Source of the DNA: Shimia sp.
Lineage (GTDB): Bacteria > Pseudomonadota > Alphaproteobacteria > Rhodobacterales > Rhodobacteraceae
Length of the DNA stretch: 64,000 nucleotides
Reading direction: 5' to 3'
Assembly (NCBI RefSeq): GCF_022448905.1
Contig: NZ_JAKVCW010000003.1
Coordinates: 62,001 to 126,000, forward strand
Shown: positions 1 to 64,000 of the stretch, in pieces
Position numbering within the stretch: the first letter of the stretch is position 1
Layout: each line of letters begins with the position of its first letter
The notes under the pieces: model-generated
What the model was told of the DNA's origin: nothing
The model's input: only the letters and a program-made list of their open reading frames with translations
Database searches by the model: none
Program-made: the position numbers and the translations under genes

Positions 1-613
1 CGTCTTCGGCTTCGGGCAGCACGGCCACGGTGGCAGCAGAAGTGTGAATGCGCCCTCCGCTTTCGGTGGTGGGCACGCGCTGTACACGGTGCACACCGGA
101 TTCGTATTTCATGCGGGCAAAGACGTTTTCGCCTTTGATATGCGCCACCACCTCTTTGATGCCGCCCAGTTCGGTGGCGTTCTCTTCGAGGATTTCAAGC
201 TTCCAGCCGCGGGTTTCGGCATAGCGCTGGTACATGCGCAGGAGGTCTCCGGCGAACAAGGCCGCCTCGTCGCCGCCAGTGCCCGGGCGGATTTCCAGAA
301 TGGCGGGGCGGGCGTCAGCCGCATCTTTGGGCAGGAGTGCGAGTTGTAGAGCGTGCTCGGATTCGGGCAGGGCGGCGCGCAATTCTGGCAGCTCTTCTTC
401 GGCCAGGTCTTTCATGTCCGGATCAGAGAGCATCTCTTCGGCTTCTTCGATATCGCTGAGAAGCTTTTGGTAGGCCTGCACCTGTTCCACCACCGGCTTG
501 AGATCGGAATACTCTTTGGCAAGCGCGGCAATATCGCCGCTGCCCTCGGCCATCTGGGCCTCAAGGAACTCAAAACGTTGGGTGATCTGATGCAGTCGTT
601 CTATTGGTATCAT
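1..613 (-). CDS. prfA: Peptide chain release factor 1 (5' part, cut by window edge)
   Basis: Ends translation at UAA and UAG codons. The first 204 codons are present, out of about 350 usual for RF1; the rest, with the GGQ peptidyl-hydrolysis loop, lies beyond the left edge. The visible part starts [20 protein letters not shown], typical of RF1, runs through the N-terminal coiled coil, and contains the conserved [16 protein letters not shown] segment. The stop-recognition PxT motif is present as PTT in [21 protein letters not shown]2 would have SPF there. The ATG at 613 is the natural start because homologues begin at this point. prmC would be the expected downstream neighbour but is not visible. 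Confidence 0.95.
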
Positions 614-674
614 GCCGCTAAGTGGGACAATACGCGGGTTTGGTCAAGGGCAGGGTTTGCGCTATACTGGGCGT

Positions 675-986
675 ATGAAACAGCTGACCCTGATATTTGC
701 CCTTTTGGCGAGCACGGCCACGGCGGATGGCATGATCAACGGCGTGCCGGTGGATTGTTATTGTACCGACAAACAAGGCCAGCGCATCGAGATTGGTGAG
801 ACCATCTGTTTGCAGGTGGATGGGCGCATGTTCATGGCGCAGTGCCAGATGTCGCTGAATGTACCGATGTGGCGGGAGATTTCGCCCGGATGCCTGAGCT
901 CCAGTCTGAAAGCGCCGTTACAGAGCGTCGATCCAAGCCTCGACGCGGTTGGCGTTCACGCCAAAATCCTTGCGTCCAAATCGTGA
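675..986 (+). CDS. Small exported protein of unknown function
   Basis: A 103-residue product. It begins with a short signal peptide (MKQLTLIFALLASTATADG, likely cleaved after about residue 17) and has a cysteine-rich body (CYC near residue 29, then further single Cys), which suggests disulphides in the periplasm. I do not recognise the family with certainty. I chose the ATG at 675 over the longer frame from 612 because only the inner start gives a signal peptide. The last 69 bases overlap the tail of the convergent DUF1499 gene, so the C-terminal 20 or so residues may be a run-on past an ancestral stop. Transcribed divergently from prfA. Confidence 0.6.
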   Translation: MKQLTLIFALLASTATADGMINGVPVDCYCTDKQGQRIEIGETICLQVDGRMFMAQCQMSLNVPMWREISPGCLSSSLKAPLQSVDPSLDAVGVHAKILASKS

Positions 987-1322
987 GCGGCCATAGACCT
1001 TGAGCATGTCACCGTCCTGATAGGCGGTGGTGTAGTCGGGGTAGGCCAGGAGTTTGGAGCGGGTCACATAGGTGACCATGCCCTCGTCAACAGAGCCGGC
1101 AAGCACGGTGGTGCGCGGCGTACCGACCGCCACTTGATGAAACCGGGCCAAACCGTCGCGGCCAGACATTACCAGACGTCGAACGGAGTTCTCATTGTCG
1201 CTGTTATGGGCGACCTGCGGTTCCTTGTGCCACTTGGCAAGATCGCTTGGGGCCACGCGCACGTAGACGGCAAAGCCAATGGCCAGCACAACGATCAACC
1301 ATAGAAATGTCATTTTCCGCAC
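918..1322 (-). CDS. DUF1499 family membrane-anchored protein
   Basis: 134 residues with one N-terminal membrane segment (FLWLIVVLAIGFAVYVRV, residues about 5-22) followed by a periplasmic domain containing VAPSDLAKWH and, near the end, KVYGRSRFGRKDFGVNANRVEAWI. The order and the RSR...D...N..RV ending are those of DUF1499 proteins as I know them; the biochemical role is unknown. The open frame starts at a GTG (1322); an ATG three codons inside (1313) is equally possible. It is convergent with, and overlaps, the small exported protein gene. Confidence 0.75.
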   Translation of the reverse strand: MRKMTFLWLIVVLAIGFAVYVRVAPSDLAKWHKEPQVAHNSDNENSVRRLVMSGRDGLARFHQVAVGTPRTTVLAGSVDEGMVTYVTRSKLLAYPDYTTAYQDGDMLKVYGRSRFGRKDFGVNANRVEAWIDAL

Positions 1323-1446
1323 CCCACTCTCACAGGCTTAAGCGCTGCGCCCCCGTTTTAGAGATCATACGCTTTGACGCGCCAGGTAGATCACCCGACG
1401 CCTGCAACCTAAGGGGCGCTTGTGCTGGTTTCCAGAGGGGTGCGAA

Positions 1447-2406
1447 TTAACGCCGCGTCCATCCCCAGAGGCATATCAATTCTAGGGCAATATGCGCCCC
1501 GGCCACGGCGGTCGCGCCGGTGGTGTCAAATGGGGGGGAGACCTCGACCACGTCACCACCGACCAGATTGATACCGGCAATGTCGCGCAAGATGATGCTG
1601 GCCTGACCACTAGTGAGGCCTCCCCAAACCGGCGTGCCGGTGCCAGGGGCAAAGGCCGGGTCCAACCCGTCGATGTCAAAGGTCAGATAGGTGGGGTGGT
1701 CGCTCAGGATGTTGCGGATTTTCTGTGCCACGGCCACCGGACCTGTCTCATGCACTTCCCGCGCGTCGATGATGTTGAAGCCAAGCGTGTCTGGGTTTTC
1801 GGTGCGGATGCCAACTTGCACTGAGCGCTTGGGGTCGATCAGACCGTCTTTGACGGCCTTATAGAACATGGTGCCGTGGTCGATGCGGTTGGGTTCGTCA
1901 TCGGCCCAAGTGTCGGTGTGGGCGTCAAATTGCAACAGGCTCAGCGGACCAAACTTCTCGGCATAGGCTTTGAGGATCGGGTAGGTGATGTAGTGATCGC
2001 CGCCCAAAGCAATGCTGGCTGCGCCGCCTGCAAGAATGCCGCGAATGTGGTTGGTCAGCGCCTCGGGGAAGTCGGCCACGCGGGCGTAATCAAAAGCCAC
2101 ATCGCCATAGTCCACGATGTTCAGTTCGCTCATCGGGTCGTAGCCCCAGCCATAGGGCGGGTCAAACGCCTGAATGGCGCTGGCCTCGCGGATGGCGCGG
2201 GGGCCAAGGCGGGTGCCGGGGCGATTGGTCACGGCTTGGTCAAAGGGGATGCCGGTCACGGCGATGTCGACGCCGGTGAGGTCTTTGGAATAGCGGCGGC
2301 GCAGGAAAGACGTGGCCCCGCCAAAAGTGTTTTCAAAGCTCAAGCCGCGCGGGTCGTCGCGGGTGAAGGCCATATCAACTTGGGTTTTGGCATCTTCCAG
2401 TGCCAT
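1447..2406 (-). CDS. speB: Agmatinase / ureohydrolase
   Basis: Binuclear manganese hydrolase of the arginase/agmatinase family: agmatine to putrescine and urea, in the cytoplasm. All three metal-binding signatures are visible: GGDHYITYP near residue 135, FDAHTDTW near 160, and DIDGLDPAFAPGTGTP near 245. Length 319 is normal for agmatinase. The start MALEDAKTQVDMAF is supported by an AGGAA-type ribosome site just upstream. It is followed on the same strand by the M20D amidohydrolase gene, but about 110 bases separate the two, with the amidohydrolase upstream in transcription terms at higher coordinates. Related guanidino-substrate hydrolases share the motifs, so the exact substrate is inferred. 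Confidence 0.9.
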   Translation of the reverse strand: MALEDAKTQVDMAFTRDDPRGLSFENTFGGATSFLRRRYSKDLTGVDIAVTGIPFDQAVTNRPGTRLGPRAIREASAIQAFDPPYGWGYDPMSELNIVDYGDVAFDYARVADFPEALTNHIRGILAGGAASIALGGDHYITYPILKAYAEKFGPLSLLQFDAHTDTWADDEPNRIDHGTMFYKAVKDGLIDPKRSVQVGIRTENPDTLGFNIIDAREVHETGPVAVAQKIRNILSDHPTYLTFDIDGLDPAFAPGTGTPVWGGLTSGQASIILRDIAGINLVGGDVVEVSPPFDTTGATAVAGAHIALELICLWGWTRR

Positions 2407-2515
2407 GGGCGTGTTCCTTCCTGCAGAATTTGATCAAATTTCGCAAATTCCCCGGAAAGGTCAAGCCTGAAGAGGTGGCGCGGGCGATCTTGTGACAAGA
2501 CCGCCCGCAAATTGC

Positions 2516-3676
2516 TTACAGCGGCTGCGCGGTTTCCACCAAGCGGGCAAAGAACGACGCGCCGATCGGGGAGATGTCGTCGTTAAAGTCAAACGCCGGG
2601 TGATGCAGGCCCGCGCCTTCGCCCGCGCCCAGGAAGAGGTAAGCGCCGGGGCGGGACTCGAGCATGTAGGAAAAGTCTTCTGCGCCCATTTCCATGCCCT
2701 GATCCGCGTTTACCGCCACGTCGCCAGCGATGTCGCGCGCCACGTCAGCGGCAAAAGCAGTTTGCGCCTCGTGGTTCACGGTGGCGGGGTAGCCCACGTC
2801 GATGTTCAGTTCTGCCTCAAGGCCATAAGCCGCAGCGGTGCCTTTGGTTATTTCGTCCAGACGGCGGTGGATCATGGCCTGCACCTCTTTGTCAAAGGTG
2901 CGGATGGTGCCGTTGATAAAGCCGCCATCAGGGATCACGTTGTCGGCGGAGCCGGCGTGAATCTGGGTGACGGAGACCACACATTCGTTGCGAGTGTCGT
3001 GGTTGCGGCTGACGATGGTTTGGATGGCGTTGACCATGGCCACCGCAGCGACAACCGGGTCGATGGTGTCTTGCGGGTAGGCGCCGTGGCCGCCTTTGCC
3101 TTGCAGCTTGATGGTAAAGCTGTCCACGGCCGCCATGATGGGGCCGGGCGTGGTGTGAAACTCGCCAATTGGAAGGCCAGGCACGTTGTGAATCGCGTAG
3201 ATGTCTTTCACGTCAAAGCGCTCCATCGCGCCTTCTTCAACCATCACACCCGCGCCGCCGCCGTCTTCTTCGGCAGGCTGGAAGAACAGCGCCACACGGC
3301 CGGAGAACTTGCGGGTTTCCGCGAGGTATTTGGCGGCACCAAGCAGCATGGTGGTGTGCCCGTCATGCCCACAGGCGTGCATTTTGCCGTCCACAGTGCT
3401 GGCGTGGTCCAGGCCGGTGATTTCATCCATCGGCAGGGCGTCCATGTCGGCGCGCAGGCCCATGGTGGGGCCGTCGCCCTGACCGTTGATGATCGCAACC
3501 ACGCCGGAGGTCGCAATGCTTTCGTGGATTTCGTCAACGCCAAACTCCTTCAGACGCTCCACCACAAAGGCTGCGGTCTCGTGGCAATCAAACGCCAGCT
3601 CGGGGTGGGCATGCAGGTGGCGACGCCAGCCCTTCATTTCGTCGGAAAAATCGGCAATACGGTTTACAACAGGCAT
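2516..3676 (-). CDS. M20D family amidohydrolase (hippurate/N-acyl-amino-acid hydrolase type)
   Basis: 386 residues, the usual size of HipO/AmhX-type metallo-amidohydrolases, which cleave N-acyl or N-aminoacyl amides in the cytoplasm. Seen motifs: RRHLHAHPELAF near residue 18, RADMDALPMDE, the metal-binding HACGHDGHTTMLLGAAKYLA near residue 105, and FFQPAEEDGGGAGVMVEEG with the catalytic Glu pair. Starts MPVVNRIADFSDEM at 3676. Lies upstream of speB on the same strand, so the pair may act on nitrogen-rich amino-acid derivatives. The divergent neighbour is mazG; the 65-base gap holds an imperfect TetR-like dyad (see the regulatory entry). Natural substrate unknown. Confidence 0.88.
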   Translation of the reverse strand: MPVVNRIADFSDEMKGWRRHLHAHPELAFDCHETAAFVVERLKEFGVDEIHESIATSGVVAIINGQGDGPTMGLRADMDALPMDEITGLDHASTVDGKMHACGHDGHTTMLLGAAKYLAETRKFSGRVALFFQPAEEDGGGAGVMVEEGAMERFDVKDIYAIHNVPGLPIGEFHTTPGPIMAAVDSFTIKLQGKGGHGAYPQDTIDPVVAAVAMVNAIQTIVSRNHDTRNECVVSVTQIHAGSADNVIPDGGFINGTIRTFDKEVQAMIHRRLDEITKGTAAAYGLEAELNIDVGYPATVNHEAQTAFAADVARDIAGDVAVNADQGMEMGAEDFSYMLESRPGAYLFLGAGEGAGLHHPAFDFNDDISPIGASFFARLVETAQPL

Positions 3677-3692
3677 GGGTGGACACCTTCTC

Positions 3693-3706
3693 TGAATGGT
3701 CGTTCA
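3693..3706. promoter_or_regulatory. Imperfect dyad upstream of the M20D gene
   Basis: TGAATG-GT-CGTTCA, matching 5 of 6 arm positions, lies 17 bases before the amidohydrolase start and 36 bases before mazG. TGAA(C/T)G half-sites are common in TetR/AcrR operators. The assignment is only an inference; no TetR gene adjoins it. Confidence 0.25.
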
Positions 3707-3741
3707 GTTAACATCAAAAGCAAATTCCGGAGCGCGACGCA

Positions 3742-4572
3742 ATGGCCGAAGATCCTCTTATCCTCAATCCCAATGGCGGATTGCCGCGTCTTCTGGAGAT
3801 CATGCGGCGCTTGCGCGATCCGGAGACCGGCTGCCCTTGGGATATTGAGCAGGATTTCGCGACCATCGCACCATACACCATCGAGGAAGCTTATGAAGTT
3901 GCGGATGCGATTGAGCGCGAGGCCTGGGACGAGTTGAAGGGAGAGCTGGGCGATCTGCTGTTTCAATCGGTGTTTCATGCGCAGATGGCGACGGAACGAG
4001 GCCTGTTCACCTTCGATGAGGTGGCGGACGCAATGTCGGACAAGATGGTGGCGCGCCATCCGCATGTGTTTGGCAACGAAAACCGAGATAAGTCTCCTGA
4101 ACAACAAACCCGCGACTGGGAAACCGTGAAGGCGGCAGAACGGGCAGGGAAGGCGCAAAAAGGCACGCTGGATGGGGTGGCGCTTGGGCTGCCAGCGTTG
4201 CTGCGCGCGGTGAAGCTGCAGAACCGCGCGGCGCGGGTTGGGTTTGACTGGCCGGACATCTCTCAAGTGGTTGACAAAATTGTTGAGGAAGCCGGAGAGC
4301 TGGCCGAGGCACGGGACACGCTGTCGCAGGCGGAGATCGAAGAAGAGTTTGGCGACATGCTGTTTGTTATCGCCAATCTGGCGCGGCATTTGAAGATCGA
4401 CCCCGAGGCGGCACTGCGGGCCACAAACGCCAAGTTTGTCAGGCGGTTTGAGGGGGTTGAGGCCAAGCTGAAAGCCCGCGGGAAGACCCCGCAGGAGAGC
4501 GACCTTGCAGAGATGGATGCGCTTTGGGATGAGGTCAAAGCGGAAGAGAAGGCCGCTCGCGCAGGATCGTGA
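3742..4572 (+). CDS. mazG: Nucleoside triphosphate pyrophosphohydrolase MazG
   Basis: Hydrolyses NTPs or dNTPs to NMP and PPi; a cytoplasmic house-cleaning enzyme. 276 residues with two tandem MazG folds. The N-terminal one carries RRLRDPETGCPWDIEQDF and the Mg-binding EEAYEVADAIE followed by GELGDLLFQSVFHAQ. The C-terminal one carries VDKIVEEAGELAEA and EEEFGDMLFVIANLARHL. The length and paired domains match the E. coli-type enzyme. The start at ATG 3742 (MAEDPLILNPNGGLPRLLEI) is the usual one. It is followed by the iron-binding protein gene after 72 bases, which has its own regulatory site, so the two are probably separate transcripts. Confidence 0.95.
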   Translation: MAEDPLILNPNGGLPRLLEIMRRLRDPETGCPWDIEQDFATIAPYTIEEAYEVADAIEREAWDELKGELGDLLFQSVFHAQMATERGLFTFDEVADAMSDKMVARHPHVFGNENRDKSPEQQTRDWETVKAAERAGKAQKGTLDGVALGLPALLRAVKLQNRAARVGFDWPDISQVVDKIVEEAGELAEARDTLSQAEIEEEFGDMLFVIANLARHLKIDPEAALRATNAKFVRRFEGVEAKLKARGKTPQESDLAEMDALWDEVKAEEKAARAGS

Positions 4573-4588
4573 TCTTGGTCGCATTGAC

Positions 4589-4606
4589 CTGACTAAAAAA
4601 CTCGGG
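4589..4606 (+). promoter_or_regulatory. IscR type-1-like operator before the Fe-binding protein gene
   Basis: The 18-mer CTGACTAAAAAACTCGGG lies 39 bases before the start codon at 4645. As I remember the E. coli IscR type-1 consensus core (YYGACTRWWWYAGTCRR), the first 17 bases agree at 15 positions. In Rhodobacterales an IscR/iron-rhodo-box control of iron genes is known, so placement before an Fe(3+) uptake gene is sensible. Inferred, not shown. Confidence 0.45.
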
Positions 4607-4644
4607 CAAGGCTGGGTCATCGTAACTTCCACGTGGGTGATGAC

Positions 4645-5658
4645 ATGACAAAAGTGTTTACAACGTCGATCTTTCTGGCGGCCGCAGCGGCCACCGCAGC
4701 GCCGGTTCTGGCAGATGAGGTCAACGTTTATTCCTACCGCCAGCCAGAGTTGATCAAGCCTTTGACCGATGCCTTTACTGAAGAGACCGGTATCAAGGTG
4801 AATGTGGCCTACCTGAAAAAGGGTATGGTTGAACGTCTGTTGGCTGAAGGGGAACGCTCTCCTGCGGACCTCGTGCTGACCGTAGATATTTCCCGTCTGA
4901 ACGCGGTGGTGGAGGCGGGTGTCACCCAGCCGGTCACAAGCGACGTGATCACCGCGAATGTGCCAGAAGCCTATCGTGACCCAGAAGGCCACTGGTTTGG
5001 TCTGACCACCCGGGCGCGCATCATCTACGCCTCTAAGGATCGCGTAGCCGAAGGTGAAGTAACCACCTACGAAAATCTGGCGGACCCGAAGTGGAAAGGG
5101 CGCATTTGCACCCGCTCCGGCACCCATGCCTACAACGTTGCTCTGACTTCCGCGATTCTGGAGCACCACGGCGCAGAAGAGACCAAAGCCTGGCTGGAAG
5201 GCGTGAAGTCCAACCTGGCGCGCAAGCCACAGGGCAACGACCGCGCGCAGGTGAAGGCGATCTGGGCGGGGGAATGTGACCTGGCCGTGGGCAACACCTA
5301 CTACATGGGCAAGATGCTCAAAGACAAAGAGCAGCAGGCCTGGGCGGACAGCGTGAACATCGTGTTCCCGACATTTGAGGACGCAGGTACCCACGTAAAC
5401 ATCTCCGGCATCGCGCTCACCAAGGCGGCGCCAAACAAAGAGAACGCCATCAAGATGATGGAATTCCTGACCGGTTCTAAGGCGCAGGAAGTCTATGCGA
5501 CTGCTAACTTTGAGTACCCGATTGCACCGGGGACCGAAGCGGACGCCTTGGTTCAAAGCTGGGGTGAGTTTACGCCGGATGATGTGAACCTGATGACACT
5601 TGCGGGCCACCGTGGCGAGGCGCTCAAGCTGATCGAGCAGGTTGATTTCGACGGCTAA
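4645..5658 (+). CDS. Fe(3+) ABC transporter periplasmic binding protein (FbpA/FutA type)
   Basis: Periplasmic ferric-ion binding protein of the type 2 binding-protein fold. 337 residues with a clear signal peptide (MTKVFTTSIFLAAAAATAAP, cleaved near VLA-DE). The mature part starts DEVNVYSYRQPELIKPLTDA, as in FbpA and FutA proteins, and the paired iron-binding tyrosines appear in AVGNTYYMGKM. The frame could begin at a GTG 12 bases upstream, but the ATG at 4645 starts the signal peptide directly. No permease or ATPase gene adjoins it, so the rest of the transporter must be encoded elsewhere. An IscR-like site precedes it and a terminator follows it. Confidence 0.92.
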   Translation: MTKVFTTSIFLAAAAATAAPVLADEVNVYSYRQPELIKPLTDAFTEETGIKVNVAYLKKGMVERLLAEGERSPADLVLTVDISRLNAVVEAGVTQPVTSDVITANVPEAYRDPEGHWFGLTTRARIIYASKDRVAEGEVTTYENLADPKWKGRICTRSGTHAYNVALTSAILEHHGAEETKAWLEGVKSNLARKPQGNDRAQVKAIWAGECDLAVGNTYYMGKMLKDKEQQAWADSVNIVFPTFEDAGTHVNISGIALTKAAPNKENAIKMMEFLTGSKAQEVYATANFEYPIAPGTEADALVQSWGEFTPDDVNLMTLAGHRGEALKLIEQVDFDG

Positions 5659-5683
5659 GCTGGCTGTTGAGCGAGACGAAGAG

Positions 5684-5708
5684 GGCGGTCTTTGGACCGC
5701 CTTTTTTT
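5684..5708 (+). terminator. Rho-independent terminator after the Fe-binding protein gene
   Basis: Stem GGCGGTC / GACCGCC around the loop TTTG, followed by seven T. It lies 26 bases after the stop codon. Confidence 0.9.
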
Positions 5709-5712
5709 GGTG

Positions 5713-6123
5713 TTAGAGTTTTCGCCACGCCGCTGTTGCTGACGAAATGTGAGTTAAGAGGACAAGTAGAACCGCCAATAGGGTGCCCAGACCTGCAGCC
5801 GCCGTAACTTTCTCAATCCAGTAGAGTAGGGGAGTAGTAACCGCCCAAATGTGTCCACCACCTTGCTGTGCAACATAGAGAAAAAAGAGGCCGCCCTCCC
5901 GCTTTGCATCAATCGCGCCCGTGAAAAAAAATAAAGCGATCCGAAGTAGCCATCCCACGGCAAGTGTTGGTAGCAAAACGAGCACACCGGCCCACCACGA
6001 TGCAGAGTATTGTCGAAACTCGTAGTCTGCGAGCAACCGACAAAACTCTAACAATTTGAGGGTCAGTCTATGACGCGAGATCGCTTGTATCTTTCGCTTC
6101 ATCCAAACAATGGGATGAATCAT
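5713..6123 (-). CDS. Putative membrane protein, AT-rich orphan
   Basis: Open frame of 136 codons from ATG 6123; an upstream TTG at 6222 would give 169. The product has a basic amphipathic N-terminus (MIHPIVWMKRKIQAISRHRL) and two strong hydrophobic stretches, WWAGVLVLLPTLAVGWLLRI and AAAGLGTLLAVLLVLLTHI, so it is probably an inner-membrane protein. I recognise no family. The DNA from about 5710 to 6300 is visibly richer in A and T than its neighbours, and codons such as AGA, TTA and ATA appear, which suggests recent acquisition. No convincing ribosome site is seen for either start, so it may be non-coding. Confidence 0.4.
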   Translation of the reverse strand: MIHPIVWMKRKIQAISRHRLTLKLLEFCRLLADYEFRQYSASWWAGVLVLLPTLAVGWLLRIALFFFTGAIDAKREGGLFFLYVAQQGGGHIWAVTTPLLYWIEKVTAAAGLGTLLAVLLVLLTHISSATAAWRKL

Positions 6124-6359
6124 GTGCAGTAACAACTCTTTTCGCGTGATCGTGTTTGGCGGCAAATGCGGTTGCTCCAAGTCTTTAGTTCTTAAAGTGT
6201 TGTCCTTTACATAATATCGCAATCGACAAACTCAATGATCTTAAGTTGTTGGCTGTAGCGTCCTTTTTCGGGCGCCACGTGATGTTGGTGACGCATTCGT
6301 CTGAATTGTTGAAGCCGCGTCATGCAGGACACCGCGCCGGCTGGGATCGTCGTTCAAGA

Positions 6360-7547
6360 TCATTTCAATCTTGCCCGCAGCACCCGCAGCATGTTCTCGC
6401 CCATAACCTTGCGGATTTGTGTTTCGCTCAATCCCGCGTCCATCAGCGCTTGGGTCAGCGCCGCCAACTCGGAGGTGTCAAATGCCGTACCAACAGAACC
6501 GTCAAAATCCGAACCCAAGGACACGTGGTTTTCCCCCAATAGGTCCACGGCCGCCTTTACGGTTTTGGCCACGCCCGCCGGGCTGTCGTCACAGGTCACG
6601 TCGGCCCAATAGCCGATGCCCACCACGCCGCCGCCCTGATCCATGCCGTTTTGCACAATGGCCTGCATCAGCGCGTCTTCGTAGTTTCGCTTCACCGGGC
6701 AATTGCCGTAGATGCCGGTGTGGCTGACGATCATCGGCATGTCGGTCATCTCGATGACCTCGCGCGCCACCTGTGGGCTGGAGTGGGCCACGTCGATCAC
6801 CAGATTGCGCTCTTCCACGGCTTTCACCACCGCGCGGCCAAACTCGGTTAGGCCTTTGTTGCCAATGCCATGCAGCGAGCCGCCGAGTTCATTGTCAAAG
6901 AAGTGCTGCAGGCCAATCACGCGGTAGCCGACGTCTTGCAGCTTTTGCAGGTTGTCGAGGTTGCCTTCCAGAGGGTGGGCGCCTTCGATGCCCAACATGC
7001 CGGCGACCACGGTTTTGCCAGCGGCGCGGTCGGCCAGTACCGCGTCCAGCTCGGCTTTGGTGCGCACGATGCGCAGTTCACCGTCAGAGCGCTCCTCTGC
7101 GTCATGCAAACGTTCCGCCTGATAGACAGCACGCTCAAAGATGCTGTCCCAGGTGCGGGGCGGCCACATCTGGCCCACGGCCAGAAGCGTGATGTTGTCG
7201 CGCGCATCGGCGGAGTTGCTGTCGTAGTTTTGGCCTGCAGGAGATTTGGTCACGGCGGTAAACACCTGCACCGCCACGTTGCCTTCGATCAGGCGGGGCA
7301 GGTCGACGTGGCCGCGATTGGCGAGTTCCAGCGGGTCGCGTTTCCACAACAGCGTGTCGGCGTGCCAGTCGCCCACGGTGAGGCTGGCGTGCAGGTTTTT
7401 GGCGGCGTCGCTGACCGCGTAGGGTTCGTGGTCTTTGACCGTGTTGCGCGATTTCTCCACATGGCCCGGTGCGACGATCAGAAAGGCGGCCACGGCCACC
7501 GCAACAACAAACAACAGGCGTCCCAGCCATTTCCCCAAGGTGCGCAT
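6360..7547 (-). CDS. Membrane dipeptidase, peptidase family M19
   Basis: Zinc dipeptidase of the renal-dipeptidase family. 395 residues with an N-terminal membrane anchor (LLFVVAVAVAAFLIVAPG, residues about 11-28), so the catalytic domain faces the periplasm. Visible signatures: the metal-binding HxD in GDWHADTLLW, the bridging Glu in MLGIEGAHPLEGNLD, DVAHSSPQVAREVIE, IVSHTGIYGNC, and SLGSDFDGSVGT. The C-terminus (RKVMGENMLRVLRARLK) is typical. Substrates may be D,L-dipeptides or other small amides; this cannot be told from sequence. It stands alone between the AT-rich ORF and the small secreted protein genes. Confidence 0.93.
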   Translation of the reverse strand: MRTLGKWLGRLLFVVAVAVAAFLIVAPGHVEKSRNTVKDHEPYAVSDAAKNLHASLTVGDWHADTLLWKRDPLELANRGHVDLPRLIEGNVAVQVFTAVTKSPAGQNYDSNSADARDNITLLAVGQMWPPRTWDSIFERAVYQAERLHDAEERSDGELRIVRTKAELDAVLADRAAGKTVVAGMLGIEGAHPLEGNLDNLQKLQDVGYRVIGLQHFFDNELGGSLHGIGNKGLTEFGRAVVKAVEERNLVIDVAHSSPQVAREVIEMTDMPMIVSHTGIYGNCPVKRNYEDALMQAIVQNGMDQGGGVVGIGYWADVTCDDSPAGVAKTVKAAVDLLGENHVSLGSDFDGSVGTAFDTSELAALTQALMDAGLSETQIRKVMGENMLRVLRARLK

Positions 7548-7634
7548 GTGCTCTCCCCCAATGCGTGTGTTTCACCGCAGCCTAGGAGCCACGGCGTGTT
7601 TGTCAAAGGTTGACGTTGGGGGACTTGCGTTTGG

Positions 7635-8075
7635 CTACATACGGACGCAGTTGATCGGCGCTGTGTCGGCGGACAGGATCATGTAGTTGTCTGACGTGAA
7701 CGTCACTTTGGCGCTGGCATCGCTGCCTTCCAGAAGGGCTTGGCGCAGGCTCTCGGCCTGTTCGCTGCGCAGGGCGTCTTGGCCGTCGATGGTGAGCTTG
7801 CTGACGTAGGTAGAAACGGGCGTATCGCTGAGCGTGCTATTGACCAGTTGATAGTCAGACCGATAGCGCGCCTGGGCGCTGACCTCTTGGTCCAATCCGA
7901 GGAAGTCGATGTTCACCAAGGCATCCAGACGACCACTGTCTGTGAAAGTCACGTTGGATACGGCGTTATTGTCTACAGTGGATCGCACGCAGGTCCAGGT
8001 GCCAACAATCGATTGTGCCGAGGCCAGAGGCGCGGTGCAGAGGGCAAGGGCTGCGGCGGCAAACAGGGCTTTCAT
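7635..8075 (-). CDS. Small exported protein, paralogue A of a pair
   Basis: 146 residues with a signal peptide (MKALFAAAALALCTAPLASA) and a compact mature domain that opens with IVGTWTC and closes with a single Cys (INCVRM), which could form a disulphide. The ATG at 8075 follows a GGGAGA ribosome site; the longer frame from 8105 lacks one. Aligned by eye it is a paralogue of the product at 8723-9178: G(T/A)W.C near the start, a DSG/SDGxLD turn, Y(Q/E)L, (T/S)xLTxDG, a run ending (S/T)xKV, then N.M.L and a C-terminal Cys. The fold could be a lipocalin-like barrel, but I cannot assign a family. Confidence 0.75.
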   Translation of the reverse strand: MKALFAAAALALCTAPLASAQSIVGTWTCVRSTVDNNAVSNVTFTDSGRLDALVNIDFLGLDQEVSAQARYRSDYQLVNSTLSDTPVSTYVSKLTIDGQDALRSEQAESLRQALLEGSDASAKVTFTSDNYMILSADTAPINCVRM

Positions 8076-8232
8076 GTCGGGTCTCCCTTGGGACAACAGG
8101 CGCACAAAACACGCAGAGACTGGTTCTGTAAAGCGTAGTGCAGGAGGTCGCGTGCTTCAATCGTTGAGTGTGATTGTTTCGGGGGGCGACGGGCGGCTAT
8201 GGTGGCGGTGATGCAACGGCCAAGGGGCAGAC

Positions 8233-8718
8233 ATGGCGCAGGTTTTGATTGTCTATCACTCCCGCACAGGGGGCAGCCAGCAAATGGCGGAAGCGGCCTT
8301 TGCGGCGGCGCAGACCGAGGGGGAGGCGCGGCTGTTGCGGGCGGAAGAGGCGAGGCCTGAGGATGTGCTGGCGGCGGACGGCTTTCTGTTTTGCGCGCCG
8401 GAAAACCTCGCCGCGCTGTCGGGCGCGATGAAGGAGTTCTTTGATCGCTGTTACTATCCGGTTCTTGGGCAGGTCGAGGGACGGCCTTACGCGCAAATGA
8501 TCTGTGCGGGATCAGATGGAGATGGCGCGGCCCGGCAATTGGCGCGGATTGCGACGGGGTGGCGGCTCAAAGAAGTGCAGCCGCCGCTGATTGTCTGTAC
8601 CCACGCGCAGACGGAAGAGGCGATTTTGGCGGTGAAGGTGATTGGGGCGGCGGACTTAGAGCGCTGTGCAGAGTTGGGCGCGGCGCTGGGAGCCGGGCTG
8701 GCCATGGGAGTGTTTTGA
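8233..8718 (+). CDS. Flavodoxin-fold NAD(P)H-dependent oxidoreductase
   Basis: 161 residues with the flavodoxin start VLIVYHSRTGGSQQMAEA, whose phosphate-binding S-R-T-G-G loop contacts FMN, followed by DGFLFCAPENLAALSGAMKEFFDR, the second FMN-loop region. Probably a cytoplasmic FMN protein in electron transfer or quinone reduction. It sits on the plus strand between two minus-strand genes for paralogous exported proteins, ending 5 bases before the second one. No electron partner adjoins it. The start at 8233 is the only ATG that keeps the nucleotide-binding strand intact. Confidence 0.85.
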   Translation: MAQVLIVYHSRTGGSQQMAEAAFAAAQTEGEARLLRAEEARPEDVLAADGFLFCAPENLAALSGAMKEFFDRCYYPVLGQVEGRPYAQMICAGSDGDGAARQLARIATGWRLKEVQPPLIVCTHAQTEEAILAVKVIGAADLERCAELGAALGAGLAMGVF

Positions 8719-8722
8719 GCGG

Positions 8723-9178
8723 TCAGTCGGAGGTGCGCTGACACGCAATAGTGTCGCCGTAGGAGGCCAGCGACATTGAGTTTTGGGTCAGGCTGACAAC
8801 CTTTGTTGGGGTGTCGTCTTCGGCAAGCAGAAACTCTTGCAGTTCCTTGGTGTCCGAGTGGTTTTTGATGTCAAAACCGTCAGCGGTCAGGGAGACCAGC
8901 TCTTTTGTCAGGGTTTTGTCTTTTAGGACACCTGAGGGCAAAAGCTCATAGGTGCTGCGCGCTCTGACCACACCGCGGATTTCAATCTGGCTTTCCTCGA
9001 AGGCAAGTTCCAAGCGGGTGTCCAGATGGCCGTCTGAGCCGAAAGTCAAAGTCACGTCCAGCTCGCCTTCGTGGTTTTTGTCAAAGCAATGCCACGCGCC
9101 CTGAATGCGAGGCTCCGCAGCCTGCAACGACGCTGCAAAAACTGTGGTTATTGCAAAAATTAAAATAGCGCCGCGCAT
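8723..9178 (-). CDS. Small exported protein, paralogue B of a pair
   Basis: 151 residues with a signal peptide (MRGAILIFAITTVFAASLQA). The mature domain starts IQGAWHCFDKNHEGELDVTL and ends with a Cys (DTIACQRTSD). Its pattern parallels the product at 7635-8075, with a flavodoxin gene between the two. The second half is rich in acidic residues (TKELQEFLLAEDDTPTK). Function unknown. The repeated use of one domain near a redox gene hints at a shared periplasmic role, but nothing in the sequence proves it. Confidence 0.75.
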   Translation of the reverse strand: MRGAILIFAITTVFAASLQAAEPRIQGAWHCFDKNHEGELDVTLTFGSDGHLDTRLELAFEESQIEIRGVVRARSTYELLPSGVLKDKTLTKELVSLTADGFDIKNHSDTKELQEFLLAEDDTPTKVVSLTQNSMSLASYGDTIACQRTSD

Positions 9179-9255
9179 CGTGAAATCCTTACTGGGAGAT
9201 CCATGGAGAAGTCGTAAATTGGTGTTTTGACTTTCGATAGTTCACCTATCGCAAG

Positions 9256-9678
9256 TCATTTTTGAAGGGCGTCATACTCGCTTTGCGCCTGTTTGATGTC
9301 CGCATCATACTCTACCGCCCAATTTGCCAAACCGGTGATATGGCTCAATAGCGAGTGCCCCAGTGGGGTCAGGCTGTATTCCACAGACGGCGGGCGGGTA
9401 TCGAACACTTTGCGGTGTACAAGGCCGTCACGTTCTAAGCCGCGCAAAGTGACGGTCAGCATCCGCTGAGAAATGCCCGCTACTGCGCGCAGCAAGGCGC
9501 GGAACCGTTCCGGGCCACGCCCAAGACGCAGCACCACCAACACGCTCCATTTGTCGCCAACGCGGTCTAAAACATCCCGTACCGGACAAGCACCGCTGAA
9601 CTCATTGGCCACCCATGCGTCGACGCCGTCATTCATCGCCTGAATGTCGGAGGTGGTTACTTCTGTGTGCCTATCCAA
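9256..9678 (-). CDS. HxlR/MarR-like winged-helix transcriptional regulator
   Basis: The HxlR domain begins CPVRDVLDRVGDKWSVLVVLRL and continues through GISQRMLTVTLRGLERDGLV (recognition helix and wing) to SVEYSLTPLGHSLL. The conserved N-terminal Cys of the family, used for oxidant or electrophile sensing in several members, is present. I placed the start at a TTG (9678) because an AAAGGAGG ribosome site precedes it; ATG 9636 or the upstream ATG 9750 are alternatives. It is divergent from an NmrA-type oxidoreductase gene, the same layout as E. coli ytfH/ytfG, so it probably controls that gene through the inverted repeats at 9722-9760. Confidence 0.9.
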   Translation of the reverse strand: MDRHTEVTTSDIQAMNDGVDAWVANEFSGACPVRDVLDRVGDKWSVLVVLRLGRGPERFRALLRAVAGISQRMLTVTLRGLERDGLVHRKVFDTRPPSVEYSLTPLGHSLLSHITGLANWAVEYDADIKQAQSEYDALQK

Positions 9679-9721
9679 CGAATTAGTGCCTCCTTTTGCC
9701 GCCAAACCAAGTCTCCTAAGT

Positions 9722-9760
9722 GTGGTTCTCAACAGTAACCACCATACCATGGAGAACCAC
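9722..9760. promoter_or_regulatory. Inverted-repeat operator between the HxlR and NmrA genes
   Basis: GTGGTTCTC at 9722-9730 is repeated in perfect inversion as GAGAACCAC at 9752-9760. A further AACCAC at 9737-9742 makes GTGGTT-N9-AACCAC with the first arm. The distal arm overlaps the ribosome site of the NmrA gene, so a bound repressor would block that gene directly. Likely HxlR binding site, by inference from layout. Confidence 0.6.
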
Positions 9761-9761
9761 T

Positions 9762-10661
9762 ATGAACCAGACCGTTGCAATTTTCGGCGCCACTGGCGCG
9801 CAAGGTGCCCCGGTTGTGCAGGAAGCGCTTGCCAATGGATTGACTGTCCGCGCCGTCGCACGTGACGTTGCCAAAATCTCGGAAATGCATAGCGAAGCGC
9901 AGGCTTATGCCGCGACTTTGGATGATGTTGACGCCATTGCCCGTGCTCTGAACGGCGTGGACGCCGCTTTCCTGCACCTGCCAGCTCCGGCCAATCCAGA
10001 AGACCCGCAAACTTGGATGACCGCGTTTTTCACTGCAGCCCATCAAGTGAATTTGCCGCTGTTGGTGTTTACAACCGGCGGAACAACAGGAGACCGCTAT
10101 CCCTCTTCGATCATGATTGACGCGACCACGGGCGGTATGAGGGCGGTTTTGAACAGCGGTATTCCTTCGATTGTGTTGCAACCGACAATCTACTTGGAGA
10201 ATTTTCTACCCGGTTTCCTAACACCCCGCCTGCAAAGCGAAGGTGTGTTGGATTACCCACCGCTACCGGAAACGATGAAAGTGACCTGGACCTCGCATTT
10301 TGATCAGGCCCGGGTGGCAGTGGCTGCGCTGACCCGTCCGGATTTGGCCGGGCAGAGCTTTGAAATTGGCACGCCTGCACCGCTGACCGGTGGTCAATTG
10401 GCGGAGTTGCTGGCTGGTTGGGTGGATCGTCCCGTGTCTTTTGTTCCCCAGACCGCAGCGGCGCTTGGCGCACAGGTGGCAGAAGCGTTCGGAAACCCGG
10501 GAATGGGGCATATGCTGACCGATATGTACGGTACGCTGGCCACAATGGGGGATGACGACATGTGCATTGATACGCAGCTGGTTGAAGAGACCTTTGGTGT
10601 CACGCTGACCACTGTTGCGGACCACATCAAAAGCTGGGGCAAAGCTGCGGCGGCTGCTTAA
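9762..10661 (+). CDS. NmrA-like NAD(P)H-binding oxidoreductase (QorB/YtfG type)
   Basis: 299 residues, atypical short-chain dehydrogenase fold. The nucleotide loop is VAIFGATGAQGAPVVQEAL, with the GxxGxxG spacing of NmrA proteins, and the sequence continues with LVFTTGGTTGD and LQPTIYLENFLPGFL. Members reduce quinones or sense the NAD(P) state; the layout with a divergent HxlR regulator favours a quinone- or electrophile-detoxifying enzyme. Starts at ATG 9762 behind GGAG; the longer frame from 9720 crosses the operator and is unlikely. A strong hairpin terminator follows the stop codon. Confidence 0.88.
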   Translation: MNQTVAIFGATGAQGAPVVQEALANGLTVRAVARDVAKISEMHSEAQAYAATLDDVDAIARALNGVDAAFLHLPAPANPEDPQTWMTAFFTAAHQVNLPLLVFTTGGTTGDRYPSSIMIDATTGGMRAVLNSGIPSIVLQPTIYLENFLPGFLTPRLQSEGVLDYPPLPETMKVTWTSHFDQARVAVAALTRPDLAGQSFEIGTPAPLTGGQLAELLAGWVDRPVSFVPQTAAALGAQVAEAFGNPGMGHMLTDMYGTLATMGDDDMCIDTQLVEETFGVTLTTVADHIKSWGKAAAAA

Positions 10662-10664
10662 GGA

Positions 10665-10694
10665 AAAGGGCCGGGGAGATTTTCCCGGCCCTTT
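10665..10694. terminator. Bidirectional terminator between convergent genes
   Basis: Stem AAAGGGCCGGG / CCCGGCCCTTT with an 8-base loop. T-rich tails on both strands serve the NmrA gene (plus) and pepF (minus). Confidence 0.85.
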
Positions 10695-10719
10695 ATCATT
10701 CGCGCTTTGGCTCGCGGGC

Positions 10720-12549
10720 TTATTCCATCGCCTCAAGCTCGTCGATCATCGACGAAATCATGCTCAGGCCCTTGTCCCAGAACTTCGGATCAGAGGCGTC
10801 CAAGCCAAAGGGCGCAAGAAGTTCTGAGTGGTGCTTGGAGCCACCGGCTTTGAGCATCTCGAAGTATTTGTCCTCAAAGCCTTCGTCGCCCTCGGCATAC
10901 ACCGCATAGAGCGCGTTTACGAGGCCGTCGCCAAAAGCGTAGGCATAGACGTAGAACGGCGAGTGTACGAAGTGCGGGATGTAGGCCCAGAAGGTCTCAT
11001 AGCCGTCCATGTACTCAAATGCTTCGCCAAGGCTTTCGGCCTGCACCGACATCCACAGCGCGTTGATGTCTTCTGGTGTCAGCTCGCTTTCGCGGCGGGC
11101 GGCGTGCAGTTTGCACTCAAAATCGTAGAACGCGATCTGGCGCACCACGGTGTTGATCATGTCCTCAACCTTGCCCGCCAGCAGGATTTTGCGTTGCTCC
11201 TGGGTTTCGGCCTTGTCCAACATGGCGCGGAAGGTCAGCATTTCGCCAAAGACCGACGCGGTTTCCGCCAATGTCAGCGGAGTGGAAGACAGCATTTCGC
11301 CTTGCTCCGCCGCCAAGACTTGGTGCACGCCGTGGCCCAGTTCGTGCGCGAGGGTCATCACATCTCGGGGTTTGCCGAGGTAGTTCAGCATCACATAGGG
11401 GTGCACGTTGGTCACGGTGGGGTGGGCAAAGGCGCCCGGTGCTTTGCCCGGTTTCACACCCGCATCGATCCAGCCTTTGGTAAAGAACGGTTCGGCCAGC
11501 TCACCTATACGCGGATCAAATGCGTTATAGGCGTCCATCACGGTTTTCTGGGCAGTGTCCCAATCCACAGTCGTAGGGTCTTCCATTGGCAGGGGCGCGT
11601 TGCGGTCCCAGACCTGCATCACCTCTAGACCGAGCCATTTGCGCTTCAGCTCATAATAGCGGTGGCTGAGTTTTGGATAGGCGGCCACAACCGCGTCACG
11701 CAGGGCCTCGACCACCTCCGGCTCCACATCGTTGGAGAGGTGACGGCCGGTTTGTGCGGTCGGCATGTTGCGCCAGCGGTCGATGACCTCTTTTTCTTTG
11801 GCAGCGGTGTTGTGCACACGGGCGAAGATTTTGATGTTTTCGGCAAAGACTTCGGCCAGTTCGCGCGCCGCCGCTTCACGCTTTTCGCGGTCCGGGTCGG
11901 TCAGGAAATTCAGTGTGCCTTCGATGTTGAGCTCTTCGCCGTTCACGTTGAAGGTCAGGCCCGCGATGGTTTCGTCAAACAGGCGCTCCCAAGCGTCGCC
12001 CACCACGCCAAGATCATGCAGGAACTTCTCCAGCTCATCGGAAAGCTGGTGTGGTTTCATTGCGCGGATGCGGCGAAAGACCGGCTCATAACGGGCAAGT
12101 TCCGCGTTTTCTGCAAAGGCGGCGGAGAGCCTGTCGTCTTCGATGCGGTTCAGTTCCAGCGTGAAGAACACCAGAGGTGTGGAGAAGTTTGTCAGCTTTT
12201 CCTGCATGTTGGCCATGAACTGCGCGCGTTCGGCGTCTGTGGTCAGCTGGTAATAGCGCAGACCGGCGTAGGACATGATGCGGCCAGAGGTCTGGCTGAT
12301 CTTCTCGTTGCGCTGCACACAGGTCAGCAGGTCGCTCGCAGACAGATCGGCCAGCTTGCCTTCGTAATCGGCGGCAAAGGCGGCACATTCGCCTTCCAGC
12401 CATTCCAGGTCAGCAGTCAACTCAAGTGCGTCGTCACCTGTATACAGGTCGCTCAAGTCCCACTCGGGCAGGTCGCCAAACTCATTTGCGCCGGAAGAGG
12501 CGTTTGCATCGCGCAGAAGATCAGGGGCGGGGAAGGGAAGGTTCAGCAT
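10720..12549 (-). CDS. pepF: Oligoendopeptidase F (M3 family)
   Basis: Cytoplasmic zinc metallopeptidase that degrades oligopeptides. 609 residues, normal for the family. The HExGH zinc site is seen in TLAHELGHGVHQVLA near residue 395, with the third ligand region ETASVFGEML following. The N-terminal helical part opens with LPEWDLSDLYTGDD, typical of PepF. The start MLNLPFPAPDLLRDA at 12549 is plausible and lies 128 bases from the divergent FAH-hydrolase gene. No partner genes in an operon. The terminator at 10665-10694 closes it. Confidence 0.96.
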   Translation of the reverse strand: MLNLPFPAPDLLRDANASSGANEFGDLPEWDLSDLYTGDDALELTADLEWLEGECAAFAADYEGKLADLSASDLLTCVQRNEKISQTSGRIMSYAGLRYYQLTTDAERAQFMANMQEKLTNFSTPLVFFTLELNRIEDDRLSAAFAENAELARYEPVFRRIRAMKPHQLSDELEKFLHDLGVVGDAWERLFDETIAGLTFNVNGEELNIEGTLNFLTDPDREKREAAARELAEVFAENIKIFARVHNTAAKEKEVIDRWRNMPTAQTGRHLSNDVEPEVVEALRDAVVAAYPKLSHRYYELKRKWLGLEVMQVWDRNAPLPMEDPTTVDWDTAQKTVMDAYNAFDPRIGELAEPFFTKGWIDAGVKPGKAPGAFAHPTVTNVHPYVMLNYLGKPRDVMTLAHELGHGVHQVLAAEQGEMLSSTPLTLAETASVFGEMLTFRAMLDKAETQEQRKILLAGKVEDMINTVVRQIAFYDFECKLHAARRESELTPEDINALWMSVQAESLGEAFEYMDGYETFWAYIPHFVHSPFYVYAYAFGDGLVNALYAVYAEGDEGFEDKYFEMLKAGGSKHHSELLAPFGLDASDPKFWDKGLSMISSMIDELEAME

Positions 12550-12677
12550 GGAAGCGGCCTTTGTTCAGAAAACTGTTGGGGATCAGATAGGCAGAGCGGG
12601 GCGGGAGGTTCAAGAGGGGGTTGCACTCCTTTGCGCAGCGCGGGAGCATGGTGGCAAGTCAAAGACGGAGGATTGAG

Positions 12678-13508
12678 ATGCGGTTTGTACGGTATGGCGA
12701 ACGTGGGGCAGAGAAGCCCGGCGTGTTGGACAAAGCGGGACAGGTGCGGGATTTGTCCGGCGTGGTGGCAGATTTGGCTGGCGGCGTGTTGGCGGACCTT
12801 CCGGATGTGGATCCGGAAAGCCTGCCGTTGGCGGAAGGCGATCTGCGCCTTGGCGCGCCGGTGGGGCAGGTCGGCAAATACCTGTGCATTGGTCTGAACT
12901 ACTCCGACCACGCCGAAGAGGCTGGGATGGACATCCCCAAAGAGCCGATCCTGTTCATGAAAGCCACCAGCGCCATTGTCGGCCCAGATGATCCGGTGAT
13001 CCTGCCGCGTGGGTCTGAGAAAGGCGACTGGGAGGTGGAGCTGGCCGTGGTGATTGGCAAGGCAGCGAAATATGTCTCCAAGGAAGACGCGTTGCGCCAC
13101 GTGGCGGGCTATACCATTGCCAATGATGTGTCTGAGCGCAGTTTGCAGATTGAGCGTGGCGGGCAATGGACCAAAGGCAAGAGCTGCGACAGCTTTGGGC
13201 CGCTGGGGCCGTGGCTGGTGACGCCGGATGAGGTGAGCGACGTGCAGGACCTTGCGCTGACTCTGGACCTCAATGGGGAGCGGGTGCAGACCGGCTCCAC
13301 CGCGTCGATGGTGTTTGGCGTGGCGGAGATTATTTCGTATCTCAGCGAAATGATGACCTTGCATCCTGGCGATGTGATTGCCACCGGCACGCCGCCCGGT
13401 GTGGGTATGGGCTTTAAGCCGCCGCGCTATTTGCAAGCGGGGGACGTGATGGAGCTAAGCATCGCGGGTCTGGGCAAACAGCGACAGCGGGTGATGCGGG
13501 ACGGGTGA
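12678..13508 (+). CDS. Fumarylacetoacetate-hydrolase-fold enzyme
   Basis: 276 residues, FAH superfamily (2-keto-4-pentenoate hydratase, ureidoglycolate lyase, acylpyruvate hydrolase). Key segments: YLCIGLNYSDHAEEAG, the metal-binding EVELAVVIGKAA with its Glu pair, GYTIANDVSERS, DSFGPLGPWLVTPDE, and DVIATGTPPGVGMGFKPP. The true start is ATG 12678 behind GGAGGA; the frame extends upstream without meaning. It stands alone, so the substrate is not indicated. Homologues of this size and N-terminus (MRFVRYGERGAEKPGV) are often labelled ureidoglycolate lyase, which I would not trust without allantoin genes nearby. Confidence 0.9.
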   Translation: MRFVRYGERGAEKPGVLDKAGQVRDLSGVVADLAGGVLADLPDVDPESLPLAEGDLRLGAPVGQVGKYLCIGLNYSDHAEEAGMDIPKEPILFMKATSAIVGPDDPVILPRGSEKGDWEVELAVVIGKAAKYVSKEDALRHVAGYTIANDVSERSLQIERGGQWTKGKSCDSFGPLGPWLVTPDEVSDVQDLALTLDLNGERVQTGSTASMVFGVAEIISYLSEMMTLHPGDVIATGTPPGVGMGFKPPRYLQAGDVMELSIAGLGKQRQRVMRDG

Positions 13509-13515
13509 TGTGCGC

Positions 13516-13572
13516 CAACGAAGGGACGTGAGGGGCCAGCCCCTCACACGCCCCGAGATATTTGGAGAATGA
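13516..13572. repeat. Palindromic intergenic element, copy 1
   Basis: GTGAGGGGC-CA-GCCCCTCAC hairpin followed by GCCCCGAGATATTTGGAG. Sits between the convergent FAH-hydrolase and lysophospholipase genes. The same core (AAATATC-CGGGG read on the other strand) recurs at 32.6, 42.5 and 50.9 kb. Confidence 0.6.
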
Positions 13573-13577
13573 GAAAG

Positions 13578-14531
13578 CTAGGTGTTGTGGCTGTCATAAA
13601 AGGCGGCGCAGGCGTCAAAGATGTGGGTGCGTGTTTCCGGCACTTCCATCAGGACTTCGTGTTCGCCGGCTTCAATCAGGTCAAGGGTGCCATTTGGCCA
13701 GCGGGCCATGCGTTTGTGCACGTCCTCAGTGTTCACAATGCGCTCGTCCGTTCCAAGGAAGGTCAAGCAGGGGATGTCTGGCGAAGGGCGTGCACGCAGG
13801 CGTCGGCATTCCTTGAGCGCCTCATAGACCCAGTTGATCGCGGGCCCTGCCAGCGCGAGATCTGGCTGACCGGTCATGTGACGCTGCATGTAGGCATACA
13901 TGTCGGGGTCTTTGGTCAGGGTGTTGTCCTCAAACGGTTTGTCGAGCACCAGAGTGACGGGTGAGGTGGACGGGGCGAGGCGGCCGTGCAAGCCCAAAGG
14001 TTTGCTCACAGCGCCGACAACCCAGGCGGCCGCGCGCAGGTAGGGCGCCAGGCCAATGCCCCACATCGGGGCGGAGAAAGAGGCTGATTTGACTGGCAGG
14101 CCTTCGTGCAGGGCGCGCAGGCCAATGCAGCCGCCCATGGAGTGACCCAGCAGGTGCCATGGTTGCGGCAAGTCGAGTTCCGACAGTGCGGTCAACACGG
14201 CGGCAACGTCGCGTTGGAAATCGTCAAAGGTTTCGACATAGCCGATATAGCGCGGGTCGACCATGCGGTCTGCCAATCCCTGGCCGCGCCAGTCGACGGC
14301 AATCATGGCGTAGCCGCGCGCCGCAAAATCTGCGGCGGCACGGCCATATTTTTCCACATATTCCGTGCGGCCGGGAAACAGCAGCACTGTCCCTTTCGTC
14401 GGGCCTTTGGCATTCTCTAAAGGCCAGTGGGCAAAGCGCAAGCGCACCTCGTCATCCGCCGTGACCCAGTAAGCGTTTGCCGCTGGGCCTTCGGCGACGT
14501 CGTGATGGAATGGTGCGCTTTGCAAGGACAT
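13578..14531 (-). CDS. Alpha/beta hydrolase, lysophospholipase (PldB) type
   Basis: 317 residues. The nucleophile elbow GHSMGG appears in PWHLLGHSMGGCIGLRALHEG near residue 130, with VDWRGQGLADR (oxyanion-loop region) before it. The acid is probably in TFLGTDERIVNTEDV and the final His in EAGEHEVLMEVPETR. It matches monoacylglycerol-lipase/lysophospholipase L2-type enzymes acting on lipids in the cytoplasm or at the membrane. Its start codon overlaps the stop codon of the SCP2 gene by one base, so the two are translationally coupled; a lipid-handling pair is a reasonable inference. Confidence 0.88.
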   Translation of the reverse strand: MSLQSAPFHHDVAEGPAANAYWVTADDEVRLRFAHWPLENAKGPTKGTVLLFPGRTEYVEKYGRAAADFAARGYAMIAVDWRGQGLADRMVDPRYIGYVETFDDFQRDVAAVLTALSELDLPQPWHLLGHSMGGCIGLRALHEGLPVKSASFSAPMWGIGLAPYLRAAAWVVGAVSKPLGLHGRLAPSTSPVTLVLDKPFEDNTLTKDPDMYAYMQRHMTGQPDLALAGPAINWVYEALKECRRLRARPSPDIPCLTFLGTDERIVNTEDVHKRMARWPNGTLDLIEAGEHEVLMEVPETRTHIFDACAAFYDSHNT

Positions 14532-14821
14532 CAGGCCAGTACGCCGCCCAGTTTCATCGCTGCGCCCATGTCGCCGTCGATGGTCAGCTTGCCGGACATG
14601 AAGGCCGCGGTGGGGTTCAACTCGCCTTCGAGAATCGCCTGGAAGGTGTCGACATCTGCGGTCATGGTCACATCTGCGTCGTCGTCGCCAGCGCGCACGC
14701 CGTCTGCGTCGATGATGATTGCGCCTTCGCCTTCGATGGCAAATTTGGCTGAGCCGTCAAAGCTTTCGCCACCCAGTTTCGCGGTCAGGGCCTCTACGGC
14801 GGAGGAAATGATATCGCTCAT
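14531..14821 (-). CDS. SCP2 sterol-carrier-like lipid-binding protein
   Basis: 96 residues, the whole SCP2 fold without other domains. Diagnostic parts are GSAKFAIEGEGAIIIDADGV, DADVTMTADVDTFQAILEGE, and the hallmark LNPTAAFMSGKLTIDGDMGA. Binds a hydrophobic ligand (fatty acyl chain, sterol or quinone). Translationally coupled to the downstream lysophospholipase gene. The TPR protein gene runs divergently, starting 71 bases away. Confidence 0.92.
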   Translation of the reverse strand: MSDIISSAVEALTAKLGGESFDGSAKFAIEGEGAIIIDADGVRAGDDDADVTMTADVDTFQAILEGELNPTAAFMSGKLTIDGDMGAAMKLGGVLA

Positions 14822-14891
14822 CTTCTTGATCCTTCAAATTCTTGTGCACATCTTGGGAATCAGACAGGCACGGGCTACACTGATTTACGTT

Positions 14892-15485
14892 ATGGTCAAC
14901 TTACGACATCTTCTCAAACCTACCGTTGCGGCATTTGTGCTCTCTGTCACGGTATTTCAATCGCCGGTTGCGATTTCTCAGGAAAGTGACGCAGTTGTGA
15001 CAGGCGCGGGCGATGAATTGCCGCGCCTGATGGCGGAGCTGCGTGTGGCGGAACCGGCGCGCGCCGAACAGGTGGCGGGGCAGATCCGGCATTTGTGGGA
15101 TGCCTCGGGGTCGGCCACGGCGGATTACCTGCTGCGTCGCACCCGCAAGGCCATCGACATTTCCGAGATGGAAGTGGCTGTGGAACATGCAACGGCGTTG
15201 GTTGATCACGCGCCGGAGTTTGCCCAGGGCTGGGCGGAACGGGCACGGGCCTATTATGCGTTGGATCTCTATGGGCCGGCGTTGAGTGATCTGGAGCAGG
15301 TGATTGCCCTGAACCCAACGCATTTTGACGCCATCATGGGCCTCGCGGTGATGCTCGATGAGATGGGCAAGCCTGAGGATGCCTATGAGGCCTATCAACA
15401 GGTCGAGGCTATACATCCCTATCAGGCGGGCCTAACAGAAGCCTTGGAGCGACTCGCGCCGCTGGTGCGTGGTCAAGAGCTCTAA
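14892..15485 (+). CDS. Exported TPR-repeat protein
   Basis: 197 residues with a signal sequence (LLKPTVAAFVLSVTVFQSPVAIS) and three or so TPR units in the second half: ALVDHAPEFAQGWAERARAY, YGPALSDLEQVIALNPTHFD, and MGKPEDAYEAYQQVEAIHPY. Probably a periplasmic scaffold. I chose ATG 14892 since the frame upstream overlaps the SCP2 gene on the other strand and lacks a signal peptide. It ends 32 bases before the Suv3-like helicase gene and could be cotranscribed with it. Confidence 0.85.
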   Translation: MVNLRHLLKPTVAAFVLSVTVFQSPVAISQESDAVVTGAGDELPRLMAELRVAEPARAEQVAGQIRHLWDASGSATADYLLRRTRKAIDISEMEVAVEHATALVDHAPEFAQGWAERARAYYALDLYGPALSDLEQVIALNPTHFDAIMGLAVMLDEMGKPEDAYEAYQQVEAIHPYQAGLTEALERLAPLVRGQEL

Positions 15486-15517
15486 GCGACGAATTCTAAG
15501 CCAGACGGGGCAGACAG

Positions 15518-18334
15518 ATGGCCGGACAGCGGCAGATCACGGCGGTGTTGGGCCCCACCAACACAGGCAAAACCCATTACGCCATCGAGCGGATGCTGGG
15601 CTATCGCACTGGGGTGATTGGCCTGCCGTTGCGGCTTTTGGCGCGTGAAGTCTATGACCGCATCGTGGCCGCGCGCGGGCCGTCTGTTGTGGCATTGGTT
15701 ACCGGCGAGGAACGCATTGTGCCGCCGCGCGCTCAGTATTGGGTGGCCACGGTTGAGGCGATGCCTGAGGGTCTGGGCGCGGATTTTGTTGCTATTGACG
15801 AAATCCAGCTCTGCGCTGATCCTGAGCGGGGACATGTGTTCACCGACCGGTTGCTGCGGATGCGTGGCACGCATGAGACGTTGTTTTTGGGCAGCGACAC
15901 CATGCGCGGCACCATTGCGGAGCTGGTGCCAGAGGCGCAGTTTATGCGTCGCGAGCGTATGTCGACGCTGAACTATTCGGGGTCTCGCAAGATCAGCCGG
16001 ATGCAGCCACGCTCTGCCATCGTTGGATTTTCGGTGGACAGTGTTTATGCGATTGCCGAGCTGATCCGCCGTCAAAAAGGCGGCGCGGCGGTGGTGATGG
16101 GGGCGTTGAGCCCGCGCACGCGCAATGCGCAGGTGGAGCTCTATCAGAATGGCGATGTGGACTTTTTGGTAGCAACCGACGCTATTGGTATGGGGCTGAA
16201 CCTCGACATTGATCACGTGGCCTTTGCTTCCACCACCAAGTTTGACGGGCGGCGCATGCGGCCTTTGGCGCCCAATGAGCTGGCGCAGATCGCGGGCCGG
16301 GCCGGGCGGGGCATGAGCCACGGCACCTTTGGGGTGACCGGCGAAGCGCCGCCGCTGGATGAGGGTGTGGCCGAGGCGATCATGGAGCATCGCTTCACCC
16401 CGGTGCGCAAGCTGAATTGGCGCAATGCGGCGCTGCAATTTGGCACGGTGGATGCGCTTATCAATTCGCTCGAGGTTGGCTCTGACGATGAGTTGCTGAT
16501 CAAGGCGCGGGAGGCGGATGATTTGCGGGCGCTCAAAACCGTGTCGCGTGAGGCGGAAGTCATGGCGCGGGCAAGTGACGGGCGCTCGGTGCAATTGCTG
16601 TGGGATGTGTGCCGCATTCCGGATTTTCGCGGTATCAGCCACGCGGAACACGCGCAGCTGATTGAAAACATTTTTGGTTTTCTGCACGAAAAGGGCAAAG
16701 TGCCGGATGATTGGCTGGCGCGGCAGGTAAAACGGCTGGATCGCGCCGATGGTGACATTGACACATTGTCGAAACGTCTGGCGTTTATCCGGACGTGGAC
16801 ATATGTCGCACAACGTAAAAACTGGGTAAGTGACGAAAACCATTGGCGCGGGGAAACCCGCGCGGTAGAAGATCGCCTATCAGATGCTCTGCATGAGCGT
16901 CTTACTCAAAGATTTGTGGATCGGCGCACATCGGTTTTGATGCGCCGACTCAAGCAGAAGGAGGCCCTTTTGGCCGAAGTGAATGATAAAGGTGAGGTGA
17001 CCGTCGAGGGCGAATTCGTCGGTCGTCTTGAAGGATTCCGTTTTATTGCGGACAAAGAAGCCAGCGGTCAGGAAGCCAAGACGCTTAAGTCAGCGAGCTT
17101 GCAGGCGCTGGCGCCGCAGTTCCACCTGCGCGCGGATCGGTTTTATAACGCGCCGGATACGGAAATCGACTTTACTGAACAGGGTGGCCTCATGTGGGGC
17201 GAGCACGCGGTTGGCAAATTGGTGGCCGGCGCGGAACCTCTGAAGCCGATGATCGACGTGTTTGTCGACGAAGAAGCCGGAGCCGATGTGGCGCAGAAGG
17301 TGGAACGTCGCCTGCAGCACTTCATCGACCGCAAAATTGCGGCCCTGTTTGAGCCTCTGCTGAACCTGAGCAAAGACGAAGAACTGACCGGTCTGGCGCG
17401 CGGCTTTGCCTTCCGTATGGTTGAAAACCTTGGCATCATTCCGCGGGGCGATGTGGCCACCGAAGTGAAAGAGCTGGATCAGGACGCCCGCGGCACACTG
17501 CGCAAGCACGGCATCCGCTTTGGTCAGTTCACCATTTTCATGCCACTGCTGCTGAAGCCAGCCCCAACCCGTTTGCGTCTGGTGCTGTGGTCGCTGGCAC
17601 AAGGCCTGCAGGACTTCCCGGAATCGCCGCCCCCCGGTTTGGTGACAGTGCCAACCGTCAAAGACGCGCCACGTGGCTACTACGCCATGTCCGGCTACCG
17701 TGCGGCAGGCGAGCGGGCGATCCGCATCGACATGCTGGAACGGTTGGCCGATATGCTGCGCAGCGAAGACAGCCGTGGTGGTTTTGAAGCCAAGGCGGAT
17801 ATGTTGTCTATCACCGGCATGACACTGGAACAGTTCGCCGATCTGATGCAGGGCCTTGGCTATGCGGCAGAAAAAGGCGAGCGCGCGAAGGTGAAAGCGG
17901 CGCCAGAGGCGGCTCCGGCTGAAGAAGCGGCTGCTGAAACACCTGCAGAAGCGACTGACGCACCCGCGGCGGAAGAGGCACCTGCAGAAACTGAAGCTGC
18001 ACCAGAAGCTGCTGCGGCCGAAGCACCTGCAGAGGCCGGACCGGCCGAAGAGGCTGCCGAGCCGGAAGTGGAAGTGTTCTACACCTTCACATGGGCTGGC
18101 CGTCAGGGTGGCAACCGCAACCAGCAACGTCGTGGCGGTGGCCAGGGCCAGCGTCGCAACGACCGTCAGGGCGACAAGCCGCGCGGCAAGGGTGGCAAGC
18201 CAAAAGGCAAAGGTGGCCCGCGTCGTGACAATGGCCCCAAACAGTTCCAGGCCCGTCCTCCGAAAAAGGAGAAGGCGATTGACCCGGACAACCCATTTGC
18301 CGCAGCGCTTATGGGGCTGAAAGGCAAGGACTGA
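15518..18334 (+). CDS. Suv3-like DExH RNA helicase with Ala/Glu- and Arg/Gly-rich tail
   Basis: 938 residues. Superfamily 2 helicase of the Suv3 type, which in mitochondria drives RNA decay. Walker A is GPTNTGKT at residues 12-19, motif II DEIQ at 94-97, motif V ATDAIGMGLNLDID, motif VI QIAGRAGRG near 260. After the helicase core comes a long helical C-terminal region. From about residue 790 the protein becomes low-complexity (repeats of APAEEAAAE type), then a basic Gly/Arg/Gln/Lys-rich stretch that should bind RNA. The bacterial role is unknown; RNA turnover or ribosome work are candidates. The downstream S4 gene starts 4 bases after the stop, so they are coupled. Confidence 0.9.
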   Translation: MAGQRQITAVLGPTNTGKTHYAIERMLGYRTGVIGLPLRLLAREVYDRIVAARGPSVVALVTGEERIVPPRAQYWVATVEAMPEGLGADFVAIDEIQLCADPERGHVFTDRLLRMRGTHETLFLGSDTMRGTIAELVPEAQFMRRERMSTLNYSGSRKISRMQPRSAIVGFSVDSVYAIAELIRRQKGGAAVVMGALSPRTRNAQVELYQNGDVDFLVATDAIGMGLNLDIDHVAFASTTKFDGRRMRPLAPNELAQIAGRAGRGMSHGTFGVTGEAPPLDEGVAEAIMEHRFTPVRKLNWRNAALQFGTVDALINSLEVGSDDELLIKAREADDLRALKTVSREAEVMARASDGRSVQLLWDVCRIPDFRGISHAEHAQLIENIFGFLHEKGKVPDDWLARQVKRLDRADGDIDTLSKRLAFIRTWTYVAQRKNWVSDENHWRGETRAVEDRLSDALHERLTQRFVDRRTSVLMRRLKQKEALLAEVNDKGEVTVEGEFVGRLEGFRFIADKEASGQEAKTLKSASLQALAPQFHLRADRFYNAPDTEIDFTEQGGLMWGEHAVGKLVAGAEPLKPMIDVFVDEEAGADVAQKVERRLQHFIDRKIAALFEPLLNLSKDEELTGLARGFAFRMVENLGIIPRGDVATEVKELDQDARGTLRKHGIRFGQFTIFMPLLLKPAPTRLRLVLWSLAQGLQDFPESPPPGLVTVPTVKDAPRGYYAMSGYRAAGERAIRIDMLERLADMLRSEDSRGGFEAKADMLSITGMTLEQFADLMQGLGYAAEKGERAKVKAAPEAAPAEEAAAETPAEATDAPAAEEAPAETEAAPEAAAAEAPAEAGPAEEAAEPEVEVFYTFTWAGRQGGNRNQQRRGGGQGQRRNDRQGDKPRGKGGKPKGKGGPRRDNGPKQFQARPPKKEKAIDPDNPFAAALMGLKGKD

Positions 18335-18338
18335 GCGC

Positions 18339-18716
18339 TTGAGCGCTCCGTCCCCCAAACTTCGGGCTGACAAATGGCTTTGGCAGGCGCGGTTCTTCAA
18401 GACCCGTAGCCTGTCGGCCAAAGTCATCACTGGCGGGCATCTTCGCGTCAATGGACAGAAAATTGCCAAGGCCAGCCATGGTGTGACAATTGGTGACGTT
18501 TTGACCTTTCCACAGGCAAAACGTGTTCGGGTTATCAAGGTCCTGGCGCTTGGCGAACGACGCGGTCCAGCGCCCGAAGCGCAAACACTATATGAAGATT
18601 TGACGCCTGAGGAGAAACCTGTTCCGCGTAGCCCCGGCTCTGACGGAAAAGGGCGTCCGACCAAGCGCGATCGCCGCAATCTCGATCTTATGAAGTCTTC
18701 CCCGCTTGAAGAATAG
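18339..18716 (+). CDS. S4-domain RNA-binding protein (Hsp15/HslR family)
   Basis: 125 residues with a single S4 fold at the N-terminus: RADKWLWQARFFKTRSLSAK, then HLRVNGQKIAKASHGVTIGD. The basic C-terminal tail (SDGKGRPTKRDRRN) adds RNA contacts. Hsp15 rescues stalled 50S subunits carrying peptidyl-tRNA. The start is a TTG at 18339, 4 bases after the helicase stop, with AAGGA upstream; no ATG is available. Coupling to the helicase suggests a joint role on RNA or ribosomes. Confidence 0.92.
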   Translation: MSAPSPKLRADKWLWQARFFKTRSLSAKVITGGHLRVNGQKIAKASHGVTIGDVLTFPQAKRVRVIKVLALGERRGPAPEAQTLYEDLTPEEKPVPRSPGSDGKGRPTKRDRRNLDLMKSSPLEE

Positions 18717-18768
18717 GTAACTCTGATTTAGTCAAACCAGTGAACCGACTACAAGTGAGCTAACCCAA

Positions 18769-19107
18769 ATGACCTATGTCGTTACCGACAACTGCATCGC
18801 GTGCAAATACACCGACTGCGTAGAGGTATGCCCGGTAGACTGTTTTTACGAAGGTGAGAACACGCTGGTTATCCACCCTGATGAATGTATCGACTGCGGT
18901 GTGTGCGAGCCGGAATGCCCGGCAGACGCCATCCGTCCGGACACAGAGCCGGATATGGAAGAATGGGTGGAGTTCAACCGCAAGTATTCTGAACTCTGGC
19001 CGGTGATCATCACAAAGAAAGATCCAATGCCAGGGTATGAGGAAAAAGACGGCGAACCTAACAAACTGGAGAAATATTTCTCTGAAGCGCCGGGGGAAGG
19101 CGGTTAA
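18769..19107 (+). CDS. fdxA: 7Fe-4S ferredoxin FdxA
   Basis: 112 residues, usual for the seven-iron ferredoxins of proteobacteria. The first cluster motif is [18 protein letters not shown] and the second [12 protein letters not shown]; the extra Cys spacing in the first gives a 3Fe-4S plus a 4Fe-4S cluster. The C-terminal extension ([20 protein letters not shown]) is characteristic. Soluble electron carrier. Placed upstream of carD as in other Rhodobacterales, by memory. A GC-rich stem-loop (AGGCCG-ATT-CGGCCT, 19120-19134, inside TGTCCC / GGGACA) starts at the stop codon; its tail has only three T. Confidence 0.96.
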
Positions 19108-19109
19108 GC

Positions 19110-19149
19110 TGTCCCTGACAGGCCGATTCGGCCTGAAAAGGGGACAAGT
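19110..19149 (+). terminator. Stem-loop directly after fdxA (weak terminator)
   Basis: Outer arms TGTCCC / GGGACA and inner arms AGGCCG / CGGCCT. The T tract (AGTTT) is weak, so it may slow decay rather than end transcription. Confidence 0.4.
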
Positions 19150-19194
19150 TTACTGTCCAAGATGTACAATTCGGCCATAAGAGGCTGATACAAA

Positions 19195-19244
19195 AGCACA
19201 AACTGCCTGTGAAAGTCTGTCGCGCTTTCAAGGGGGCGTTTTTT
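19195..19244 (+). promoter_or_regulatory. carD leader, hairpin 1 with T6
   Basis: CCT-g-TGAAAG at 19206-19215 pairs with CTTTCA-AGG at 19225-19233 and is followed within 5 bases by TTTTTT. An outer dyad AGCACAAA (19195-19202) / TTTGTGCT (19242-19249) encloses it and would compete with the T-run, so the RNA can take alternative forms. AACTGCCTG just before the stem recurs before hairpin 2. Confidence 0.5.
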
Positions 19245-19261
19245 GTGCTATATTGCTGTTA

Positions 19262-19367
19262 CAGAGGACATAACTGCCTGAGAGCCATCCCTGCATTTGC
19301 TGAGGGTGGCTTTTTCTACCAGAGGACATTCCGCATCGGGAAACACCCTTTCCCGAGCGCAATTTTT
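19262..19367 (+). ncRNA. Candidate small RNA or leader RNA with hairpins 2 and 3 upstream of carD
   Basis: A TATATT -10-like hexamer at 19249-19254 would start transcription near 19261. Hairpin 2 is GCCATCCCT (19284-19292) / AGGGTGGC (19303-19310) with one bulged T, then TTTTT. Hairpin 3 is TCGGGAAA (19336-19343) / TTTCCCGA (19349-19356), then GCGCAATTTTT. CAGAGGACAT precedes both, at 19262 and 19320. A transcript from 19262 would end near 19315 or 19367, or read on into carD. No open frame explains the region. Inferred from structure only. Confidence 0.4.
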
Positions 19368-19403
19368 GTCTGGCAGGATGGGGGCTCACAAAGGAAGTAC
19401 TGC

Positions 19404-19913
19404 ATGAGCAAATCCAAGAAGAACGAGTTCAGCCCGAACGAATATGTTGTCTATCCGGCACATGGCGTTGGGCAAATCATTTCCATCGAAGAGCAGGAAG
19501 TTGCGGGGATGCAGCTGGAGCTTTTTGTGATCTCGTTTGAAAAAGACAAGATGACACTGCGGGTGCCAACCAACAAAGCCACCGAGATTGGCATGCGGTG
19601 CCTGAGCAGCCCAGACGTGATTGAACAGGCGATGAAGACCCTGAAGGGCAAAGCCAAGGTCAAACGCGCCATGTGGTCCCGCCGTGCGCAGGAATATGAG
19701 CAGAAGATCAACTCCGGTGATCTGATCGCAATTGCCGAGGTTGTGCGCGACCTGCACCGCACAGACGATCAGCGTGAGCAGAGCTATTCTGAGCGTCAGC
19801 TGTATGAAGCCGCGCTGGAGCGTTTGACCCGCGAAGTGGCTGCTGTTGCTGATGGTGACGAAGCTGCGGCTGCGAAGAAAGTGGACGACGTGTTGGTGTC
19901 CCGCGCCGCATAA
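19404..19913 (+). CDS. carD: CarD-family RNA polymerase-binding transcription regulator
   Basis: 169 residues. CarD binds the beta subunit of RNA polymerase and stabilises open complexes, mainly at rRNA and housekeeping promoters; it is essential in related Rhodobacter. Start ATG 19404 with AAGGAAG upstream gives MSKSKKNEFSPNEYVVYPAH, the normal N-terminus. The Tudor-like RNAP-interaction domain runs to about residue 70 (GVGQIISIEEQEVAGMQLEL, KDKMTLRVPTNKA), and the helical DNA-binding domain follows with MWSRRAQEYEQKINSGDL. The frame continues upstream to 19209 through the hairpin leader, but that part is not protein-like. Confidence 0.96.
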   Translation: MSKSKKNEFSPNEYVVYPAHGVGQIISIEEQEVAGMQLELFVISFEKDKMTLRVPTNKATEIGMRCLSSPDVIEQAMKTLKGKAKVKRAMWSRRAQEYEQKINSGDLIAIAEVVRDLHRTDDQREQSYSERQLYEAALERLTREVAAVADGDEAAAAKKVDDVLVSRAA

Positions 19914-19931
19914 GCGTTCTTTCAAATCTTC

Positions 19932-19967
19932 AAAAGGGATCGCGCCTCGGGCTGCGGTCCCTTTTTT
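19932..19967 (+). terminator. Rho-independent terminator after carD
   Basis: AAAGGGATCGC pairs with GCGGTCCCTTT (one G-T pair), loop of about 10, tail TTTTTT. Confidence 0.9.
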
Positions 19968-20034
19968 GTGCGCAATCAAACCGTTGCGCGGCTCTCTGTG
20001 TTGGCGTTTACTGCCTCTAAGGAGAGAGGCACAT

Positions 20035-20805
20035 ATGGAAAACCTCAAGGCAACGGTGGAGCGGCTCTACACGGATCACACGCCGGGCGCGGTGAAATTC
20101 CGCTATGCGCTGATCATTTTCGATTTTGTCACCATCCTGTTTTTTATCGCCACTGCCCATGTGCCTTATGGGGCGGGCCTGATCCTCGCCAGCCGTCTAA
20201 CTGGAGTGATCATCTGCCTCGACCTGATTGCCCGCTGGTGGGTGGCGGAGGACCGGCGGTTTTTCCTAACGCGGATTTACACAATCGCCGATGTGGTGGT
20301 GATTGGCTCGCTGTTCATTGACCCATGGCTGTCCGGTGATCTGGCCTTTCTGCGGGTGCTACGCGGTCTGCGCCTGATCCATTCTTACCATTTGCTCTAT
20401 GACCTGCGCCGGGACAGCCGCTGGTTTCGCACCCATGAGGATGCGGTGATCGCGACGATCAATCTGTTTGTGTTTGTCATGGTGACATCGGCGTCGTCGC
20501 TGGTGTTTTTCATCGACAAAGAGGCCACCGCCACGCCCTTCATCGATGCGATGTATTTCACCGTGGCGACACTCACGACCACGGGCTACGGTGACATCAC
20601 TCTGGACAGTCCTGGCGGCAAGCTGTTTTCGATCTGCGTGATGGTGGGCGGCGTGGCGCTGTTTGTGCAACTGGCGCAGGCGATCATCAAACCGCAAAAG
20701 GTCCGCCACAAATGCGAAAGCTGCGGCTTACTGCGGCATGATCCCGACGCGGTGCATTGCAAGCACTGCGGCGCCACGATCTGTATCGAGACGGATGGCG
20801 CTTAG
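20035..20805 (+). CDS. Voltage-gated K+ channel with C-terminal zinc ribbon
   Basis: 256 residues; six membrane segments. S1 YALIIFDFVTILFFIATAH, S2 GVIICLDLIARWWV, S3 TIADVVVIGSLF, S4 with spaced arginines (FLRVLRGLRLIHSYHLLYDL), S5 ATINLFVFVMVTSASSLVFF, pore helix and selectivity filter TLTTTGYGDI, S6 LFSICVMVGGVALFVQL. After S6 comes a CxxC...CxxC ribbon (CESCGLLRHDPDAVHCKHCG), unusual for a Kv-like channel. ATG 20035 follows GGAGAG. It ends 4 bases inside the convergent cobS gene. Probably a homotetramer in the inner membrane. Confidence 0.92.
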   Translation: MENLKATVERLYTDHTPGAVKFRYALIIFDFVTILFFIATAHVPYGAGLILASRLTGVIICLDLIARWWVAEDRRFFLTRIYTIADVVVIGSLFIDPWLSGDLAFLRVLRGLRLIHSYHLLYDLRRDSRWFRTHEDAVIATINLFVFVMVTSASSLVFFIDKEATATPFIDAMYFTVATLTTTGYGDITLDSPGGKLFSICVMVGGVALFVQLAQAIIKPQKVRHKCESCGLLRHDPDAVHCKHCGATICIETDGA

Positions 20806-21566
20806 AAATACTGCGCCAGGATCACGAGGGTGAAGAGCAGGGTGATTTCGGTGATTTGCTGGGTTGCTCCGAGCACATCGCCGGTCTGTCCGCCAATTTT
20901 CACCCGCGCCGTGGCGGAGCACAGGGCCGCCATGACAAAGGCTACACCGGCCAAAACGACACCGGGCACACCAACACAACCAAAGGCGGTCACACCAGCG
21001 AGCGCAAAGCCGGTCAGCGCGCCAGTGCGGGGCGCGCGGCCTTGGGAGTGGCTCAACCCGTCGGTGCGGGCATGGGGCAGGGCGGCCATCACCAATGTCA
21101 TATTGGCTCGCGACAGCATGGCCACAGCCAGCAAACCGAAAAGCCAGACGTCTGCTTCCAGCAAGATCGCAATCGCGCCCCAGCGGGCAGCAATGGACAG
21201 GCACAGCGCGATGACGCCGTAGGCCCCAATATGGCTGTCGCGCATGATCTCCAGTCGCCGGACCTTGTCCCAGCCGCCCCAGAAACCATCTGCGGTGTCC
21301 GCAAGCCCGTCTTCATGCATGGCGCCGCTCATCACAACCATGGCGGTGAGCCAGACCACGGCGGCCAGAACTGGCGGCAAGCCGATGAACAGCAAGGCGG
21401 CGGTGGGCAGAGCTGCCAGCAGCGCCAGAGCCGCGCCTGCGATGCAATAAGCCCATGCGGCACGGGCACCACGGGAGAAATCCGCCTTCACCGGCAGGCG
21501 CGTCAGAAGCGCCAAAGCGGTGTTGATGTCGCGGGGGCGAAACGGTGACGTGTCGGAACTGGCCAT
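20802..21566 (-). CDS. cobS: Adenosylcobinamide-GDP ribazoletransferase (cobalamin synthase)
   Basis: Joins adenosylcobinamide-GDP and alpha-ribazole(-phosphate) in the last steps of B12 synthesis; a polytopic inner-membrane enzyme. 254 residues, normal. The signature [16 protein letters not shown] is present near residue 83, followed by [15 protein letters not shown], and [16 protein letters not shown] near the end. Divergent from cobT with an 83-base gap. No cobU/cobP or other corrin genes are in the window. Confidence 0.95.
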
Positions 21567-21649
21567 ACCTGCGTCTTTTTCCTCACTTGCCGGGGGCTGG
21601 ATATGAGGTAAACAGCGCTAACGTCAAAAATTCAACAGGAGCCCGGCCA

Positions 21650-22660
21650 ATGTCCGCAGAATTCACCTCTTTGGCAGAGTTTCAACAGCTTGTGGCGGCG
21701 GCGCCCGGCGTCGATCAGCAGGCCATGGGCGAGGCCGAGGCGCGCAACGGCCAGCTGACCAAACCCCCCGGTGCGCTCGGTCGTCTGGAAGATATGGCGA
21801 TTTGGTATGCAGGCTGGCGTGGCAACCCGCGCCCCAGCATCGACGCGCCGCAGGTGATCATCTTTGCGGGCAACCACGGTGTAACAGCGCAAGGCGTGTC
21901 GGCGTTCCCGGCGGAAGTGACCGCGCAGATGGTGTTAAACTTCGAGCGCGGCGGCGCGGCGATCAACCAGTTGAGCAAAATGGCTGGCGCGGATCTGGAT
22001 GTGATCGCGCTGGATCTGGACACGCCGACTGCCGATTTCACTCAAGGCCCAGCGATGAGCGAAGCGGAGGTTGTGGCCGCGCTGCAAGCAGGCTGGAACG
22101 CGGTGAAAGACGACGCGGACCTGCTGGTTGTGGGCGAAATGGGCATTGGCAACACCACCAGCGCCGCCGCCATTGCACATGCGCTGTATGCGGGCGAAGC
22201 CGAAGAGTGGGTGGGTCGCGGCACCGGTGTGGATGAAGCCGGTTTGGCGACAAAAGCGCGCGTGGTGCGCGAAGGTGTGGCCGCCAACAACACGCCCAAA
22301 GGGCTGGAGGCGCTGCGTTGTCTTGGAGGACGCGAGCTCGCCGGTATGGTTGGGGCCATCGCACGTGCGCGTTTGCTGCGCATCCCTGTGATCCTGGATG
22401 GCTTTATCGCAACCGCCGCTGCTGCCGCTTTGGGCGAAGAGGTGGATGACGCGCTGGATCACGTGATCGCCGGCCATGTAAGCGCGGAAAGTGCGCACCC
22501 GGCGCTATTGGCGCAGCTTGGCAAAGAGCCAATCCTGAGCCTCAACATGCGTCTGGGTGAAGGCTCAGGCGCGGCGGTGGCAATCAACATCCTGAAGGCG
22601 GCCGTGGCCTGCCATTCTGGCATGGCGACCTTTGCTGAAGCCGGTGTGTCCGACAGCTAA
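21650..22660 (+). CDS. cobT: Nicotinate-nucleotide--dimethylbenzimidazole phosphoribosyltransferase
   Basis: Makes alpha-ribazole phosphate, the lower-ligand nucleotide of cobalamin. 336 residues. Motifs: [18 protein letters not shown] near residue 40, [44 protein letters not shown], and the C-terminal catalytic Glu region [21 protein letters not shown] 21650 with AGGAG upstream gives the usual N-terminus; the longer frame from 21545 overlaps cobS. Divergent from cobS, so both last-step genes can share one control region. I see no cobalamin riboswitch motif in the 83-base gap. Confidence 0.95.
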
Positions 22661-22681
22661 ACCAATTGGATCGGAGCGCGT

Positions 22682-24562
22682 CTAGGCGCGCTCCTCTGGG
22701 TCACTGTCCAGTTGGGCCAGCAGCACATCCTGCAGCTCTTTCTCCAATGATCGTGCGCGCTTTTTGTAGGCCTCGTTTTTGGACAGTGGCACGTCTTCGC
22801 TCCACAGCTGCGCCAACTCCTGCATGGCAAAACGGTCGTGTTTGTAGAACGCCTGTTCGGCCTGTGCGGCCTCATATTCGCTGAGGCCAATGTTTTCCAA
22901 AACATAGCGACCGGCACGCAGCGAGCTGTCAAACATCTCCCGCACGATGTCGTCTGCACCGGCTTTGTAGAGGCGATACACGTTGCCGCGATCGCGCGCA
23001 CGGGCAATGATGTGCAGGTCGGGCCGCTCCCGGCGGGCAAAGGCGACCAGTTTGAGTGACGCCTCCATATTGTCCAACGCCACAACCAGCACCCGTGCTT
23101 CACGCAGGCCAGCGGCGTGCAGGATTTCCGGGCGTGTCGGGTCGCCAAAGAAGCCTTTGACGCCAAAGGAGCGCATGTTTTCGATGGCCTTCATGTCGTT
23201 GTCCAGAACCACGGTCTGATAGCCGGATGAGCGCACCAAGCGATTCACGATCTGACCAAAGCGGCCAATGCCTGCGATGATCACGGGACCGGTTTCATCC
23301 ACCTCGTCATGGTCGTGCTGGTCTTTCTTGTCGCTGCGATCTCCGAGCCGTTTGGACAGCACATCGTACAGGATAAACAGCAGCGGCGTGATCAACATGG
23401 TGAGCGCCACGATCAACAGGTACTTCTCCGCCGCCCAGGCTGGGATCACATTTTGCTGCTCTGAGAAGGTGATCAGAACAAAGCCAAATTCGCCCGCCTG
23501 CGCGAGGCCCAGGGTGAAGAGCCAGAGGTTGCGGTCCCGCAAGCCAAAGGCACGGCCCAGCAGGTAGAGGATTAACGCTTTGATGGCGATCAGGCCCAGC
23601 GTGAGGCCGATGATCTGTCCCGGGGCGCGGGCAAAGACGTTGAAGTCGATCTGCGCGCCCACGGTGATGAAGAACAGCCCCAGCAGAAGGCCTTTGAACG
23701 GCGCGATGTCGCTTTCCAATTCGTGGCGGAATTCAGAGTTTGCCAGCAGCACGCCAGCGAGGAAGGTGCCAAGGGCAGGGGAGAGGCCCACCAGCTCCAT
23801 CAACAGCGCAATGCCGACCACAATCAGCAGCGCCAGCGCGGTATACATCTCCGGCAGATGCGCGGCGTGGATGAAGCGGAACACCGGCCGCATCAGGTAG
23901 AGGCCGCCGAGCACAATGGAGCCCACAGCGCCAAGCGTTACCAGCGTCACGCCCCAGCCGGGCAACCCGTCGACCAGCGACAGGGCGTGTTCGTCGGTGT
24001 GGCCGCCTTCGGCAATTGCGCCGCTGGTGGCAATCTCCATCGCTTCCGGCATCGCCAGCAGGGGGAGCAGCGCCAGCATCGGGATCACGGCAATGTCTTG
24101 GGCCAGCAGAACGGAGAAGGTCGAGCGCCCACCGCCGGTTTGCATCAGGCCTTTTTCGGCCAATGTTTGCAGCACAATTGCGGTTGAACTGAGGGCAAAG
24201 ATCAGGCCGGTGGCAATGGCCACGTTCACAGAGAAGCCCAGGAAGATACAGGCGGTGGCGACGGCGCCGGTGGTCAGGCCAATCTGTAGCCCGCCAAGGC
24301 CCAACAGCTTGTCTTTCATCGCCCATAGCGCACGCGGGTCCAGCTCCAAGCCAATGATAAACAGCATCATCACCACGCCAAATTCAGCGTAGTGAAGCAG
24401 TTCATCGGCCTCATGCGTGCCAACCAGCCCCAAAACGGGGCCAATCAAGATACCGGCTGCCAAATATCCCAGCACCGAGCCCAGCCCCAACCGGGAGGAA
24501 ATCGGCACCGCGATCACCGCGGTGATCAGGAAAATAGTGGCGGTATAAAGGGCGTCTTCCAT
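22682..24562 (-). CDS. CPA2 cation:proton antiporter with RCK/TrkA-N domain (Kef type)
   Basis: 626 residues in the inner membrane. About 12-13 hydrophobic segments from residue 5 to 395 form a Na+/H+-exchanger-like domain with typical parts LGYLAAGILIGPVLGLV, FGVVMMLFIIGLELDP, FALSSTAIVLQTL and LSPALGTFLAGVLLANSEFR. A His/Asp-rich linker (KKDQHDHDEVDE) leads to a Rossmann TrkA-N domain starting VIIAGIGRFGQIVNRLV near residue 410. Exports K+ in exchange for H+ in the Kef family, often gated by glutathione adducts. No ancillary KefF/KefG quinone reductase gene is adjacent. Confidence 0.92.
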   Translation of the reverse strand: MEDALYTATIFLITAVIAVPISSRLGLGSVLGYLAAGILIGPVLGLVGTHEADELLHYAEFGVVMMLFIIGLELDPRALWAMKDKLLGLGGLQIGLTTGAVATACIFLGFSVNVAIATGLIFALSSTAIVLQTLAEKGLMQTGGGRSTFSVLLAQDIAVIPMLALLPLLAMPEAMEIATSGAIAEGGHTDEHALSLVDGLPGWGVTLVTLGAVGSIVLGGLYLMRPVFRFIHAAHLPEMYTALALLIVVGIALLMELVGLSPALGTFLAGVLLANSEFRHELESDIAPFKGLLLGLFFITVGAQIDFNVFARAPGQIIGLTLGLIAIKALILYLLGRAFGLRDRNLWLFTLGLAQAGEFGFVLITFSEQQNVIPAWAAEKYLLIVALTMLITPLLFILYDVLSKRLGDRSDKKDQHDHDEVDETGPVIIAGIGRFGQIVNRLVRSSGYQTVVLDNDMKAIENMRSFGVKGFFGDPTRPEILHAAGLREARVLVVALDNMEASLKLVAFARRERPDLHIIARARDRGNVYRLYKAGADDIVREMFDSSLRAGRYVLENIGLSEYEAAQAEQAFYKHDRFAMQELAQLWSEDVPLSKNEAYKKRARSLEKELQDVLLAQLDSDPEERA

Positions 24563-24591
24563 ACGTCCTGTGTCCTGTTCTGTCGCGGCGC

Positions 24592-25047
24592 TTAGGTGGG
24601 CAGCGGTGCGTCTCTTTTGAGTTGGTCCATGACAATCTGGCTTTGCACACGGCTTACCGCCGCATGTGGGAGCAAAACCTCATGAATCAAGCGGTTTAGC
24701 GCATTAAGATCCTCACAATAGGCGCGCAGCAAATAGTCTGCATCCCCGGTCAAAGTCCATGCGCTGACAATTTCGGCACGGGTGCTGATCAAAGTGGCAA
24801 AGCTTTGCGAGTTCTCCGGCCCATGAGTGCCCAGTTGCACCTGAATAAAGGCCTGCACCGATAGGCCCAGCTTTTGTGGGCTCAAACGGGCATTGTAGCC
24901 TTCGATATAGCCATCCGCCTCCAGTCTTTGCCGTCGCCGCCCGGCCTGACTGGGCGAGAGGTTGAGGATCTCACCCAACTCCTGTGCGGTGAGGTGGGCG
25001 TTTTTCTGAAGCGCGGAGAGCAGGCGCATGTCGATGGCGTCTAGCAT
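24592..25047 (-). CDS. Lrp/AsnC-family transcriptional regulator, likely of hppD
   Basis: 151 residues: N-terminal helix-turn-helix (MLDAIDMRLLSALQKNAHLT, then LSPSQAGRRRQRLEADGYI) and C-terminal RAM effector domain (AFIQVQLG, AWTLTGDADYLLRAYC). The ATG at 25047 matches the family start; upstream extension would enter the operator region. Divergent from hppD with a perfect 13-bp palindrome between them, so it most likely senses an aromatic amino acid and controls tyrosine breakdown. This is inferred from the layout. Confidence 0.92.
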   Translation of the reverse strand: MLDAIDMRLLSALQKNAHLTAQELGEILNLSPSQAGRRRQRLEADGYIEGYNARLSPQKLGLSVQAFIQVQLGTHGPENSQSFATLISTRAEIVSAWTLTGDADYLLRAYCEDLNALNRLIHEVLLPHAAVSRVQSQIVMDQLKRDAPLPT

Positions 25048-25080
25048 CTGCGTATCTTTCGCGTGAATGGTAAGCTTTGT

Positions 25081-25093
25081 GCGTAGACTACGC
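25081..25093. promoter_or_regulatory. Palindrome between the Lrp-type regulator and hppD
   Basis: GCGTAG-A-CTACGC, perfect over 13 bp, in the 154-base divergent intergenic region. Size and position fit an Lrp/AsnC operator. Confidence 0.55.
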
Positions 25094-25201
25094 GGATTTT
25101 GTCGGAATTGCACGTTACTTCGCGGCGTTTCCGCATGATTGGCGGCGTATTCTTGCCTCAGCGAACATCAACATCCAAGAATCCCCAAAAGGAGACGCGA
25201 C

Positions 25202-26299
25202 ATGGGTCCTTTCCCACATGATGCGCCACGCGCCGAGATTTCCGATTTCAACCCTGCTGGCACCGACGGCTTTGAGTTTGTCGAGTTTGCCCATCCCGAG
25301 CCGCAGGAGCTGCGCGATCTCTTCACAAAAATGGGCTATGCCCACGTCGCCAACCACAAGACCAAAGCCATCGAGCTGTGGCAGCAGGGCGATGTGACCT
25401 ACATCCTCAACAACGAACCAAACAGCTTTGCTGCGCGCTTTGTCGAAGAGCACGGCCCCTGCGCTCCGTCCATGGGCTGGCGCGTTGTGGACGCGCAGAG
25501 AGCCTATGAGCACGCGGTGTCCAAGGGCGCGGAAGCTTACGATTCAGACGATAAAACTCTGGCGTGGCCTGCGATCAAGGGCATCGGCGGCTCGTTGATC
25601 TACTTCACCGACCAGTATTACGACACCTCGCCCTTCAACGAAGAGTTCGACTGGCTGGTGACTTCCAAGCCGGAAGGTGACGGGTTCTTCTACCTCGACC
25701 ACCTGACCCACAACGTGTTCAAAGGCAACATGGACAAGTGGTTCAAGTTCTACGGTGATCTGTTCAACTTCCGTGAAATCCGTTTCTTTGACATCGAAGG
25801 CAAGTTCACTGGTCTGTTCTCCCGCGCGCTGACATCGCCTTGCGGCAAGATCCGCATCCCGATCAACGAGGACCGTGGCGAGACCGGTCAGATCGTGGCC
25901 TATCTGAAGAAATACAACGGCGAGGGCATCCAGCACATCGCGGTGGGCACCAACGACATCTATGCGTCCACCGACAAGATTGCCGACAAGGGCATCAAGT
26001 TCATGCCTGGTCCCCCTGACGCCTACTACGATCTGTCCAAAGAGCGTGTGGTTGGCCATGACGAGCCCATCGACCACATGAAAAAGCACGGCATCCTGAT
26101 CGATGGTGAAGGTGTTGTGGATGGCGGCGAGACCAAAATTCTGCTGCAGATCTTCTCCAAAACGGTGATTGGCCCGATCTTCTTCGAGTTCATCCAGCGT
26201 AAGGGTGACGACGGCTTTGGCGAAGGCAACTTCAAAGCGCTGTTTGAATCCATCGAACAAGAGCAGATCAACAACGGCGAAATCCAAGCCGCCGAATAA
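25202..26299 (+). CDS. hppD: 4-Hydroxyphenylpyruvate dioxygenase
   Basis: Converts 4-hydroxyphenylpyruvate to homogentisate in tyrosine catabolism. 365 residues, two vicinal-oxygen-chelate domains. The iron ligands are visible as the first His in FFYLDHLTHNVFKG, the second His in GEGIQHIAVGTNDI, and the Glu in IFFEFIQRKGDDGFGEGNF. ATG 25202 follows AAAAGGAGACG; the frame is open further upstream but unlikely to be used. No homogentisate dioxygenase gene is in the window. A 16-bp palindrome and a terminator follow. Confidence 0.97.
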   Translation: MGPFPHDAPRAEISDFNPAGTDGFEFVEFAHPEPQELRDLFTKMGYAHVANHKTKAIELWQQGDVTYILNNEPNSFAARFVEEHGPCAPSMGWRVVDAQRAYEHAVSKGAEAYDSDDKTLAWPAIKGIGGSLIYFTDQYYDTSPFNEEFDWLVTSKPEGDGFFYLDHLTHNVFKGNMDKWFKFYGDLFNFREIRFFDIEGKFTGLFSRALTSPCGKIRIPINEDRGETGQIVAYLKKYNGEGIQHIAVGTNDIYASTDKIADKGIKFMPGPPDAYYDLSKERVVGHDEPIDHMKKHGILIDGEGVVDGGETKILLQIFSKTVIGPIFFEFIQRKGDDGFGEGNFKALFESIEQEQINNGEIQAAE

Positions 26300-26315
26300 G
26301 CCTCACAGGTATCCT

Positions 26316-26331
26316 TCCAACCGCGGTTGGA
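26316..26331. repeat. 16-bp perfect palindrome downstream of hppD
   Basis: TCCAACCGCGGTTGGA, 16 bases after the hppD stop codon and just before its terminator. Could form a short hairpin in the mRNA or be a protein site. Confidence 0.5.
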
Positions 26332-26338
26332 GCGAGGG

Positions 26339-26375
26339 AAGCGTCGTCCATTCATGCGGTGGGCGGCGCTTTTTT
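26339..26375 (+). terminator. Rho-independent terminator after hppD
   Basis: AAGCGTCGTCCA pairs with TGGGCGGCGCTT (two T-G pairs), loop about 9, tail TTTTTT. Confidence 0.85.
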
Positions 26376-26407
26376 GTGCGCGAAGGTCTGTTGTTTTGTG
26401 GTCCCAC

Positions 26408-26430
26408 ACTTCTAAGGTGAACTCAGAAGT
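26408..26430. promoter_or_regulatory. Small inverted repeat before the exported amidohydrolase gene
   Basis: ACTTCT-N11-AGAAGT, 21 bases before the start codon. A possible operator or 5'-UTR hairpin; weak support. Confidence 0.25.
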
Positions 26431-26450
26431 CCTTTTGAAAGAGTGGTTGC

Positions 26451-28175
26451 ATGTTGAAATTTGCCCTTGGCGCCATGGGCGCTCTGCTTGTGTCAACCGC
26501 GGTTCAGGCCGCTGACATGACAATTTACACAGCCCAGAAAATCATCACGATGGAGACCAATATTCCCGAAGCGACGGCGGTGGCCGTCGAAGACGGTCGG
26601 ATTGTCTCTGTTGGCAGTCTGGACAGCTTGAGCGACTACATCGAAAATCACGGGGCTGTGGTGGATGAGCGCTTTGCCGACAAGGTGCTGATGCCGGGGT
26701 TTATTGACCCGCACATTCACCCGTCTTTGCCCGCTGTTCTGACCCAGTTTCCGTTTCTGGCGCCGGATGATTGGCATTTGCCAACCGGAGACTTTCCGGG
26801 GGCCAAAACCCATGAAGATTACGTCGCGCGCCTGAAAGAGTTGGTTGCGGCGCATGATGCCTCTGACCATGACGCGTCTGTGCCGTTCATCGCTTGGGGC
26901 TATCACCAGCTGTGGCACGGGGAGGTGAAACGTCCGCTGCTCAATGAGCTGTTCCCGGACACGCCGGTCATGATCTGGCACCGCAGCTTTCATGAGGTGA
27001 TCGGCAATGACGCAGCGCTGGACCTGCTTGGCATCACCGAGGCGGACGCGCAGGTCAATCCGGAGGAGGCAAGTTGGGAAGATGGTCATTTTTGGGAAAA
27101 CGGTGCCAAAGTGCTCGTCGCCAAAATGCCCTTCCTGTTTGCGCCGGATCGCTACGGCAAGGGCATGGAGAACTTTTATGAGATGCTGCATCAGGCCGGT
27201 GTGACCTCAGCCCTGGACATGGGCACAGGTATTTTTGGTGATCCTGAGGGGGAAATTGCACTGATCCGCGCGACTGCGGATCACATCCAGCCACCGACGC
27301 GGCTAGTACTGACCCCCATCATCACAGATTTTCTTGCGCGGAAGAAAACGCCGGAAGAGGCGTTGGCGGAGATCGAAGGCTGGCGCGCCGGCAATACCGA
27401 GCTGGTGGCAATCAAGGATCACTTCAAAATCATGATGGATGGGGCAATCTTCTCCGGCCTCAGTCAATATAGTTTCCCAGGTTACAAGGACGGGCACGAA
27501 GGCATCTGGATGGCGCCGCTCAGTGAGACGGAAAAATGGGCGCGCTTCTTCTGGAACCAGGGGTTTCAGATCCATGCCCATACAAATGGCGACAAGTCGG
27601 CTGAGGCGTTGATTGGCATCGTGCAACGGGCTCAGGCGGAAACTCCGCGGTTTGATCACCGCACCACGTTGGAGCATTTTGCTTTTGCCCACGAAGAGCA
27701 GCTGCGCCAGATGGGGGCGCTTGGCATGGCGGTCTCCGCCAACCCGTACTACCAGTATATTCTGGCGGACATATATGCGCAGAACTGGCTGGGAGAGGAC
27801 ATCGCCCGCTACATGGTACCGCTTGGTGCAGCGACGCGCCAAAAGGTGACGGTTGCGTTGCATTCGGACAATCCCATGGCCCCGCTCAGCCCACTGGTTT
27901 TGGCGGATGCGGCGGTGAACCGGACCACCATCAATGGCATGCAGAATGCGCAGGTTGAGGCTCTGACTGTGCATGAGGCAATGCGCGCCATTACCATTGA
28001 CGCGGCCTGGGTGATGAAGCGGGAGCACGATCTCGGTTCCATTCGCGCGGGTAAACGTGCGGATTTTGTGGTGCTGGAGGCCAACCCCTATGAGGTGCCC
28101 ACCACCGACATCAAAGATGTGAAGATTTGGGGCACAGTCTATGAAGGCACCGTGCATCCTGTGGTCGCGGAGTAA
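26451..28175 (+). CDS. Exported amidohydrolase (YtcJ-like, Amidohydro_3)
   Basis: 574 residues with a signal peptide (MLKFALGAMGALLVSTAVQA), so the enzyme works in the periplasm. The amidohydrolase metal motif HxH is seen in MPGFIDPHIHPSLPAVL; later conserved parts are DHFKIMMDGAIFSG, FQIHAHTNGDKSAE, RTTLEHFAFAHEEQL, LHSDNPMAPLSPL and LGSIRAGKRADFVVLEANP. YtcJ-like enzymes have mostly unknown substrates, possibly N-formyl or N-acyl compounds. It stands alone between the hppD terminator and the minus-strand GspL/GspC-like gene. An inverted repeat precedes it. Confidence 0.88.
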   Translation: MLKFALGAMGALLVSTAVQAADMTIYTAQKIITMETNIPEATAVAVEDGRIVSVGSLDSLSDYIENHGAVVDERFADKVLMPGFIDPHIHPSLPAVLTQFPFLAPDDWHLPTGDFPGAKTHEDYVARLKELVAAHDASDHDASVPFIAWGYHQLWHGEVKRPLLNELFPDTPVMIWHRSFHEVIGNDAALDLLGITEADAQVNPEEASWEDGHFWENGAKVLVAKMPFLFAPDRYGKGMENFYEMLHQAGVTSALDMGTGIFGDPEGEIALIRATADHIQPPTRLVLTPIITDFLARKKTPEEALAEIEGWRAGNTELVAIKDHFKIMMDGAIFSGLSQYSFPGYKDGHEGIWMAPLSETEKWARFFWNQGFQIHAHTNGDKSAEALIGIVQRAQAETPRFDHRTTLEHFAFAHEEQLRQMGALGMAVSANPYYQYILADIYAQNWLGEDIARYMVPLGAATRQKVTVALHSDNPMAPLSPLVLADAAVNRTTINGMQNAQVEALTVHEAMRAITIDAAWVMKREHDLGSIRAGKRADFVVLEANPYEVPTTDIKDVKIWGTVYEGTVHPVVAE

Positions 28176-28190
28176 AGGAGCGCCGAAGGC

Positions 28191-30944
28191 TCAGCCCTTT
28201 GGCATCTTTAACACCACTTTCCGGTTGCCTTTGGTGTAGTGCAGCTCATCTTGGCTGATGGCGGAGACGCGGCCGCCATCTACGCGGTCACCAACCTGCA
28301 CCTTCTTGTAGCGCCCACTGGACAAGCGCACCAAGGCGCGGCGGTTGGACGAGGTGCCGTAAACGCCAATCAGGTTCACCTTATTGAGGTTGATTGCGTT
28401 CTTGATGGTGGCCTGACGTGCCACCGAGGCGGTGGTCGGAATGTCGGGAACCACCGACGCTGCCGCGGGCACAGCCGCCGCTGTTGTGGTGGTTGTGGAG
28501 TTGCTTTCTGGCGCGGCGCGCGCGGCCAGTTGTGCAATGTTTGAAGGCTTCAGGCGCGGCCGCGGGGAGGCTTTGACGGCAAACTGCGTTGGCGTGGTGT
28601 CTTTCTCATCCGCCAGCTTGGCGTTTGCCGGGCGCAGTTTGGGACGAACTGCGGCCAGTTCTTCGCGGGTCAAGCCGCCAAAGTTGGCACGTTCATTTTG
28701 CTCTTGCAGGTCGCCGGGGCGCAGTTTGGGGCGCAGGGCGGCCAAGCGGGTGCTGTCGGCCTCGCTGATCTGCGATTCCTCACCTACTTTGATGCGTTTG
28801 GGATAGGCCACCGGAACCACCGCCGGGCGTCCGGCAAAGACCATCACGCCTTCGGGGTTCAGGGCGCCTTCTGCGGTGGCAATCACCAGGCCGCGTTCAT
28901 CCAGATCAAAGGTGGTGTCGGCCGCCACAGGGTTCACTTGCGCCCGGGCGGGACGATCGGTGTCCAGTGCCTCTGGCGCAGGCAGGGCCACGGCGTCAAA
29001 CCCCAGGGTGTCGCGGTCCACAGACGCAATGTAGATGTCATCGCTGCTGTCTGAGGTCAGCTCAAACGGCTGTTCCGGTGCGCGCTGCCAGATGCCGGTT
29101 ACGGCATACCGGGCCTCGGCCTCCGCGGGATCAACATTGCCGTCGCTCACATCATCCAGCATCGCCTCGATTTCGGCGCTGTCGGTGATGCTCTCCGGTG
29201 TGAGCGGCTCCAAAAGAGCGGTGTCCACGTTCTCGGTCGGATTGGGTGTCATGCCATCGGGCACGGTCACCACCATGGGCGCGTCCGTTTCTGGCAGCTC
29301 TGGTTCCAGTGACAACTCTGCATCCGCCGAAGTCACATCTTCTGGGGCAGTCTCAGGGGCAGGGACCGCAGCGCTGTCTGCAACTGCGGCGGTTTCAATC
29401 GCGGCCTCGGGGGCGGCTGCAATTGACGCAACGGCAACTTCAACGGCTTCAGGCTCGTCCGCCCCAAACAGGCCGGCCAGCCCATCCTCTGTGGCGTAGG
29501 TCGCCCACAAGGCCACAATTGCCATCAGCACCAGCAGCAGCGTCGTTAGGATCAGCCCCAGATGTTTCGGCTTGCCCCGCACCTCCTGTGGACGCGCGCC
29601 AAACATGGTCATCTTCTGCTTTTCTTTGGCAGAGGCGTCTTTGGCGGCTTTCCTGGCCTTAGATTTGGACAGCTTATTGCCAACCTTCGGCGCAGGACCG
29701 GCCACTTTGGTCTTGCTGCGTGCGCTGGCAAAGGTTGCGGCCTCTGCATCAGATGCGTCGCCGGTGTCTACTGCGGCTTCTTCGGACGCGTCGTTTTTTT
29801 CGGTCTTAAGACCAGCCACCGCTTTCGCCGGATCAAACCGCAGCGGCGGGGGCTTGCCGTCGCCGGTGCCGGTTGGAATGCTGGGTGCATTGGTGCCACT
29901 GACTTTGCGGGTGACACCGCTCAACTCTGGCGCAGCTTTGGCTTCCTCCGGCGCGGCTTTCTGCGCGCGGATTGACGCAAACGCTGCAGCTGGCTCTTCT
30001 GGTTTTGGATCTTCCGTGGGCGCGGCTGGTTCGGGTGCCTTGGCTTTTTCGGGCGCAGTTGGTTTTTCTGGCGCGGCCTCAGGTTTGGCCTCGGACTTTG
30101 GTGTGTCTGTGTTTGCTGCTGCCGTTTTCTCAGGCTCCGTGGCCTGAGGTTCTGTTAGCTCAACTGGCTCCGGGGCGGGGGCAACCGGTGTCTCAACTTG
30201 CGTCTCAGGGACAGTCTCCTGCGGCGTCGCAGGCGTCTCTTCAACAGGCGTCGGCGCGGGCAGCTCTTCGGCAGCCGGCTCCACCGAGGCTGGTGGCGCC
30301 GGTGGGATGTCCAGCTTCAGCTCCGCTTGTGGTGTCGCCTCCGGTTTGGGTTCGGGCGTTGGCTCGGGAAGAGGTTCCGGCTCTGGCTCAGGCTCCGGCA
30401 GCGGTCCTTCGCTCACAACCAAAATCGCGATCTTGTCGGCCTTGACCTTGATCTCCGCCGCGCGCGCCTGCGCCGTGTCGCCAAAATCCGGCGCGGTGGC
30501 AAAGCTGTCTTCGGGTGGGATGGCGCTGAACGCCACCGGATTAAACGCATGCTCCACCGCAAAGGCTTCGGCCTCATCCAGCGTGTCGCGCGCCACGGCC
30601 GCCACCTGCGGTGTGCGATCCCGCAGCGCGATGTCAAACACCAGTTGATCCGCACGATAAGGCGTTTCCGCCTCCAGCGCATCCTCTGCCTTCTGGCGGC
30701 GCTTTTTCTCGCTCATCCGGCCCGCAGGCAGGGTCAGGTATTTGATCTGATCGTTGGGCAGCACCAGTGTGGTGGTAAAGCCCTCGCCCCCCACGGCCAC
30801 AGCCTGCGCCCGCAACTGCGCCAGATCCCCTGCCAGATCCGGGCTGTCGAGCCCCACTTCTCCCAGCAAATGCCAGCCCCCCGGCACGCGGGTCAAAAGG
30901 CCAATGCCTTCAAAGGAAAGTGTAAGCGCAAGATCCGGAGTCAT
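28191..30944 (-). CDS. Large single-pass protein: GspL/PilM-like N-terminus, GspC/PilP-like C-terminus
   Basis: 917 residues. Residues 1-178 read like the cytoplasmic actin-like half of GspL/PilM (VLPNDQIKYLTLPAG, DALEAETPYRADQLVFDIAL, EAFAVEHAFNPVAFSAIPPE). Residues 180-460 are a Pro/Glu/Ala-rich linker with EPEPEP runs. A membrane helix lies at 462-484 (LGLILTTLLLVLMAIVALWA). An acidic periplasmic linker follows, with repeated RPKLRP motifs. The last 60 or so residues (NLIGVYGTSSNRRALVRLSS, then KVQVGDRVDGGRVSAI) resemble the HR domain of GspC or PilP. No other type II secretion or pilus gene is nearby. Function unknown; possibly an envelope-spanning assembly scaffold. The family match is by eye. 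Confidence 0.75.
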   Translation of the reverse strand: MTPDLALTLSFEGIGLLTRVPGGWHLLGEVGLDSPDLAGDLAQLRAQAVAVGGEGFTTTLVLPNDQIKYLTLPAGRMSEKKRRQKAEDALEAETPYRADQLVFDIALRDRTPQVAAVARDTLDEAEAFAVEHAFNPVAFSAIPPEDSFATAPDFGDTAQARAAEIKVKADKIAILVVSEGPLPEPEPEPEPLPEPTPEPKPEATPQAELKLDIPPAPPASVEPAAEELPAPTPVEETPATPQETVPETQVETPVAPAPEPVELTEPQATEPEKTAAANTDTPKSEAKPEAAPEKPTAPEKAKAPEPAAPTEDPKPEEPAAAFASIRAQKAAPEEAKAAPELSGVTRKVSGTNAPSIPTGTGDGKPPPLRFDPAKAVAGLKTEKNDASEEAAVDTGDASDAEAATFASARSKTKVAGPAPKVGNKLSKSKARKAAKDASAKEKQKMTMFGARPQEVRGKPKHLGLILTTLLLVLMAIVALWATYATEDGLAGLFGADEPEAVEVAVASIAAAPEAAIETAAVADSAAVPAPETAPEDVTSADAELSLEPELPETDAPMVVTVPDGMTPNPTENVDTALLEPLTPESITDSAEIEAMLDDVSDGNVDPAEAEARYAVTGIWQRAPEQPFELTSDSSDDIYIASVDRDTLGFDAVALPAPEALDTDRPARAQVNPVAADTTFDLDERGLVIATAEGALNPEGVMVFAGRPAVVPVAYPKRIKVGEESQISEADSTRLAALRPKLRPGDLQEQNERANFGGLTREELAAVRPKLRPANAKLADEKDTTPTQFAVKASPRPRLKPSNIAQLAARAAPESNSTTTTTAAAVPAAASVVPDIPTTASVARQATIKNAINLNKVNLIGVYGTSSNRRALVRLSSGRYKKVQVGDRVDGGRVSAISQDELHYTKGNRKVVLKMPKG

Positions 30945-31098
30945 GCATCAAGCCCTAGCATGCGAGTGATTGGCAAGGCGCGACCTTGCTCAGAATTGTA
31001 GGATTTATAGCAAGTTATCGCCGAAGGGGAAGAAAAAGCCGCCGCTATTTGGCCAGCCTTCGGCGGTTTGCGGCCACAAAGTGACCTTGTGGTAAACA

Positions 31099-31132
31099 AA
31101 GACCGCCCCAAACACGTGATTGGGGCGGTCTT
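31099..31132 (-). terminator. Rho-independent terminator after metY
   Basis: Perfect 12-bp stem AAGACCGCCCCA / TGGGGCGGTCTT with a 10-base loop. Reading on the minus strand the tail is TTTGTTT. Confidence 0.85.
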
Positions 31133-31159
31133 CCAAGGCGTTCACCGTACCTGTCAGGC

Positions 31160-32449
31160 TCAGCTGTGGGCTTTCTTCAGCGCCTGATCCAGATCGGCAA
31201 TCAGGTCTTCGCTGTTTTCAATGCCAATCGAAATCCGCACGACATTTGGCCCTGCGCCCGCCGCTTCCTGCTGTTCCGGTGTCAACTGACGGTGGGTGGT
31301 GGAGGCCGAGTGGATCACCAGGCTGCGCGCATCGCCGAGGTTGGCGACGTGGGAGAAGATTTCCAGGCTGTCGACAAACTTCACACAGGCGTCATAGCCG
31401 CCCTTGAGCGCCACGGTGAACAGACCGCCTGCGCCTTTTGGACAGATCCGCTCGACGCGATCATGGTAGGGCGAGGAGGGCAGACCGGCGTAGGTCACAT
31501 AGTCCACATGCTCATGACCTTCGAGCCAACCGGCAACGGTTTTGGCATTTTCCACGTGGCGCTCCATGCGCAACGACAACGTTTCAATACCCATCAGCGT
31601 GTAATGCGCCGCCTGCGGGTTCATGGTCATGCCGAGGTCGCGCAGACCAATGGCGATGCCGTGAAAAGTGAAGGCCAGCGGGCCAAAGGTCTCATGGAAG
31701 CGCAGGCCGTGGTAGGCCGGTTCCGGCTGGCTTAACGATGGGAATTTATCAGAGGCGGACCAGTCAAATTTGCCGCTGTCAACAATACAGCCGCCGGTCA
31801 CGGTGCCGTTGCCGGTCAGGTATTTGGTGGTGGAGTGCACGACCAAGGTGGCGCCCAAGGCAATTGGATTGCAGAGGTAGGGCGTGGCGGAGGTGTTGTC
31901 CACGATTAGCGGCACACCGGCGTTGTCGGCCACTTTGGCCAGCGCCTCGATGTCGCTGATATAGCCACCTGGGTTCGCAACAGACTCGCAGAATACCGCG
32001 CGGGTGTTTTCATCAATCGCCGCTGCCACTGCGTCCAGATCGTCGGTATCCACAAAGGTTGCGGACCAGCCAAAACGTTTGATGGTTTGGCTGAATTGAG
32101 TGATGGTGCCACCATAGAGGCGGGAGGAGGCGACCACGTTGCAGCCCGGCTGCATCAGTGGGAACAGCGCCATGATCTGTGCGGCGTGACCAGACGAACA
32201 GCAGACCGCACCCACGCCGCCTTCCAGGGTCGCAATGCGCTCTTGCAGCACGGCCACGGTTGGGTTGGTCAGGCGGGAGTAGATGTAGCCCACTTCTTGC
32301 AGGTTGAAGAGCGCAGCCGCGTGCTCGGCGTCGCGGAACACGTAAGCGGTGGATTGGTAAATCGGCGTCTGCCGCGCGCCGGTGGCCGGATCGGGCCGCG
32401 CGCCGGCGTGAATTTGCAATGTGTCAAAACCGTATGTCGCTTCAGACAT
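31160..32449 (-). CDS. metY: O-acetylhomoserine sulfhydrylase
   Basis: PLP enzyme making homocysteine from O-acetylhomoserine and sulfide in methionine synthesis. 429 residues, the size of MetY rather than shorter MetB/MetC. Starts GFDTLQIHAGARPDPATGAR with QTPIYQSTAYVFRD, has the YSRLTNPTVAVLQERIATLE segment, and the PLP-lysine in LVVHSTTKYLTGNGTVTGG. C-terminal QLTPEQQEAAGAGPNVVRIS is typical. The 5' leader contains a 7-bp long-range dyad just before the ribosome site. A strong terminator follows. Confidence 0.95.
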   Translation of the reverse strand: MSEATYGFDTLQIHAGARPDPATGARQTPIYQSTAYVFRDAEHAAALFNLQEVGYIYSRLTNPTVAVLQERIATLEGGVGAVCCSSGHAAQIMALFPLMQPGCNVVASSRLYGGTITQFSQTIKRFGWSATFVDTDDLDAVAAAIDENTRAVFCESVANPGGYISDIEALAKVADNAGVPLIVDNTSATPYLCNPIALGATLVVHSTTKYLTGNGTVTGGCIVDSGKFDWSASDKFPSLSQPEPAYHGLRFHETFGPLAFTFHGIAIGLRDLGMTMNPQAAHYTLMGIETLSLRMERHVENAKTVAGWLEGHEHVDYVTYAGLPSSPYHDRVERICPKGAGGLFTVALKGGYDACVKFVDSLEIFSHVANLGDARSLVIHSASTTHRQLTPEQQEAAGAGPNVVRISIGIENSEDLIADLDQALKKAHS

Positions 32450-32472
32450 CGTGTGTTCTCCCTAAAATTATC

Positions 32473-32521
32473 GCGCCAAGTGTTAGGCAGACCCAAGCCA
32501 TCACGCAACCAAAGTTGGCGC
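32473..32521 (-). promoter_or_regulatory. Long-range stem in the metY leader
   Basis: On the minus strand GCGCCAA (32521-32515) pairs with TTGGCGC (32479-32473), enclosing 35 bases, with AGGGAG ribosome site and start 24-30 bases further on. This is where SAM-sensing leaders lie in related bacteria, but I cannot match a known SAM riboswitch class. Confidence 0.35.
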
Positions 32522-32629
32522 CTTAGATTGCCGAAAGGCGCATTTCCTCAAAATTCCGCAATACCAGAACACATTGGCCGCCAAAACCGCGCTGCCCTGA
32601 ACACCATTCGGCCCGCTTCTTCTTGCCAA

Positions 32630-32686
32630 AAATATCCCGGGGTGGGGCCCTCGCAGAGGGCCCAGGGGCAGCGCCCCTCGCATGTA
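32630..32686. repeat. Palindromic intergenic element, copy 2
   Basis: AAAAATATCCCGGGGTGG, then GGGCCCTC-GCA-GAGGGCCC, then GGGGC-A-GCGCCCC. Located just past the 3' end of the glycosyltransferase-like gene. Shares its core with copies at 13.5, 42.5 and 50.9 kb. Confidence 0.65.
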
Positions 32687-32693
32687 CCAGCCG

Positions 32694-33698
32694 CTAGCGC
32701 AGCCAATAGCCGTTTTTCTTCAACGTGTTGCGAATGGCCTGTTCCTTGCGCGGCAGATGCGCCTGATCAAACAAAGCCCGCGCCTTGTGGCCGCGGTTCT
32801 GATAAATCATGCGCTTGAACGGATCATATTGCTTCAGCACTTTTTTGATTTTGTTGGGCGCAGTGACCTCTTCGAGCACCTCTACAACCGCATCCCTTTC
32901 CCGCGCATAGAGCAGTGGCATCAGCCGGTAGTGACAGCTCACCGATCCATCCAGATACCCCGATGGCAAGGCATCACGCCCACCGCCAAGTCCGTGGATC
33001 ACCAGCGGCAAAACAATCTGGTCCAGCCAGGGGTAAATCGCCTGACAGGCCAGCTCATCCGGTGGATTGTCACTCACACTTCGGGCGTACTCAAGGAACA
33101 GCTCCCCAAACACTTTGGGGCAGCGGTAATAGAAGAATCCCGCGTTGAAATAGAGATACCGCCGCCAGTATTCATCCGGCTGGCTCAGATCCAACGAGCT
33201 TTCAAAAGCCAATCCAAAGCGGTCATACAGCGCTTTCCAGATGCCGGTGTATTGCGGCCCATACAGCGGCGGAATCGGCCAGGTGCCTTCCACTCGCAAC
33301 GACGCCGAAGGTCGGTCAAAATCAAACGGCACCGTGCTCAGCTCGTCCATGATCAACGTGTCTGTGTCAAAAAACACAAACGGTTCGCCGGCGGGCAGGG
33401 CGGACAACAGCTCGATCTTATTCCCATAGGCATAAGGCTCGCCAAAGACCGGGGTCTCAAACGGCAAAACCTCCGCACCAAGATCTTCCAGCAGAGCACG
33501 CACATCCGGATTGCTGATGCGCGGGTCTTTTTCCCAGCGCGGCCCCGGCACGGGTTCGGCCACAAACAGCTTGCCGGAAAACTTCGGCGACTTGGCGCGC
33601 AGCGAGGCTGCAAACAGCGCCGCCTCATACATCAGACGGCCATTTTGGCCGACCACCACCACGTTGAAGACCTGCGATTTCAGCGCTTTACTTGTCAT
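32694..33698 (-). CDS. Glycosyltransferase-like protein of unknown function
   Basis: 334 residues. Opens QVFNVVVVGQNGRLMYEAAL, a Rossmann-like strand-loop, and contains a DxD-type motif in PFVFFDTDTLIMDEL, which in nucleotide-sugar transferases binds the metal and sugar nucleotide. Later parts (YLYFNAGFFYYRCPKVFGEL, CQAIYPWLDQIVLP) resemble GT-A enzymes that act on polysaccharides. No family name is certain. The ATG at 33698 gives a compact start; upstream codons to 33809 overlap the promoter of the divergent gene. It is not next to other polysaccharide genes. Confidence 0.6.
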   Translation of the reverse strand: MTSKALKSQVFNVVVVGQNGRLMYEAALFAASLRAKSPKFSGKLFVAEPVPGPRWEKDPRISNPDVRALLEDLGAEVLPFETPVFGEPYAYGNKIELLSALPAGEPFVFFDTDTLIMDELSTVPFDFDRPSASLRVEGTWPIPPLYGPQYTGIWKALYDRFGLAFESSLDLSQPDEYWRRYLYFNAGFFYYRCPKVFGELFLEYARSVSDNPPDELACQAIYPWLDQIVLPLVIHGLGGGRDALPSGYLDGSVSCHYRLMPLLYARERDAVVEVLEEVTAPNKIKKVLKQYDPFKRMIYQNRGHKARALFDQAHLPRKEQAIRNTLKKNGYWLR

Positions 33699-33803
33699 TC
33701 TTCTATTGCCCTGCACGATGCTTGCGCCGACTATACGTGGCATAGGCCCGTGGCAAAAGCGGGCATTACACTTTTTGAAGAAATCATAGAAAGGCGTTCG
33801 CTT

Positions 33804-34247
33804 ATGCAACTCTTTATGCTGGCCACTCTCTGTCTAGGCGTGTTGGGCACCGCTGCTCTGGCGGAAGACCGCGTGGCCGAAGATCAAACCCCCACCGGCA
33901 AATTCCTCACTGCGGGCGAGGTGCGGCCCATCTTGGAGGCAACCAAAACCAGCTGGATTGTTGTGCGCGAATTTGACGGGCAGGATCTGGTGTATTTCAC
34001 CCATCTGCTGGCCTGGCGCTGCGGGCTATATGAGGTGCAATATGTGATCAACGGCGGCCCGGCGGAGGTCTTTCCGATCCCGGAATGCCCGCCGGATATC
34101 GAAAATGCCATGACCATTCCCGAGGACACGCAAATCTTCATCACGCAGCCGCTTGGCTCGGTCAAAACCGTGGACGTGACGCTGCTTTATGATGATCTGG
34201 GCACTGACACGGTTGCCTATGAGCGTGCGGCTGTGATGATACCTTAA
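33804..34247 (+). CDS. Small periplasmic protein of unknown function
   Basis: 147 residues with a signal peptide (MQLFMLATLCLGVLGTAALA). The mature domain includes GKFLTAGEVRPILEATKTSW, an aromatic-rich strand, two cysteines (RCGLYEVQY and IPECPPD) that could pair, and ends with a beta-rich segment. I do not recognise the family. ATG 33804 starts the signal peptide; the long open frame to the left is the shadow of the glycosyltransferase-like gene. It is convergent with the TetR gene, 14 bases away. Confidence 0.7.
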   Translation: MQLFMLATLCLGVLGTAALAEDRVAEDQTPTGKFLTAGEVRPILEATKTSWIVVREFDGQDLVYFTHLLAWRCGLYEVQYVINGGPAEVFPIPECPPDIENAMTIPEDTQIFITQPLGSVKTVDVTLLYDDLGTDTVAYERAAVMIP

Positions 34248-34261
34248 GGGCGAACCCAGCC

Positions 34262-34927
34262 TTATGCCCGCTGTGCCGCCGCGTGTATCCCGGCGGTGCA
34301 GAAGGCCACCAATTCGTCGAGATGGTTTGCGGCGCTTGATGAGGCGTCACTTAAGACATCCATGCGCCATTGTGAGGTGATCAAGGCCAACATACCCGCA
34401 GCCGAATAGACAAAACTGTTGGCCACGGCCGCCCGCGCCTGCGCCGGGTAGAGCGCCGCGAGTTCCTCCACAAAGCGGTTGGCGGTTGGGTCAAAACAGA
34501 TCGCCGCCAGGTCTTTCCAACGCTCATCCGCCGAAACAAAAGCCACGATCCGCGCATAAGCCACCCATTGCGGCCCGCCCACGTCGATGCGCTCAAAAAA
34601 CGGTCCAAAGAAACACTCCAGAATGGCGGGCACGGTCAGCGGTCCTTGTACCTTTCGAGCCTCCAGCGCGGCGATACGGGCCTCGCCCAATACATCAGCC
34701 CGCCGCGCCACCACACGCCAGAACAGTTCCTCTTTGCTGCCGCCGTGGTGGTTCACCAGCGCGCCTTGCACCTCGGCCTCTGCGGCGATGTCTCGAATCG
34801 AGGCCGCATCAAACCCACTTTGGGCAAACACCCGCTCTGCCGCGTCCATAATGCGCGCGCGGGTTTCCAAAGCCCGTTTGGAGGGGGCTCTTTGTCGTTG
34901 TTTTTCTTGAGGAATGTCTTTCAGCAT
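34262..34927 (-). CDS. TetR-family repressor of the FMO-SBF-SDR-SDR operon
   Basis: 221 residues. N-terminal helix-turn-helix: RARIMDAAERVFAQSGFDAA, then SIRDIAAEAEVQGALVNHHG (the usual LYYHF position is LVNHH, as in the CerR-like subgroup). The ligand-binding half is helical and includes VAYARIVAFVSADERW. Divergent from the monooxygenase gene by 64 bases, which contain an imperfect dyad, so it very likely represses that operon and itself until a ligand binds. Confidence 0.9.
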   Translation of the reverse strand: MLKDIPQEKQRQRAPSKRALETRARIMDAAERVFAQSGFDAASIRDIAAEAEVQGALVNHHGGSKEELFWRVVARRADVLGEARIAALEARKVQGPLTVPAILECFFGPFFERIDVGGPQWVAYARIVAFVSADERWKDLAAICFDPTANRFVEELAALYPAQARAAVANSFVYSAAGMLALITSQWRMDVLSDASSSAANHLDELVAFCTAGIHAAAQRA

Positions 34928-34946
34928 AAAAAGAGCTTGCCTTATT

Positions 34947-34968
34947 TTTAACGAATGTTCAATTTAAA
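34947..34968. promoter_or_regulatory. Candidate TetR operator before the FMO operon
   Basis: Arms TTTAA (34947-34951) and TTAAA (34964-34968) around CGAATGTTCAAT, within the 64-base divergent gap. AATGTTCA-type half-sites are common for TetR proteins; the symmetry is imperfect. Confidence 0.35.
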
Positions 34969-34991
34969 ACTCTCTTGGGGAGAGGAAGAAG

Positions 34992-36305
34992 ATGCACACA
35001 AGCGACAAATTTGCGCTGATTGGGGCGGGGCCGATGGGGCTGGCGATGGCCAAGGTTCTGAAGGAGCAAGGTATCGCCTTTGACGGCTTTGAGCTGCACA
35101 GCGATGTCGGTGGCCTTTGGGACATCGAGGCACCGCGCTCCACGATGTATGAAAGCGCGCATCTGATCTCGTCCAAAACCATGACCGAGTTTGCCGATTT
35201 CCCGATGAAGGCGGAGGTGGCCGAATACCCGTCCCATCGCGAGATGGCGCAGTATTTCCGAGACTTTGCGGACCATTTTGACCTGCGCAGTCACTACCAG
35301 TTCAACACCGAAGTGGTGCAGGTGGCGCCGTTGGGGGAGAGCGGCGAGGGGTGGAAGGTGATCACCCTTCAGAATGGGCAACAGACAGAGGCGATTTATG
35401 CGGGTGTGTTGATCGCCAATGGCACATTGAGTGAGCCCAACATGCCGCAGTTCCCGGGCCAGTTTGACGGCGAGCTGATCCACGCGTCGCAATACCGCCA
35501 TCCGGAGCAGTTTGCCGGCAAGCGCGTTTTGATCGTGGGCGCGGGCAACTCCGGTTGCGACATCGCGGTAGATGCCGTACACCACGGCGCAAGCTGCGAC
35601 ATCTCCATGCGGCGCGGCTATTACTTTGTGCCCAAATATGTCTTTGGCAAACCGGCGGATACGATGGGCGGGGCGATCAAGCTACCGATGTGGCTCAAGC
35701 GTCCGATCGACAGTCTGATCCTGAGCTGGTTTGTGGGGGATCCTCAGAAATACGGCTTCCCCAAACCGGACTACAAACTGTACGAAAGCCATCCGGTGGT
35801 GAACTCGCTGGTGCTGTATCACGCGGGCCACGGCGACATTGCCATTCGCGTCGACATCGCGGACATGTCGGGCCACACCGTGACCTTCAAAGACGGCACA
35901 GCGGCGGAGTATGACATGATCCTCGCCGCCACGGGCTACAAGCTGCACTATCCGTTTGTTGACAAAACACTGCTGAACTGGCGCGGGGACGCGCCGCACC
36001 TCTACCTCAACGCCTTCCATCCGGCGCGGGACGATCTTTTTGTGTTGGGCATGGTGGAGGCCACGGGTCTGGGCTGGCAAGGGCGGCACGAGCAAGCCGA
36101 GATGGTGGCGCGCTATATCACTGGTTTGCGGGATGGTTTCAAGGCCGCCAAAAAACTGCAGACTGAGAAATCGGCAAGCTTTGACCGTGCTACTGGCGGC
36201 ATGGACTACCTCGATCTGCCGCGCATGGCCTATTACGTGGACAAAGCCACCTATCGCGGTGCGGTCACCGGCTGGATCAAATCGCTGCAAACAGGGCAGG
36301 GCTGA
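34992..36305 (+). CDS. Flavin-containing monooxygenase (FMO/Baeyer-Villiger type)
   Basis: 437 residues, FAD- and NADPH-dependent oxygenase. The FAD site is GAGPMG at residues 11-16. The FMO fingerprint FxGxxxHxxxY is seen in FDGELIHASQY, and the NADPH site is RVLIVGAGNSGCDIAVDA near residue 180. A late ATGY motif is present (ILAATGYKLHYPF). First gene of the operon; the SBF transporter start overlaps its stop by one base. It may oxygenate a soft nucleophile (N, S) or a ketone; the two SDR enzymes downstream fit ketone/alcohol chemistry. Not close to Roseobacter Tmm as I remember it. Confidence 0.9.
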   Translation: MHTSDKFALIGAGPMGLAMAKVLKEQGIAFDGFELHSDVGGLWDIEAPRSTMYESAHLISSKTMTEFADFPMKAEVAEYPSHREMAQYFRDFADHFDLRSHYQFNTEVVQVAPLGESGEGWKVITLQNGQQTEAIYAGVLIANGTLSEPNMPQFPGQFDGELIHASQYRHPEQFAGKRVLIVGAGNSGCDIAVDAVHHGASCDISMRRGYYFVPKYVFGKPADTMGGAIKLPMWLKRPIDSLILSWFVGDPQKYGFPKPDYKLYESHPVVNSLVLYHAGHGDIAIRVDIADMSGHTVTFKDGTAAEYDMILAATGYKLHYPFVDKTLLNWRGDAPHLYLNAFHPARDDLFVLGMVEATGLGWQGRHEQAEMVARYITGLRDGFKAAKKLQTEKSASFDRATGGMDYLDLPRMAYYVDKATYRGAVTGWIKSLQTGQG

Positions 36306-37213
36306 TGGACGCGACCGCCATAGACAGTGTTGCGCTCAACTTCAGCGCCACCTCAATGACCGTGTTAAACGCGGTTTTGGCGGTGGTGATGTTCTCCATC
36401 GCCATCGATCTCACGCCCAGTGATTTCCGTCGTCTGCTCTACACGCCACGCGCCTTGTTGACCGGGTTGGCAAGCCAGTTTTTTCTGCTGCCCGCACTGA
36501 CGTTTTTGCTGGTGCTGGTCACACAGCCGCAACCGTCTATCGCGCTGGGGCTGATGCTGGTGGCGGCCTGTCCGGGCGGGAACATCTCCAACTTCATCAC
36601 CCACCGCGCCGGCGGCAACGCGGCGCTGTCCGTCTCAATGACCGCCTTTGCCACGGTGGGCGCGATCCTGTTGACGCCACTCAATATTGCGCTGTGGGGC
36701 GGCCTCTACGCACCCACGCGGGAAATCCTTCAGGCGACGAAGATTGATCCAGTCTCGGTGGCGATCACGGTTGGCTTCATGCTGGTGCTGCCGCTCGTTT
36801 TGGGAGTTACCTTGCGCGCGGCAAAGCCTGCGTTGGCCGCCAAATTACGTGGTCCGCTACAGACCCTGTCGATGGTGATTTTTCTCGCGTTCATCATCTT
36901 GGCACTGGCAAACAACTGGCAGAACTTCAAACTCTTCGCAGGGGCAGTGGCGCTGTTGGTGGTGCTGCACAATGCGCTGGCCTTGGCGGGCGGCTATGGC
37001 CTTGCGACACTTGCCCGCCTATCACCCTACGATCGCCGCGCCGTCACCATTGAAACCGGTATCCAGAACTCTGGCCTGGGACTGATCCTGATCTTCGCTT
37101 TCTTTGGCGGTCTAGGAGGTATGGCCGTGGTCGCCGCTTTCTGGGGCGTCTGGCATGCGATCACTGGTCTTGGTTTGGCCGCGCTGATGAACCGGACAAG
37201 GGCCGCACGATGA
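36305..37213 (+). CDS. Bile acid:sodium symporter-like transporter (SBF/BASS family)
   Basis: 302 residues, about 9-10 membrane helices. SBF features: VLAVVMFSIAIDLTPSDFRR (helix 1), the Na+-binding GLMLVAACPGGNISNFITHRAGGN with the crossover region, and GIQNSGLGLILIFAFFG, the second crossover. Imports bile acids, steroids, sulfonates or other organic anions with Na+ in known members; here it probably supplies or exports the FMO/SDR substrate. Its start overlaps the FMO stop by 1 base and its stop overlaps the next gene by 4, so it is firmly part of this operon. Confidence 0.92.
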   Translation: MDATAIDSVALNFSATSMTVLNAVLAVVMFSIAIDLTPSDFRRLLYTPRALLTGLASQFFLLPALTFLLVLVTQPQPSIALGLMLVAACPGGNISNFITHRAGGNAALSVSMTAFATVGAILLTPLNIALWGGLYAPTREILQATKIDPVSVAITVGFMLVLPLVLGVTLRAAKPALAAKLRGPLQTLSMVIFLAFIILALANNWQNFKLFAGAVALLVVLHNALALAGGYGLATLARLSPYDRRAVTIETGIQNSGLGLILIFAFFGGLGGMAVVAAFWGVWHAITGLGLAALMNRTRAAR

Positions 37214-38148
37214 CACGCATATTGATCACCGGCGCCGCTGGCATGGTGGGGCGCAGCCTGTTGGCGGAACTGGCAGACACAGACCATGAGGTTATTGCCT
37301 GTGACGTGGCGGTGCCCGAAGACTTGCCAGATAACGCGCGTTTCCGCCCGATGGATGTGACCACTGACGCGCCCTTGCGAGTCATCGCGCGGCACCAGCC
37401 GGATGTGATTGTGCATCTGGCCTCCATCGTGACCCCGCCGCCCGGCAGCGGCCGTGACTTTGCCTATGATGTCGACGTGACCGGCACCAAAAACGTGGTC
37501 AACGCTGCGCTCGCGGCAGGTACCAAGCGCCTGGTGGTAACCTCATCCGGGGCGGCTTACGGCTATCACGCCAACAACCCGGTGCCGCTCACCGAAACAG
37601 ACGCTATCCGAGGCAACGAAGAGTTTGCCTATGCCCATCACAAGCGGTTGGTGGAGGAGTTTCTGGCCGACACCCGTCACAACGCGCCACATCTGGAGCA
37701 AGTGATCTTGCGGGTCGGCACGGTCTTGGGGCGCGAGACCAATAATCAGATCACTGACCTTTTCCGCCGGCCGCGCCTTTTGGCGGTCAGCGGCAGCGAA
37801 AGTCCTTTTGTTTTCATTTGGACCCGCGATCTGGCCCGCATTCTGAGACGCGCCGCCACCAATGGTCCGGCGGGTATTTTCAACGTGGCAGGCGACGGCG
37901 CGCTTGGCGTGCAGGATCTGGCCGACATCCTGCAAAAACCCATCCTGCGCCTTCCGGCTTGGGTGTTCAAAGCAGCGCTGGCCAGCGCGCGCCCGCTGGG
38001 CCTGAGCCAATACGGACCAGAACAGGTGCGCTTTCTGCAGTACCGCCCGGTGCTGTCCAACGAGGCGCTCAAGCGCAACTTTGGCTACACGCCGGAGAAA
38101 ACCAGCCGAGAAGTGTTTGACCATTGGCTCAAGGCGCAGGACAAATGA
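37210..38148 (+). CDS. NAD-dependent epimerase/dehydratase-type SDR
   Basis: 312 residues, extended short-chain dehydrogenase. Nucleotide loop ILITGAAGMVGRSLLAELA (GxxGxxG at residues 8-14), the D-V-T region FRPMDVTTDAPL, HLASIVTPPPG, and catalytic Ser/Tyr/Lys in VVTSSGAAYGYH and EFAYAHHKRLVEE (YxxxK). Members act on sugars, steroids or lactone-type ketols. It overlaps both neighbours by ATGA junctions, so it is translated with them. Confidence 0.9.
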   Translation: MTRILITGAAGMVGRSLLAELADTDHEVIACDVAVPEDLPDNARFRPMDVTTDAPLRVIARHQPDVIVHLASIVTPPPGSGRDFAYDVDVTGTKNVVNAALAAGTKRLVVTSSGAAYGYHANNPVPLTETDAIRGNEEFAYAHHKRLVEEFLADTRHNAPHLEQVILRVGTVLGRETNNQITDLFRRPRLLAVSGSESPFVFIWTRDLARILRRAATNGPAGIFNVAGDGALGVQDLADILQKPILRLPAWVFKAALASARPLGLSQYGPEQVRFLQYRPVLSNEALKRNFGYTPEKTSREVFDHWLKAQDK

Positions 38149-38933
38149 ACATGGCCCCAGAAAACTTGCCTCTCAAAACCGCCGTAATCTCTGGCGGGGC
38201 AGGCGGTCTAGGCACCGCCCTGTCAACGCAGTTACAGGCCGAAGGCTGGCGTGTGGTTCTGCTGGATTTGAACGTTTCGCACCTGCCTCATACGGCCACC
38301 CAGCTGCCGATGAAATGTGACGTCACCGACCCGCGCGCGTTGAAAGATTGCTGCACCAAAATTCTGGCCTGCCATGACAGCATCGATCTGGTGATCTATG
38401 GTGCTGGGGTGACAGCCATCGCGCCGGTTGACGACCTGCAGGAGCAGGCCCATCGCCGCCTGTTTGACATCAACTACTTTGCCGCCGCCGCCATGGCCAA
38501 AGCCTTCCTGCCCGCGTTGCGCGCCTCCAATGGCACCCATCTGGCGATCACTTCGGTGGCAGGCTTTGCCCCATTGCGTCACCGCGCCAGCTACGCTGCC
38601 TCCAAGCACGCCATGACTGGGTTCTTTGCCTCTCTGCGGGTGGAGGAGGCGGTCCACGGCGTGAAAACGGTGATCGCAGCACCAGCCTTCGTTGCCACCA
38701 ATGTGGGCAATCCCAATGCGGACACAGACGGGCTGACCCGCCCCGGCGCGGCGCAGGATGCGGTGGATGTGGTTACGCCGGATCAGGCCGCCGCCATCAT
38801 CCTGCGGGGTTTAAAGCGCGGCAAAACCGACATCTTTGTCGGCCGCGTCGCCAGACTGTCAGACGTGATGATGCGGCTGTCGCCACGGCTGTATGATTGG
38901 GTCATGGGCCGGGCAATCAAGGCCGACAGGTGA
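38145..38933 (+). CDS. Classical short-chain dehydrogenase/reductase
   Basis: 262 residues. Cofactor loop AVISGGAGGLGTALSTQLQ (TGxxxGxG position is SGGAGGLG), D-V at MKCDVTDPRAL, NAG position as YGAGVTAI, catalytic Ser in LAITSVAGFAPL, and YxxxK in ASYAASKHAMTGFFAS. The start is ATG 38145, overlapping the stop of the previous gene (ATGA). Last gene of the TetR-controlled operon. A 9-bp inverted repeat overlaps its stop codon. Confidence 0.9.
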   Translation: MNMAPENLPLKTAVISGGAGGLGTALSTQLQAEGWRVVLLDLNVSHLPHTATQLPMKCDVTDPRALKDCCTKILACHDSIDLVIYGAGVTAIAPVDDLQEQAHRRLFDINYFAAAAMAKAFLPALRASNGTHLAITSVAGFAPLRHRASYAASKHAMTGFFASLRVEEAVHGVKTVIAAPAFVATNVGNPNADTDGLTRPGAAQDAVDVVTPDQAAAIILRGLKRGKTDIFVGRVARLSDVMMRLSPRLYDWVMGRAIKADR

Positions 38934-38955
38934 TCTCACAAAGAACCACCTGTCG
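38924..38955. terminator. Hairpin between convergent SDR and RTX genes
   Basis: CGACAGGTG / CACCTGTCG, perfect 9-bp stem, 14-base loop, spanning the SDR stop codon and ending 10 bases before the RTX gene stop. No T-run, so it may protect 3' ends rather than act as an intrinsic terminator. Confidence 0.45.
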
Positions 38956-38964
38956 CGCATCTCA

Positions 38965-41253
38965 TCAGGAGGCGTAGTTTCCAACCCAACGGTTGTTGAG
39001 GCCTTCCAGCTGTTGGGCAGTCACCCCTTCCAGGAACACGGTTGTTTGGCCGTTGACCTGTACAAACACACCATTGCCGTCCGCGTCGTCCACAAGATTG
39101 ATGAAGGGCGGCGAGAACTGATCCACTGGCATCGGATCGCCATTGTCGTCGACAAATGTGATGACGTCCTTGTCTTGGCCGTATTGTGTGGTGGGCTCAA
39201 AATCCCGGATATGCACGACGGCACCAGCATCTGCGTGGCGGACCACTTCAAAGGTGTTGTAGCCTTCACCGCCTTCCAGAACATCGCCGTTGTCGCCGAT
39301 CAGGTGATCGTCCCCGTCGCCGCCGATAAGCGTGTCGCTGTCTGTCGGATCCTCTCCGTCGTCCTGGCCATTCAGCAGATCGTCCCCACTGCCGCCTTTG
39401 AGCAGGTCAGTGCCTTCACCGGCTTCCAGCGTGTCATCGCCAAATTTGCCCAGCAGGTAATCATCGCCGTCGCCACCTTCTAGCAGGTCGTTGCCGAAGC
39501 CACCGCGTAGCGTGTCATCGCCATCGCCGCCATCGACCACATCATCACCATTGCCTGCAAAGATCAGGTCGTCCCCGCCCGCGGCCTCCACTGTGTCATT
39601 GCCCCCATAGGCGCGGATGACTTCTGCGTCGTCGGTGCCTGCGAGGTCGTTAGAAGCGCCCGTGCCGTGGTTCGACTGAACCTGAGGTCCCACGAGGTTG
39701 CCAAGCCAGCTGTCGATGTTGTCTTGCAGCTCACTGGCGGTGACGCCGGCGACAAAGGCCACATCCACGCCGTCAAGTTGCAGGATCGCACCGCTGCCAT
39801 CTTCGGCATCATGAATGCACAAGGCGGTGGTGTCCGGATTGTTAAAATCGGAGGCCGGCAATAGCTGTCCGTTTTCATCCAGCAGGGTGATTGTCTCGGC
39901 GTCGTTACGGTCCTGCTCGGTTGGGTCAAAATCGGTGATTTGCACCACCTCCGCGCCGTCCGGGTCGACCACGACTTCAAAGTCGTCGATGCCCGCGCCG
40001 CCGGTCAGCACATCGCCGTTGTCGCCAATCAGACGGTCGTTGTCATCCCCGCCTTCCAATGTGTCGCTGTCCGCACCGGACACCGCGCCATCGCGGCCAT
40101 CCAGAAGGTCGCTGCCAATGCCGCCCTTGAGCACATCGGTGCCGGTGCCGGCCAGCAACGTATCATCGCCAGACTTGCCCAGCAGGTAGTCGTCTCCAGA
40201 ACCACCTTCCAAGGAGTCATTGCCATCCATGCCGCGCAGCACGTCATTACCCGTGCCGCCATAGACAGTGTCGTCACCGGCACCCGCCAGCACACGATCG
40301 TCACCGCCGTTGCCATCAACAAGGTCGTCACCGCCATAGGCGCGGATGGCATCGTCGCCTTGGCCGCCGGTCAGTTCTTCCGCACCGCCGGTGCCAAAAA
40401 TCGGCTCAGGCGTGGGCGCGGACGTGTTGCCAAGCCAGCTGCTTGTGTCGTTGAGCAAATCGCTGGCGCTCACGCCTTCGACCAAAGCCACAGTCACATC
40501 GTTGAAACGCAAGAGTGCCCCGGTGCCGTCTTCGGCATCCACAATGGTCAACATTGGCGCGTCGAGTTGGAGGAGATCCTCCAGCGGGATTTGATCGCCG
40601 TTTTGGTCCAGCAGAGTGATGGTTTCCACTGCATCGCCGTCAACTGCGGTCAGGTCAAAGTCGCGGATGTGCACCATGGAGTCACTGTTGGGATCAACAA
40701 TCACCTCAAAGCTGTCCACGCCCGCGCCGCCGGACAGCACGTCGCCATTGTCACCATACAGCAGGTCATTGCCATCGCCGGCTTCTAGCGTATCGCTATC
40801 AGTGGCATCTTCGACGCCATCGGTGCCGTCGAGCACATCATCGCCACGCCCGCCTTTTAGTAGGTCAGTGCCGGTGCCGCCGCTCAGACTGTCGTTGCCA
40901 TCTTTGCCTAGCAGATAGTCGCTGCCTGCCTCGCCAAACAGCCAGTCATCACCTGTGCCGCCGCGCAGGGTGTCCTCGCCCTCGGCGCCATAAAGTTCGT
41001 CATTGCCGTCTCCACCAAACAGCAGGTCGTTTCCGGCAAAGGCCTGCATCAGGTCGTTGCCACCATAGCCACGCATCACCTCGTCTTCGATGGTGCCGTG
41101 CAGAATGTCACTGCCGCCGGTGCCGGTTTCAGATGTTGGTTCCAGCGGTGGTGTCGTCCCATCCGGGCCTTCAACATCATCATCGTTTTGCGGGGTGGCA
41201 ACCATGGCGCCCAAGGCCAATGCGGATGTGCTCAGCAACAGTGTAAGTAACAT
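38965..41253 (-). CDS. RTX (hemolysin-type Ca2+-binding repeat) protein, three tandem modules
   Basis: 762 residues. A short hydrophobic N-terminus (MLLTLLLSTSALALGAM) is followed by three modules at about residues 44-276, 286-518 and 529-759. Each has roughly ten GGxGxDxLxG nonapeptides (for example GGDGDDYLLGKFGDDTLEAG), then a DNGDVLxGG turn, an acidic beta stretch ending FEV, a (I/V)(R/T)DF segment, and a closing LxxxxxSWLGN-like tag. It has no protease, lipase or other catalytic domain, so it is probably a secreted or surface Ca2+-folded structural protein. Start behind AGGAGGA. No type I secretion genes adjoin it. Confidence 0.92.
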   Translation of the reverse strand: MLLTLLLSTSALALGAMVATPQNDDDVEGPDGTTPPLEPTSETGTGGSDILHGTIEDEVMRGYGGNDLMQAFAGNDLLFGGDGNDELYGAEGEDTLRGGTGDDWLFGEAGSDYLLGKDGNDSLSGGTGTDLLKGGRGDDVLDGTDGVEDATDSDTLEAGDGNDLLYGDNGDVLSGGAGVDSFEVIVDPNSDSMVHIRDFDLTAVDGDAVETITLLDQNGDQIPLEDLLQLDAPMLTIVDAEDGTGALLRFNDVTVALVEGVSASDLLNDTSSWLGNTSAPTPEPIFGTGGAEELTGGQGDDAIRAYGGDDLVDGNGGDDRVLAGAGDDTVYGGTGNDVLRGMDGNDSLEGGSGDDYLLGKSGDDTLLAGTGTDVLKGGIGSDLLDGRDGAVSGADSDTLEGGDDNDRLIGDNGDVLTGGAGIDDFEVVVDPDGAEVVQITDFDPTEQDRNDAETITLLDENGQLLPASDFNNPDTTALCIHDAEDGSGAILQLDGVDVAFVAGVTASELQDNIDSWLGNLVGPQVQSNHGTGASNDLAGTDDAEVIRAYGGNDTVEAAGGDDLIFAGNGDDVVDGGDGDDTLRGGFGNDLLEGGDGDDYLLGKFGDDTLEAGEGTDLLKGGSGDDLLNGQDDGEDPTDSDTLIGGDGDDHLIGDNGDVLEGGEGYNTFEVVRHADAGAVVHIRDFEPTTQYGQDKDVITFVDDNGDPMPVDQFSPPFINLVDDADGNGVFVQVNGQTTVFLEGVTAQQLEGLNNRWVGNYAS

Positions 41254-41482
41254 GGAACGATGGTCCTCCTAACGCACAAGACAATGATTTTGTGGAAATC
41301 ACAGGTTTGTCCTTACACGTTAAGCGGTTGTTTTCAACAAATGGATCGCCGTTAACCTTTAATCATGTGGAAACAGTGTGTTTCTCCGAGTTTGGGCCGG
41401 AAAACTGTGGTTTTGGCGCAATATCAAGCACATGGCTGGCGACCACTCTGGCACCAAATATCTACATCGGAAGGGAAGAAAG

Positions 41483-41566
41483 TGGTGGGCGACCTTGGAA
41501 TCGAACCAAGCGTGCGTCTCCGCGAGGGAGTTACAGTCCCCTGCCACACCTTGCGGCCTGTCGCCC
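41483..41566 (-). tRNA. tRNA-Tyr (GUA)
   Basis: Reading the minus strand: acceptor GGGCGAC pairs with GTCGCCC, anticodon loop CTGTAAC gives GUA, a long variable arm (TCGCGGAGACGCACG) marks a class II tRNA, the T-arm is CTTGG-TTCGATT-CCAAG, discriminator A, and CCA is encoded. 84 bases including CCA. Confidence 0.96.
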
Positions 41567-41704
41567 ACTTTCTTGAGGCCCGCTGGCCTCGGTGTGAGGG
41601 GGTATTTATTGGCAGTTGTTGGGGGCGTCAACCAGAAAATACCTTGCAGAGCCCGCTTCTTTTCCGCATTGGTGAACCCTCTATATTTTGAAGGTGTCAG
41701 AGCG

Positions 41705-42484
41705 ATGAAAAAACCCAAATGGGTCGTGCAGAAAGAGCAGCAGAAACGCAAAGATGCGGCGGAAACCGTCTGGTTGTTTGGCCTGCACGCGGTGCGCGAC
41801 GCTCTGGCGAATCCAAAACGTGAAAAACTGCGACTCATCGTGACCAAAAATGCCGCGGATAAGTTGGCAGAGGCCATCGCTGAGTCGGGTATGACGCCGG
41901 AGGTGGTAGACCCGCGCAAGTTCAACGCGCCGCTCGATCCTCAATCTGTACACCAGGGCGCTGCGCTGGAGGTGAAGCCGCTCAATTGGGGCAAGCTCTC
42001 GGATGTGGCCATTGCCGATGACGACCGTCCGCAGCGGCTCATCCTGCTAGATCGCGTGACCGATCCGCACAACGTCGGCGCCATCCTGCGCTCCGCCGAA
42101 GTGTTTGGCGCCCTGGCGGTGATTGGCACCCGCCACAACTCTGCACCGGAAACCGGCGCTTTGGCCAAAACCGCCAGCGGGGCGCTGGAACGCCAACCCT
42201 ATCTGCGCTTGCGCAATCTGGCGGACACGATCACCGAGCTGCAAGCCATGGGCTACATCGTGTTGGGCATGGATGGCGAGGCCGAGGAGACCATCGAAAC
42301 CGCGCTGGCAGGCCGCCACGATGCTCCCATCGCGTTGGTTCTGGGGGCTGAGGGACCGGGTTTGCGGCAGAAAACCAAAGAGACGGTGGATCAATTGGTG
42401 AAGATCAACTTCGCAGGGGCCTTTGGCTCTCTCAACGTGTCCAATGCCGCGGCCGTGGCGCTCTACGCCACCTTGCCACGCTAA
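41705..42484 (+). CDS. rlmB: 23S rRNA (guanosine-2251-2'-O)-methyltransferase RlmB
   Basis: SpoU/TrmH-family SAM-dependent methylase with a trefoil knot. 259 residues, normal. N-terminal substrate domain TVWLFGLHAVRDALANPKRE; motif 1 LILLDRVTDPHNVGAILRSA; motif 2 LVLGAEGPGLRQKTKETVD; motif 3 GSLNVSNAAAVALYATL. The start MKKPKWVVQKEQQKRKDAAE (ATG 41705) fits alphaproteobacterial homologues; the frame upstream runs through the tRNA gene and is not used. Divergent from tRNA-Tyr. Confidence 0.95.
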   Translation: MKKPKWVVQKEQQKRKDAAETVWLFGLHAVRDALANPKREKLRLIVTKNAADKLAEAIAESGMTPEVVDPRKFNAPLDPQSVHQGAALEVKPLNWGKLSDVAIADDDRPQRLILLDRVTDPHNVGAILRSAEVFGALAVIGTRHNSAPETGALAKTASGALERQPYLRLRNLADTITELQAMGYIVLGMDGEAEETIETALAGRHDAPIALVLGAEGPGLRQKTKETVDQLVKINFAGAFGSLNVSNAAAVALYATLPR

Positions 42485-42507
42485 AGCACCTCCAAATTCT
42501 TCTCCTT

Positions 42508-42550
42508 CTACAAATATCCCCGCCGGAGGCTCCCATCCGCGCCTCCGGAT
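42508..42550. repeat. Palindromic intergenic element, copy 3
   Basis: CAAATATCCCCG followed by CCGGAGGC-TCCCATCCGC-GCCTCCGG. Just after rlmB. Same AAATATCCC core as copies 1, 2 and 4. Confidence 0.55.
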
Positions 42551-42592
42551 GCCTAGATGGAATAGGCAGACCATCACTCAGAGGAGCGCGCG

Positions 42593-42952
42593 GTGCCCCA
42601 TCCCTCCAAAATCGCCACCTGTTGTTACTGCGGCGCGCGGGCCGCGCTTGTGCTCGCTGGGGACACCCGCCACGAGCTTGCCTGCAGCAGCTGCGGCGCG
42701 CCTCTGCACAATCTTAAACAAATGCCTGTGCCGGCGCGGGGCAGGGAGCCGGCGCATTTTTCCCATCCGATCCGCACGCCAAAGTCCAAAGGCAAACCGG
42801 CGCATAAATCGGACAAACGCACGGCGCATTCCAAGAAAACTTGGCACGACGCACCCTACGAAAAGAAGAAAAAACCCAAGAAGAAACGCGGCAAATGGGC
42901 CAAGGATTTGTTTGAGGATGTGTTTGACGTGATTGAGGATATTTTCGATTGA
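42593..42952 (+). CDS. Small zinc-ribbon protein with basic middle and acidic tail
   Basis: 119 residues. Two CxxC pairs, CCYCGARAAL and CSSCGAPLHNL, about 20 residues apart, should bind one zinc. The middle is strongly basic (KKKKPKKKRGKWAK), the last 15 residues acidic (DLFEDVFDVIEDIFD), giving a charge-segregated protein that may bind nucleic acid or ribosomes. The start is GTG 42593 behind GAGGAG. I know similar short proteins in Rhodobacterales but no function. Follows rlmB by 108 bases. Confidence 0.7.
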   Translation: MPHPSKIATCCYCGARAALVLAGDTRHELACSSCGAPLHNLKQMPVPARGREPAHFSHPIRTPKSKGKPAHKSDKRTAHSKKTWHDAPYEKKKKPKKKRGKWAKDLFEDVFDVIEDIFD

Positions 42953-43002
42953 GCGGAATTCTGCCCAATCCGTTAACCACTTGTTCATGAGAATCTCGCA
43001 CG

Positions 43003-43131
43003 CTCTTGTCATCCAATTCTGCGAACATACGTAGTGATACAAGAGACACGGTTTACGGAGCTTCCGTGTTTCCCTTCACTGTCCCTCGTTCCGAACCTGC
43101 GCCCAAGATTCCCTCTTGGGCGCTTTTTTTT
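43003..43131 (+). ncRNA. Candidate small RNA between the zinc-ribbon and CoA-binding genes
   Basis: No reading frame fits, yet the stretch is structured. CTCTTGT (43003-43009) pairs with ACAAGAG (43039-43045); directly next, ACACGG (43046-43051) pairs with CCGTGT (43064-43069); then comes the terminator GCGCCCAAGA-TTCCC-TCTTGGGCGC with eight T. The 5' end is not defined. It could alternatively be the 3'-UTR of the zinc-ribbon gene. Inferred from structure alone. Confidence 0.45.
43099..43131 (+). terminator. Strong rho-independent terminator
   Basis: Perfect 10-bp stem GCGCCCAAGA / TCTTGGGCGC, loop TTCCC, tail of eight T. Lies 147 bases after the nearest upstream stop codon. Confidence 0.95.
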
Positions 43132-43192
43132 GCCTGTTGTTCCCTGCGGGCTGCGCTAGGGTGCGGCCACCACTTGCTGACCGGGGCCAACC

Positions 43193-43660
43193 ATGACTGA
43201 CACCGACGTTTTCCTGCGCGACATCCTCAAGCGCACCAACACCATTGCCGTGGTGGGCGTGTCGATGAACCCGGTGCGGCCCAGCTATTATGTGGCGCGG
43301 TACCTGTCGCTTAAGGGCTACACCGTCATTCCGGTCAACCCCGGCCATGCCGGCAAAGAGCTGTTTGGCGCCACGGTGATGCCCAGCCTGAGCGCCATTG
43401 AGGAACCGGTGGATATGGTCGATATCTTCCGCCGATCCGAGGCGGTGCCACCGATTGTGGATGAGGCGCTGGCGCAGTTTCCCGCCCTGCAAACCATCTG
43501 GATGCAGATTGGCGTGGAACATTCCGAGGCAGCGGCGGTGGCGGAGGCGAAGGGTGTGGATGTGGTGATGAACCGCTGTCCCAAGATCGAGTATCAGCGT
43601 CTGTTTGGCGAGCTGCGCATGGGCGGTTTCAACACCGGCGTGATCTCGTCCAAGCTCTAG
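43193..43660 (+). CDS. CoA-binding domain protein (YccU family)
   Basis: 155 residues with the Rossmann-type CoA-binding fold alone: TNTIAVVGVSMNPVRPSYYV near residue 16, YLSLKGYTVIPVNPGHAGKE, VDMVDIFRRSEAVPPIVDEA, and the C-terminal DVVMNRCPKIEYQRL. YccU-like proteins bind acyl-CoA; the physiological role is unclear. ATG 43193. Its last 4 bases overlap the convergent hybrid kinase gene. Confidence 0.92.
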   Translation: MTDTDVFLRDILKRTNTIAVVGVSMNPVRPSYYVARYLSLKGYTVIPVNPGHAGKELFGATVMPSLSAIEEPVDMVDIFRRSEAVPPIVDEALAQFPALQTIWMQIGVEHSEAAAVAEAKGVDVVMNRCPKIEYQRLFGELRMGGFNTGVISSKL

Positions 43661-45390
43661 GCAGCAGGTTTGTCCGCTTTCGGCGCTTTCACCAATTCGC
43701 CCATGATCTTGGACAACTCGTCTTTGCGGAAGGGTTTGCCCAGACAGGCGTTCATACCGGCTTTTAGGTAGGCGTTGGTCTGCTCCGGCAGAATATTGGC
43801 GGAGAGCGCCACGATGGGTGTCTGTTGGTTGGGCCCGGGATGCGCCCGCAGGATTTCGGTGGCCTCCATACCGTCCATATCCAGCAACTGGATGTCCATC
43901 AGGATCAGATCATAGCGTTTGGCGGCACAGCGTTGCAGGGCAGGGCGGCCATCGTCCACCATATCGACCACCACGCCCATGCTCTCCAGAAAGCGGCGCA
44001 CAATCATCTGATTGGTGCGGTTGTCTTCCACAACCAACACCTCAACGCCGTCAAAGCTCTCAGGCGCAGCCGTGGCCATCTGTGGCTTGCTGGTCTCGGG
44101 GGCGTCGGCTGGCACCAGCGGGACAGTGAACCAGAAGGTGCTGCCTTTGAACGGCGCGCTCTCCACGCCAATTTCGCCTTCCATGAGCTCCACAAGCTCT
44201 TTGGAGATCGATAGGCCCAAACCTGTGCCGCCATAACGCCGGTTGGTCGCGGAACTGGCCTGTTCAAACTTGTTGAACACCCTCGCTTGCGCCTCCTGTG
44301 TGAGGCCAATGCCCTCGTCGCGCACAGCGACATAGAGCAGGCTGTCCCGTACGGACATCTCCAGCGTGACGGCCCCATCCTGAGAAAACTTGATCGCATT
44401 GCCGACAAGGTTGGTAACCACCTGATTGAGCCGTGTCGGGTCGCCAGAGATCCAGGCGGGTACATCGGCGGCAATCTCGATGCTTAACGACAGGTCTTTG
44501 GCCTTGGCCGCGCCAGATTGTCCTGCGGAAATCGCGGTCAAAAATTCGCGGGTGGAGAACGGAATGCTCTCGATGCTGATGCCATGCGCCGCAATTTTGG
44601 AGTAATCCAATACATCATTGATCAGCGTCATCAGGCTGCGGCCTGAGCTGCGTCCTGTGGCGACCAGAGACTTTTGATCTTCGGTGAGATCAGTCTCGTC
44701 CAACAGCTGAAGAATACCGGATAACCCATTGAGTGGCGTGCGAATTTCATGGCTCATCTTGGCCAAAAACTCGCTCTTCTCTCGATCTGCGCGTTGAGCT
44801 TCATCTCGCAGCTCAATCAGGTGCAGTTCTTTGCGCTCAATCTCGTTGTGAAACAGGGTCAGGCCGGTCATCAGCGTCACCGCCACAGCCGCCACCACAA
44901 CCATTGAGCCAAACGGCAAGTGGTCTTGCCAAAGCGCCGCGAGGATCAGGTTTATGCTGACTACTCCCGTTGCAACCCAGGCCGCCCGTTTGCCAACCAA
45001 CAGCAGCGCTAACACGGGCGGACCAATCAGGAAGATCTCCTGCCGCCATTGGTACTGCGTATCATAGATCATCTGAATATTGGTGTGGAACAGATACAGG
45101 CCAACAAACGCGATCGTTGCAAGAACTTTGCTTTTGGTGCGATGCCAGATCAGCGGAATAAGGAAATAGGCCAGCACACAGACCATGGAGGCGATGGTGA
45201 CCGAGGTGGAGAACTGCGTGTCCGAGCTCAGGATGTGCGCATTGTGCAGTGCCGCCACCGACCCGATAATGCCAGAGAACCCACACAAAAGCTTTGCGCG
45301 AGTTTCCTCAAAACTGTGGTCCTGTTCCTGCATTGGCCAGAAGTAATCCTGTAGCCGGGCAAGAACCCCATGTGGCGGTTTGCTGGTCAT
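43657..45390 (-). CDS. Hybrid sensor histidine kinase/response regulator
   Basis: 577 residues. About five or six membrane helices in residues 35-180 form the sensor. The dimerisation/phosphoacceptor site is FLAKMSHEIRTPLNG (His about 214), the N box NQVVTNLVGNAIKF, then RYGGTGLGLSISKELVELM. The C-terminal receiver domain starts VLVVEDNRTNQMIVRRFLES, with the phospho-Asp in YDLILMDIQLLDMDG and the conserved Lys in GKPFRKDEL. No cognate regulator or Hpt gene adjoins it. Signal unknown. Confidence 0.95.
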   Translation of the reverse strand: MTSKPPHGVLARLQDYFWPMQEQDHSFEETRAKLLCGFSGIIGSVAALHNAHILSSDTQFSTSVTIASMVCVLAYFLIPLIWHRTKSKVLATIAFVGLYLFHTNIQMIYDTQYQWRQEIFLIGPPVLALLLVGKRAAWVATGVVSINLILAALWQDHLPFGSMVVVAAVAVTLMTGLTLFHNEIERKELHLIELRDEAQRADREKSEFLAKMSHEIRTPLNGLSGILQLLDETDLTEDQKSLVATGRSSGRSLMTLINDVLDYSKIAAHGISIESIPFSTREFLTAISAGQSGAAKAKDLSLSIEIAADVPAWISGDPTRLNQVVTNLVGNAIKFSQDGAVTLEMSVRDSLLYVAVRDEGIGLTQEAQARVFNKFEQASSATNRRYGGTGLGLSISKELVELMEGEIGVESAPFKGSTFWFTVPLVPADAPETSKPQMATAAPESFDGVEVLVVEDNRTNQMIVRRFLESMGVVVDMVDDGRPALQRCAAKRYDLILMDIQLLDMDGMEATEILRAHPGPNQQTPIVALSANILPEQTNAYLKAGMNACLGKPFRKDELSKIMGELVKAPKADKPAA

Positions 45391-45499
45391 GACATGTTTG
45401 GTCTGGTTAACTTGTATGATGACATGCAGTTCAAAGTGTTAAATTTACCTGAAATCCCGTCGCCGCGTGTCGCTATTTCGTTAAGAAATGCAGGCATTT

Positions 45500-46036
45500 T
45501 TACTGTTTCCGGCCTGCCTGCACGACGTGGCGCTCTTCCCAGTTGTATCGGCTGTCTTCCAGTACCGGCGACCAGAACAAATAGCCGCCAAAGCGCCAGG
45601 GGTCCAAGACGATGCCCTCGCGCATCTTGCCACCCCTGGCGCTCATCACAACGGTGCTGTGCTCGATCAGGATGGTGTCGTGGTTGGCAATGGCGCGGTG
45701 CATGTCCAGCGTCTGAAACCCTTCCAGACGCAGGCGGGTTTGTAGATCATCGGCCCAGTGCCAGCACAGCCCACGTGGGCGCAGGCCCTGATTGACCTTG
45801 GCGTTGTGCATCAGCGCGCCGTCGGTGACGTTGTAGTCCTGCCGCAAGACCAGCGAGTAGGTGTAAGCAATCTCCGCCGCCCGTGCCGCTTCGGCAGGGT
45901 CCACAACCGGATCAAGGGAGATCAGCGCTTGGGTCAGCCACGCCACATCGGCTGGCGCCTGTTTTTGAGGTGCGCCACACGCCACCAAAACCACTGCCGC
46001 CAAAAGCGCCAGTCCCACCCGCAATTTTGCTATCAT
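45500..46036 (-). CDS. Putative lipoprotein of unknown function
   Basis: 178 residues with a lipoprotein signal (MIAKLRVGLALLAAVVLVAC, lipobox VLVAC-G). The mature part has RAAEIAYTYSLVLRQDYN, GLRPRGLCWHWADDLQTRL with a conserved-looking Cys-Trp-His, HDTILIEHS, and GIVLDPWRFGGYLFWSPV. The Cys, His and Asp hint at a papain-like fold, but that is speculation. Follows hisE by 66 bases on the same strand. Confidence 0.7.
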   Translation of the reverse strand: MIAKLRVGLALLAAVVLVACGAPQKQAPADVAWLTQALISLDPVVDPAEAARAAEIAYTYSLVLRQDYNVTDGALMHNAKVNQGLRPRGLCWHWADDLQTRLRLEGFQTLDMHRAIANHDTILIEHSTVVMSARGGKMREGIVLDPWRFGGYLFWSPVLEDSRYNWEERHVVQAGRKQ

Positions 46037-46102
46037 CTGCTCGCTGCCCCTTGGGTTTTTGCGCGACTATAATCGTGACCGCGCAAATGCCCAAGCGTTT
46101 GC

Positions 46103-46420
46103 TTAACCTTTGGGGCGCGCAGCTTTCTCGGCCACGCCGCTGATGCCCTGACGCCGTGCCAGCTCCGCCAGCACATCGTCCAGCGCCACATCCCGCGCTT
46201 CCAGCATCACCAGTAGGTGATAAAGCACGTCCGCCGCCTCATAGGTCAGCTTCTCTTGGTCACCTTTCACGGCTTCAATCACCGCTTCAATGGCTTCCTC
46301 GCCGAACTTTTCGGCGCATTTCTCAGGCCCTTTGGCCAGAAGCTTCGCTGTCCAGCTGCTTTCTGGGTCCGCTTTGGCGCGCTCGGCAATGGTTGCGGCC
46401 AGATCGTTTAGAACACTCAT
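46103..46420 (-). CDS. hisE: Phosphoribosyl-ATP diphosphatase
   Basis: Second step of histidine synthesis: PR-ATP to PR-AMP and PPi. 105 residues, MazG-like helical fold with the metal motif [18 protein letters not shown] and [16 protein letters not shown]. Separate from hisI, which is not in the window. ATG overlaps the hisF stop by 4 bases, so the two are coupled. Confidence 0.97.
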
Positions 46421-47214
46421 GTCAGCCTCATCGGAATACCGGCGTCGTGCATATATTGCTTGGCTTCCTGCACGGTGAATTCGCCAAAGTGGAAGATCGA
46501 CGCCGCCAGGACCGCGCTGGCACCGCCTTTGGTGACCCCTTCGACAAGGTGATCCAGGTTGCCTACGCCGCCGGAAGCAATCACCGGCACGTTCACCGCG
46601 TCGCTGATCGCTTTGGTCAGGGGCAGGTTAAAGCCCGCCTTGGTGCCGTCGCGGTCCATTGAGGTCAGCAGGATTTCCCCTGCGCCTTTGGCCACCACCA
46701 GCTTGGCAAATTCCACCGCATCAATGGGATTGCCGTCTTTGTCCAAGGCGGCTTTGCGCCCGCCATGGGTGAAGATGCCCCATTTGTTAGGCTCACCGTT
46801 TTCGTCATGTCCAATGGTTTTGGCGTCAATTGCACAGACAATGCACTGGCTGCCAAATTGCGCGGAAGCCTCGGCAATCACATCCGGATTGGCCACCGCC
46901 GCAGAGTTGAAGCTCACCTTGTCCGCCCCTGCAAGCAACAGACGCCGCACATCGGCCACGGTGCGCACACCGCCGCCCACGGTGAGCGGCACAAAACACT
47001 GCTCCGCACAGCGCTGCACCATATCAATCATCACGCCGCGATTGTCGTGGGTCGCATGGATGTCCAGAAAACAGATTTCGTCGGCGCCAGCCGCGTCATA
47101 GGCGCGCGCGGCTTCCACCGGGTCACCGGCATCACGCAGGCCAACAAAATTCACACCTTTGACCACACGGCCATCAGCGACATCCAGACAGGGAATGATA
47201 CGGGTCTTCAGCAT
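46417..47214 (-). CDS. hisF: Imidazole glycerol phosphate synthase, cyclase subunit
   Basis: 265-residue TIM barrel; with HisH forms IGP and AICAR from PRFAR. Starts [20 protein letters not shown] with the catalytic Asp in CLDV; the second Asp is in [14 protein letters not shown]. Phosphate-binding VTVGGGVRT-type segment appears as [15 protein letters not shown], and [16 protein letters not shown]. Coupled to hisE downstream. The hisH partner lies 3.7 kb upstream in the same strand and cluster. Confidence 0.97.
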
Positions 47215-47298
47215 ATCGGAGCTTTCTCAAAGCGTTGCGCCTCTCCTTAGCGTGACAGGGCGCAACGTGCAATCTGAGACAATCCGATCAAGCTGGGG

Positions 47299-47766
47299 TC
47301 AGGCTGCCCGTGCCACCCGCACCAGCGCATCCCGGGCAATCAAAATGTGAAATGGCATGATTGTCGCCAGATACATCCGCCCAAACAGGTTGTTGCGGTG
47401 CACCCAGGTGGCGACAAACACCTTGCCGCCTTCAGACAAAACCGACACGCGGAAGTTCAGGTGGCTGTCATCAAAGCCGGCAATCACTTCGGTGTCGCTC
47501 TCACTCTCCACCGGAAAGATGCCCACGCAGTCTTTTCCTTCAGGGGCTTCGGTGCGCAGACCAAAAGGCTTGACCAGGATGGTCCGCAAGTTGGCCAACA
47601 TCTGCGCCCAGCCGGGGAAATTGGTGACAATCTCGGCAGCCTGGCGCGGAGGCATATCGCTGTCGATGCAATAGCAGTCCAGAAAGTCCTCTGCACCTAT
47701 GCGCGCGTGCAGGTCGCTGCTTTCCGGAAGCGGGGTGGCGGTGACATCAAAGAATGAAACGGACAT
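47299..47766 (-). CDS. DUF2867 family protein
   Basis: 155 residues. Matches the DUF2867 pattern with ARIGAEDFLDCYCIDSD at the start, KPFGLRTEAPEGKDCVGIFP, ADVA-like strand FDDSHLNFRVSV, TWVHRNNLFGRMYLATIMPF and a short tail. The ATG at 47766 follows AGGAGACG. Function unknown; a SRPBCC-like ligand-binding fold is possible. Inserted among his genes with no visible link to histidine. Confidence 0.8.
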   Translation of the reverse strand: MSVSFFDVTATPLPESSDLHARIGAEDFLDCYCIDSDMPPRQAAEIVTNFPGWAQMLANLRTILVKPFGLRTEAPEGKDCVGIFPVESESDTEVIAGFDDSHLNFRVSVLSEGGKVFVATWVHRNNLFGRMYLATIMPFHILIARDALVRVARAA

Positions 47767-47835
47767 CTGCGTCTCCTGAGTTGTTCGCACACTCAACTTG
47801 GGAGCCACAACTGGAAACGCCAAGGCGTCAGAAGG

Positions 47836-48147
47836 TCACGCCTCCTCCTCAGAGCCTGTGGTTTTGCGCCGCAGGTCTTGGCCGATCATCACCAAAAGCG
47901 TGAGCACAATCACAAAGCCCACTGGCATGCTCAGCAGCAAAAAACCGGCATTGGCATAGGCGGCATTCAGTTGTGTGGCGATGTTTTCGCCGTCCACCCA
48001 GCAGCCATCGGTGTGCATGGCCATGCCAAACTTGCAGCCACTTGCCTCTGCCGTGCTTTGGGCCCACCACACCAGATAGGCTGGCCACACACAGGCGGCC
48101 AGCAACAGGGTCAAGACGCCATAGGCAATCTTGCGCCGCAGTCTCAC
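47836..48147 (-). CDS. Small two-helix membrane protein
   Basis: 103 residues with two membrane segments ([20 protein letters not shown] and [20 protein letters not shown]) and a periplasmic loop with two Cys (ASGCKFG and TDGCWVDGE) that could pair. Its ATG overlaps the hisA stop by 4 bases, so it is cotranslated with hisA. Unknown function. Confidence 0.75.
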
Positions 48148-48866
48148 GCTTTCAGAACTTTGAGCGCTTCACCCAGATCAATCGCGCCATCATACAGCGC
48201 CCGGCCGGAAATCGCGCCGTTCAGCTCTGCGCCGCAATTTTTCAACGCTTTCAGGTCTTCAACAGAGCTCACGCCACCGCTTGCGATCACCGGGATCGAC
48301 ACCGCTTTGGCCAGTGCCGCAGTGGCCTCGACGTTGGGGCCCTTCATCGCGCCGTCGCGCAGGATGTCGGTGTAGATGATCGCACACACACCATCGTCTT
48401 CAAACGATTTCGCCAGATCGATCACGTCTACATCGGTTTCTTCGGCCCAGCCCTTGGTCGCCACTTTGCCGTTGCGCGCATCAATGCCCACGGCGACTTT
48501 GCCTGGGAATTCCTTGGCCGCCTCACGCACCAAGTCTGGGTTTTCTACTGCCACGGTGCCAAGGATCACGCGGGACAGGCCTTTGCCAATCCAGCGCTCA
48601 ATGGTGGCCATGTCGCGAATGCCGCCACCCAGCTGTGCAGGCACGTTGGTCTGCTTGAGGATCTCTTCCACCGGTGTGGCGTTGATCGGAATGCCAGCAA
48701 AGGCGCCGTTCAGGTCCACCAGATGCAGCCACTCACAACCCGCTTCGACAAATTCCAGCGCCTGCGCTGCCGGGTTCTCGTTGAATACGGTTTCCTTGTC
48801 CATGTCGCCATGCAGCAGACGCACGGCATTGCCATCTTTGAGGTCAATTGCGGGATAAAGGATCAT
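48144..48866 (-). CDS. hisA: ProFAR isomerase, histidine biosynthesis
   Basis: 240-residue TIM barrel converting ProFAR to PRFAR. Starts [20 protein letters not shown], catalytic Asp in AIDL, the second in [14 protein letters not shown], phosphate loop [17 protein letters not shown] and [16 protein letters not shown]. Followed by a coupled small membrane-protein gene instead of hisF directly. Divergent from the DUF2147 gene. Confidence 0.97.
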
Positions 48867-48962
48867 GGGGCAGGGGCCTTCTTATCATGTCGCGCCGAAA
48901 CCGGCTGTTAAGATTGGTTTTGCATGGTGCCGTCAAAATTGCAACGCGGCGAGACATCACCA

Positions 48963-48979
48963 CCTGACCCAAAGTCAGG
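48963..48979. promoter_or_regulatory. Inverted repeat in the hisA/DUF2147 divergent region
   Basis: CCTGAC-CCAAA-GTCAGG, perfect 6-bp arms, midway between the two starts. Possible operator or hairpin; no regulator is suggested. Confidence 0.3.
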
Positions 48980-49037
48980 GTTGATGCGACTCATAGCCTT
49001 GCCGCAGAGTTTCGGGCAAATACACGGGAGGAAAATG

Positions 49038-49430
49038 ATGAAAAAAACGCTAATGGCTGCAGCCATGACGCTTGTTGGGGCCACAGCGGCCTTCGCAGAC
49101 CCCATTTATGGCACCTGGAAAACCATTCCGGATGACAACGGCAACTACGGCCTGATCTCAGTCGCCGCTTGCGGCAGCAAGATTTGCGGCACGCTGGCCA
49201 AATCCTTCAACCCGGATGGCAGCGAGTTGAACTCGCCCAACAATGGCCGCAAGATCATCTGGGATATGGTCAACGATGGTGGCGGCAACTACAGCGGCGG
49301 CAAAGTCTACTCGCCGGATCGTGACAAGACCTACAAAGGCAAGTTGGTGCTCTCCGGCAATTCGCTGGCCGTCAGCGGTTGTGTGTTGGGCATCTGCCGC
49401 AGCGGCGGCAGTTGGAGCCGCGTGAAGTAA
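49038..49430 (+). CDS. Exported DUF2147 protein
   Basis: 130 residues with a signal peptide (MKKTLMAAAMTLVGATAAFA). The mature domain begins DPIYGTWKTIPDDNGNYGLI, the usual DUF2147 opening, with Cys pairs (AACGSKICGTL and GCVLGICRSGG). End motif SGGSWSRVK. A periplasmic beta-barrel domain of unknown function. ATG 49038 is better spaced from GGAGG than the ATG three bases earlier. A terminator follows. Confidence 0.9.
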   Translation: MKKTLMAAAMTLVGATAAFADPIYGTWKTIPDDNGNYGLISVAACGSKICGTLAKSFNPDGSELNSPNNGRKIIWDMVNDGGGNYSGGKVYSPDRDKTYKGKLVLSGNSLAVSGCVLGICRSGGSWSRVK

Positions 49431-49450
49431 CCTATCTCGTCAGACAGAAG

Positions 49451-49479
49451 AAAAGGCGCGGCAGGACCGCGCCTTTTTT
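49451..49479. terminator. Bidirectional terminator, DUF2147 and peroxiredoxin genes
   Basis: AAGGCGCGG-CAGGA-CCGCGCCTT with T6 on plus and TTTTCTT on minus. Confidence 0.9.
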
Positions 49480-49496
49480 GTTTGCTTGGAGGTCGG

Positions 49497-50033
49497 TTAC
49501 ACCGCGCCGGTGTATTCGCCGCGTGCGGGGTAGTCGTTCTTGATCGCAAAATCCAACGCCCCCAGAAGCTCGCTGAAATGCGGGCGCACAAACGGCATGG
49601 TCTGCACCGAGCCATAATATAGCGCCTGCTCCGGGCTCACCATGAACAGACCCGGCTCGCTGAATAGCGCAGGCTCTTCAATGCCAATCGAGGTTTTACC
49701 GCGCGAGGTGGAGATATAAAGACCCCAGTCCTTCGCCACATCCAGCGGCAGATCATAGGCAATGCGCAGGCCGGTGGCACCGATTTTCTCGGCCATGTCC
49801 TTGGCGCGCTCTTCGCCATCGCTGCTCACGGCCACGCAAGTCACACCGCGCTCGGCAAAGGCCTCCACCAGCTTTTCCAGCTCTTTCAGGTAAGTGGCGC
49901 AGATCGGGCAGTGCAGGCCGCGATAGAAACACACAACGGTGCCGCGCTCAGAGCCTTCTGCGGTCAGGTCAAAGGTGCCACCACCCACAAGTGGCAGGCT
50001 CAGGTTGGGGGTTTTTTGACGGGGGATCAGCAT
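49497..50033 (-). CDS. Peroxiredoxin-like (AhpC/TSA fold) protein
   Basis: 178 residues, thioredoxin fold. The active region is VVCFYRGLHCPICATYLKEL, with Cys-x-x-Cys rather than the single peroxidatic Cys of typical Prx, near residue 42. Later EERAKDMAEKIGATGLRIAY and the C-terminal LLGALDFAIKNDYPARGEY. Probably reduces peroxides or sulphur substrates in the cytoplasm (no signal peptide from ATG 50033, which follows AGAGGA). Divergent from an AraC gene that likely controls it. Confidence 0.88.
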   Translation of the reverse strand: MLIPRQKTPNLSLPLVGGGTFDLTAEGSERGTVVCFYRGLHCPICATYLKELEKLVEAFAERGVTCVAVSSDGEERAKDMAEKIGATGLRIAYDLPLDVAKDWGLYISTSRGKTSIGIEEPALFSEPGLFMVSPEQALYYGSVQTMPFVRPHFSELLGALDFAIKNDYPARGEYTGAV

Positions 50034-50126
50034 AGGGTTGTCCTCTTGTTTTGTGCTTGCTGGACTTATTGTAGGTTTCTGTGTCAAATAAATCCGATTG
50101 ATCGTGCATAAAATCCGGAATTCCAC

Positions 50127-50852
50127 ATGGACCGCCTGACGACACTTGTTGAGAAATTTCACCTCACCGTGCATCCCGCCACGCTGACGGAGGCCAATCT
50201 GATCGCCAAAGCAGGCGCGGATGGCACCCCGGCGAGGGTGGTGTTTCTGACACGCGGCACCTGTACGACGTCATGCGCTGGCGAGGTGCTCTTTGCCGCG
50301 CATGTGGACTGGATGGGGTTGACCAACCCGTTGATGGCCGCCTTGCCGGATGAGGTGCGCTATGACCTCAGCGGTGAAGAAGACAGCCGCGCCCTGGTGC
50401 GCTTGATGGCGGAGGAAACCACCGCCAACCGCTGCGGCGCGCAATCGGTGATCAATCGTCTTGGCGAAGCCCTCATGGTGCGCTTGCTGCGCGACCAGAT
50501 TTCCCAAGGCACCACTGACGTCGGCTTGCTGGCTGGTCTGGCGGACCCGCGCCTCAGCCGCGCCATTGTCGCCATGCATGATTTTCCGGGCCGGGTCTGG
50601 AGCAACGCTGACCTCGCGCAGGAAGCGGGCCTGTCCCTGTCGCGTTTTGCCGAACTCTTTGCCCAAACGGTGGGCGAAACCCCGATGGGCTACCTGCGCC
50701 GCTGGCGGCTTATTTTGGCGCACCAGGACATCACCCGCGGCGACCGCGTAGATGCAGTAGCCCGCCGCTACGCCTACAATAGCCCGGAAAGTTTCACCCG
50801 CGCCTTTCGCAAAGCCTATGGGGCTGCTCCCACAGCATTACGCGTGGCTTAA
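50127..50852 (+). CDS. AraC-family transcriptional regulator
   Basis: 241 residues, cupin-type AraC_6 sensor then two helix-turn-helix motifs: VWSNADLAQEAGLSLSRFAE and DRVDAVARRYAYNSPESFTR, ending FRKAYGAAPTALRVA. The sensor has Cys residues (GTCTTSCAGEV), which could matter if the signal is oxidative. Divergent from the peroxiredoxin-like gene with 93 bases between, so the pair is probably a regulator and its target. Confidence 0.9.
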   Translation: MDRLTTLVEKFHLTVHPATLTEANLIAKAGADGTPARVVFLTRGTCTTSCAGEVLFAAHVDWMGLTNPLMAALPDEVRYDLSGEEDSRALVRLMAEETTANRCGAQSVINRLGEALMVRLLRDQISQGTTDVGLLAGLADPRLSRAIVAMHDFPGRVWSNADLAQEAGLSLSRFAELFAQTVGETPMGYLRRWRLILAHQDITRGDRVDAVARRYAYNSPESFTRAFRKAYGAAPTALRVA

Positions 50853-50871
50853 CTTGGCAGATTCTCAGTCC

Positions 50872-50930
50872 AGAAATATCCCGGGGTGAATTGCGCGTTT
50901 GCGCAAGAGGGGCCGGCCCCTCTCACATCG
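50872..50930. repeat. Palindromic intergenic element, copy 4
   Basis: GAAATATCCCGGGGTGAATT, then GCGCG-TTT-GCGC, then GAGGGGCC-GGCCCCTC. Between the convergent AraC and hisH genes. The AAATATCCCGGGGTG stretch is identical to copy 2. Confidence 0.65.
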
Positions 50931-50934
50931 CCTT

Positions 50935-51573
50935 TTAAGGCGCCCACGTCAGGAAGTTGCCAATCATCCGCAGGCCAATGTCCTGGCTTTTTTCCGGGTG
51001 GAACTGCATGCCCACCATTGTGTCACGCCCGATGATGGCGGTCACGTCGCCACCATAGTCCACATGCGCCAAACGCTCTTCCGGCTTGGTCACGTGGAAC
51101 TGATAGGAGTGCACAAAATAGGTGTGGTCGCCGCTGTTGATGCCATCAAGCAGTGCGTGCGGGTGGTCAATCACCAGATTGTTCCAGCCCATGTGCGGCA
51201 CTTTTAGGCTGACATCACTGGGTTCAATCTTCTCAACGTCGCCCTCGATCCAGCCCAGCCCCTTGGTTAGTTCGTATTCATGACCGCGCGACGCCATCAG
51301 TTGCATGCCCACGCAAATGCCCAGAAACGGCCGGCCTTTGCCTTCGACCGCTTCCACCATCGCGTCATAGATACCTTTGTGGCCACGCAGCTCGGCGGCA
51401 CAGGCCGGAAACGCGCCATCACCGGGCAGCACCAAACGGTCCGCCTTGGCCACCACATCTGCATCCGAGGTCACAACAACCTCGCCGCCATGCACCTCTG
51501 CGGCCATCCGTTGAAAGGCTTTTTCGGCAGAGTGCAGGTTGCCGCTTTCATAATCGATGATCGCTGTGAGCAT
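50935..51573 (-). CDS. hisH: Imidazole glycerol phosphate synthase, glutaminase subunit
   Basis: 212 residues, class I glutamine amidotransferase. Nucleophile Cys in PFLGICVGMQLMASRG; catalytic His-Glu in GMQFHPEKSQDIG. N-terminus LTAIIDYESGNLHSAEKAFQ is diagnostic for HisH. Works with HisF. Stands between hisB and hisA, with unrelated genes on both sides. Confidence 0.97.
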   Translation of the reverse strand: MLTAIIDYESGNLHSAEKAFQRMAAEVHGGEVVVTSDADVVAKADRLVLPGDGAFPACAAELRGHKGIYDAMVEAVEGKGRPFLGICVGMQLMASRGHEYELTKGLGWIEGDVEKIEPSDVSLKVPHMGWNNLVIDHPHALLDGINSGDHTYFVHSYQFHVTKPEERLAHVDYGGDVTAIIGRDTMVGMQFHPEKSQDIGLRMIGNFLTWAP

Positions 51574-51655
51574 GATCTTGGTCCCGTTTTACGTGTCGCT
51601 TCCAAGTGAAGCGAAACGCCGCGCGGGTCAAGAGGCTGCGGGGCAGGGTGGCGCT

Positions 51656-52261
51656 TTAGGTCTTGGCCTGTGTGCCAATCCGGTCAATCAGCGCCATGAC
51701 TGCCTCAAACGGGCTGTCTTCAATCGGCATGGAGGTGCAGCCAAACTCGCCGCCAATGTAGAGCAGCGTAAAGCCGTGAATCAGCGACCAGACCTGTGCC
51801 TCGACAATATGCGGGTCTTCACCCTCCGGCACAAATGGCGCACAGACACCGCGTAGAATGAGATAGGCCTCAGCCTCTTCGCGGTTGTCTTTACGCGGCG
51901 CATGGATGCCCAGCCCATGTTCGCCAAACATCACCTTAAGCAATCCACTGTGGCTCAATCCAAACTGCAAATAGCCGCGACAGATGCTGCGCAGACGTTC
52001 ACGGTCGGTCTGTTCACCTGCTTCAATCGCGTCCGTCATGTATTTGGAAAATATGTCAAACCCTTCCTCGGCAATGGCGGAAATCAAGCCTGACATGCCT
52101 GCGAAGTGATGCGCTGGCGCTGCATGTGACACTCCGGCGCGCGCCGCACATTTGCGCAACGTGAGCGCTTCCAGCCCGCCTTCTTCCAACAGGTCAATGC
52201 CCGCCTGGATCAGCGCGCGTTTGAGGTCTCCGTGGTGGTGGCGGGTTTTTGCTGTGGTCAT
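51656..52261 (-). CDS. TetR/AcrR regulator with WHG-type C-terminal domain
   Basis: 201 residues. Helix-turn-helix: RALIQAGIDLLEEGGLEALT, then RKCAARAGVSHAAPAHHFAG. The C-terminal half (GLLKVMFGEHGLGIHAPRKD, AQVWSLIHGFTLLYIGGEFG) fits the WHG subgroup. Divergent from a DUF2306 membrane-protein gene; a perfect 15-bp palindrome lies between, so it probably represses both. Confidence 0.92.
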   Translation of the reverse strand: MTTAKTRHHHGDLKRALIQAGIDLLEEGGLEALTLRKCAARAGVSHAAPAHHFAGMSGLISAIAEEGFDIFSKYMTDAIEAGEQTDRERLRSICRGYLQFGLSHSGLLKVMFGEHGLGIHAPRKDNREEAEAYLILRGVCAPFVPEGEDPHIVEAQVWSLIHGFTLLYIGGEFGCTSMPIEDSPFEAVMALIDRIGTQAKT

Positions 52262-52281
52262 GGGCCCAAACTAGCCTGTGA

Positions 52282-52296
52282 CTTGACAGTGTCAAG
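52282..52296. promoter_or_regulatory. TetR operator, perfect palindrome
   Basis: CTTGACA-G-TGTCAAG. It contains TTGACA on both strands, so it can cover the -35 boxes of both divergent genes. Extra half-sites GCGTCAAG (52314-52321) and GTGTCAAA (52334-52341) lie downstream. Confidence 0.7.
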
Positions 52297-52358
52297 AAGT
52301 TCTGATTTTTACAGCGTCAAGATTAACTTTACGGTGTCAAATTTGATCGGAGTGTCCC

Positions 52359-52997
52359 ATGTATCCCATCCCCAAGCGCCCACTGTTGCCGCGCAGCCTG
52401 CCGCTGATCTGGTTCCTGTCGATTGCCATTGCCTTGGCCTCCATGCGGTTTCTGATTGCAGACATCGCCGTGGTGATGCCGATCATGCTGCATCACGCGC
52501 TGGAACGGCCGATCTTGATGTATGGTCACATTGCGCTTGCCCCCGTGGCACTGGTGCTCTTGCCCTTGCAGTTCAGCACCAAACTGCGCTTGCGCCTTCC
52601 AATGATGCATCGCTGGCTTGGACGGCTCTACGGTCTGATGATCCTGCTGTCCGGCCTGTCGGGTTTCTTCCTGGCTTTGCGCACAGAGGAGGGGCCCGTC
52701 GCAGCCTCCGGTCTCGCGGCCCTCGCAGTGGTCTGGCTCAGCACCACCGCCGTGGCGATCTACCTGGCCATCCAGCGTGACATCCCGGCCCACCGCCGTT
52801 GGATGATCCGCTCAGCGGCGCTGACCCTGTCCGCCGTCACCTTGCGGTTCTACCTGCCCATTGGCGAACTCACAGTGGGGTTTGACACGGCTTATCCGCT
52901 GATCTGCTGGGCCTGCTGGGTGCCCAACATGTTCATTGCGGAGTGGCTGATCCAACGGGAATTCCGCGGGATGAAACCTGGCTGGGAAGCGGCCTGA
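52359..52997 (+). CDS. DUF2306 membrane protein
   Basis: 212 residues, about six membrane helices. DUF2306 hallmarks: a His facing the helix bundle in LMYGHIALAPVALVLLPLQF, LPMMHRWLGRLYGLMILLSG, and DIPAHRRWMIRSAALTLSAV, with conserved His and Arg that suggest haem or quinone binding. Function unknown. Controlled, by layout, by the divergent TetR gene. Confidence 0.88.
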   Translation: MYPIPKRPLLPRSLPLIWFLSIAIALASMRFLIADIAVVMPIMLHHALERPILMYGHIALAPVALVLLPLQFSTKLRLRLPMMHRWLGRLYGLMILLSGLSGFFLALRTEEGPVAASGLAALAVVWLSTTAVAIYLAIQRDIPAHRRWMIRSAALTLSAVTLRFYLPIGELTVGFDTAYPLICWACWVPNMFIAEWLIQREFRGMKPGWEAA

Positions 52998-53039
52998 AGC
53001 AACCGGTGGTCTGCGACACAATGGGGCTGGGTACCCTTG

Positions 53040-53879
53040 TCACTCTTCCTCATGTGCAAAGCTTGCGTCGAACCGCCCCAGGCGCAGATCTTTTGGATTA
53101 ATCCAAAAACACACGTTTTTGCCCGCGTGTTCAAAGCCGATATCTGGATCGGCACCGATCGAAAACAGCCGGGTAGTGTCTGCATATTTTTTTAGATTTC
53201 GACCGCCAAACATTGTGTTGACTGTCACTGAACTGGCCCGATTTTGCGTGTTTTCAGCGGGGTTAAAACGACGTTCTTGCCAGTTATGAAGTGCGGTGAT
53301 CACGTTCCAATGATGCGATGACAGTTCTCGGTCCATAATTTCGTTGTCAAAATCGTAGTTGTAGTCTTCAAAGTCGCGCAGTTGCACGTTCCACTTGGCA
53401 TAGCCCTGCGTCGGGGTTTCAAGATACCAATAGGATACGTATTCGGTTTCGATTGTCGGAAAGCGCGGGGTTGGTCTTGGCGGGTACACTGAGACATCTT
53501 CCGGCACGTAAATCACCTGAGAGCCCTGTTGACCCATCGTGCCGGAAACGGGGGCATAAATCGTGTCATAGAAGAAAAACAATGTTCCTGTTGTTGGCAT
53601 TTCGGGCAGGTGATCAAACTTGGCAACTTCGGCCAAATTGATCTGCCCAAGAAAATGCATCGGAACAGTGAGGTCGTCTTCAGTATAGGTCGGCCAATCA
53701 ATGTCTGGGGGCAGCGTTGGCTCGCCGCCAATCCAACACCCCGGTGCGCCGGGTGTGTCTGCATACACCGTTTTGTAAAACTGAACGCCGCGACAGGTTT
53801 CCGCTTTGAGGCGGTTTTCCATCTCTTCGCGTGTGGGGATCCGCTGCCATTCCCGCTGCTGTGCTTCAAAATCATCCAT
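53040..53879 (-). CDS. DUF1963 (YwqG-like) protein
   Basis: 279 residues. The DUF1963 pattern is seen as PGCWIGGEPTLPPDIDWPTY, MHFLGQINLAEV, GTLFFFYDTIYAP and a C-terminal strand set (FSIGADPDIGFEHAGKNVCF, WINPKDLRLGRF). Cytoplasmic, function unknown; relatives are often immunity-like or stress proteins. Lower GC than its neighbours in places. Lies between hisH/TetR and hisB, 118 bases after hisB with a terminator between. Confidence 0.82.
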   Translation of the reverse strand: MDDFEAQQREWQRIPTREEMENRLKAETCRGVQFYKTVYADTPGAPGCWIGGEPTLPPDIDWPTYTEDDLTVPMHFLGQINLAEVAKFDHLPEMPTTGTLFFFYDTIYAPVSGTMGQQGSQVIYVPEDVSVYPPRPTPRFPTIETEYVSYWYLETPTQGYAKWNVQLRDFEDYNYDFDNEIMDRELSSHHWNVITALHNWQERRFNPAENTQNRASSVTVNTMFGGRNLKKYADTTRLFSIGADPDIGFEHAGKNVCFWINPKDLRLGRFDASFAHEEE

Positions 53880-53943
53880 AACACGACACTCAATTCAATC
53901 TATGCGTGTTTCTTGTATTGTGGATTGCGAAAAGGCACCATCA

Positions 53944-53970
53944 TAAAAAAGAGCCCGCGCTTGGCGGGCT
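53944..53970 (-). terminator. Rho-independent terminator after hisB
   Basis: On the minus strand AGCCCGC-CAAGC-GCGGGCT then C and TTTTTT. It separates hisB from the DUF1963 gene. Confidence 0.88.
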
Positions 53971-53997
53971 TTCTCACGTCTTCGATTGTAAGCTAAC

Positions 53998-54585
53998 TTA
54001 CAGCGCGCCTTTGGTCGATGGGATGGCATCTGCCTTGCGCGGGTCCACTTCCACCGCTTCCCGCAAAGCGCGCGCCACGGCCTTGAAGGTGGCCTCGGCA
54101 ATGTGGTGGCTGTTAAATCCGTGGATCTGATCCACATGCAGGGTGATCCCGCCGTGGGTCGCAAAACCCTGGAAGAACTCCCGCACCAACTCGGTGTCAA
54201 AGGTCCCAATCTTCTGGGTTGGCATCTCCAGATTCCAGATCAGGAACGGACGCGCGGACAGATCAAGGCTCGCTCGCACCTGCGCATCGTCCATCGGCAG
54301 GTGGCAAGTGGCATAGCGGCGAATGCCTTTTTTGTCACCCAACGCCTGCGTCAGCGCCTGACCCAGCGAGATACCCACATCCTCAACCGTGTGGTGATCG
54401 TCAATGTGGTAATCGCCCTCGGCGCGGATGGTCATGTCAATCAGGCTGTGGCGCGACAGCTGATCCAGCATGTGGTCAAAGAAGCCCACACCAGTCTGGT
54501 TGTCATAGGTGCCGGTCCCGTCGAGATTGATCTCTACGGTGATCTTGGTTTCCGCGGTGCTGCGGCTCACGCTTGCCTGACGCAT
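53998..54585 (-). CDS. hisB: Imidazoleglycerol-phosphate dehydratase
   Basis: 195 residues, monofunctional IGPD (no HolPase domain). Mn-binding segments: [39 protein letters not shown] and [35 protein letters not shown]. Dehydrates IGP to imidazole acetol phosphate. A terminator follows, so hisB is not cotranscribed with hisH. Confidence 0.97.
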
Positions 54586-54716
54586 CTGGTCATCCTTCGC
54601 TGATAGTCGGCCACCTTATAGGCAGCCCTCCCGCGCGGGCCAAGGGGGCGCAGTTTGCGATTGTGGTCAGGGTGGCATTTGTGCCAGCTTACACCCAAAC
54701 CGACATGAGGGCTTTT

Positions 54717-54956
54717 ATGACCACCTGCGTCTTTATCCAGATCCGCTGCAAACCCGGCACAACCTACCGCGTGGCCGAAGAGATCGCACTAAAAGAAATC
54801 CACTCCGAACTGCACTCCACCAGCGGCGACTATGACCTGCTGATGAAACTCTACATCCCCGAAGGTGAGGATGTGGGCAAGTTCATCAACCACCATATGC
54901 TCGACATTCCCAACATCGAACGCACCTTGACGACATTGACGTTCAAAGCGTTCTAG
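54717..54956 (+). CDS. Free-standing Lrp/AsnC ligand-binding (RAM) domain protein
   Basis: 79 residues: only the RAM domain ([56 protein letters not shown]) and no DNA-binding helix-turn-helix. Such stand-alone domains form ring oligomers and bind amino acids; some modulate full-length Lrp proteins. ATG 54717 follows GAGG; an ATG four codons earlier is also possible. Divergent from hisB by 131 bases. Confidence 0.88.
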
Positions 54957-54979
54957 ACCCTGCCATACAGGAGACCGCC

Positions 54980-55363
54980 ATGGCCGATTTGGAAACCAAC
55001 AAAGCCAGCGCCATGGCGCTCTACGATCTGATGTTCAATCAGAACAAGCCACGTGAGGCCGCAGAGGCTTACCTTGGCGAGGAGTACATCCAGCACAACC
55101 CGCACGTGGGCGACGGCAAAGAAGCCTTCATCGCTTACTTTGAGCGCATGGCCGCAGAGTATCCCGGCAAGAAGGTGCACTTCAAACGCGCCATTGCCGA
55201 GGGCAACATGGTGGTGTTGCACTGCCATCAGGAATGGCCGGGTGACGAAGACTACGCCGGCATCGACATCTTCCGCTTTGATGACAACGGCAAGATTGTG
55301 GAGCACTGGGATGTGTTGCAAACCATCCCAGCGACCTCAGCGAATAAGAACGGGTTGTTCTAG
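54980..55363 (+). CDS. SnoaL-like/NTF2-fold protein
   Basis: 127 residues. Typical SnoaL pattern: [60 protein letters not shown], and [20 protein letters not shown]. Small cone-shaped ligand-binding fold; the enzyme function, if any, is unknown. Follows the RAM-domain gene by 23 bases and could be cotranscribed. Overlaps the convergent guaD tail by 4 bases. Confidence 0.9.
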
Positions 55364-56646
55364 ACGGGCTTCCCGTTGATCCAGGTGGCGGAGATGGCGC
55401 GGTCATCGCCCATCATGATGGTGGGGAAGAGCGCTTCCCACAAATCATTGGCCCGCGCGGACCGCTGCGCAATCTCCGGCGTGCTTGCCAAGTCCAACAC
55501 CACCAGATCGGCCTCCATGCCGACAGCCAGATTGCCAATCTTGTCTTCCATATGCAGCGCCCGTGCCGAGCCTTGCGTGGCCAGCCACATCAACTCTGCC
55601 GCGTGCAGCGGGTTGTGGCGCAGTTGCCCAACCTCATAGGCGCTCGCCATGGTGCGCAGCATCGAAAAACTGGACCCGCCGCCGGTATCACTTGCTAAGC
55701 CAACCCGTTGACCGGCGGCGATTAGACCCCCCATGTCAAACAGGCCAGAGCCAATGAAGGTGTTAGAGGTCGGGCAGTGGATCAAACCAGCCCCAACCTC
55801 GCGCAGCCGATCCTTTTCACGCTCTTCCAAGTGAATAGCATGACCGTAGAGGCCTTTTTCGCCCAAGAGACCAAATTTCTCATAGGTGTCGAGATAGTCC
55901 CGTGCCTCAGGGAACAGATCTTTGACCCAGGCAATCTCGTCGGTCTGTTCACTCAGGTGGGTCTGCATCAGGCAGTCGGGATGCGCTGTCCAAAGACTGC
56001 CAAGCGCCTCCAACTGTTCCGGTGTGGAGGATGGCGAAAACCGGGGTGTGATAGCGTAGCTGATCCGGTCCAGGCCGTGCCAGCGATCAATCAGCGCCTT
56101 GCTGCCATCATAAGCGCTCTGCGGCGTGTCGCGCAGCCCCTCAGGTGCGTTGCGATCCATACAGGTCTTGCCGGCAATCACCCGCTGTCCTCGGGCCTGC
56201 GCCGCCTCAAAGAAGGCGTCCACCGATTCCGGATGAATGGTGCAGTAGCTCGCCATGGTGGTGACGCCGTGTTTGGCAGTGAGGTCGAGGTACATGGCAG
56301 ATATTTGATCCGCATAAGCCCGATCGCCAAAGCGCATCTCTTCGGGGAAGGTATAACTGTTGAGCCAATCAATCAGCCGCTTGCCCCAACTCGCAATGAT
56401 ACCGGTTTGCGGGTAATGCACATGAGCATCGACAAACCCCGCAGAGATCAGCTTGTCGCCATAGTCGAAAACCTCCGCAGTGAGGTAGGCTTCGCGCATA
56501 GCATCTGCTGTGCCAAGCGCCACAATACGGCCCCCCTCAACAACAACCCCGCCATGGCTCTCATGCCGGGCGGCGTCGACACCGGCCTCAAACGGATTGG
56601 CGGCAAAGCTCAGCGTCTGCCCAAGCAGTAGGGTCTGTGCGCACAT
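55360..56646 (-). CDS. guaD: Guanine deaminase
   Basis: Zinc amidohydrolase converting guanine to xanthine. 428 residues. HxH metal site in [68 protein letters not shown] and [16 protein letters not shown] are characteristic of GuaD. ATG 56646 is preceded by GGAG; the TTG 12 bases upstream is less likely. No xanthine dehydrogenase or other purine genes are adjacent. Confidence 0.96.
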
Positions 56647-56789
56647 AATTTTCTCCAATCTCTTGAGGGCGGGTCTTTTTTCGGCCCCAACCGGTCGTGT
56701 CCCATTGAGTCCCAGCTTTGATTTAATCTATGGTCCGCAGCAAGTCCAAGACCACACAAACTGGTCCTTCGCCAAAAAAGGAGCGCGTC

Positions 56790-58178
56790 ATGTCCAACAC
56801 AGAGTTGCAGACCGCCCCAGAATTGGACGTGGAAGACTACACCCTGTCCAAAAAACTTGTAGCAGGCGTGCTCTATGCGTTGGAAGCGCAGGACCGCGCC
56901 ACGCTGGTCGAACTGACAGAGCCACTGCACCCTGCGGATATTGCCGACCTTTTGGAACAGATCAACCCCTATGACCGGCGCCGCCTTGTGGAGCTTTATG
57001 GTGAGGAGTTTGACGGGGACATTCTGTCGGAACTTGACGAAGGCCTGCGCGAAGAGGTCATGGGCATCCTCAATCCCGAGGTTCTGGCCGAGGCCGTGCG
57101 GGAGTTGGAAAGCGATGACATCGTGGATCTTGTTGAGGATCTCGATGAACCGGCGCAGGAAGCCATCCTTGAAACGCTTGAGGATGCCGACCGTGTCGCG
57201 GTGGAGCAGGCGCTCAGCTACCCGGAGAACACCGCGGGCCGTTTGATGCAGCGTGAAACCGTCTGTGCGCCGGAGCACTGGACGGTGGGGCAGGCGATTG
57301 ACCACCTGCGCAATGCCGAGGAGTTGCCCGAGCAATTCTATCACGTGATCCTTGTCGATCCGCGTATGAAGCCCATCGGTAATGTCACCTTGGGCAAACT
57401 CATGTCCTCTCGTCGGGATCTGCCGCTCAAAGACCTGATCGAAGACGTGTTCCAGATCATCCCGGTGACGCAGGACGAGGAAGACGTCGCCTATGCCTTC
57501 AACCAGTATCACCTGATCTCGGCACCTGTGGTGGATGAGGATGAGCGCTTGGTAGGGGTGATCACCATTGATGACGCCATGGTCGTGCTTGATGAGGAGC
57601 ACGAGGAAGATATCCTGCGCATGGCGGGGGTGAGTGATGAGGCCAGCCTGTCTGACACCATCCTTGATGCCGCCAAAGGCCGCGCCACTTGGCTGTTTGT
57701 GAACCTGCTGACGGCCATCGTGGCCTCTGGTGTGATCAATCTCTTTGCCGACACCGTGGATCAGATGGTCGCTTTGGCGGTGTTGATGCCGATTGTCGCC
57801 TCTATGGGGGGCAATGCCGGCACGCAGACCATGACCGTGACGGTCCGTGCGCTCGCCACCAAAGACCTCACCGCACAGAACGCTTGGCGGGTGATCCGGC
57901 GAGAGGTGTCTGTTGGGGCGCTTAACGGCGCGCTCTTTGGTCTGATCATGGCTGGGGTGGCCGGTGTCTGGTTTGGCGTGCCGATGTTGGCGCTTGTGAT
58001 TGCCGTCGCCATGTTCCTCACCCAAATCGCCGCCGCGCTGGGCGGTATTCTGATCCCCATGGCGCTGGAGCGCTTGAACATCGACCCGGCTTTGGCCTCC
58101 GGTCCTTTTGTCACTACCGTGACCGACGTGGTGGGCTTCTTCCTCTTTCTTGGGCTTGCGGCCCATGTGCTGCTTTAA
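56790..58178 (+). CDS. mgtE: Magnesium transporter MgtE
   Basis: 462 residues. N-terminal superhelical domain (LHPADIADLLEQINPYDRRR), then two CBS domains (near residues 135-260, including TAGRLMQRETVCAPEHWTVG and PVVDEDERLVGVITIDDAMV), then five membrane helices with the signature PIVASMGGNAGTQTMTVTVR. A Mg2+-gated channel. ATG 56790 behind AAGGAG; the frame from 56730 adds a basic stretch unlikely to be translated. The cyclo-ligase gene follows after 16 bases. Confidence 0.96.
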   Translation: MSNTELQTAPELDVEDYTLSKKLVAGVLYALEAQDRATLVELTEPLHPADIADLLEQINPYDRRRLVELYGEEFDGDILSELDEGLREEVMGILNPEVLAEAVRELESDDIVDLVEDLDEPAQEAILETLEDADRVAVEQALSYPENTAGRLMQRETVCAPEHWTVGQAIDHLRNAEELPEQFYHVILVDPRMKPIGNVTLGKLMSSRRDLPLKDLIEDVFQIIPVTQDEEDVAYAFNQYHLISAPVVDEDERLVGVITIDDAMVVLDEEHEEDILRMAGVSDEASLSDTILDAAKGRATWLFVNLLTAIVASGVINLFADTVDQMVALAVLMPIVASMGGNAGTQTMTVTVRALATKDLTAQNAWRVIRREVSVGALNGALFGLIMAGVAGVWFGVPMLALVIAVAMFLTQIAAALGGILIPMALERLNIDPALASGPFVTTVTDVVGFFLFLGLAAHVLL

Positions 58179-58194
58179 CGCGGAGACGTTGTTG

Positions 58195-58749
58195 ATGGAC
58201 CTGACAGAACAAAAAGCCGCCGCGCGCAAAGCCGCCTTCGCCCGCCGCAAAGACGCCTTTGGCAACGCGGGCCCGGGACAGTCCGCGCATCTCTCCGAAG
58301 TGCTGGCAGGCTACCGAGGCGTACCCCTCGCAGGCTACATGCCCATCCGCACCGAAATTTCTCCGCTCGCAGCCATGGCCGAAGCTTCCGCGCACGGCCC
58401 CGTCGGGGTGCCCGTGATCCAGGGCGAGGCCATGCCGCTGGAGTTTTCCCGCTGGGAACCGGACGGCGCTTTGCGTGACGGCCCCTTTGGCGCACAGGTG
58501 CCTGTCAAGGACAACTACTTTGACCCGGAGATCGTGATTGTGCCGCTGGTGGCGTTTGACATCAAAGGCGGGCGGCTCGGTTATGGCGGGGGGTTTTATG
58601 ACCGCACGCTGGAACGCCTGCGGTCTCGTCGCGCCACCTTGGCAATCGGCTTTGCCTTTGACGCACAAGAGGCTGACCACTTGCCTTTGGAAGACACCGA
58701 TCAGCCTCTCGATATGATGATCACAGAAACCCGCATCATCGAGTTCTAA
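58195..58749 (+). CDS. 5-Formyltetrahydrofolate cyclo-ligase
   Basis: 184 residues. Converts 5-formyl-THF to 5,10-methenyl-THF using ATP. Seen: N-terminal basic helix EQKAAARKAAFARRKDAF, MPIRTEISPLAAM, and the ATP/folate motif IKGGRLGYGGGFYDRTLERL. ATG 58195 behind GGAG; a TTG three bases before is also possible. Close after mgtE, probably cotranscribed. Confidence 0.94.
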   Translation: MDLTEQKAAARKAAFARRKDAFGNAGPGQSAHLSEVLAGYRGVPLAGYMPIRTEISPLAAMAEASAHGPVGVPVIQGEAMPLEFSRWEPDGALRDGPFGAQVPVKDNYFDPEIVIVPLVAFDIKGGRLGYGGGFYDRTLERLRSRRATLAIGFAFDAQEADHLPLEDTDQPLDMMITETRIIEF

Positions 58750-58752
58750 ACC

Positions 58753-59010
58753 TTAGAGGTCCGGGTTGGCTCCGGTCGCATTGATGCGGAAGTACTCCCA
58801 GGCATCCTGCTCACCGCCGCCTTTGAACTTACAGACGCCATATTCGTTGCCTTCCGCATCCTTGCGGATCTCATAGCCGTGCCCCTGGTTGATACAGAAG
58901 GTCGCCGCAGGGTTGGCCGCATCCGCCGCTTGGTTGGGAGAAGAATAGTCGTCACAGGCGGCCAGCGTTGCCAGCGCGCCCACCGCGGTCAGGGTCAAAA
59001 TTGGTTTCAT
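58753..59010 (-). CDS. DUF333 small lipoprotein
   Basis: 85 residues. Lipobox in ILTLTAVGALATLAACDDYS; DUF333 core NPAATFCINQGHGYEIRKDA, then EYGVCKFKGGGEQDAWEYFR. Often called hemolysin without reason. Convergent with the cyclo-ligase gene, ending 4 bases after it. Start ATG 59010 preferred over ATG 59019 because of ribosome-site spacing. Confidence 0.9.
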   Translation of the reverse strand: MKPILTLTAVGALATLAACDDYSSPNQAADAANPAATFCINQGHGYEIRKDAEGNEYGVCKFKGGGEQDAWEYFRINATGANPDL

Positions 59011-59210
59011 CAAAAACATCCTGTGTTGTCGGGTCTTGCCTCAATCTATCGCGCCATACACTCGGAACAAGAGCCTTCCGCCAAACATGCCCGCCAATAC
59101 GTCATTCTTTGCCGATTGGTGTGCCCGCCTCGCTCTTTGCCCAGTTCGTTCCTGTTGTTGCCATATTTGGTTGCAAAAAATCAGATGAAACACGTTTTAG
59201 GGTATTTGGT

Positions 59211-60401
59211 ATGATTAAAGAAGCGTCCCAACCGGTTCAGGTGGTTCTGGTATTTGATAACGCCCGCAGCTTTGGCAAACAGTTTAAACAACTGGAAAGG
59301 CTGTTGGCGCCACTGCAAGAGGCACTGCACTCTCACGGTACATGGCAGCACCTCAAAGGCTTCAGCGCGCCTAATTTGTTGGGAGTCTCTTCGGAAAATA
59401 CGCATGTCACGATTCAGCGTTTTGACAAACCGATGGCGCTTGATGGGTTTGCAAGCATTCTCAGCAATCCATTGATCACCAATCTGCGCCCGGATGTGGC
59501 AAAGGCGCTTCTTCAACACAAATGCGCCCTGCTGATCGAGGTGGGACCGGGCAGTGTGCCGGGGTTCACCCAAGCTTTTGCGGCAGCGGGCTTTGACGAT
59601 GCAATGGCCACGGCGATGGATGATCTGCTCGGCGGCGTTACCAAGCGCGACACCTTTGAGGAACGTATGTTGATAGCGCAGGCTGTGGGCTGTGCGCTGA
59701 TTGATCAGATGATGCCGAGCGCGGTGCATTGGGGGCAATCTCATCAAGCCTTTGACGGGTCGACCTTTAAGCGCCTTGCCTCTAGTGGGTTCAATCTGCT
59801 TCTATATGTGGGGGCCTATCCTTATGACGCACAGCAACTGGAAGATGGCAATGTGCAGCTGGGATTGCGTGGATTGGGGTCGCAGGCGTTGCTTGGCAAA
59901 ATGGTGATGTGTGCACCAGACACAAAAGACTGGATGGAAAACTACCAAATAATGCTGGCGTTCATCTCCTATTGCCGCAGCATGGGGCGCATGCTTGGTG
60001 ATAATGAAACGTTCGGCGCTGATGGGCCGGACGCACCTGTGTATGAAGTGCAGCACAATAGCGACATTCCCGAACTGCCGGATGGTTATATTCTGTTGAA
60101 GCGGCGATGTGACGAAGCGTCCAAGCCCATGGCACTCAAAACCATGACAAGCAGCGAAAACAATCTTCGCGCCGCCATGCTTGGCAAACGCAATAGGCTG
60201 CCGCGTGACATACGCAACCGACCCAGCATTGGCGCGCGCAGCATAGGGGCAAAAGCGCAAATCGCCCGTGGTGCTGCACGCGTTTACAAAGTTGGGCGCT
60301 TCGCTTTGGGACTGGCAGTTCTCTATTTTGTACTCACACAGATTCACATTCCCGAAGCCCTGCTTCCGGACAGTTTTGTGGCCTCCAGCGCGCGTCCTTA
60401 A
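59211..60401 (+). CDS. Unrecognised protein with C-terminal membrane helix (DUF4261-like?)
   Basis: 396 residues. The first 300 look globular: VQVVLVFDNARSFGKQFKQL, KCALLIEVGPGSVPGFTQAF, MPSAVHWGQSHQAFDGSTFK, GLRGLGSQALLGKMVMCAPD, MLAFISYCRSMGRMLGDNET. The last two recall DUF4261 proteins, but I am unsure. A basic stretch (KRNRLPRDIRNRPSIGARSI) precedes a C-terminal hydrophobic segment (FALGLAVLYFVLTQIHIPEA), so it may be tail-anchored in the membrane facing the cytoplasm. The start ATG 59211 lacks a clear ribosome site. No operon partners. Its 5' flank is AT-richer than average. Confidence 0.65.
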   Translation: MIKEASQPVQVVLVFDNARSFGKQFKQLERLLAPLQEALHSHGTWQHLKGFSAPNLLGVSSENTHVTIQRFDKPMALDGFASILSNPLITNLRPDVAKALLQHKCALLIEVGPGSVPGFTQAFAAAGFDDAMATAMDDLLGGVTKRDTFEERMLIAQAVGCALIDQMMPSAVHWGQSHQAFDGSTFKRLASSGFNLLLYVGAYPYDAQQLEDGNVQLGLRGLGSQALLGKMVMCAPDTKDWMENYQIMLAFISYCRSMGRMLGDNETFGADGPDAPVYEVQHNSDIPELPDGYILLKRRCDEASKPMALKTMTSSENNLRAAMLGKRNRLPRDIRNRPSIGARSIGAKAQIARGAARVYKVGRFALGLAVLYFVLTQIHIPEALLPDSFVASSARP

Positions 60402-60479
60402 TGCGTGATCTGACGGAATTTTGCCCAGCGGCACTTCGTGACTTGAGAAGCGCCCGGAACAGCGGTACCCCCATTGTCC

Positions 60480-61298
60480 ATGAAGATTCTTTTCCTCGGT
60501 GATGTGATGGGGCGCGCCGGACGCGCGGCTGTGGTGGAACGCCTGCCCAAGCTGCGCGAAGACTGGCGGCTGGATTTAGTCGTGATCAACGGCGAAAACG
60601 CCTCCAACGGCATGGGGCTGTCTGGCGCCCACGCCAAGGCGCTGCTCGACGCGGGGGCCGATTGCATCACGCTAGGTGATCATGCCTTTGACCAAAAAGA
60701 CATGCTGCAGTTCATCCAGAACGAACCGCGTATTATTCGCCCGTTAAACTACGCCCGCGGGGATGTGCCGGGCAAAGGCTTCCGTGTGTTCAACGCCCAA
60801 GGCGGACGCAAAGTGCTGGTGGCCCAAGCGCTGGGCCAGGTGTTTATGAAACAGCCCTATGGCGATCCGTTTTCAGCCGTAGATCAGGTGTTGCGCGCGC
60901 ATCCGCGCGGCGGGTTGGTGCAGGCGGCGATTGTCGACATGCATTGCGAAGCCACTTCGGAGAAAATGGGCATGGGCCATTTCTGTGATGGCCGTGTCAG
61001 CCTCGTGGTGGGCACCCATACCCACATCCCGACAGCAGACACCCAAATCCTGCCCGGCGGCACCGCGTTTCAGGCGGACGCCGGCATGTGTGGCGATTAC
61101 AACTCGGTGATTGGCATGCAGAAAGAAGAGCCCATGCGCCGCTTTGTAACAGGCATGCCAAAATCGCGTTTCACCCCTGCGCTGGGCGAAGCCACGCTGT
61201 CCGGGGTCTATGTCGAGACTGACGACCGCACCGGCGCTGCCAAACGCATCGAAATGGTGCGCCAGGGCGGTCGGTTGAGCCAATGCGGGCCAGCCTAA
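60480..61298 (+). CDS. YmdB-type metallophosphoesterase (TIGR00282 family)
   Basis: 272 residues. Di-iron phosphodiesterase fold: MKILFLGDVMGRAGRAAVVE, LVVINGENASNGMGLSGAHA, DCITLGDHAFDQKDMLQFIQ, AAIVDMHCEATSEKMGMGHF, and VVGTHTHIPTADTQILPGGT, GMCGDYNSVIGM. The Bacillus relative YmdB hydrolyses 2',3'-cyclic nucleotides. Start ATG 60480; the frame opens six bases earlier at a TTG. Followed directly by the EamA gene. Confidence 0.93.
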   Translation: MKILFLGDVMGRAGRAAVVERLPKLREDWRLDLVVINGENASNGMGLSGAHAKALLDAGADCITLGDHAFDQKDMLQFIQNEPRIIRPLNYARGDVPGKGFRVFNAQGGRKVLVAQALGQVFMKQPYGDPFSAVDQVLRAHPRGGLVQAAIVDMHCEATSEKMGMGHFCDGRVSLVVGTHTHIPTADTQILPGGTAFQADAGMCGDYNSVIGMQKEEPMRRFVTGMPKSRFTPALGEATLSGVYVETDDRTGAAKRIEMVRQGGRLSQCGPA

Positions 61299-61299
61299 G

Positions 61300-62187
61300 G
61301 TGCCACTGGTCTACTGGATCATTGTCCTTCTGGCGATTGGCACCGGATGGGGTCTGAATCAGCCCTTGGCCAAAATCGCCGTTTCAGAAGGCTATGAGCC
61401 GCTTGGCCTGATTTTCTGGCAACTCGTAATTGGAGCGGCGTTCCTGTTTGTGTTGCGATTAGTTACGGGCAAATCCGTGGCCCTACCACGCAACAAGCTC
61501 TGGTTCTTCATGCTGATCGCATGCCTTGGCACCATCATTCCCAACAGCTTTTCCTACCGCGCCGCGGCGGAGCTGCCCTCTGGTGTGATGTCGATTGTGA
61601 TCTCGCTGGTGCCGATGTTTGCCTTTCCGATTGCTTTGCTGATGGGCACCGACCGGTTCAATTGGCTCCGCCTTGGCGGCTTGGTGGCGGGACTCATTGG
61701 CGTGATCATCCTTGCCGAACCCGAAGCTTTGCCAGACCCGGCCATGGTGGCCTTCCTCCCCATCGCCGTGGTTGGCCCGCTGTGTTATGCCTTTGAGGGC
61801 AATGTGGTGTCCAAATGGGGCATGCACGGGTTGGGCGCGGGCCACGTGCTCTATGGCGCCTCCGTTGTCGGGGCCATTCTCGCGCTGCCACTGGCTTTGG
61901 TCTCTGGCCAGTTCATTGACCCGCGCACCGAGTGGAACGCGCCCGAATACGCGTTGGTCTTGTCGTCCGTGATCCATGCTTGTGTCTACACCGCCTATGT
62001 CTGGCTGGTGTCCCGCGCCGGTGCCGGCTTTGCCGCGCAAGTCAGCTACGTGGTCACCGGCAGCGGCGTTCTCTGGGCCATGTTGCTGCTCAAAGAACAG
62101 TATTCACTCTGGGTTTGGGCCGCATTGGGGCTGATCCTGGTGGGCATGACCTTGGTGCAGCCACGTATCCAAGCTGAAACCGCCTAA
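61300..62187 (+). CDS. EamA-family (DMT) exporter/transporter
   Basis: 295 residues, ten membrane helices, two EamA halves: YWIIVLLAIGTGWGLNQPLA to LGGLVAGLIGVIILAEPEAL, and VAFLPIAVVGPLCYAFEGNV to the end. DMT transporters export small metabolites. The start is a GTG at 61300, one base after the preceding stop, so it is coupled to the phosphodiesterase gene. Substrate unknown. Confidence 0.9.
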   Translation: MPLVYWIIVLLAIGTGWGLNQPLAKIAVSEGYEPLGLIFWQLVIGAAFLFVLRLVTGKSVALPRNKLWFFMLIACLGTIIPNSFSYRAAAELPSGVMSIVISLVPMFAFPIALLMGTDRFNWLRLGGLVAGLIGVIILAEPEALPDPAMVAFLPIAVVGPLCYAFEGNVVSKWGMHGLGAGHVLYGASVVGAILALPLALVSGQFIDPRTEWNAPEYALVLSSVIHACVYTAYVWLVSRAGAGFAAQVSYVVTGSGVLWAMLLLKEQYSLWVWAALGLILVGMTLVQPRIQAETA

Positions 62188-62248
62188 AATCTCTTGCCCG
62201 ACAGGGGCTTCATGGTAAATGTTGGCCGCTGGTAAAGACGGAATTGGT

Positions 62249-64000
62249 ATGGATCTTTTTGCATTTTCGCAGACCACTCAGGCGGTGCTTGCGCTTTTGA
62301 CCGTGGCGGGCATGTTTGTGCTCTTCCTGCGCGAGGCCTATCCAACCGAAGTGGTGGCCATTGGCGGCGTTGCCGTGCTGCTGTTCCTGGGGGTCCTGCC
62401 GTACCAAGCCGCGCTTGACGTGCTCTCCAATCCGGCGCCATGGACCATTGCCGCCATGTTCATTGTCATGGGCGCGCTGGTGCGCACCGGGGCCCTGTCG
62501 GCCTTTACGGCACTGGCAGACGGGCAGGCGCAAGAACGCCCACAAGTGGCCATCACCGTGCTCCTGTGTTTTGTGATCCTAGCTTCGGCATTTGTGTCCA
62601 ACACCCCGGTGGTGGTGGTGATGATCCCGGTCTTCACCCAGCTGGCGCGTACTTTGGGAACGTCGGCCTCTAAGTTGTTGATCCCTTTGAGCTATGCCGC
62701 GATCATGGGCGGGACTCTGACGCTGATCGGTACGTCTACAAACCTCTTGGTGGACGGTGTCGCGCGTGATCAGGGATTGGAGCCTTTCAGTATTTTTGAG
62801 GTCACGCCGCTGGGTCTGATCATTGTGGTTTGGGGGATGGCCTACCTCTACTTTGTGGGACGACGCCTTTTACCGGAACGCGCCAGCATGGCGGACCTTC
62901 TGTCCAACCGCAGCCAGATGAAATTCTTCACAGAAGCGGTGATCCCGCCGGAAAGCAACCTGATAGGCCGGGAAGTCTCCGGCGTGCAATTGTTCAAACG
63001 CGATGGCGTGCGTCTAATCGACGTGATCCGCGGGGACACCTCGCTGCGCCGCAACCTCGGCGCGGTCACGCTTCAGGTCGGTGACCGTGTGGTTTTGCGT
63101 ACCAAGATGACAGAGCTGCTCAGCCTGCAGCGTAATAAATCCCTGAAACGACTTGATCAGGTGGGTGCGGTCGAAACCACCACAGTGGAAGCGCTGATCA
63201 CACCGGGTTGCAAGATGGTTGGTCGCCGGCTCGGCGCGCTGCGCCTGCGCCGCCGCTACGGCGTCTATCCACTGGCGGTGCACCGTCGGAACCAGAACAT
63301 CGGCCAACAGCTGGATCAGCTGGTAGTGCGTGTCGGCGACACGCTGCTGCTGGAAGGGGCGCCTGAGGACATCCAACGTCTCGCCACCGACATGGATATG
63401 GTTGATGTGTCTCAGCCGTCAGAGCGCGAGTATCGTCGCGGGCATGCGCCCATTGCCTTAGGGGCCATGGTGGGCATCGTGATCTTGGCGGGGCTTGGGG
63501 TCGCGCCAATTCTTTACCTCGCCATTCTTGCCGTGGCGGTGGTGCTATTGACGCGCTGCATTGATGCGGAAGAGGCGTTTTCCTTCGTCGATGGCCGTCT
63601 GTTGTCGCTGATCTTCTCCATGCTGGCCATCGGGGCAGCTCTTTCACACTCCGGTGCCGTGTCGCTGATCGTGAACAATCTCGCACCAGCTTTGCAGGGC
63701 CTGCCACCCTTCCTGCTGATCTGGGCCATCTACCTGCTGACCTCGGTGCTGACGGAGCTTGTGTCCAACAATGCTGTGGCCGTGGTGGTGACGCCCATCG
63801 CGGTGGGACTGGCGCAGGCCATTGGTGTGGACCCGCGTCCCTTGGTGGTCGCTGTCATGATTGCCGCTTCGGCTAGCTTCGCGACGCCGATCGGCTATCA
63901 GACCAACATGCTGGTCTTTGGACCGGGTGGCTACAAGTTCACCGACTTCATGCGTGTCGGCATTCCGCTGAACCTGTCGATTGGCATTTTGGCCTCCGCG
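62249..64000 (+). CDS. SLC13/DASS-family permease with two RCK-C domains (3' end outside window)
   Basis: 584 codons, open through the right edge, nearly the usual 590 or so. N-terminal membrane half (AVLALLTVAGMFVLFLREAY, FVILASAFVSNTPVVVVMIP with the SNT motif, MGGTLTLIGTSTNLLVDGVA). Two soluble TrkA-C domains at about residues 225-295 and 310-385 (GAVTLQVGDRVVLRTKMTEL; LVVRVGDTLLLEGAPEDIQR). C-terminal half with SNNAVAVVVTPIAVGL and FATPIGYQTNMLVFGPGGYK. Na+- or H+-coupled uptake of sulfate, dicarboxylates or similar; substrate not determined by sequence. Confidence 0.93.
   Translation, partial: MDLFAFSQTTQAVLALLTVAGMFVLFLREAYPTEVVAIGGVAVLLFLGVLPYQAALDVLSNPAPWTIAAMFIVMGALVRTGALSAFTALADGQAQERPQVAITVLLCFVILASAFVSNTPVVVVMIPVFTQLARTLGTSASKLLIPLSYAAIMGGTLTLIGTSTNLLVDGVARDQGLEPFSIFEVTPLGLIIVVWGMAYLYFVGRRLLPERASMADLLSNRSQMKFFTEAVIPPESNLIGREVSGVQLFKRDGVRLIDVIRGDTSLRRNLGAVTLQVGDRVVLRTKMTELLSLQRNKSLKRLDQVGAVETTTVEALITPGCKMVGRRLGALRLRRRYGVYPLAVHRRNQNIGQQLDQLVVRVGDTLLLEGAPEDIQRLATDMDMVDVSQPSEREYRRGHAPIALGAMVGIVILAGLGVAPILYLAILAVAVVLLTRCIDAEEAFSFVDGRLLSLIFSMLAIGAALSHSGAVSLIVNNLAPALQGLPPFLLIWAIYLLTSVLTELVSNNAVAVVVTPIAVGLAQAIGVDPRPLVVAVMIAASASFATPIGYQTNMLVFGPGGYKFTDFMRVGIPLNLSIGILASA

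Follow-up and report, generated by a model that had tools for sequence, protein, structure and literature searches.

Two hairpins and a long-range helix, here called P2, P3 and P1, make up a predicted leader structure upstream of carD that is common to Rhodobacteraceae and well supported by comparison of sequences from the family. Promoter conservation, family-level covariation of P1, P2 and P3, the positions of the U-runs, and an enrichment of 5′-end AUG codons and of particular frame lengths form the observed basis for a model in which a cis-acting leader may tune carD expression through premature termination and through ribosome occupancy opposing P1. We judge this model to stand about midway between right and wrong.

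The fdxA–carD gap and the carD promoter

The sequence under study is a 64,000-nucleotide stretch of Shimia sp. DNA (the window). Its fdxA and carD genes, named as in an earlier note on the same DNA, and the elements between them are arranged as follows.

18769–19107, + strand: fdxA (ferredoxin), an ORF of 112 aa, the gene upstream of carD
19110–19146, + strand: hairpin directly 3′ of the fdxA stop codon, TGTCCCT...AGGGGACA, with inner arms CAGGCC/GGCCTG and CGATTCG around the loop
19195–19249, + strand: hairpin 1 with its outer dyad, terminator-like, of the fdxA transcript; its T-run at 19239–19244 is also the carD promoter spacer
19226–19254, + strand: predicted carD promoter, with a weak −35 (TTTCAA, 19226–19231), a 17-bp spacer containing the T-run and an extended −10 (TGCTATATT, 19246–19254), from a 22-member genus alignment
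19404–19913, + strand: carD (CdnL-type RNA polymerase-binding regulator), 169 aa

Comparisons began with 203 loci, of which 196 had a carD match; these gave 174 distinct leaders, then 172 after two were dropped by promoter score or distance, and finally 143 clusters. The 196 loci include 80 that were the best by CarD match of 533 (86–98% identity among these best 80). From 199 family genomes came the 30 best and another 60 picked by hand, and of 25 genus genomes 22, among them that of the window, entered through a DNA match, the other three having no match. Of the 196 fetched loci (duplicates included), 195 carry an fdxA relative ahead of carD; the sole exception is L203, a stretch of 661 bases.

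The earlier note had described three stem-loops in this gap, each followed by a T-run, as a terminator-like leader ahead of carD. The stem-loops are present, as are the T-runs (T6 at 19239–19244, T5 at 19311–19315 and T5 at 19363–19367), and a leader with terminator-like hairpins is supported, with hairpins 2 and 3 as its members. The three-hairpin array was rejected, since hairpin 1 precedes the conserved carD promoter, the spacer of which is formed by the T-run of this hairpin. The statement that no gene ends there proved incorrect: hairpin 1 stands about 100 nt past the end of fdxA at 19107 and can therefore be the fdxA terminator. Being upstream of the promoter, it would belong to the fdxA transcript and lie outside the carD leader. 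The outer dyad (19195–19202/19242–19249) had been proposed to open hairpin 1, as in an attenuator; in the MFE fold the dyad encloses hairpin 1, the two being nested, which rules out that role. Dyad and hairpin both lie upstream of the predicted carD start. Fold z-scores were −0.9 for hairpin 1 alone and −2.7 with the outer dyad. Paired exactly as drawn, hairpin 1 has 70.5% of cells paired in the genus, and a short form, with arms around the −35 region, covaries across the 143 clusters (z −8.1).

Aligned genus gaps share a conserved block, TTTTTTG-TGNTATANT, which corresponds to an extended −10 promoter with a weak −35 17 bp upstream. In the window the TATATT box lies at 19249–19254, and the predicted carD transcription start, placed from the −10 box, is 19261; a start near this position had been suggested before and now has the support of the conserved promoter. 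A promoter score devised after the genus alignment had been seen was 11 or higher for 131 of the 174 distinct loci, as against 4 of 522 shuffles. At the inclusion cut-off of 9.4 the figures were 173/174 and 102/522, and given this permissive cut-off some +1 placements may be wrong. The commonest base at the predicted +1 is A (91/143 clusters). Hairpin 1 and the promoter thus appear to form a composite terminator-promoter in which the hairpin with its T-run can end fdxA transcripts. We also observed that the T-tract of this terminator-like hairpin doubles as the −35/−10 spacer (19222–19254), with the −35 region between the hairpin arms.

Control of carD might lie at this promoter alone, with CarD repressing its own promoter and the leader hairpins just stabilising the mRNA. 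For R. sphaeroides, a citing passage in PMC10232725 reports that CarD acts in vitro as a repressor of the carD promoter, and the promoter is strongly conserved here; the gene is the same, the promoter probably so, and the reported control acts at the promoter level. The idea in the earlier note that self-control of carD would be a new circuit is to that extent anticipated. The passage of PMC10232725 on CarD autoregulation does not mention a leader RNA. Promoter-only control leaves unexplained the position of P1 by the Shine-Dalgarno sequence, the U-runs at fixed places and the 5′-end AUG, all described below, and we regard it as improbable.

Several observations concern the flanks of this region. 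The hairpin directly after the fdxA stop folds well (z −5.3) and in the window contains CGATTCG, which includes GATTC, a GANTC site; GANTC is the CcrM methylation motif of Alphaproteobacteria. By raw count, 114 of 142 clusters have a GATTC no further than about 60 nt from the fdxA end. Downstream, a likely carD terminator at 19926–19970 was seen by eye (GGGATCGCGCCTCGGGCTGCGGTCCC, then T6). A further 27 loci, from other families of the class, were inspected by eye, and in several of them the start of carD could not be located. Hairpins with T-runs and extended −10-like boxes are seen ahead of carD in this set as well (L205, L208, L212, L215, L219, L226), and in L205 CAGAAACG and CGTTTCTG could pair across the leader.

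Helices of the carD leader

The features of the predicted leader are listed here.

19261–19403, + strand: predicted carD 5′ UTR, 143 nt from the start placed by the −10 box, holding hairpins 2 and 3
19276–19279, + strand: putative P1 5′ strand (GCCT), within conserved TGCC, from RNAalifold on 22 leaders
19282–19316, + strand: P2 (hairpin 2), stem AGCCATCC/GGGTGGCT and T-run 19311–19315
19319–19373, + strand: P3 (hairpin 3), inner CGGGAAA/TTTCCCG (19337–19355), middle CGC/GCG, T-run 19363–19367, outer CCAGA/TCTGG (19319–19323/19369–19373)
19381–19385, + strand: putative P1 3′ strand (within GGGGC), register uncertain by one base, ending 18 nt before the carD AUG
19391–19395, + strand: carD Shine-Dalgarno sequence (AAGGA), kept in most aligned genus rows

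A genus-level model, R1, run over 295 family genomes gave 6 matches at E ≤ 0.01, with about three expected by chance: two were from the same genus, G124 was at carD, and G077, G151 and G242 (E 5.5e-4 to 0.0043) were not at carD. Since R1 does not reach the family, carD-anchored leaders were used instead. When 23 divergent leaders were aligned with MAFFT, RNAalifold yielded 3 pairs only, because the alignment does not register P1, and we therefore used strand-swap permutations, in which the best contiguous helix between two windows of each cluster is compared with that obtained when strands are exchanged between clusters.

P1 joins +11 to +24 of the leader to −28 to −15 before the carD AUG with z −9.4 over 143 clusters, a score which, like all permutation z-scores here, is not an exact probability, given the common descent of the clusters. 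The signal was diluted in an initial duplex test over wide windows, with own rank ≤ 0.05 in 21/143; a contiguous-helix test with wide windows (+7 to +32, −38 to −9) gave 24/143, and a windowed map then localised the signal. The choice of the P1 window followed the wide-window result, and the map covers 49 window pairs, with z of −4.3 to −7.6 in overlapping windows and about −2.5 to +1.8 off site. In the focused test 0 of 20000 permutations reached the observed value, and two disjoint sets of clusters gave z −6.9 (n = 59) and −6.3 (n = 74). The strands can be of unrelated sequence, as in L174 (ATCTTGACCG/CGGTCAAGAT), L045 (CCAGGATC/GATCCTGG) and L141 (TCTGCATA/TATGCAGA). In clusters with a strong helix and a recognisable Shine-Dalgarno word, P1 ends at a median of 7 nt before that word.

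The predicted strength of P1 varies among leaders. Stacking of −11 kcal/mol or better is reached in only 59/143 clusters, and P1 is in the MFE fold of 78/143 leaders versus 181/715 shuffles. Within the genus, RNAalifold finds the four pairs GCCT/GGGC in 22, 20, 22 and 21 of 22 leaders; the nine genus clusters tested alone gave no support for P1 (z +0.6). In the window itself P1 is absent from the MFE fold, and its pair probability is at most about 0.15, falling below 0.05 with the first 30 nt of carD added. A long pairing of the window at about 19279–19294/19374–19388, seen by eye, would exclude P2; it was dropped, not being kept in relatives.

Single-hairpin fold z-scores in the window were −2.5 for hairpin 2 and −3.4 for hairpin 3. 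Genus P2 has a near-invariant ACTGCCT followed by AGCCATCC, the pairing arm GGGTGGC/GGATGGC and the T-run; 94.8% of cells are paired (18 distinct rows) and its covariation score was reached by 0/500 shuffles, while pairs changed on both sides were matched by 87/500. For genus P3, 85.7% of cells are paired (90.0% in the outer helix CCAGA/TCTGG) and 25/500 shuffles reached the covariation score, so that at this level P3 covariation is not beyond the controls in every measure. The family test used 113 long leaders (134–166 nt), with 10 short leaders tested apart and 20 of other lengths left out. It gave z −8.4 for P2, and −6.6 and −7.3 for P3 with −3.4 for the outer part; windows off P2 and P3 scored mostly −2 to +2.8, and the ten short leaders alone were weak (best z −2.7). 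Covariation among homologous leaders, whose lack had been named beforehand as a reason to abandon the leader, was thus found at the family level. Thirteen clusters have leaders of at most 125 nt (L166, L168, L171, L173, L174, L177, L179, L182, L184, L187, L191, L195, L197). Overall, leaders fold modestly better than shuffles (median z −1.2).

These results bear on the view that the hairpins arose by chance and that nothing besides the fdxA terminator and the promoter is functional. A generic terminator scan of 18000–20400 found 3 sites versus 2.5 expected and did not single out the region. The direct repeats, which are present in the window (AACTGCCTG at 19201 and 19272, CAGAGGACAT at 19262 and 19320), are not conserved in most relatives: by eye, no more than 7 of the 22 genus members aligned (L001–L006, L009) keep two exact copies of CAGAGGACAT, and the repeats were rejected as modules, and AACTGCCTG precedes hairpin 1 in the window alone among the 22. 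Against chance stand the permutation-controlled covariation of all three helices, P1 to P3, and the fold of the whole gap (19108–19403), with an MFE of −112.9 versus −91.6 (sd 5.1) in 200 dinucleotide shuffles (z −4.1). We consider chance hairpins very improbable indeed.

A different possibility is that the P1-P2-P3 junction and UUUUGUCGCC bind a ligand or a protein, possibly CarD, and so set access to the carD ribosome site. A three-helix junction directly before the Shine-Dalgarno sequence would suit such a role, and TTGTCG occurs within −65 to −20 in 44/143 clusters versus 3 in a control window. Alignment A5 (23 sequences) argues the other way, with few invariant columns and 59% mean identity, the junction helices being conserved; P2 is seemingly absent, by eye, from the 13 short-leader clusters, and Rfam gave 0 matches at the gathering threshold over the whole window and 0 up to E 5 over 19050–19450. 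A riboswitch or protein-binding leader therefore seems to us quite unlikely.

T-runs occur at preferred places in the leaders, with starts clustering near −39 to −48 and −92 to −104. They follow P3 (−50 to −33) in 71/143 and P2 (−106 to −89) in 38/142, as against 3 to 15 in windows off both peaks. A hairpin of −8 kcal/mol or better with a T-run was present in 78/143 leaders versus 28/429 shuffles; the other 65/143 lack one by the same measure. The T-run of hairpin 3 in the window, although present as described earlier, does not directly follow the stem and lies several bases past it, within the outer helix CCAGA/TCTGG; in the alignment of 22 genus members at least 4 (L005–L007, L019) have this T-run interrupted. 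G+C-rich hairpins with a U-run at a fixed place upstream of a gene, the pattern by which intrinsic terminators or attenuators are recognised in sequence, are thus found ahead of carD.

Such hairpins might mainly yield a short terminated sRNA of about 55 or 105 nt acting in trans, with carD expressed by read-through. UpsM of R. sphaeroides is described in passages of PMC5089854 as an sRNA of this kind, derived from a 5′ UTR, which has an sORF and a Rho-independent terminator read through about once in 100 times. In the genus, an invariant TGCC stands before P2 and four or more T after it in 22/22. P1, the strongest covariation, pairs across both U-runs using sequence downstream of them, which argues that selection acts on the full read-through mRNA and not on terminated RNA alone, and the 5′ single strand shows no sequence conservation beyond the genus. 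An sRNA as the main product is in our view unlikely. A search of the genome for the P2 element revealed no second locus among six matches at E ≤ 10, which were carD (1.2e-14), hairpin 1 itself (0.086) and four more (5 to 9.4).

Start codons and short frames at the 5′ end

An ATG starts at +1 to +11 in 89 of 143 leaders, whereas shuffled leaders had a mean of 23.5 (sd 4.4) and a maximum of 42 in 2000. Of the frames opened by an early ATG in 92 leaders, 23 run for 5 codons and 29 for 16–20 codons before the first in-frame stop, with no peaks at these lengths in the other two frames; 11 more close after one or two codons, and no stop occurs within 25 in 15. Examples are MTKTA*, MMRFA* and MLPMT*. 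Where a strong P1 and an AUG occur together, the frame extends to the 5′ strand of P1 in 36 of 42 cases. Among the short-leader clusters, 11 of 13 have a 5′-end AUG, several with 5-codon frames of the MLP type.

An early AUG is lacking in 51/143 clusters, the window's included. The window's cluster has no ATG 4–18 nt after the −10 box, so the window itself does not carry a uORF of the trpL type, and the same is true of early AUGs in 20 of its 21 aligned genus relatives, L019 being the only one with such a codon. AUG, P1 and terminator-like hairpins show no mutual association (Fisher p 0.12 to 1.0), and P1 energy differs little with and without the AUG (p 0.024). A tight switch would predict an association of the three, and its absence counts against such a switch.

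The nearest parallel for a start codon at the very 5′ end is trpL (rnTrpL) of Sinorhizobium meliloti, also an alphaproteobacterium, in which a leaderless uORF at the mRNA 5′ end is followed by a terminator (passages of PMC7298713, PMC10117765). According to these passages trpL is 14 codons long and its Trp codons serve to sense tryptophan; among the carD mini-ORFs, in contrast, lengths of 5 or 16–20 codons are the most frequent, and no shared amino-acid signal was seen.

Models for control of carD

In the model that we prefer, the cis-acting leader, a share of the transcripts would end at the U-runs that follow P2 and P3. In mRNA that is read through, P1 would lower carD translation by forming next to the ribosome site, and a ribosome on the nearly leaderless mini-ORF would keep P1, and with it P2, open. 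Expression of carD might thereby follow translation capacity. Since the window has no early AUG and its P1 is short and weak, mainly attenuation by P2 and P3 would be expected in Shimia.

A more specific version, that the carD leader is a sensor of ribosome availability, we offer as a tentative and unlikely extension. A ribosome at the leaderless 5′-end AUG would mask the arm of P2 and the strand of P1 there; when free ribosomes are scarce, P1 would close by the Shine-Dalgarno sequence and the P2 and P3 terminators would form. A 5-codon frame would suffice, since occupancy would be read and not amino-acid content.

Known systems resemble parts of this arrangement. UpsM, at dcw/mraZ in Rhodobacteraceae, likewise belongs to a long 5′ UTR ahead of a core growth gene, in which a small frame is present and a terminator hairpin precedes the gene; it differs in its gene, in a leader of 268 nt and in having its sRNA and read-through shown by experiment (passages of PMC5089854). 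The carD leader differs from UpsM in a predicted helix by the Shine-Dalgarno sequence and a nearly leaderless mini-ORF, both sequence-based, and the two are likened by description, not by sequence. Mycobacterial carD is likewise under post-transcriptional control by RNA, through AscarD, with Clp control besides (a passage of PMC8820732); AscarD is an antisense RNA over the carD coding region and is not a leader structure. Caulobacter CdnL is cleared on starvation, and transcriptional control is not sufficient there, ClpXP acting on the protein, as stated in parts of PMC11034885, the main text of which lacks the words "leader" and "untranslated". In limited searches of the open-licence literature we found no description of sRNA or leader work on carD in Rhodobacter, which is weak evidence of absence.

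A passage of PMC8407463 proposes that in Alphaproteobacteria CarD/CdnL activates rRNA promoters together with many housekeeping ones. If the sensor version is true, an activator of ribosomal RNA genes would be made only at high translation capacity. The covarying leader and the 5′-end mini-ORF provide a defined hypothesis by which a global activator of transcription may be coupled to translation in Rhodobacteraceae.
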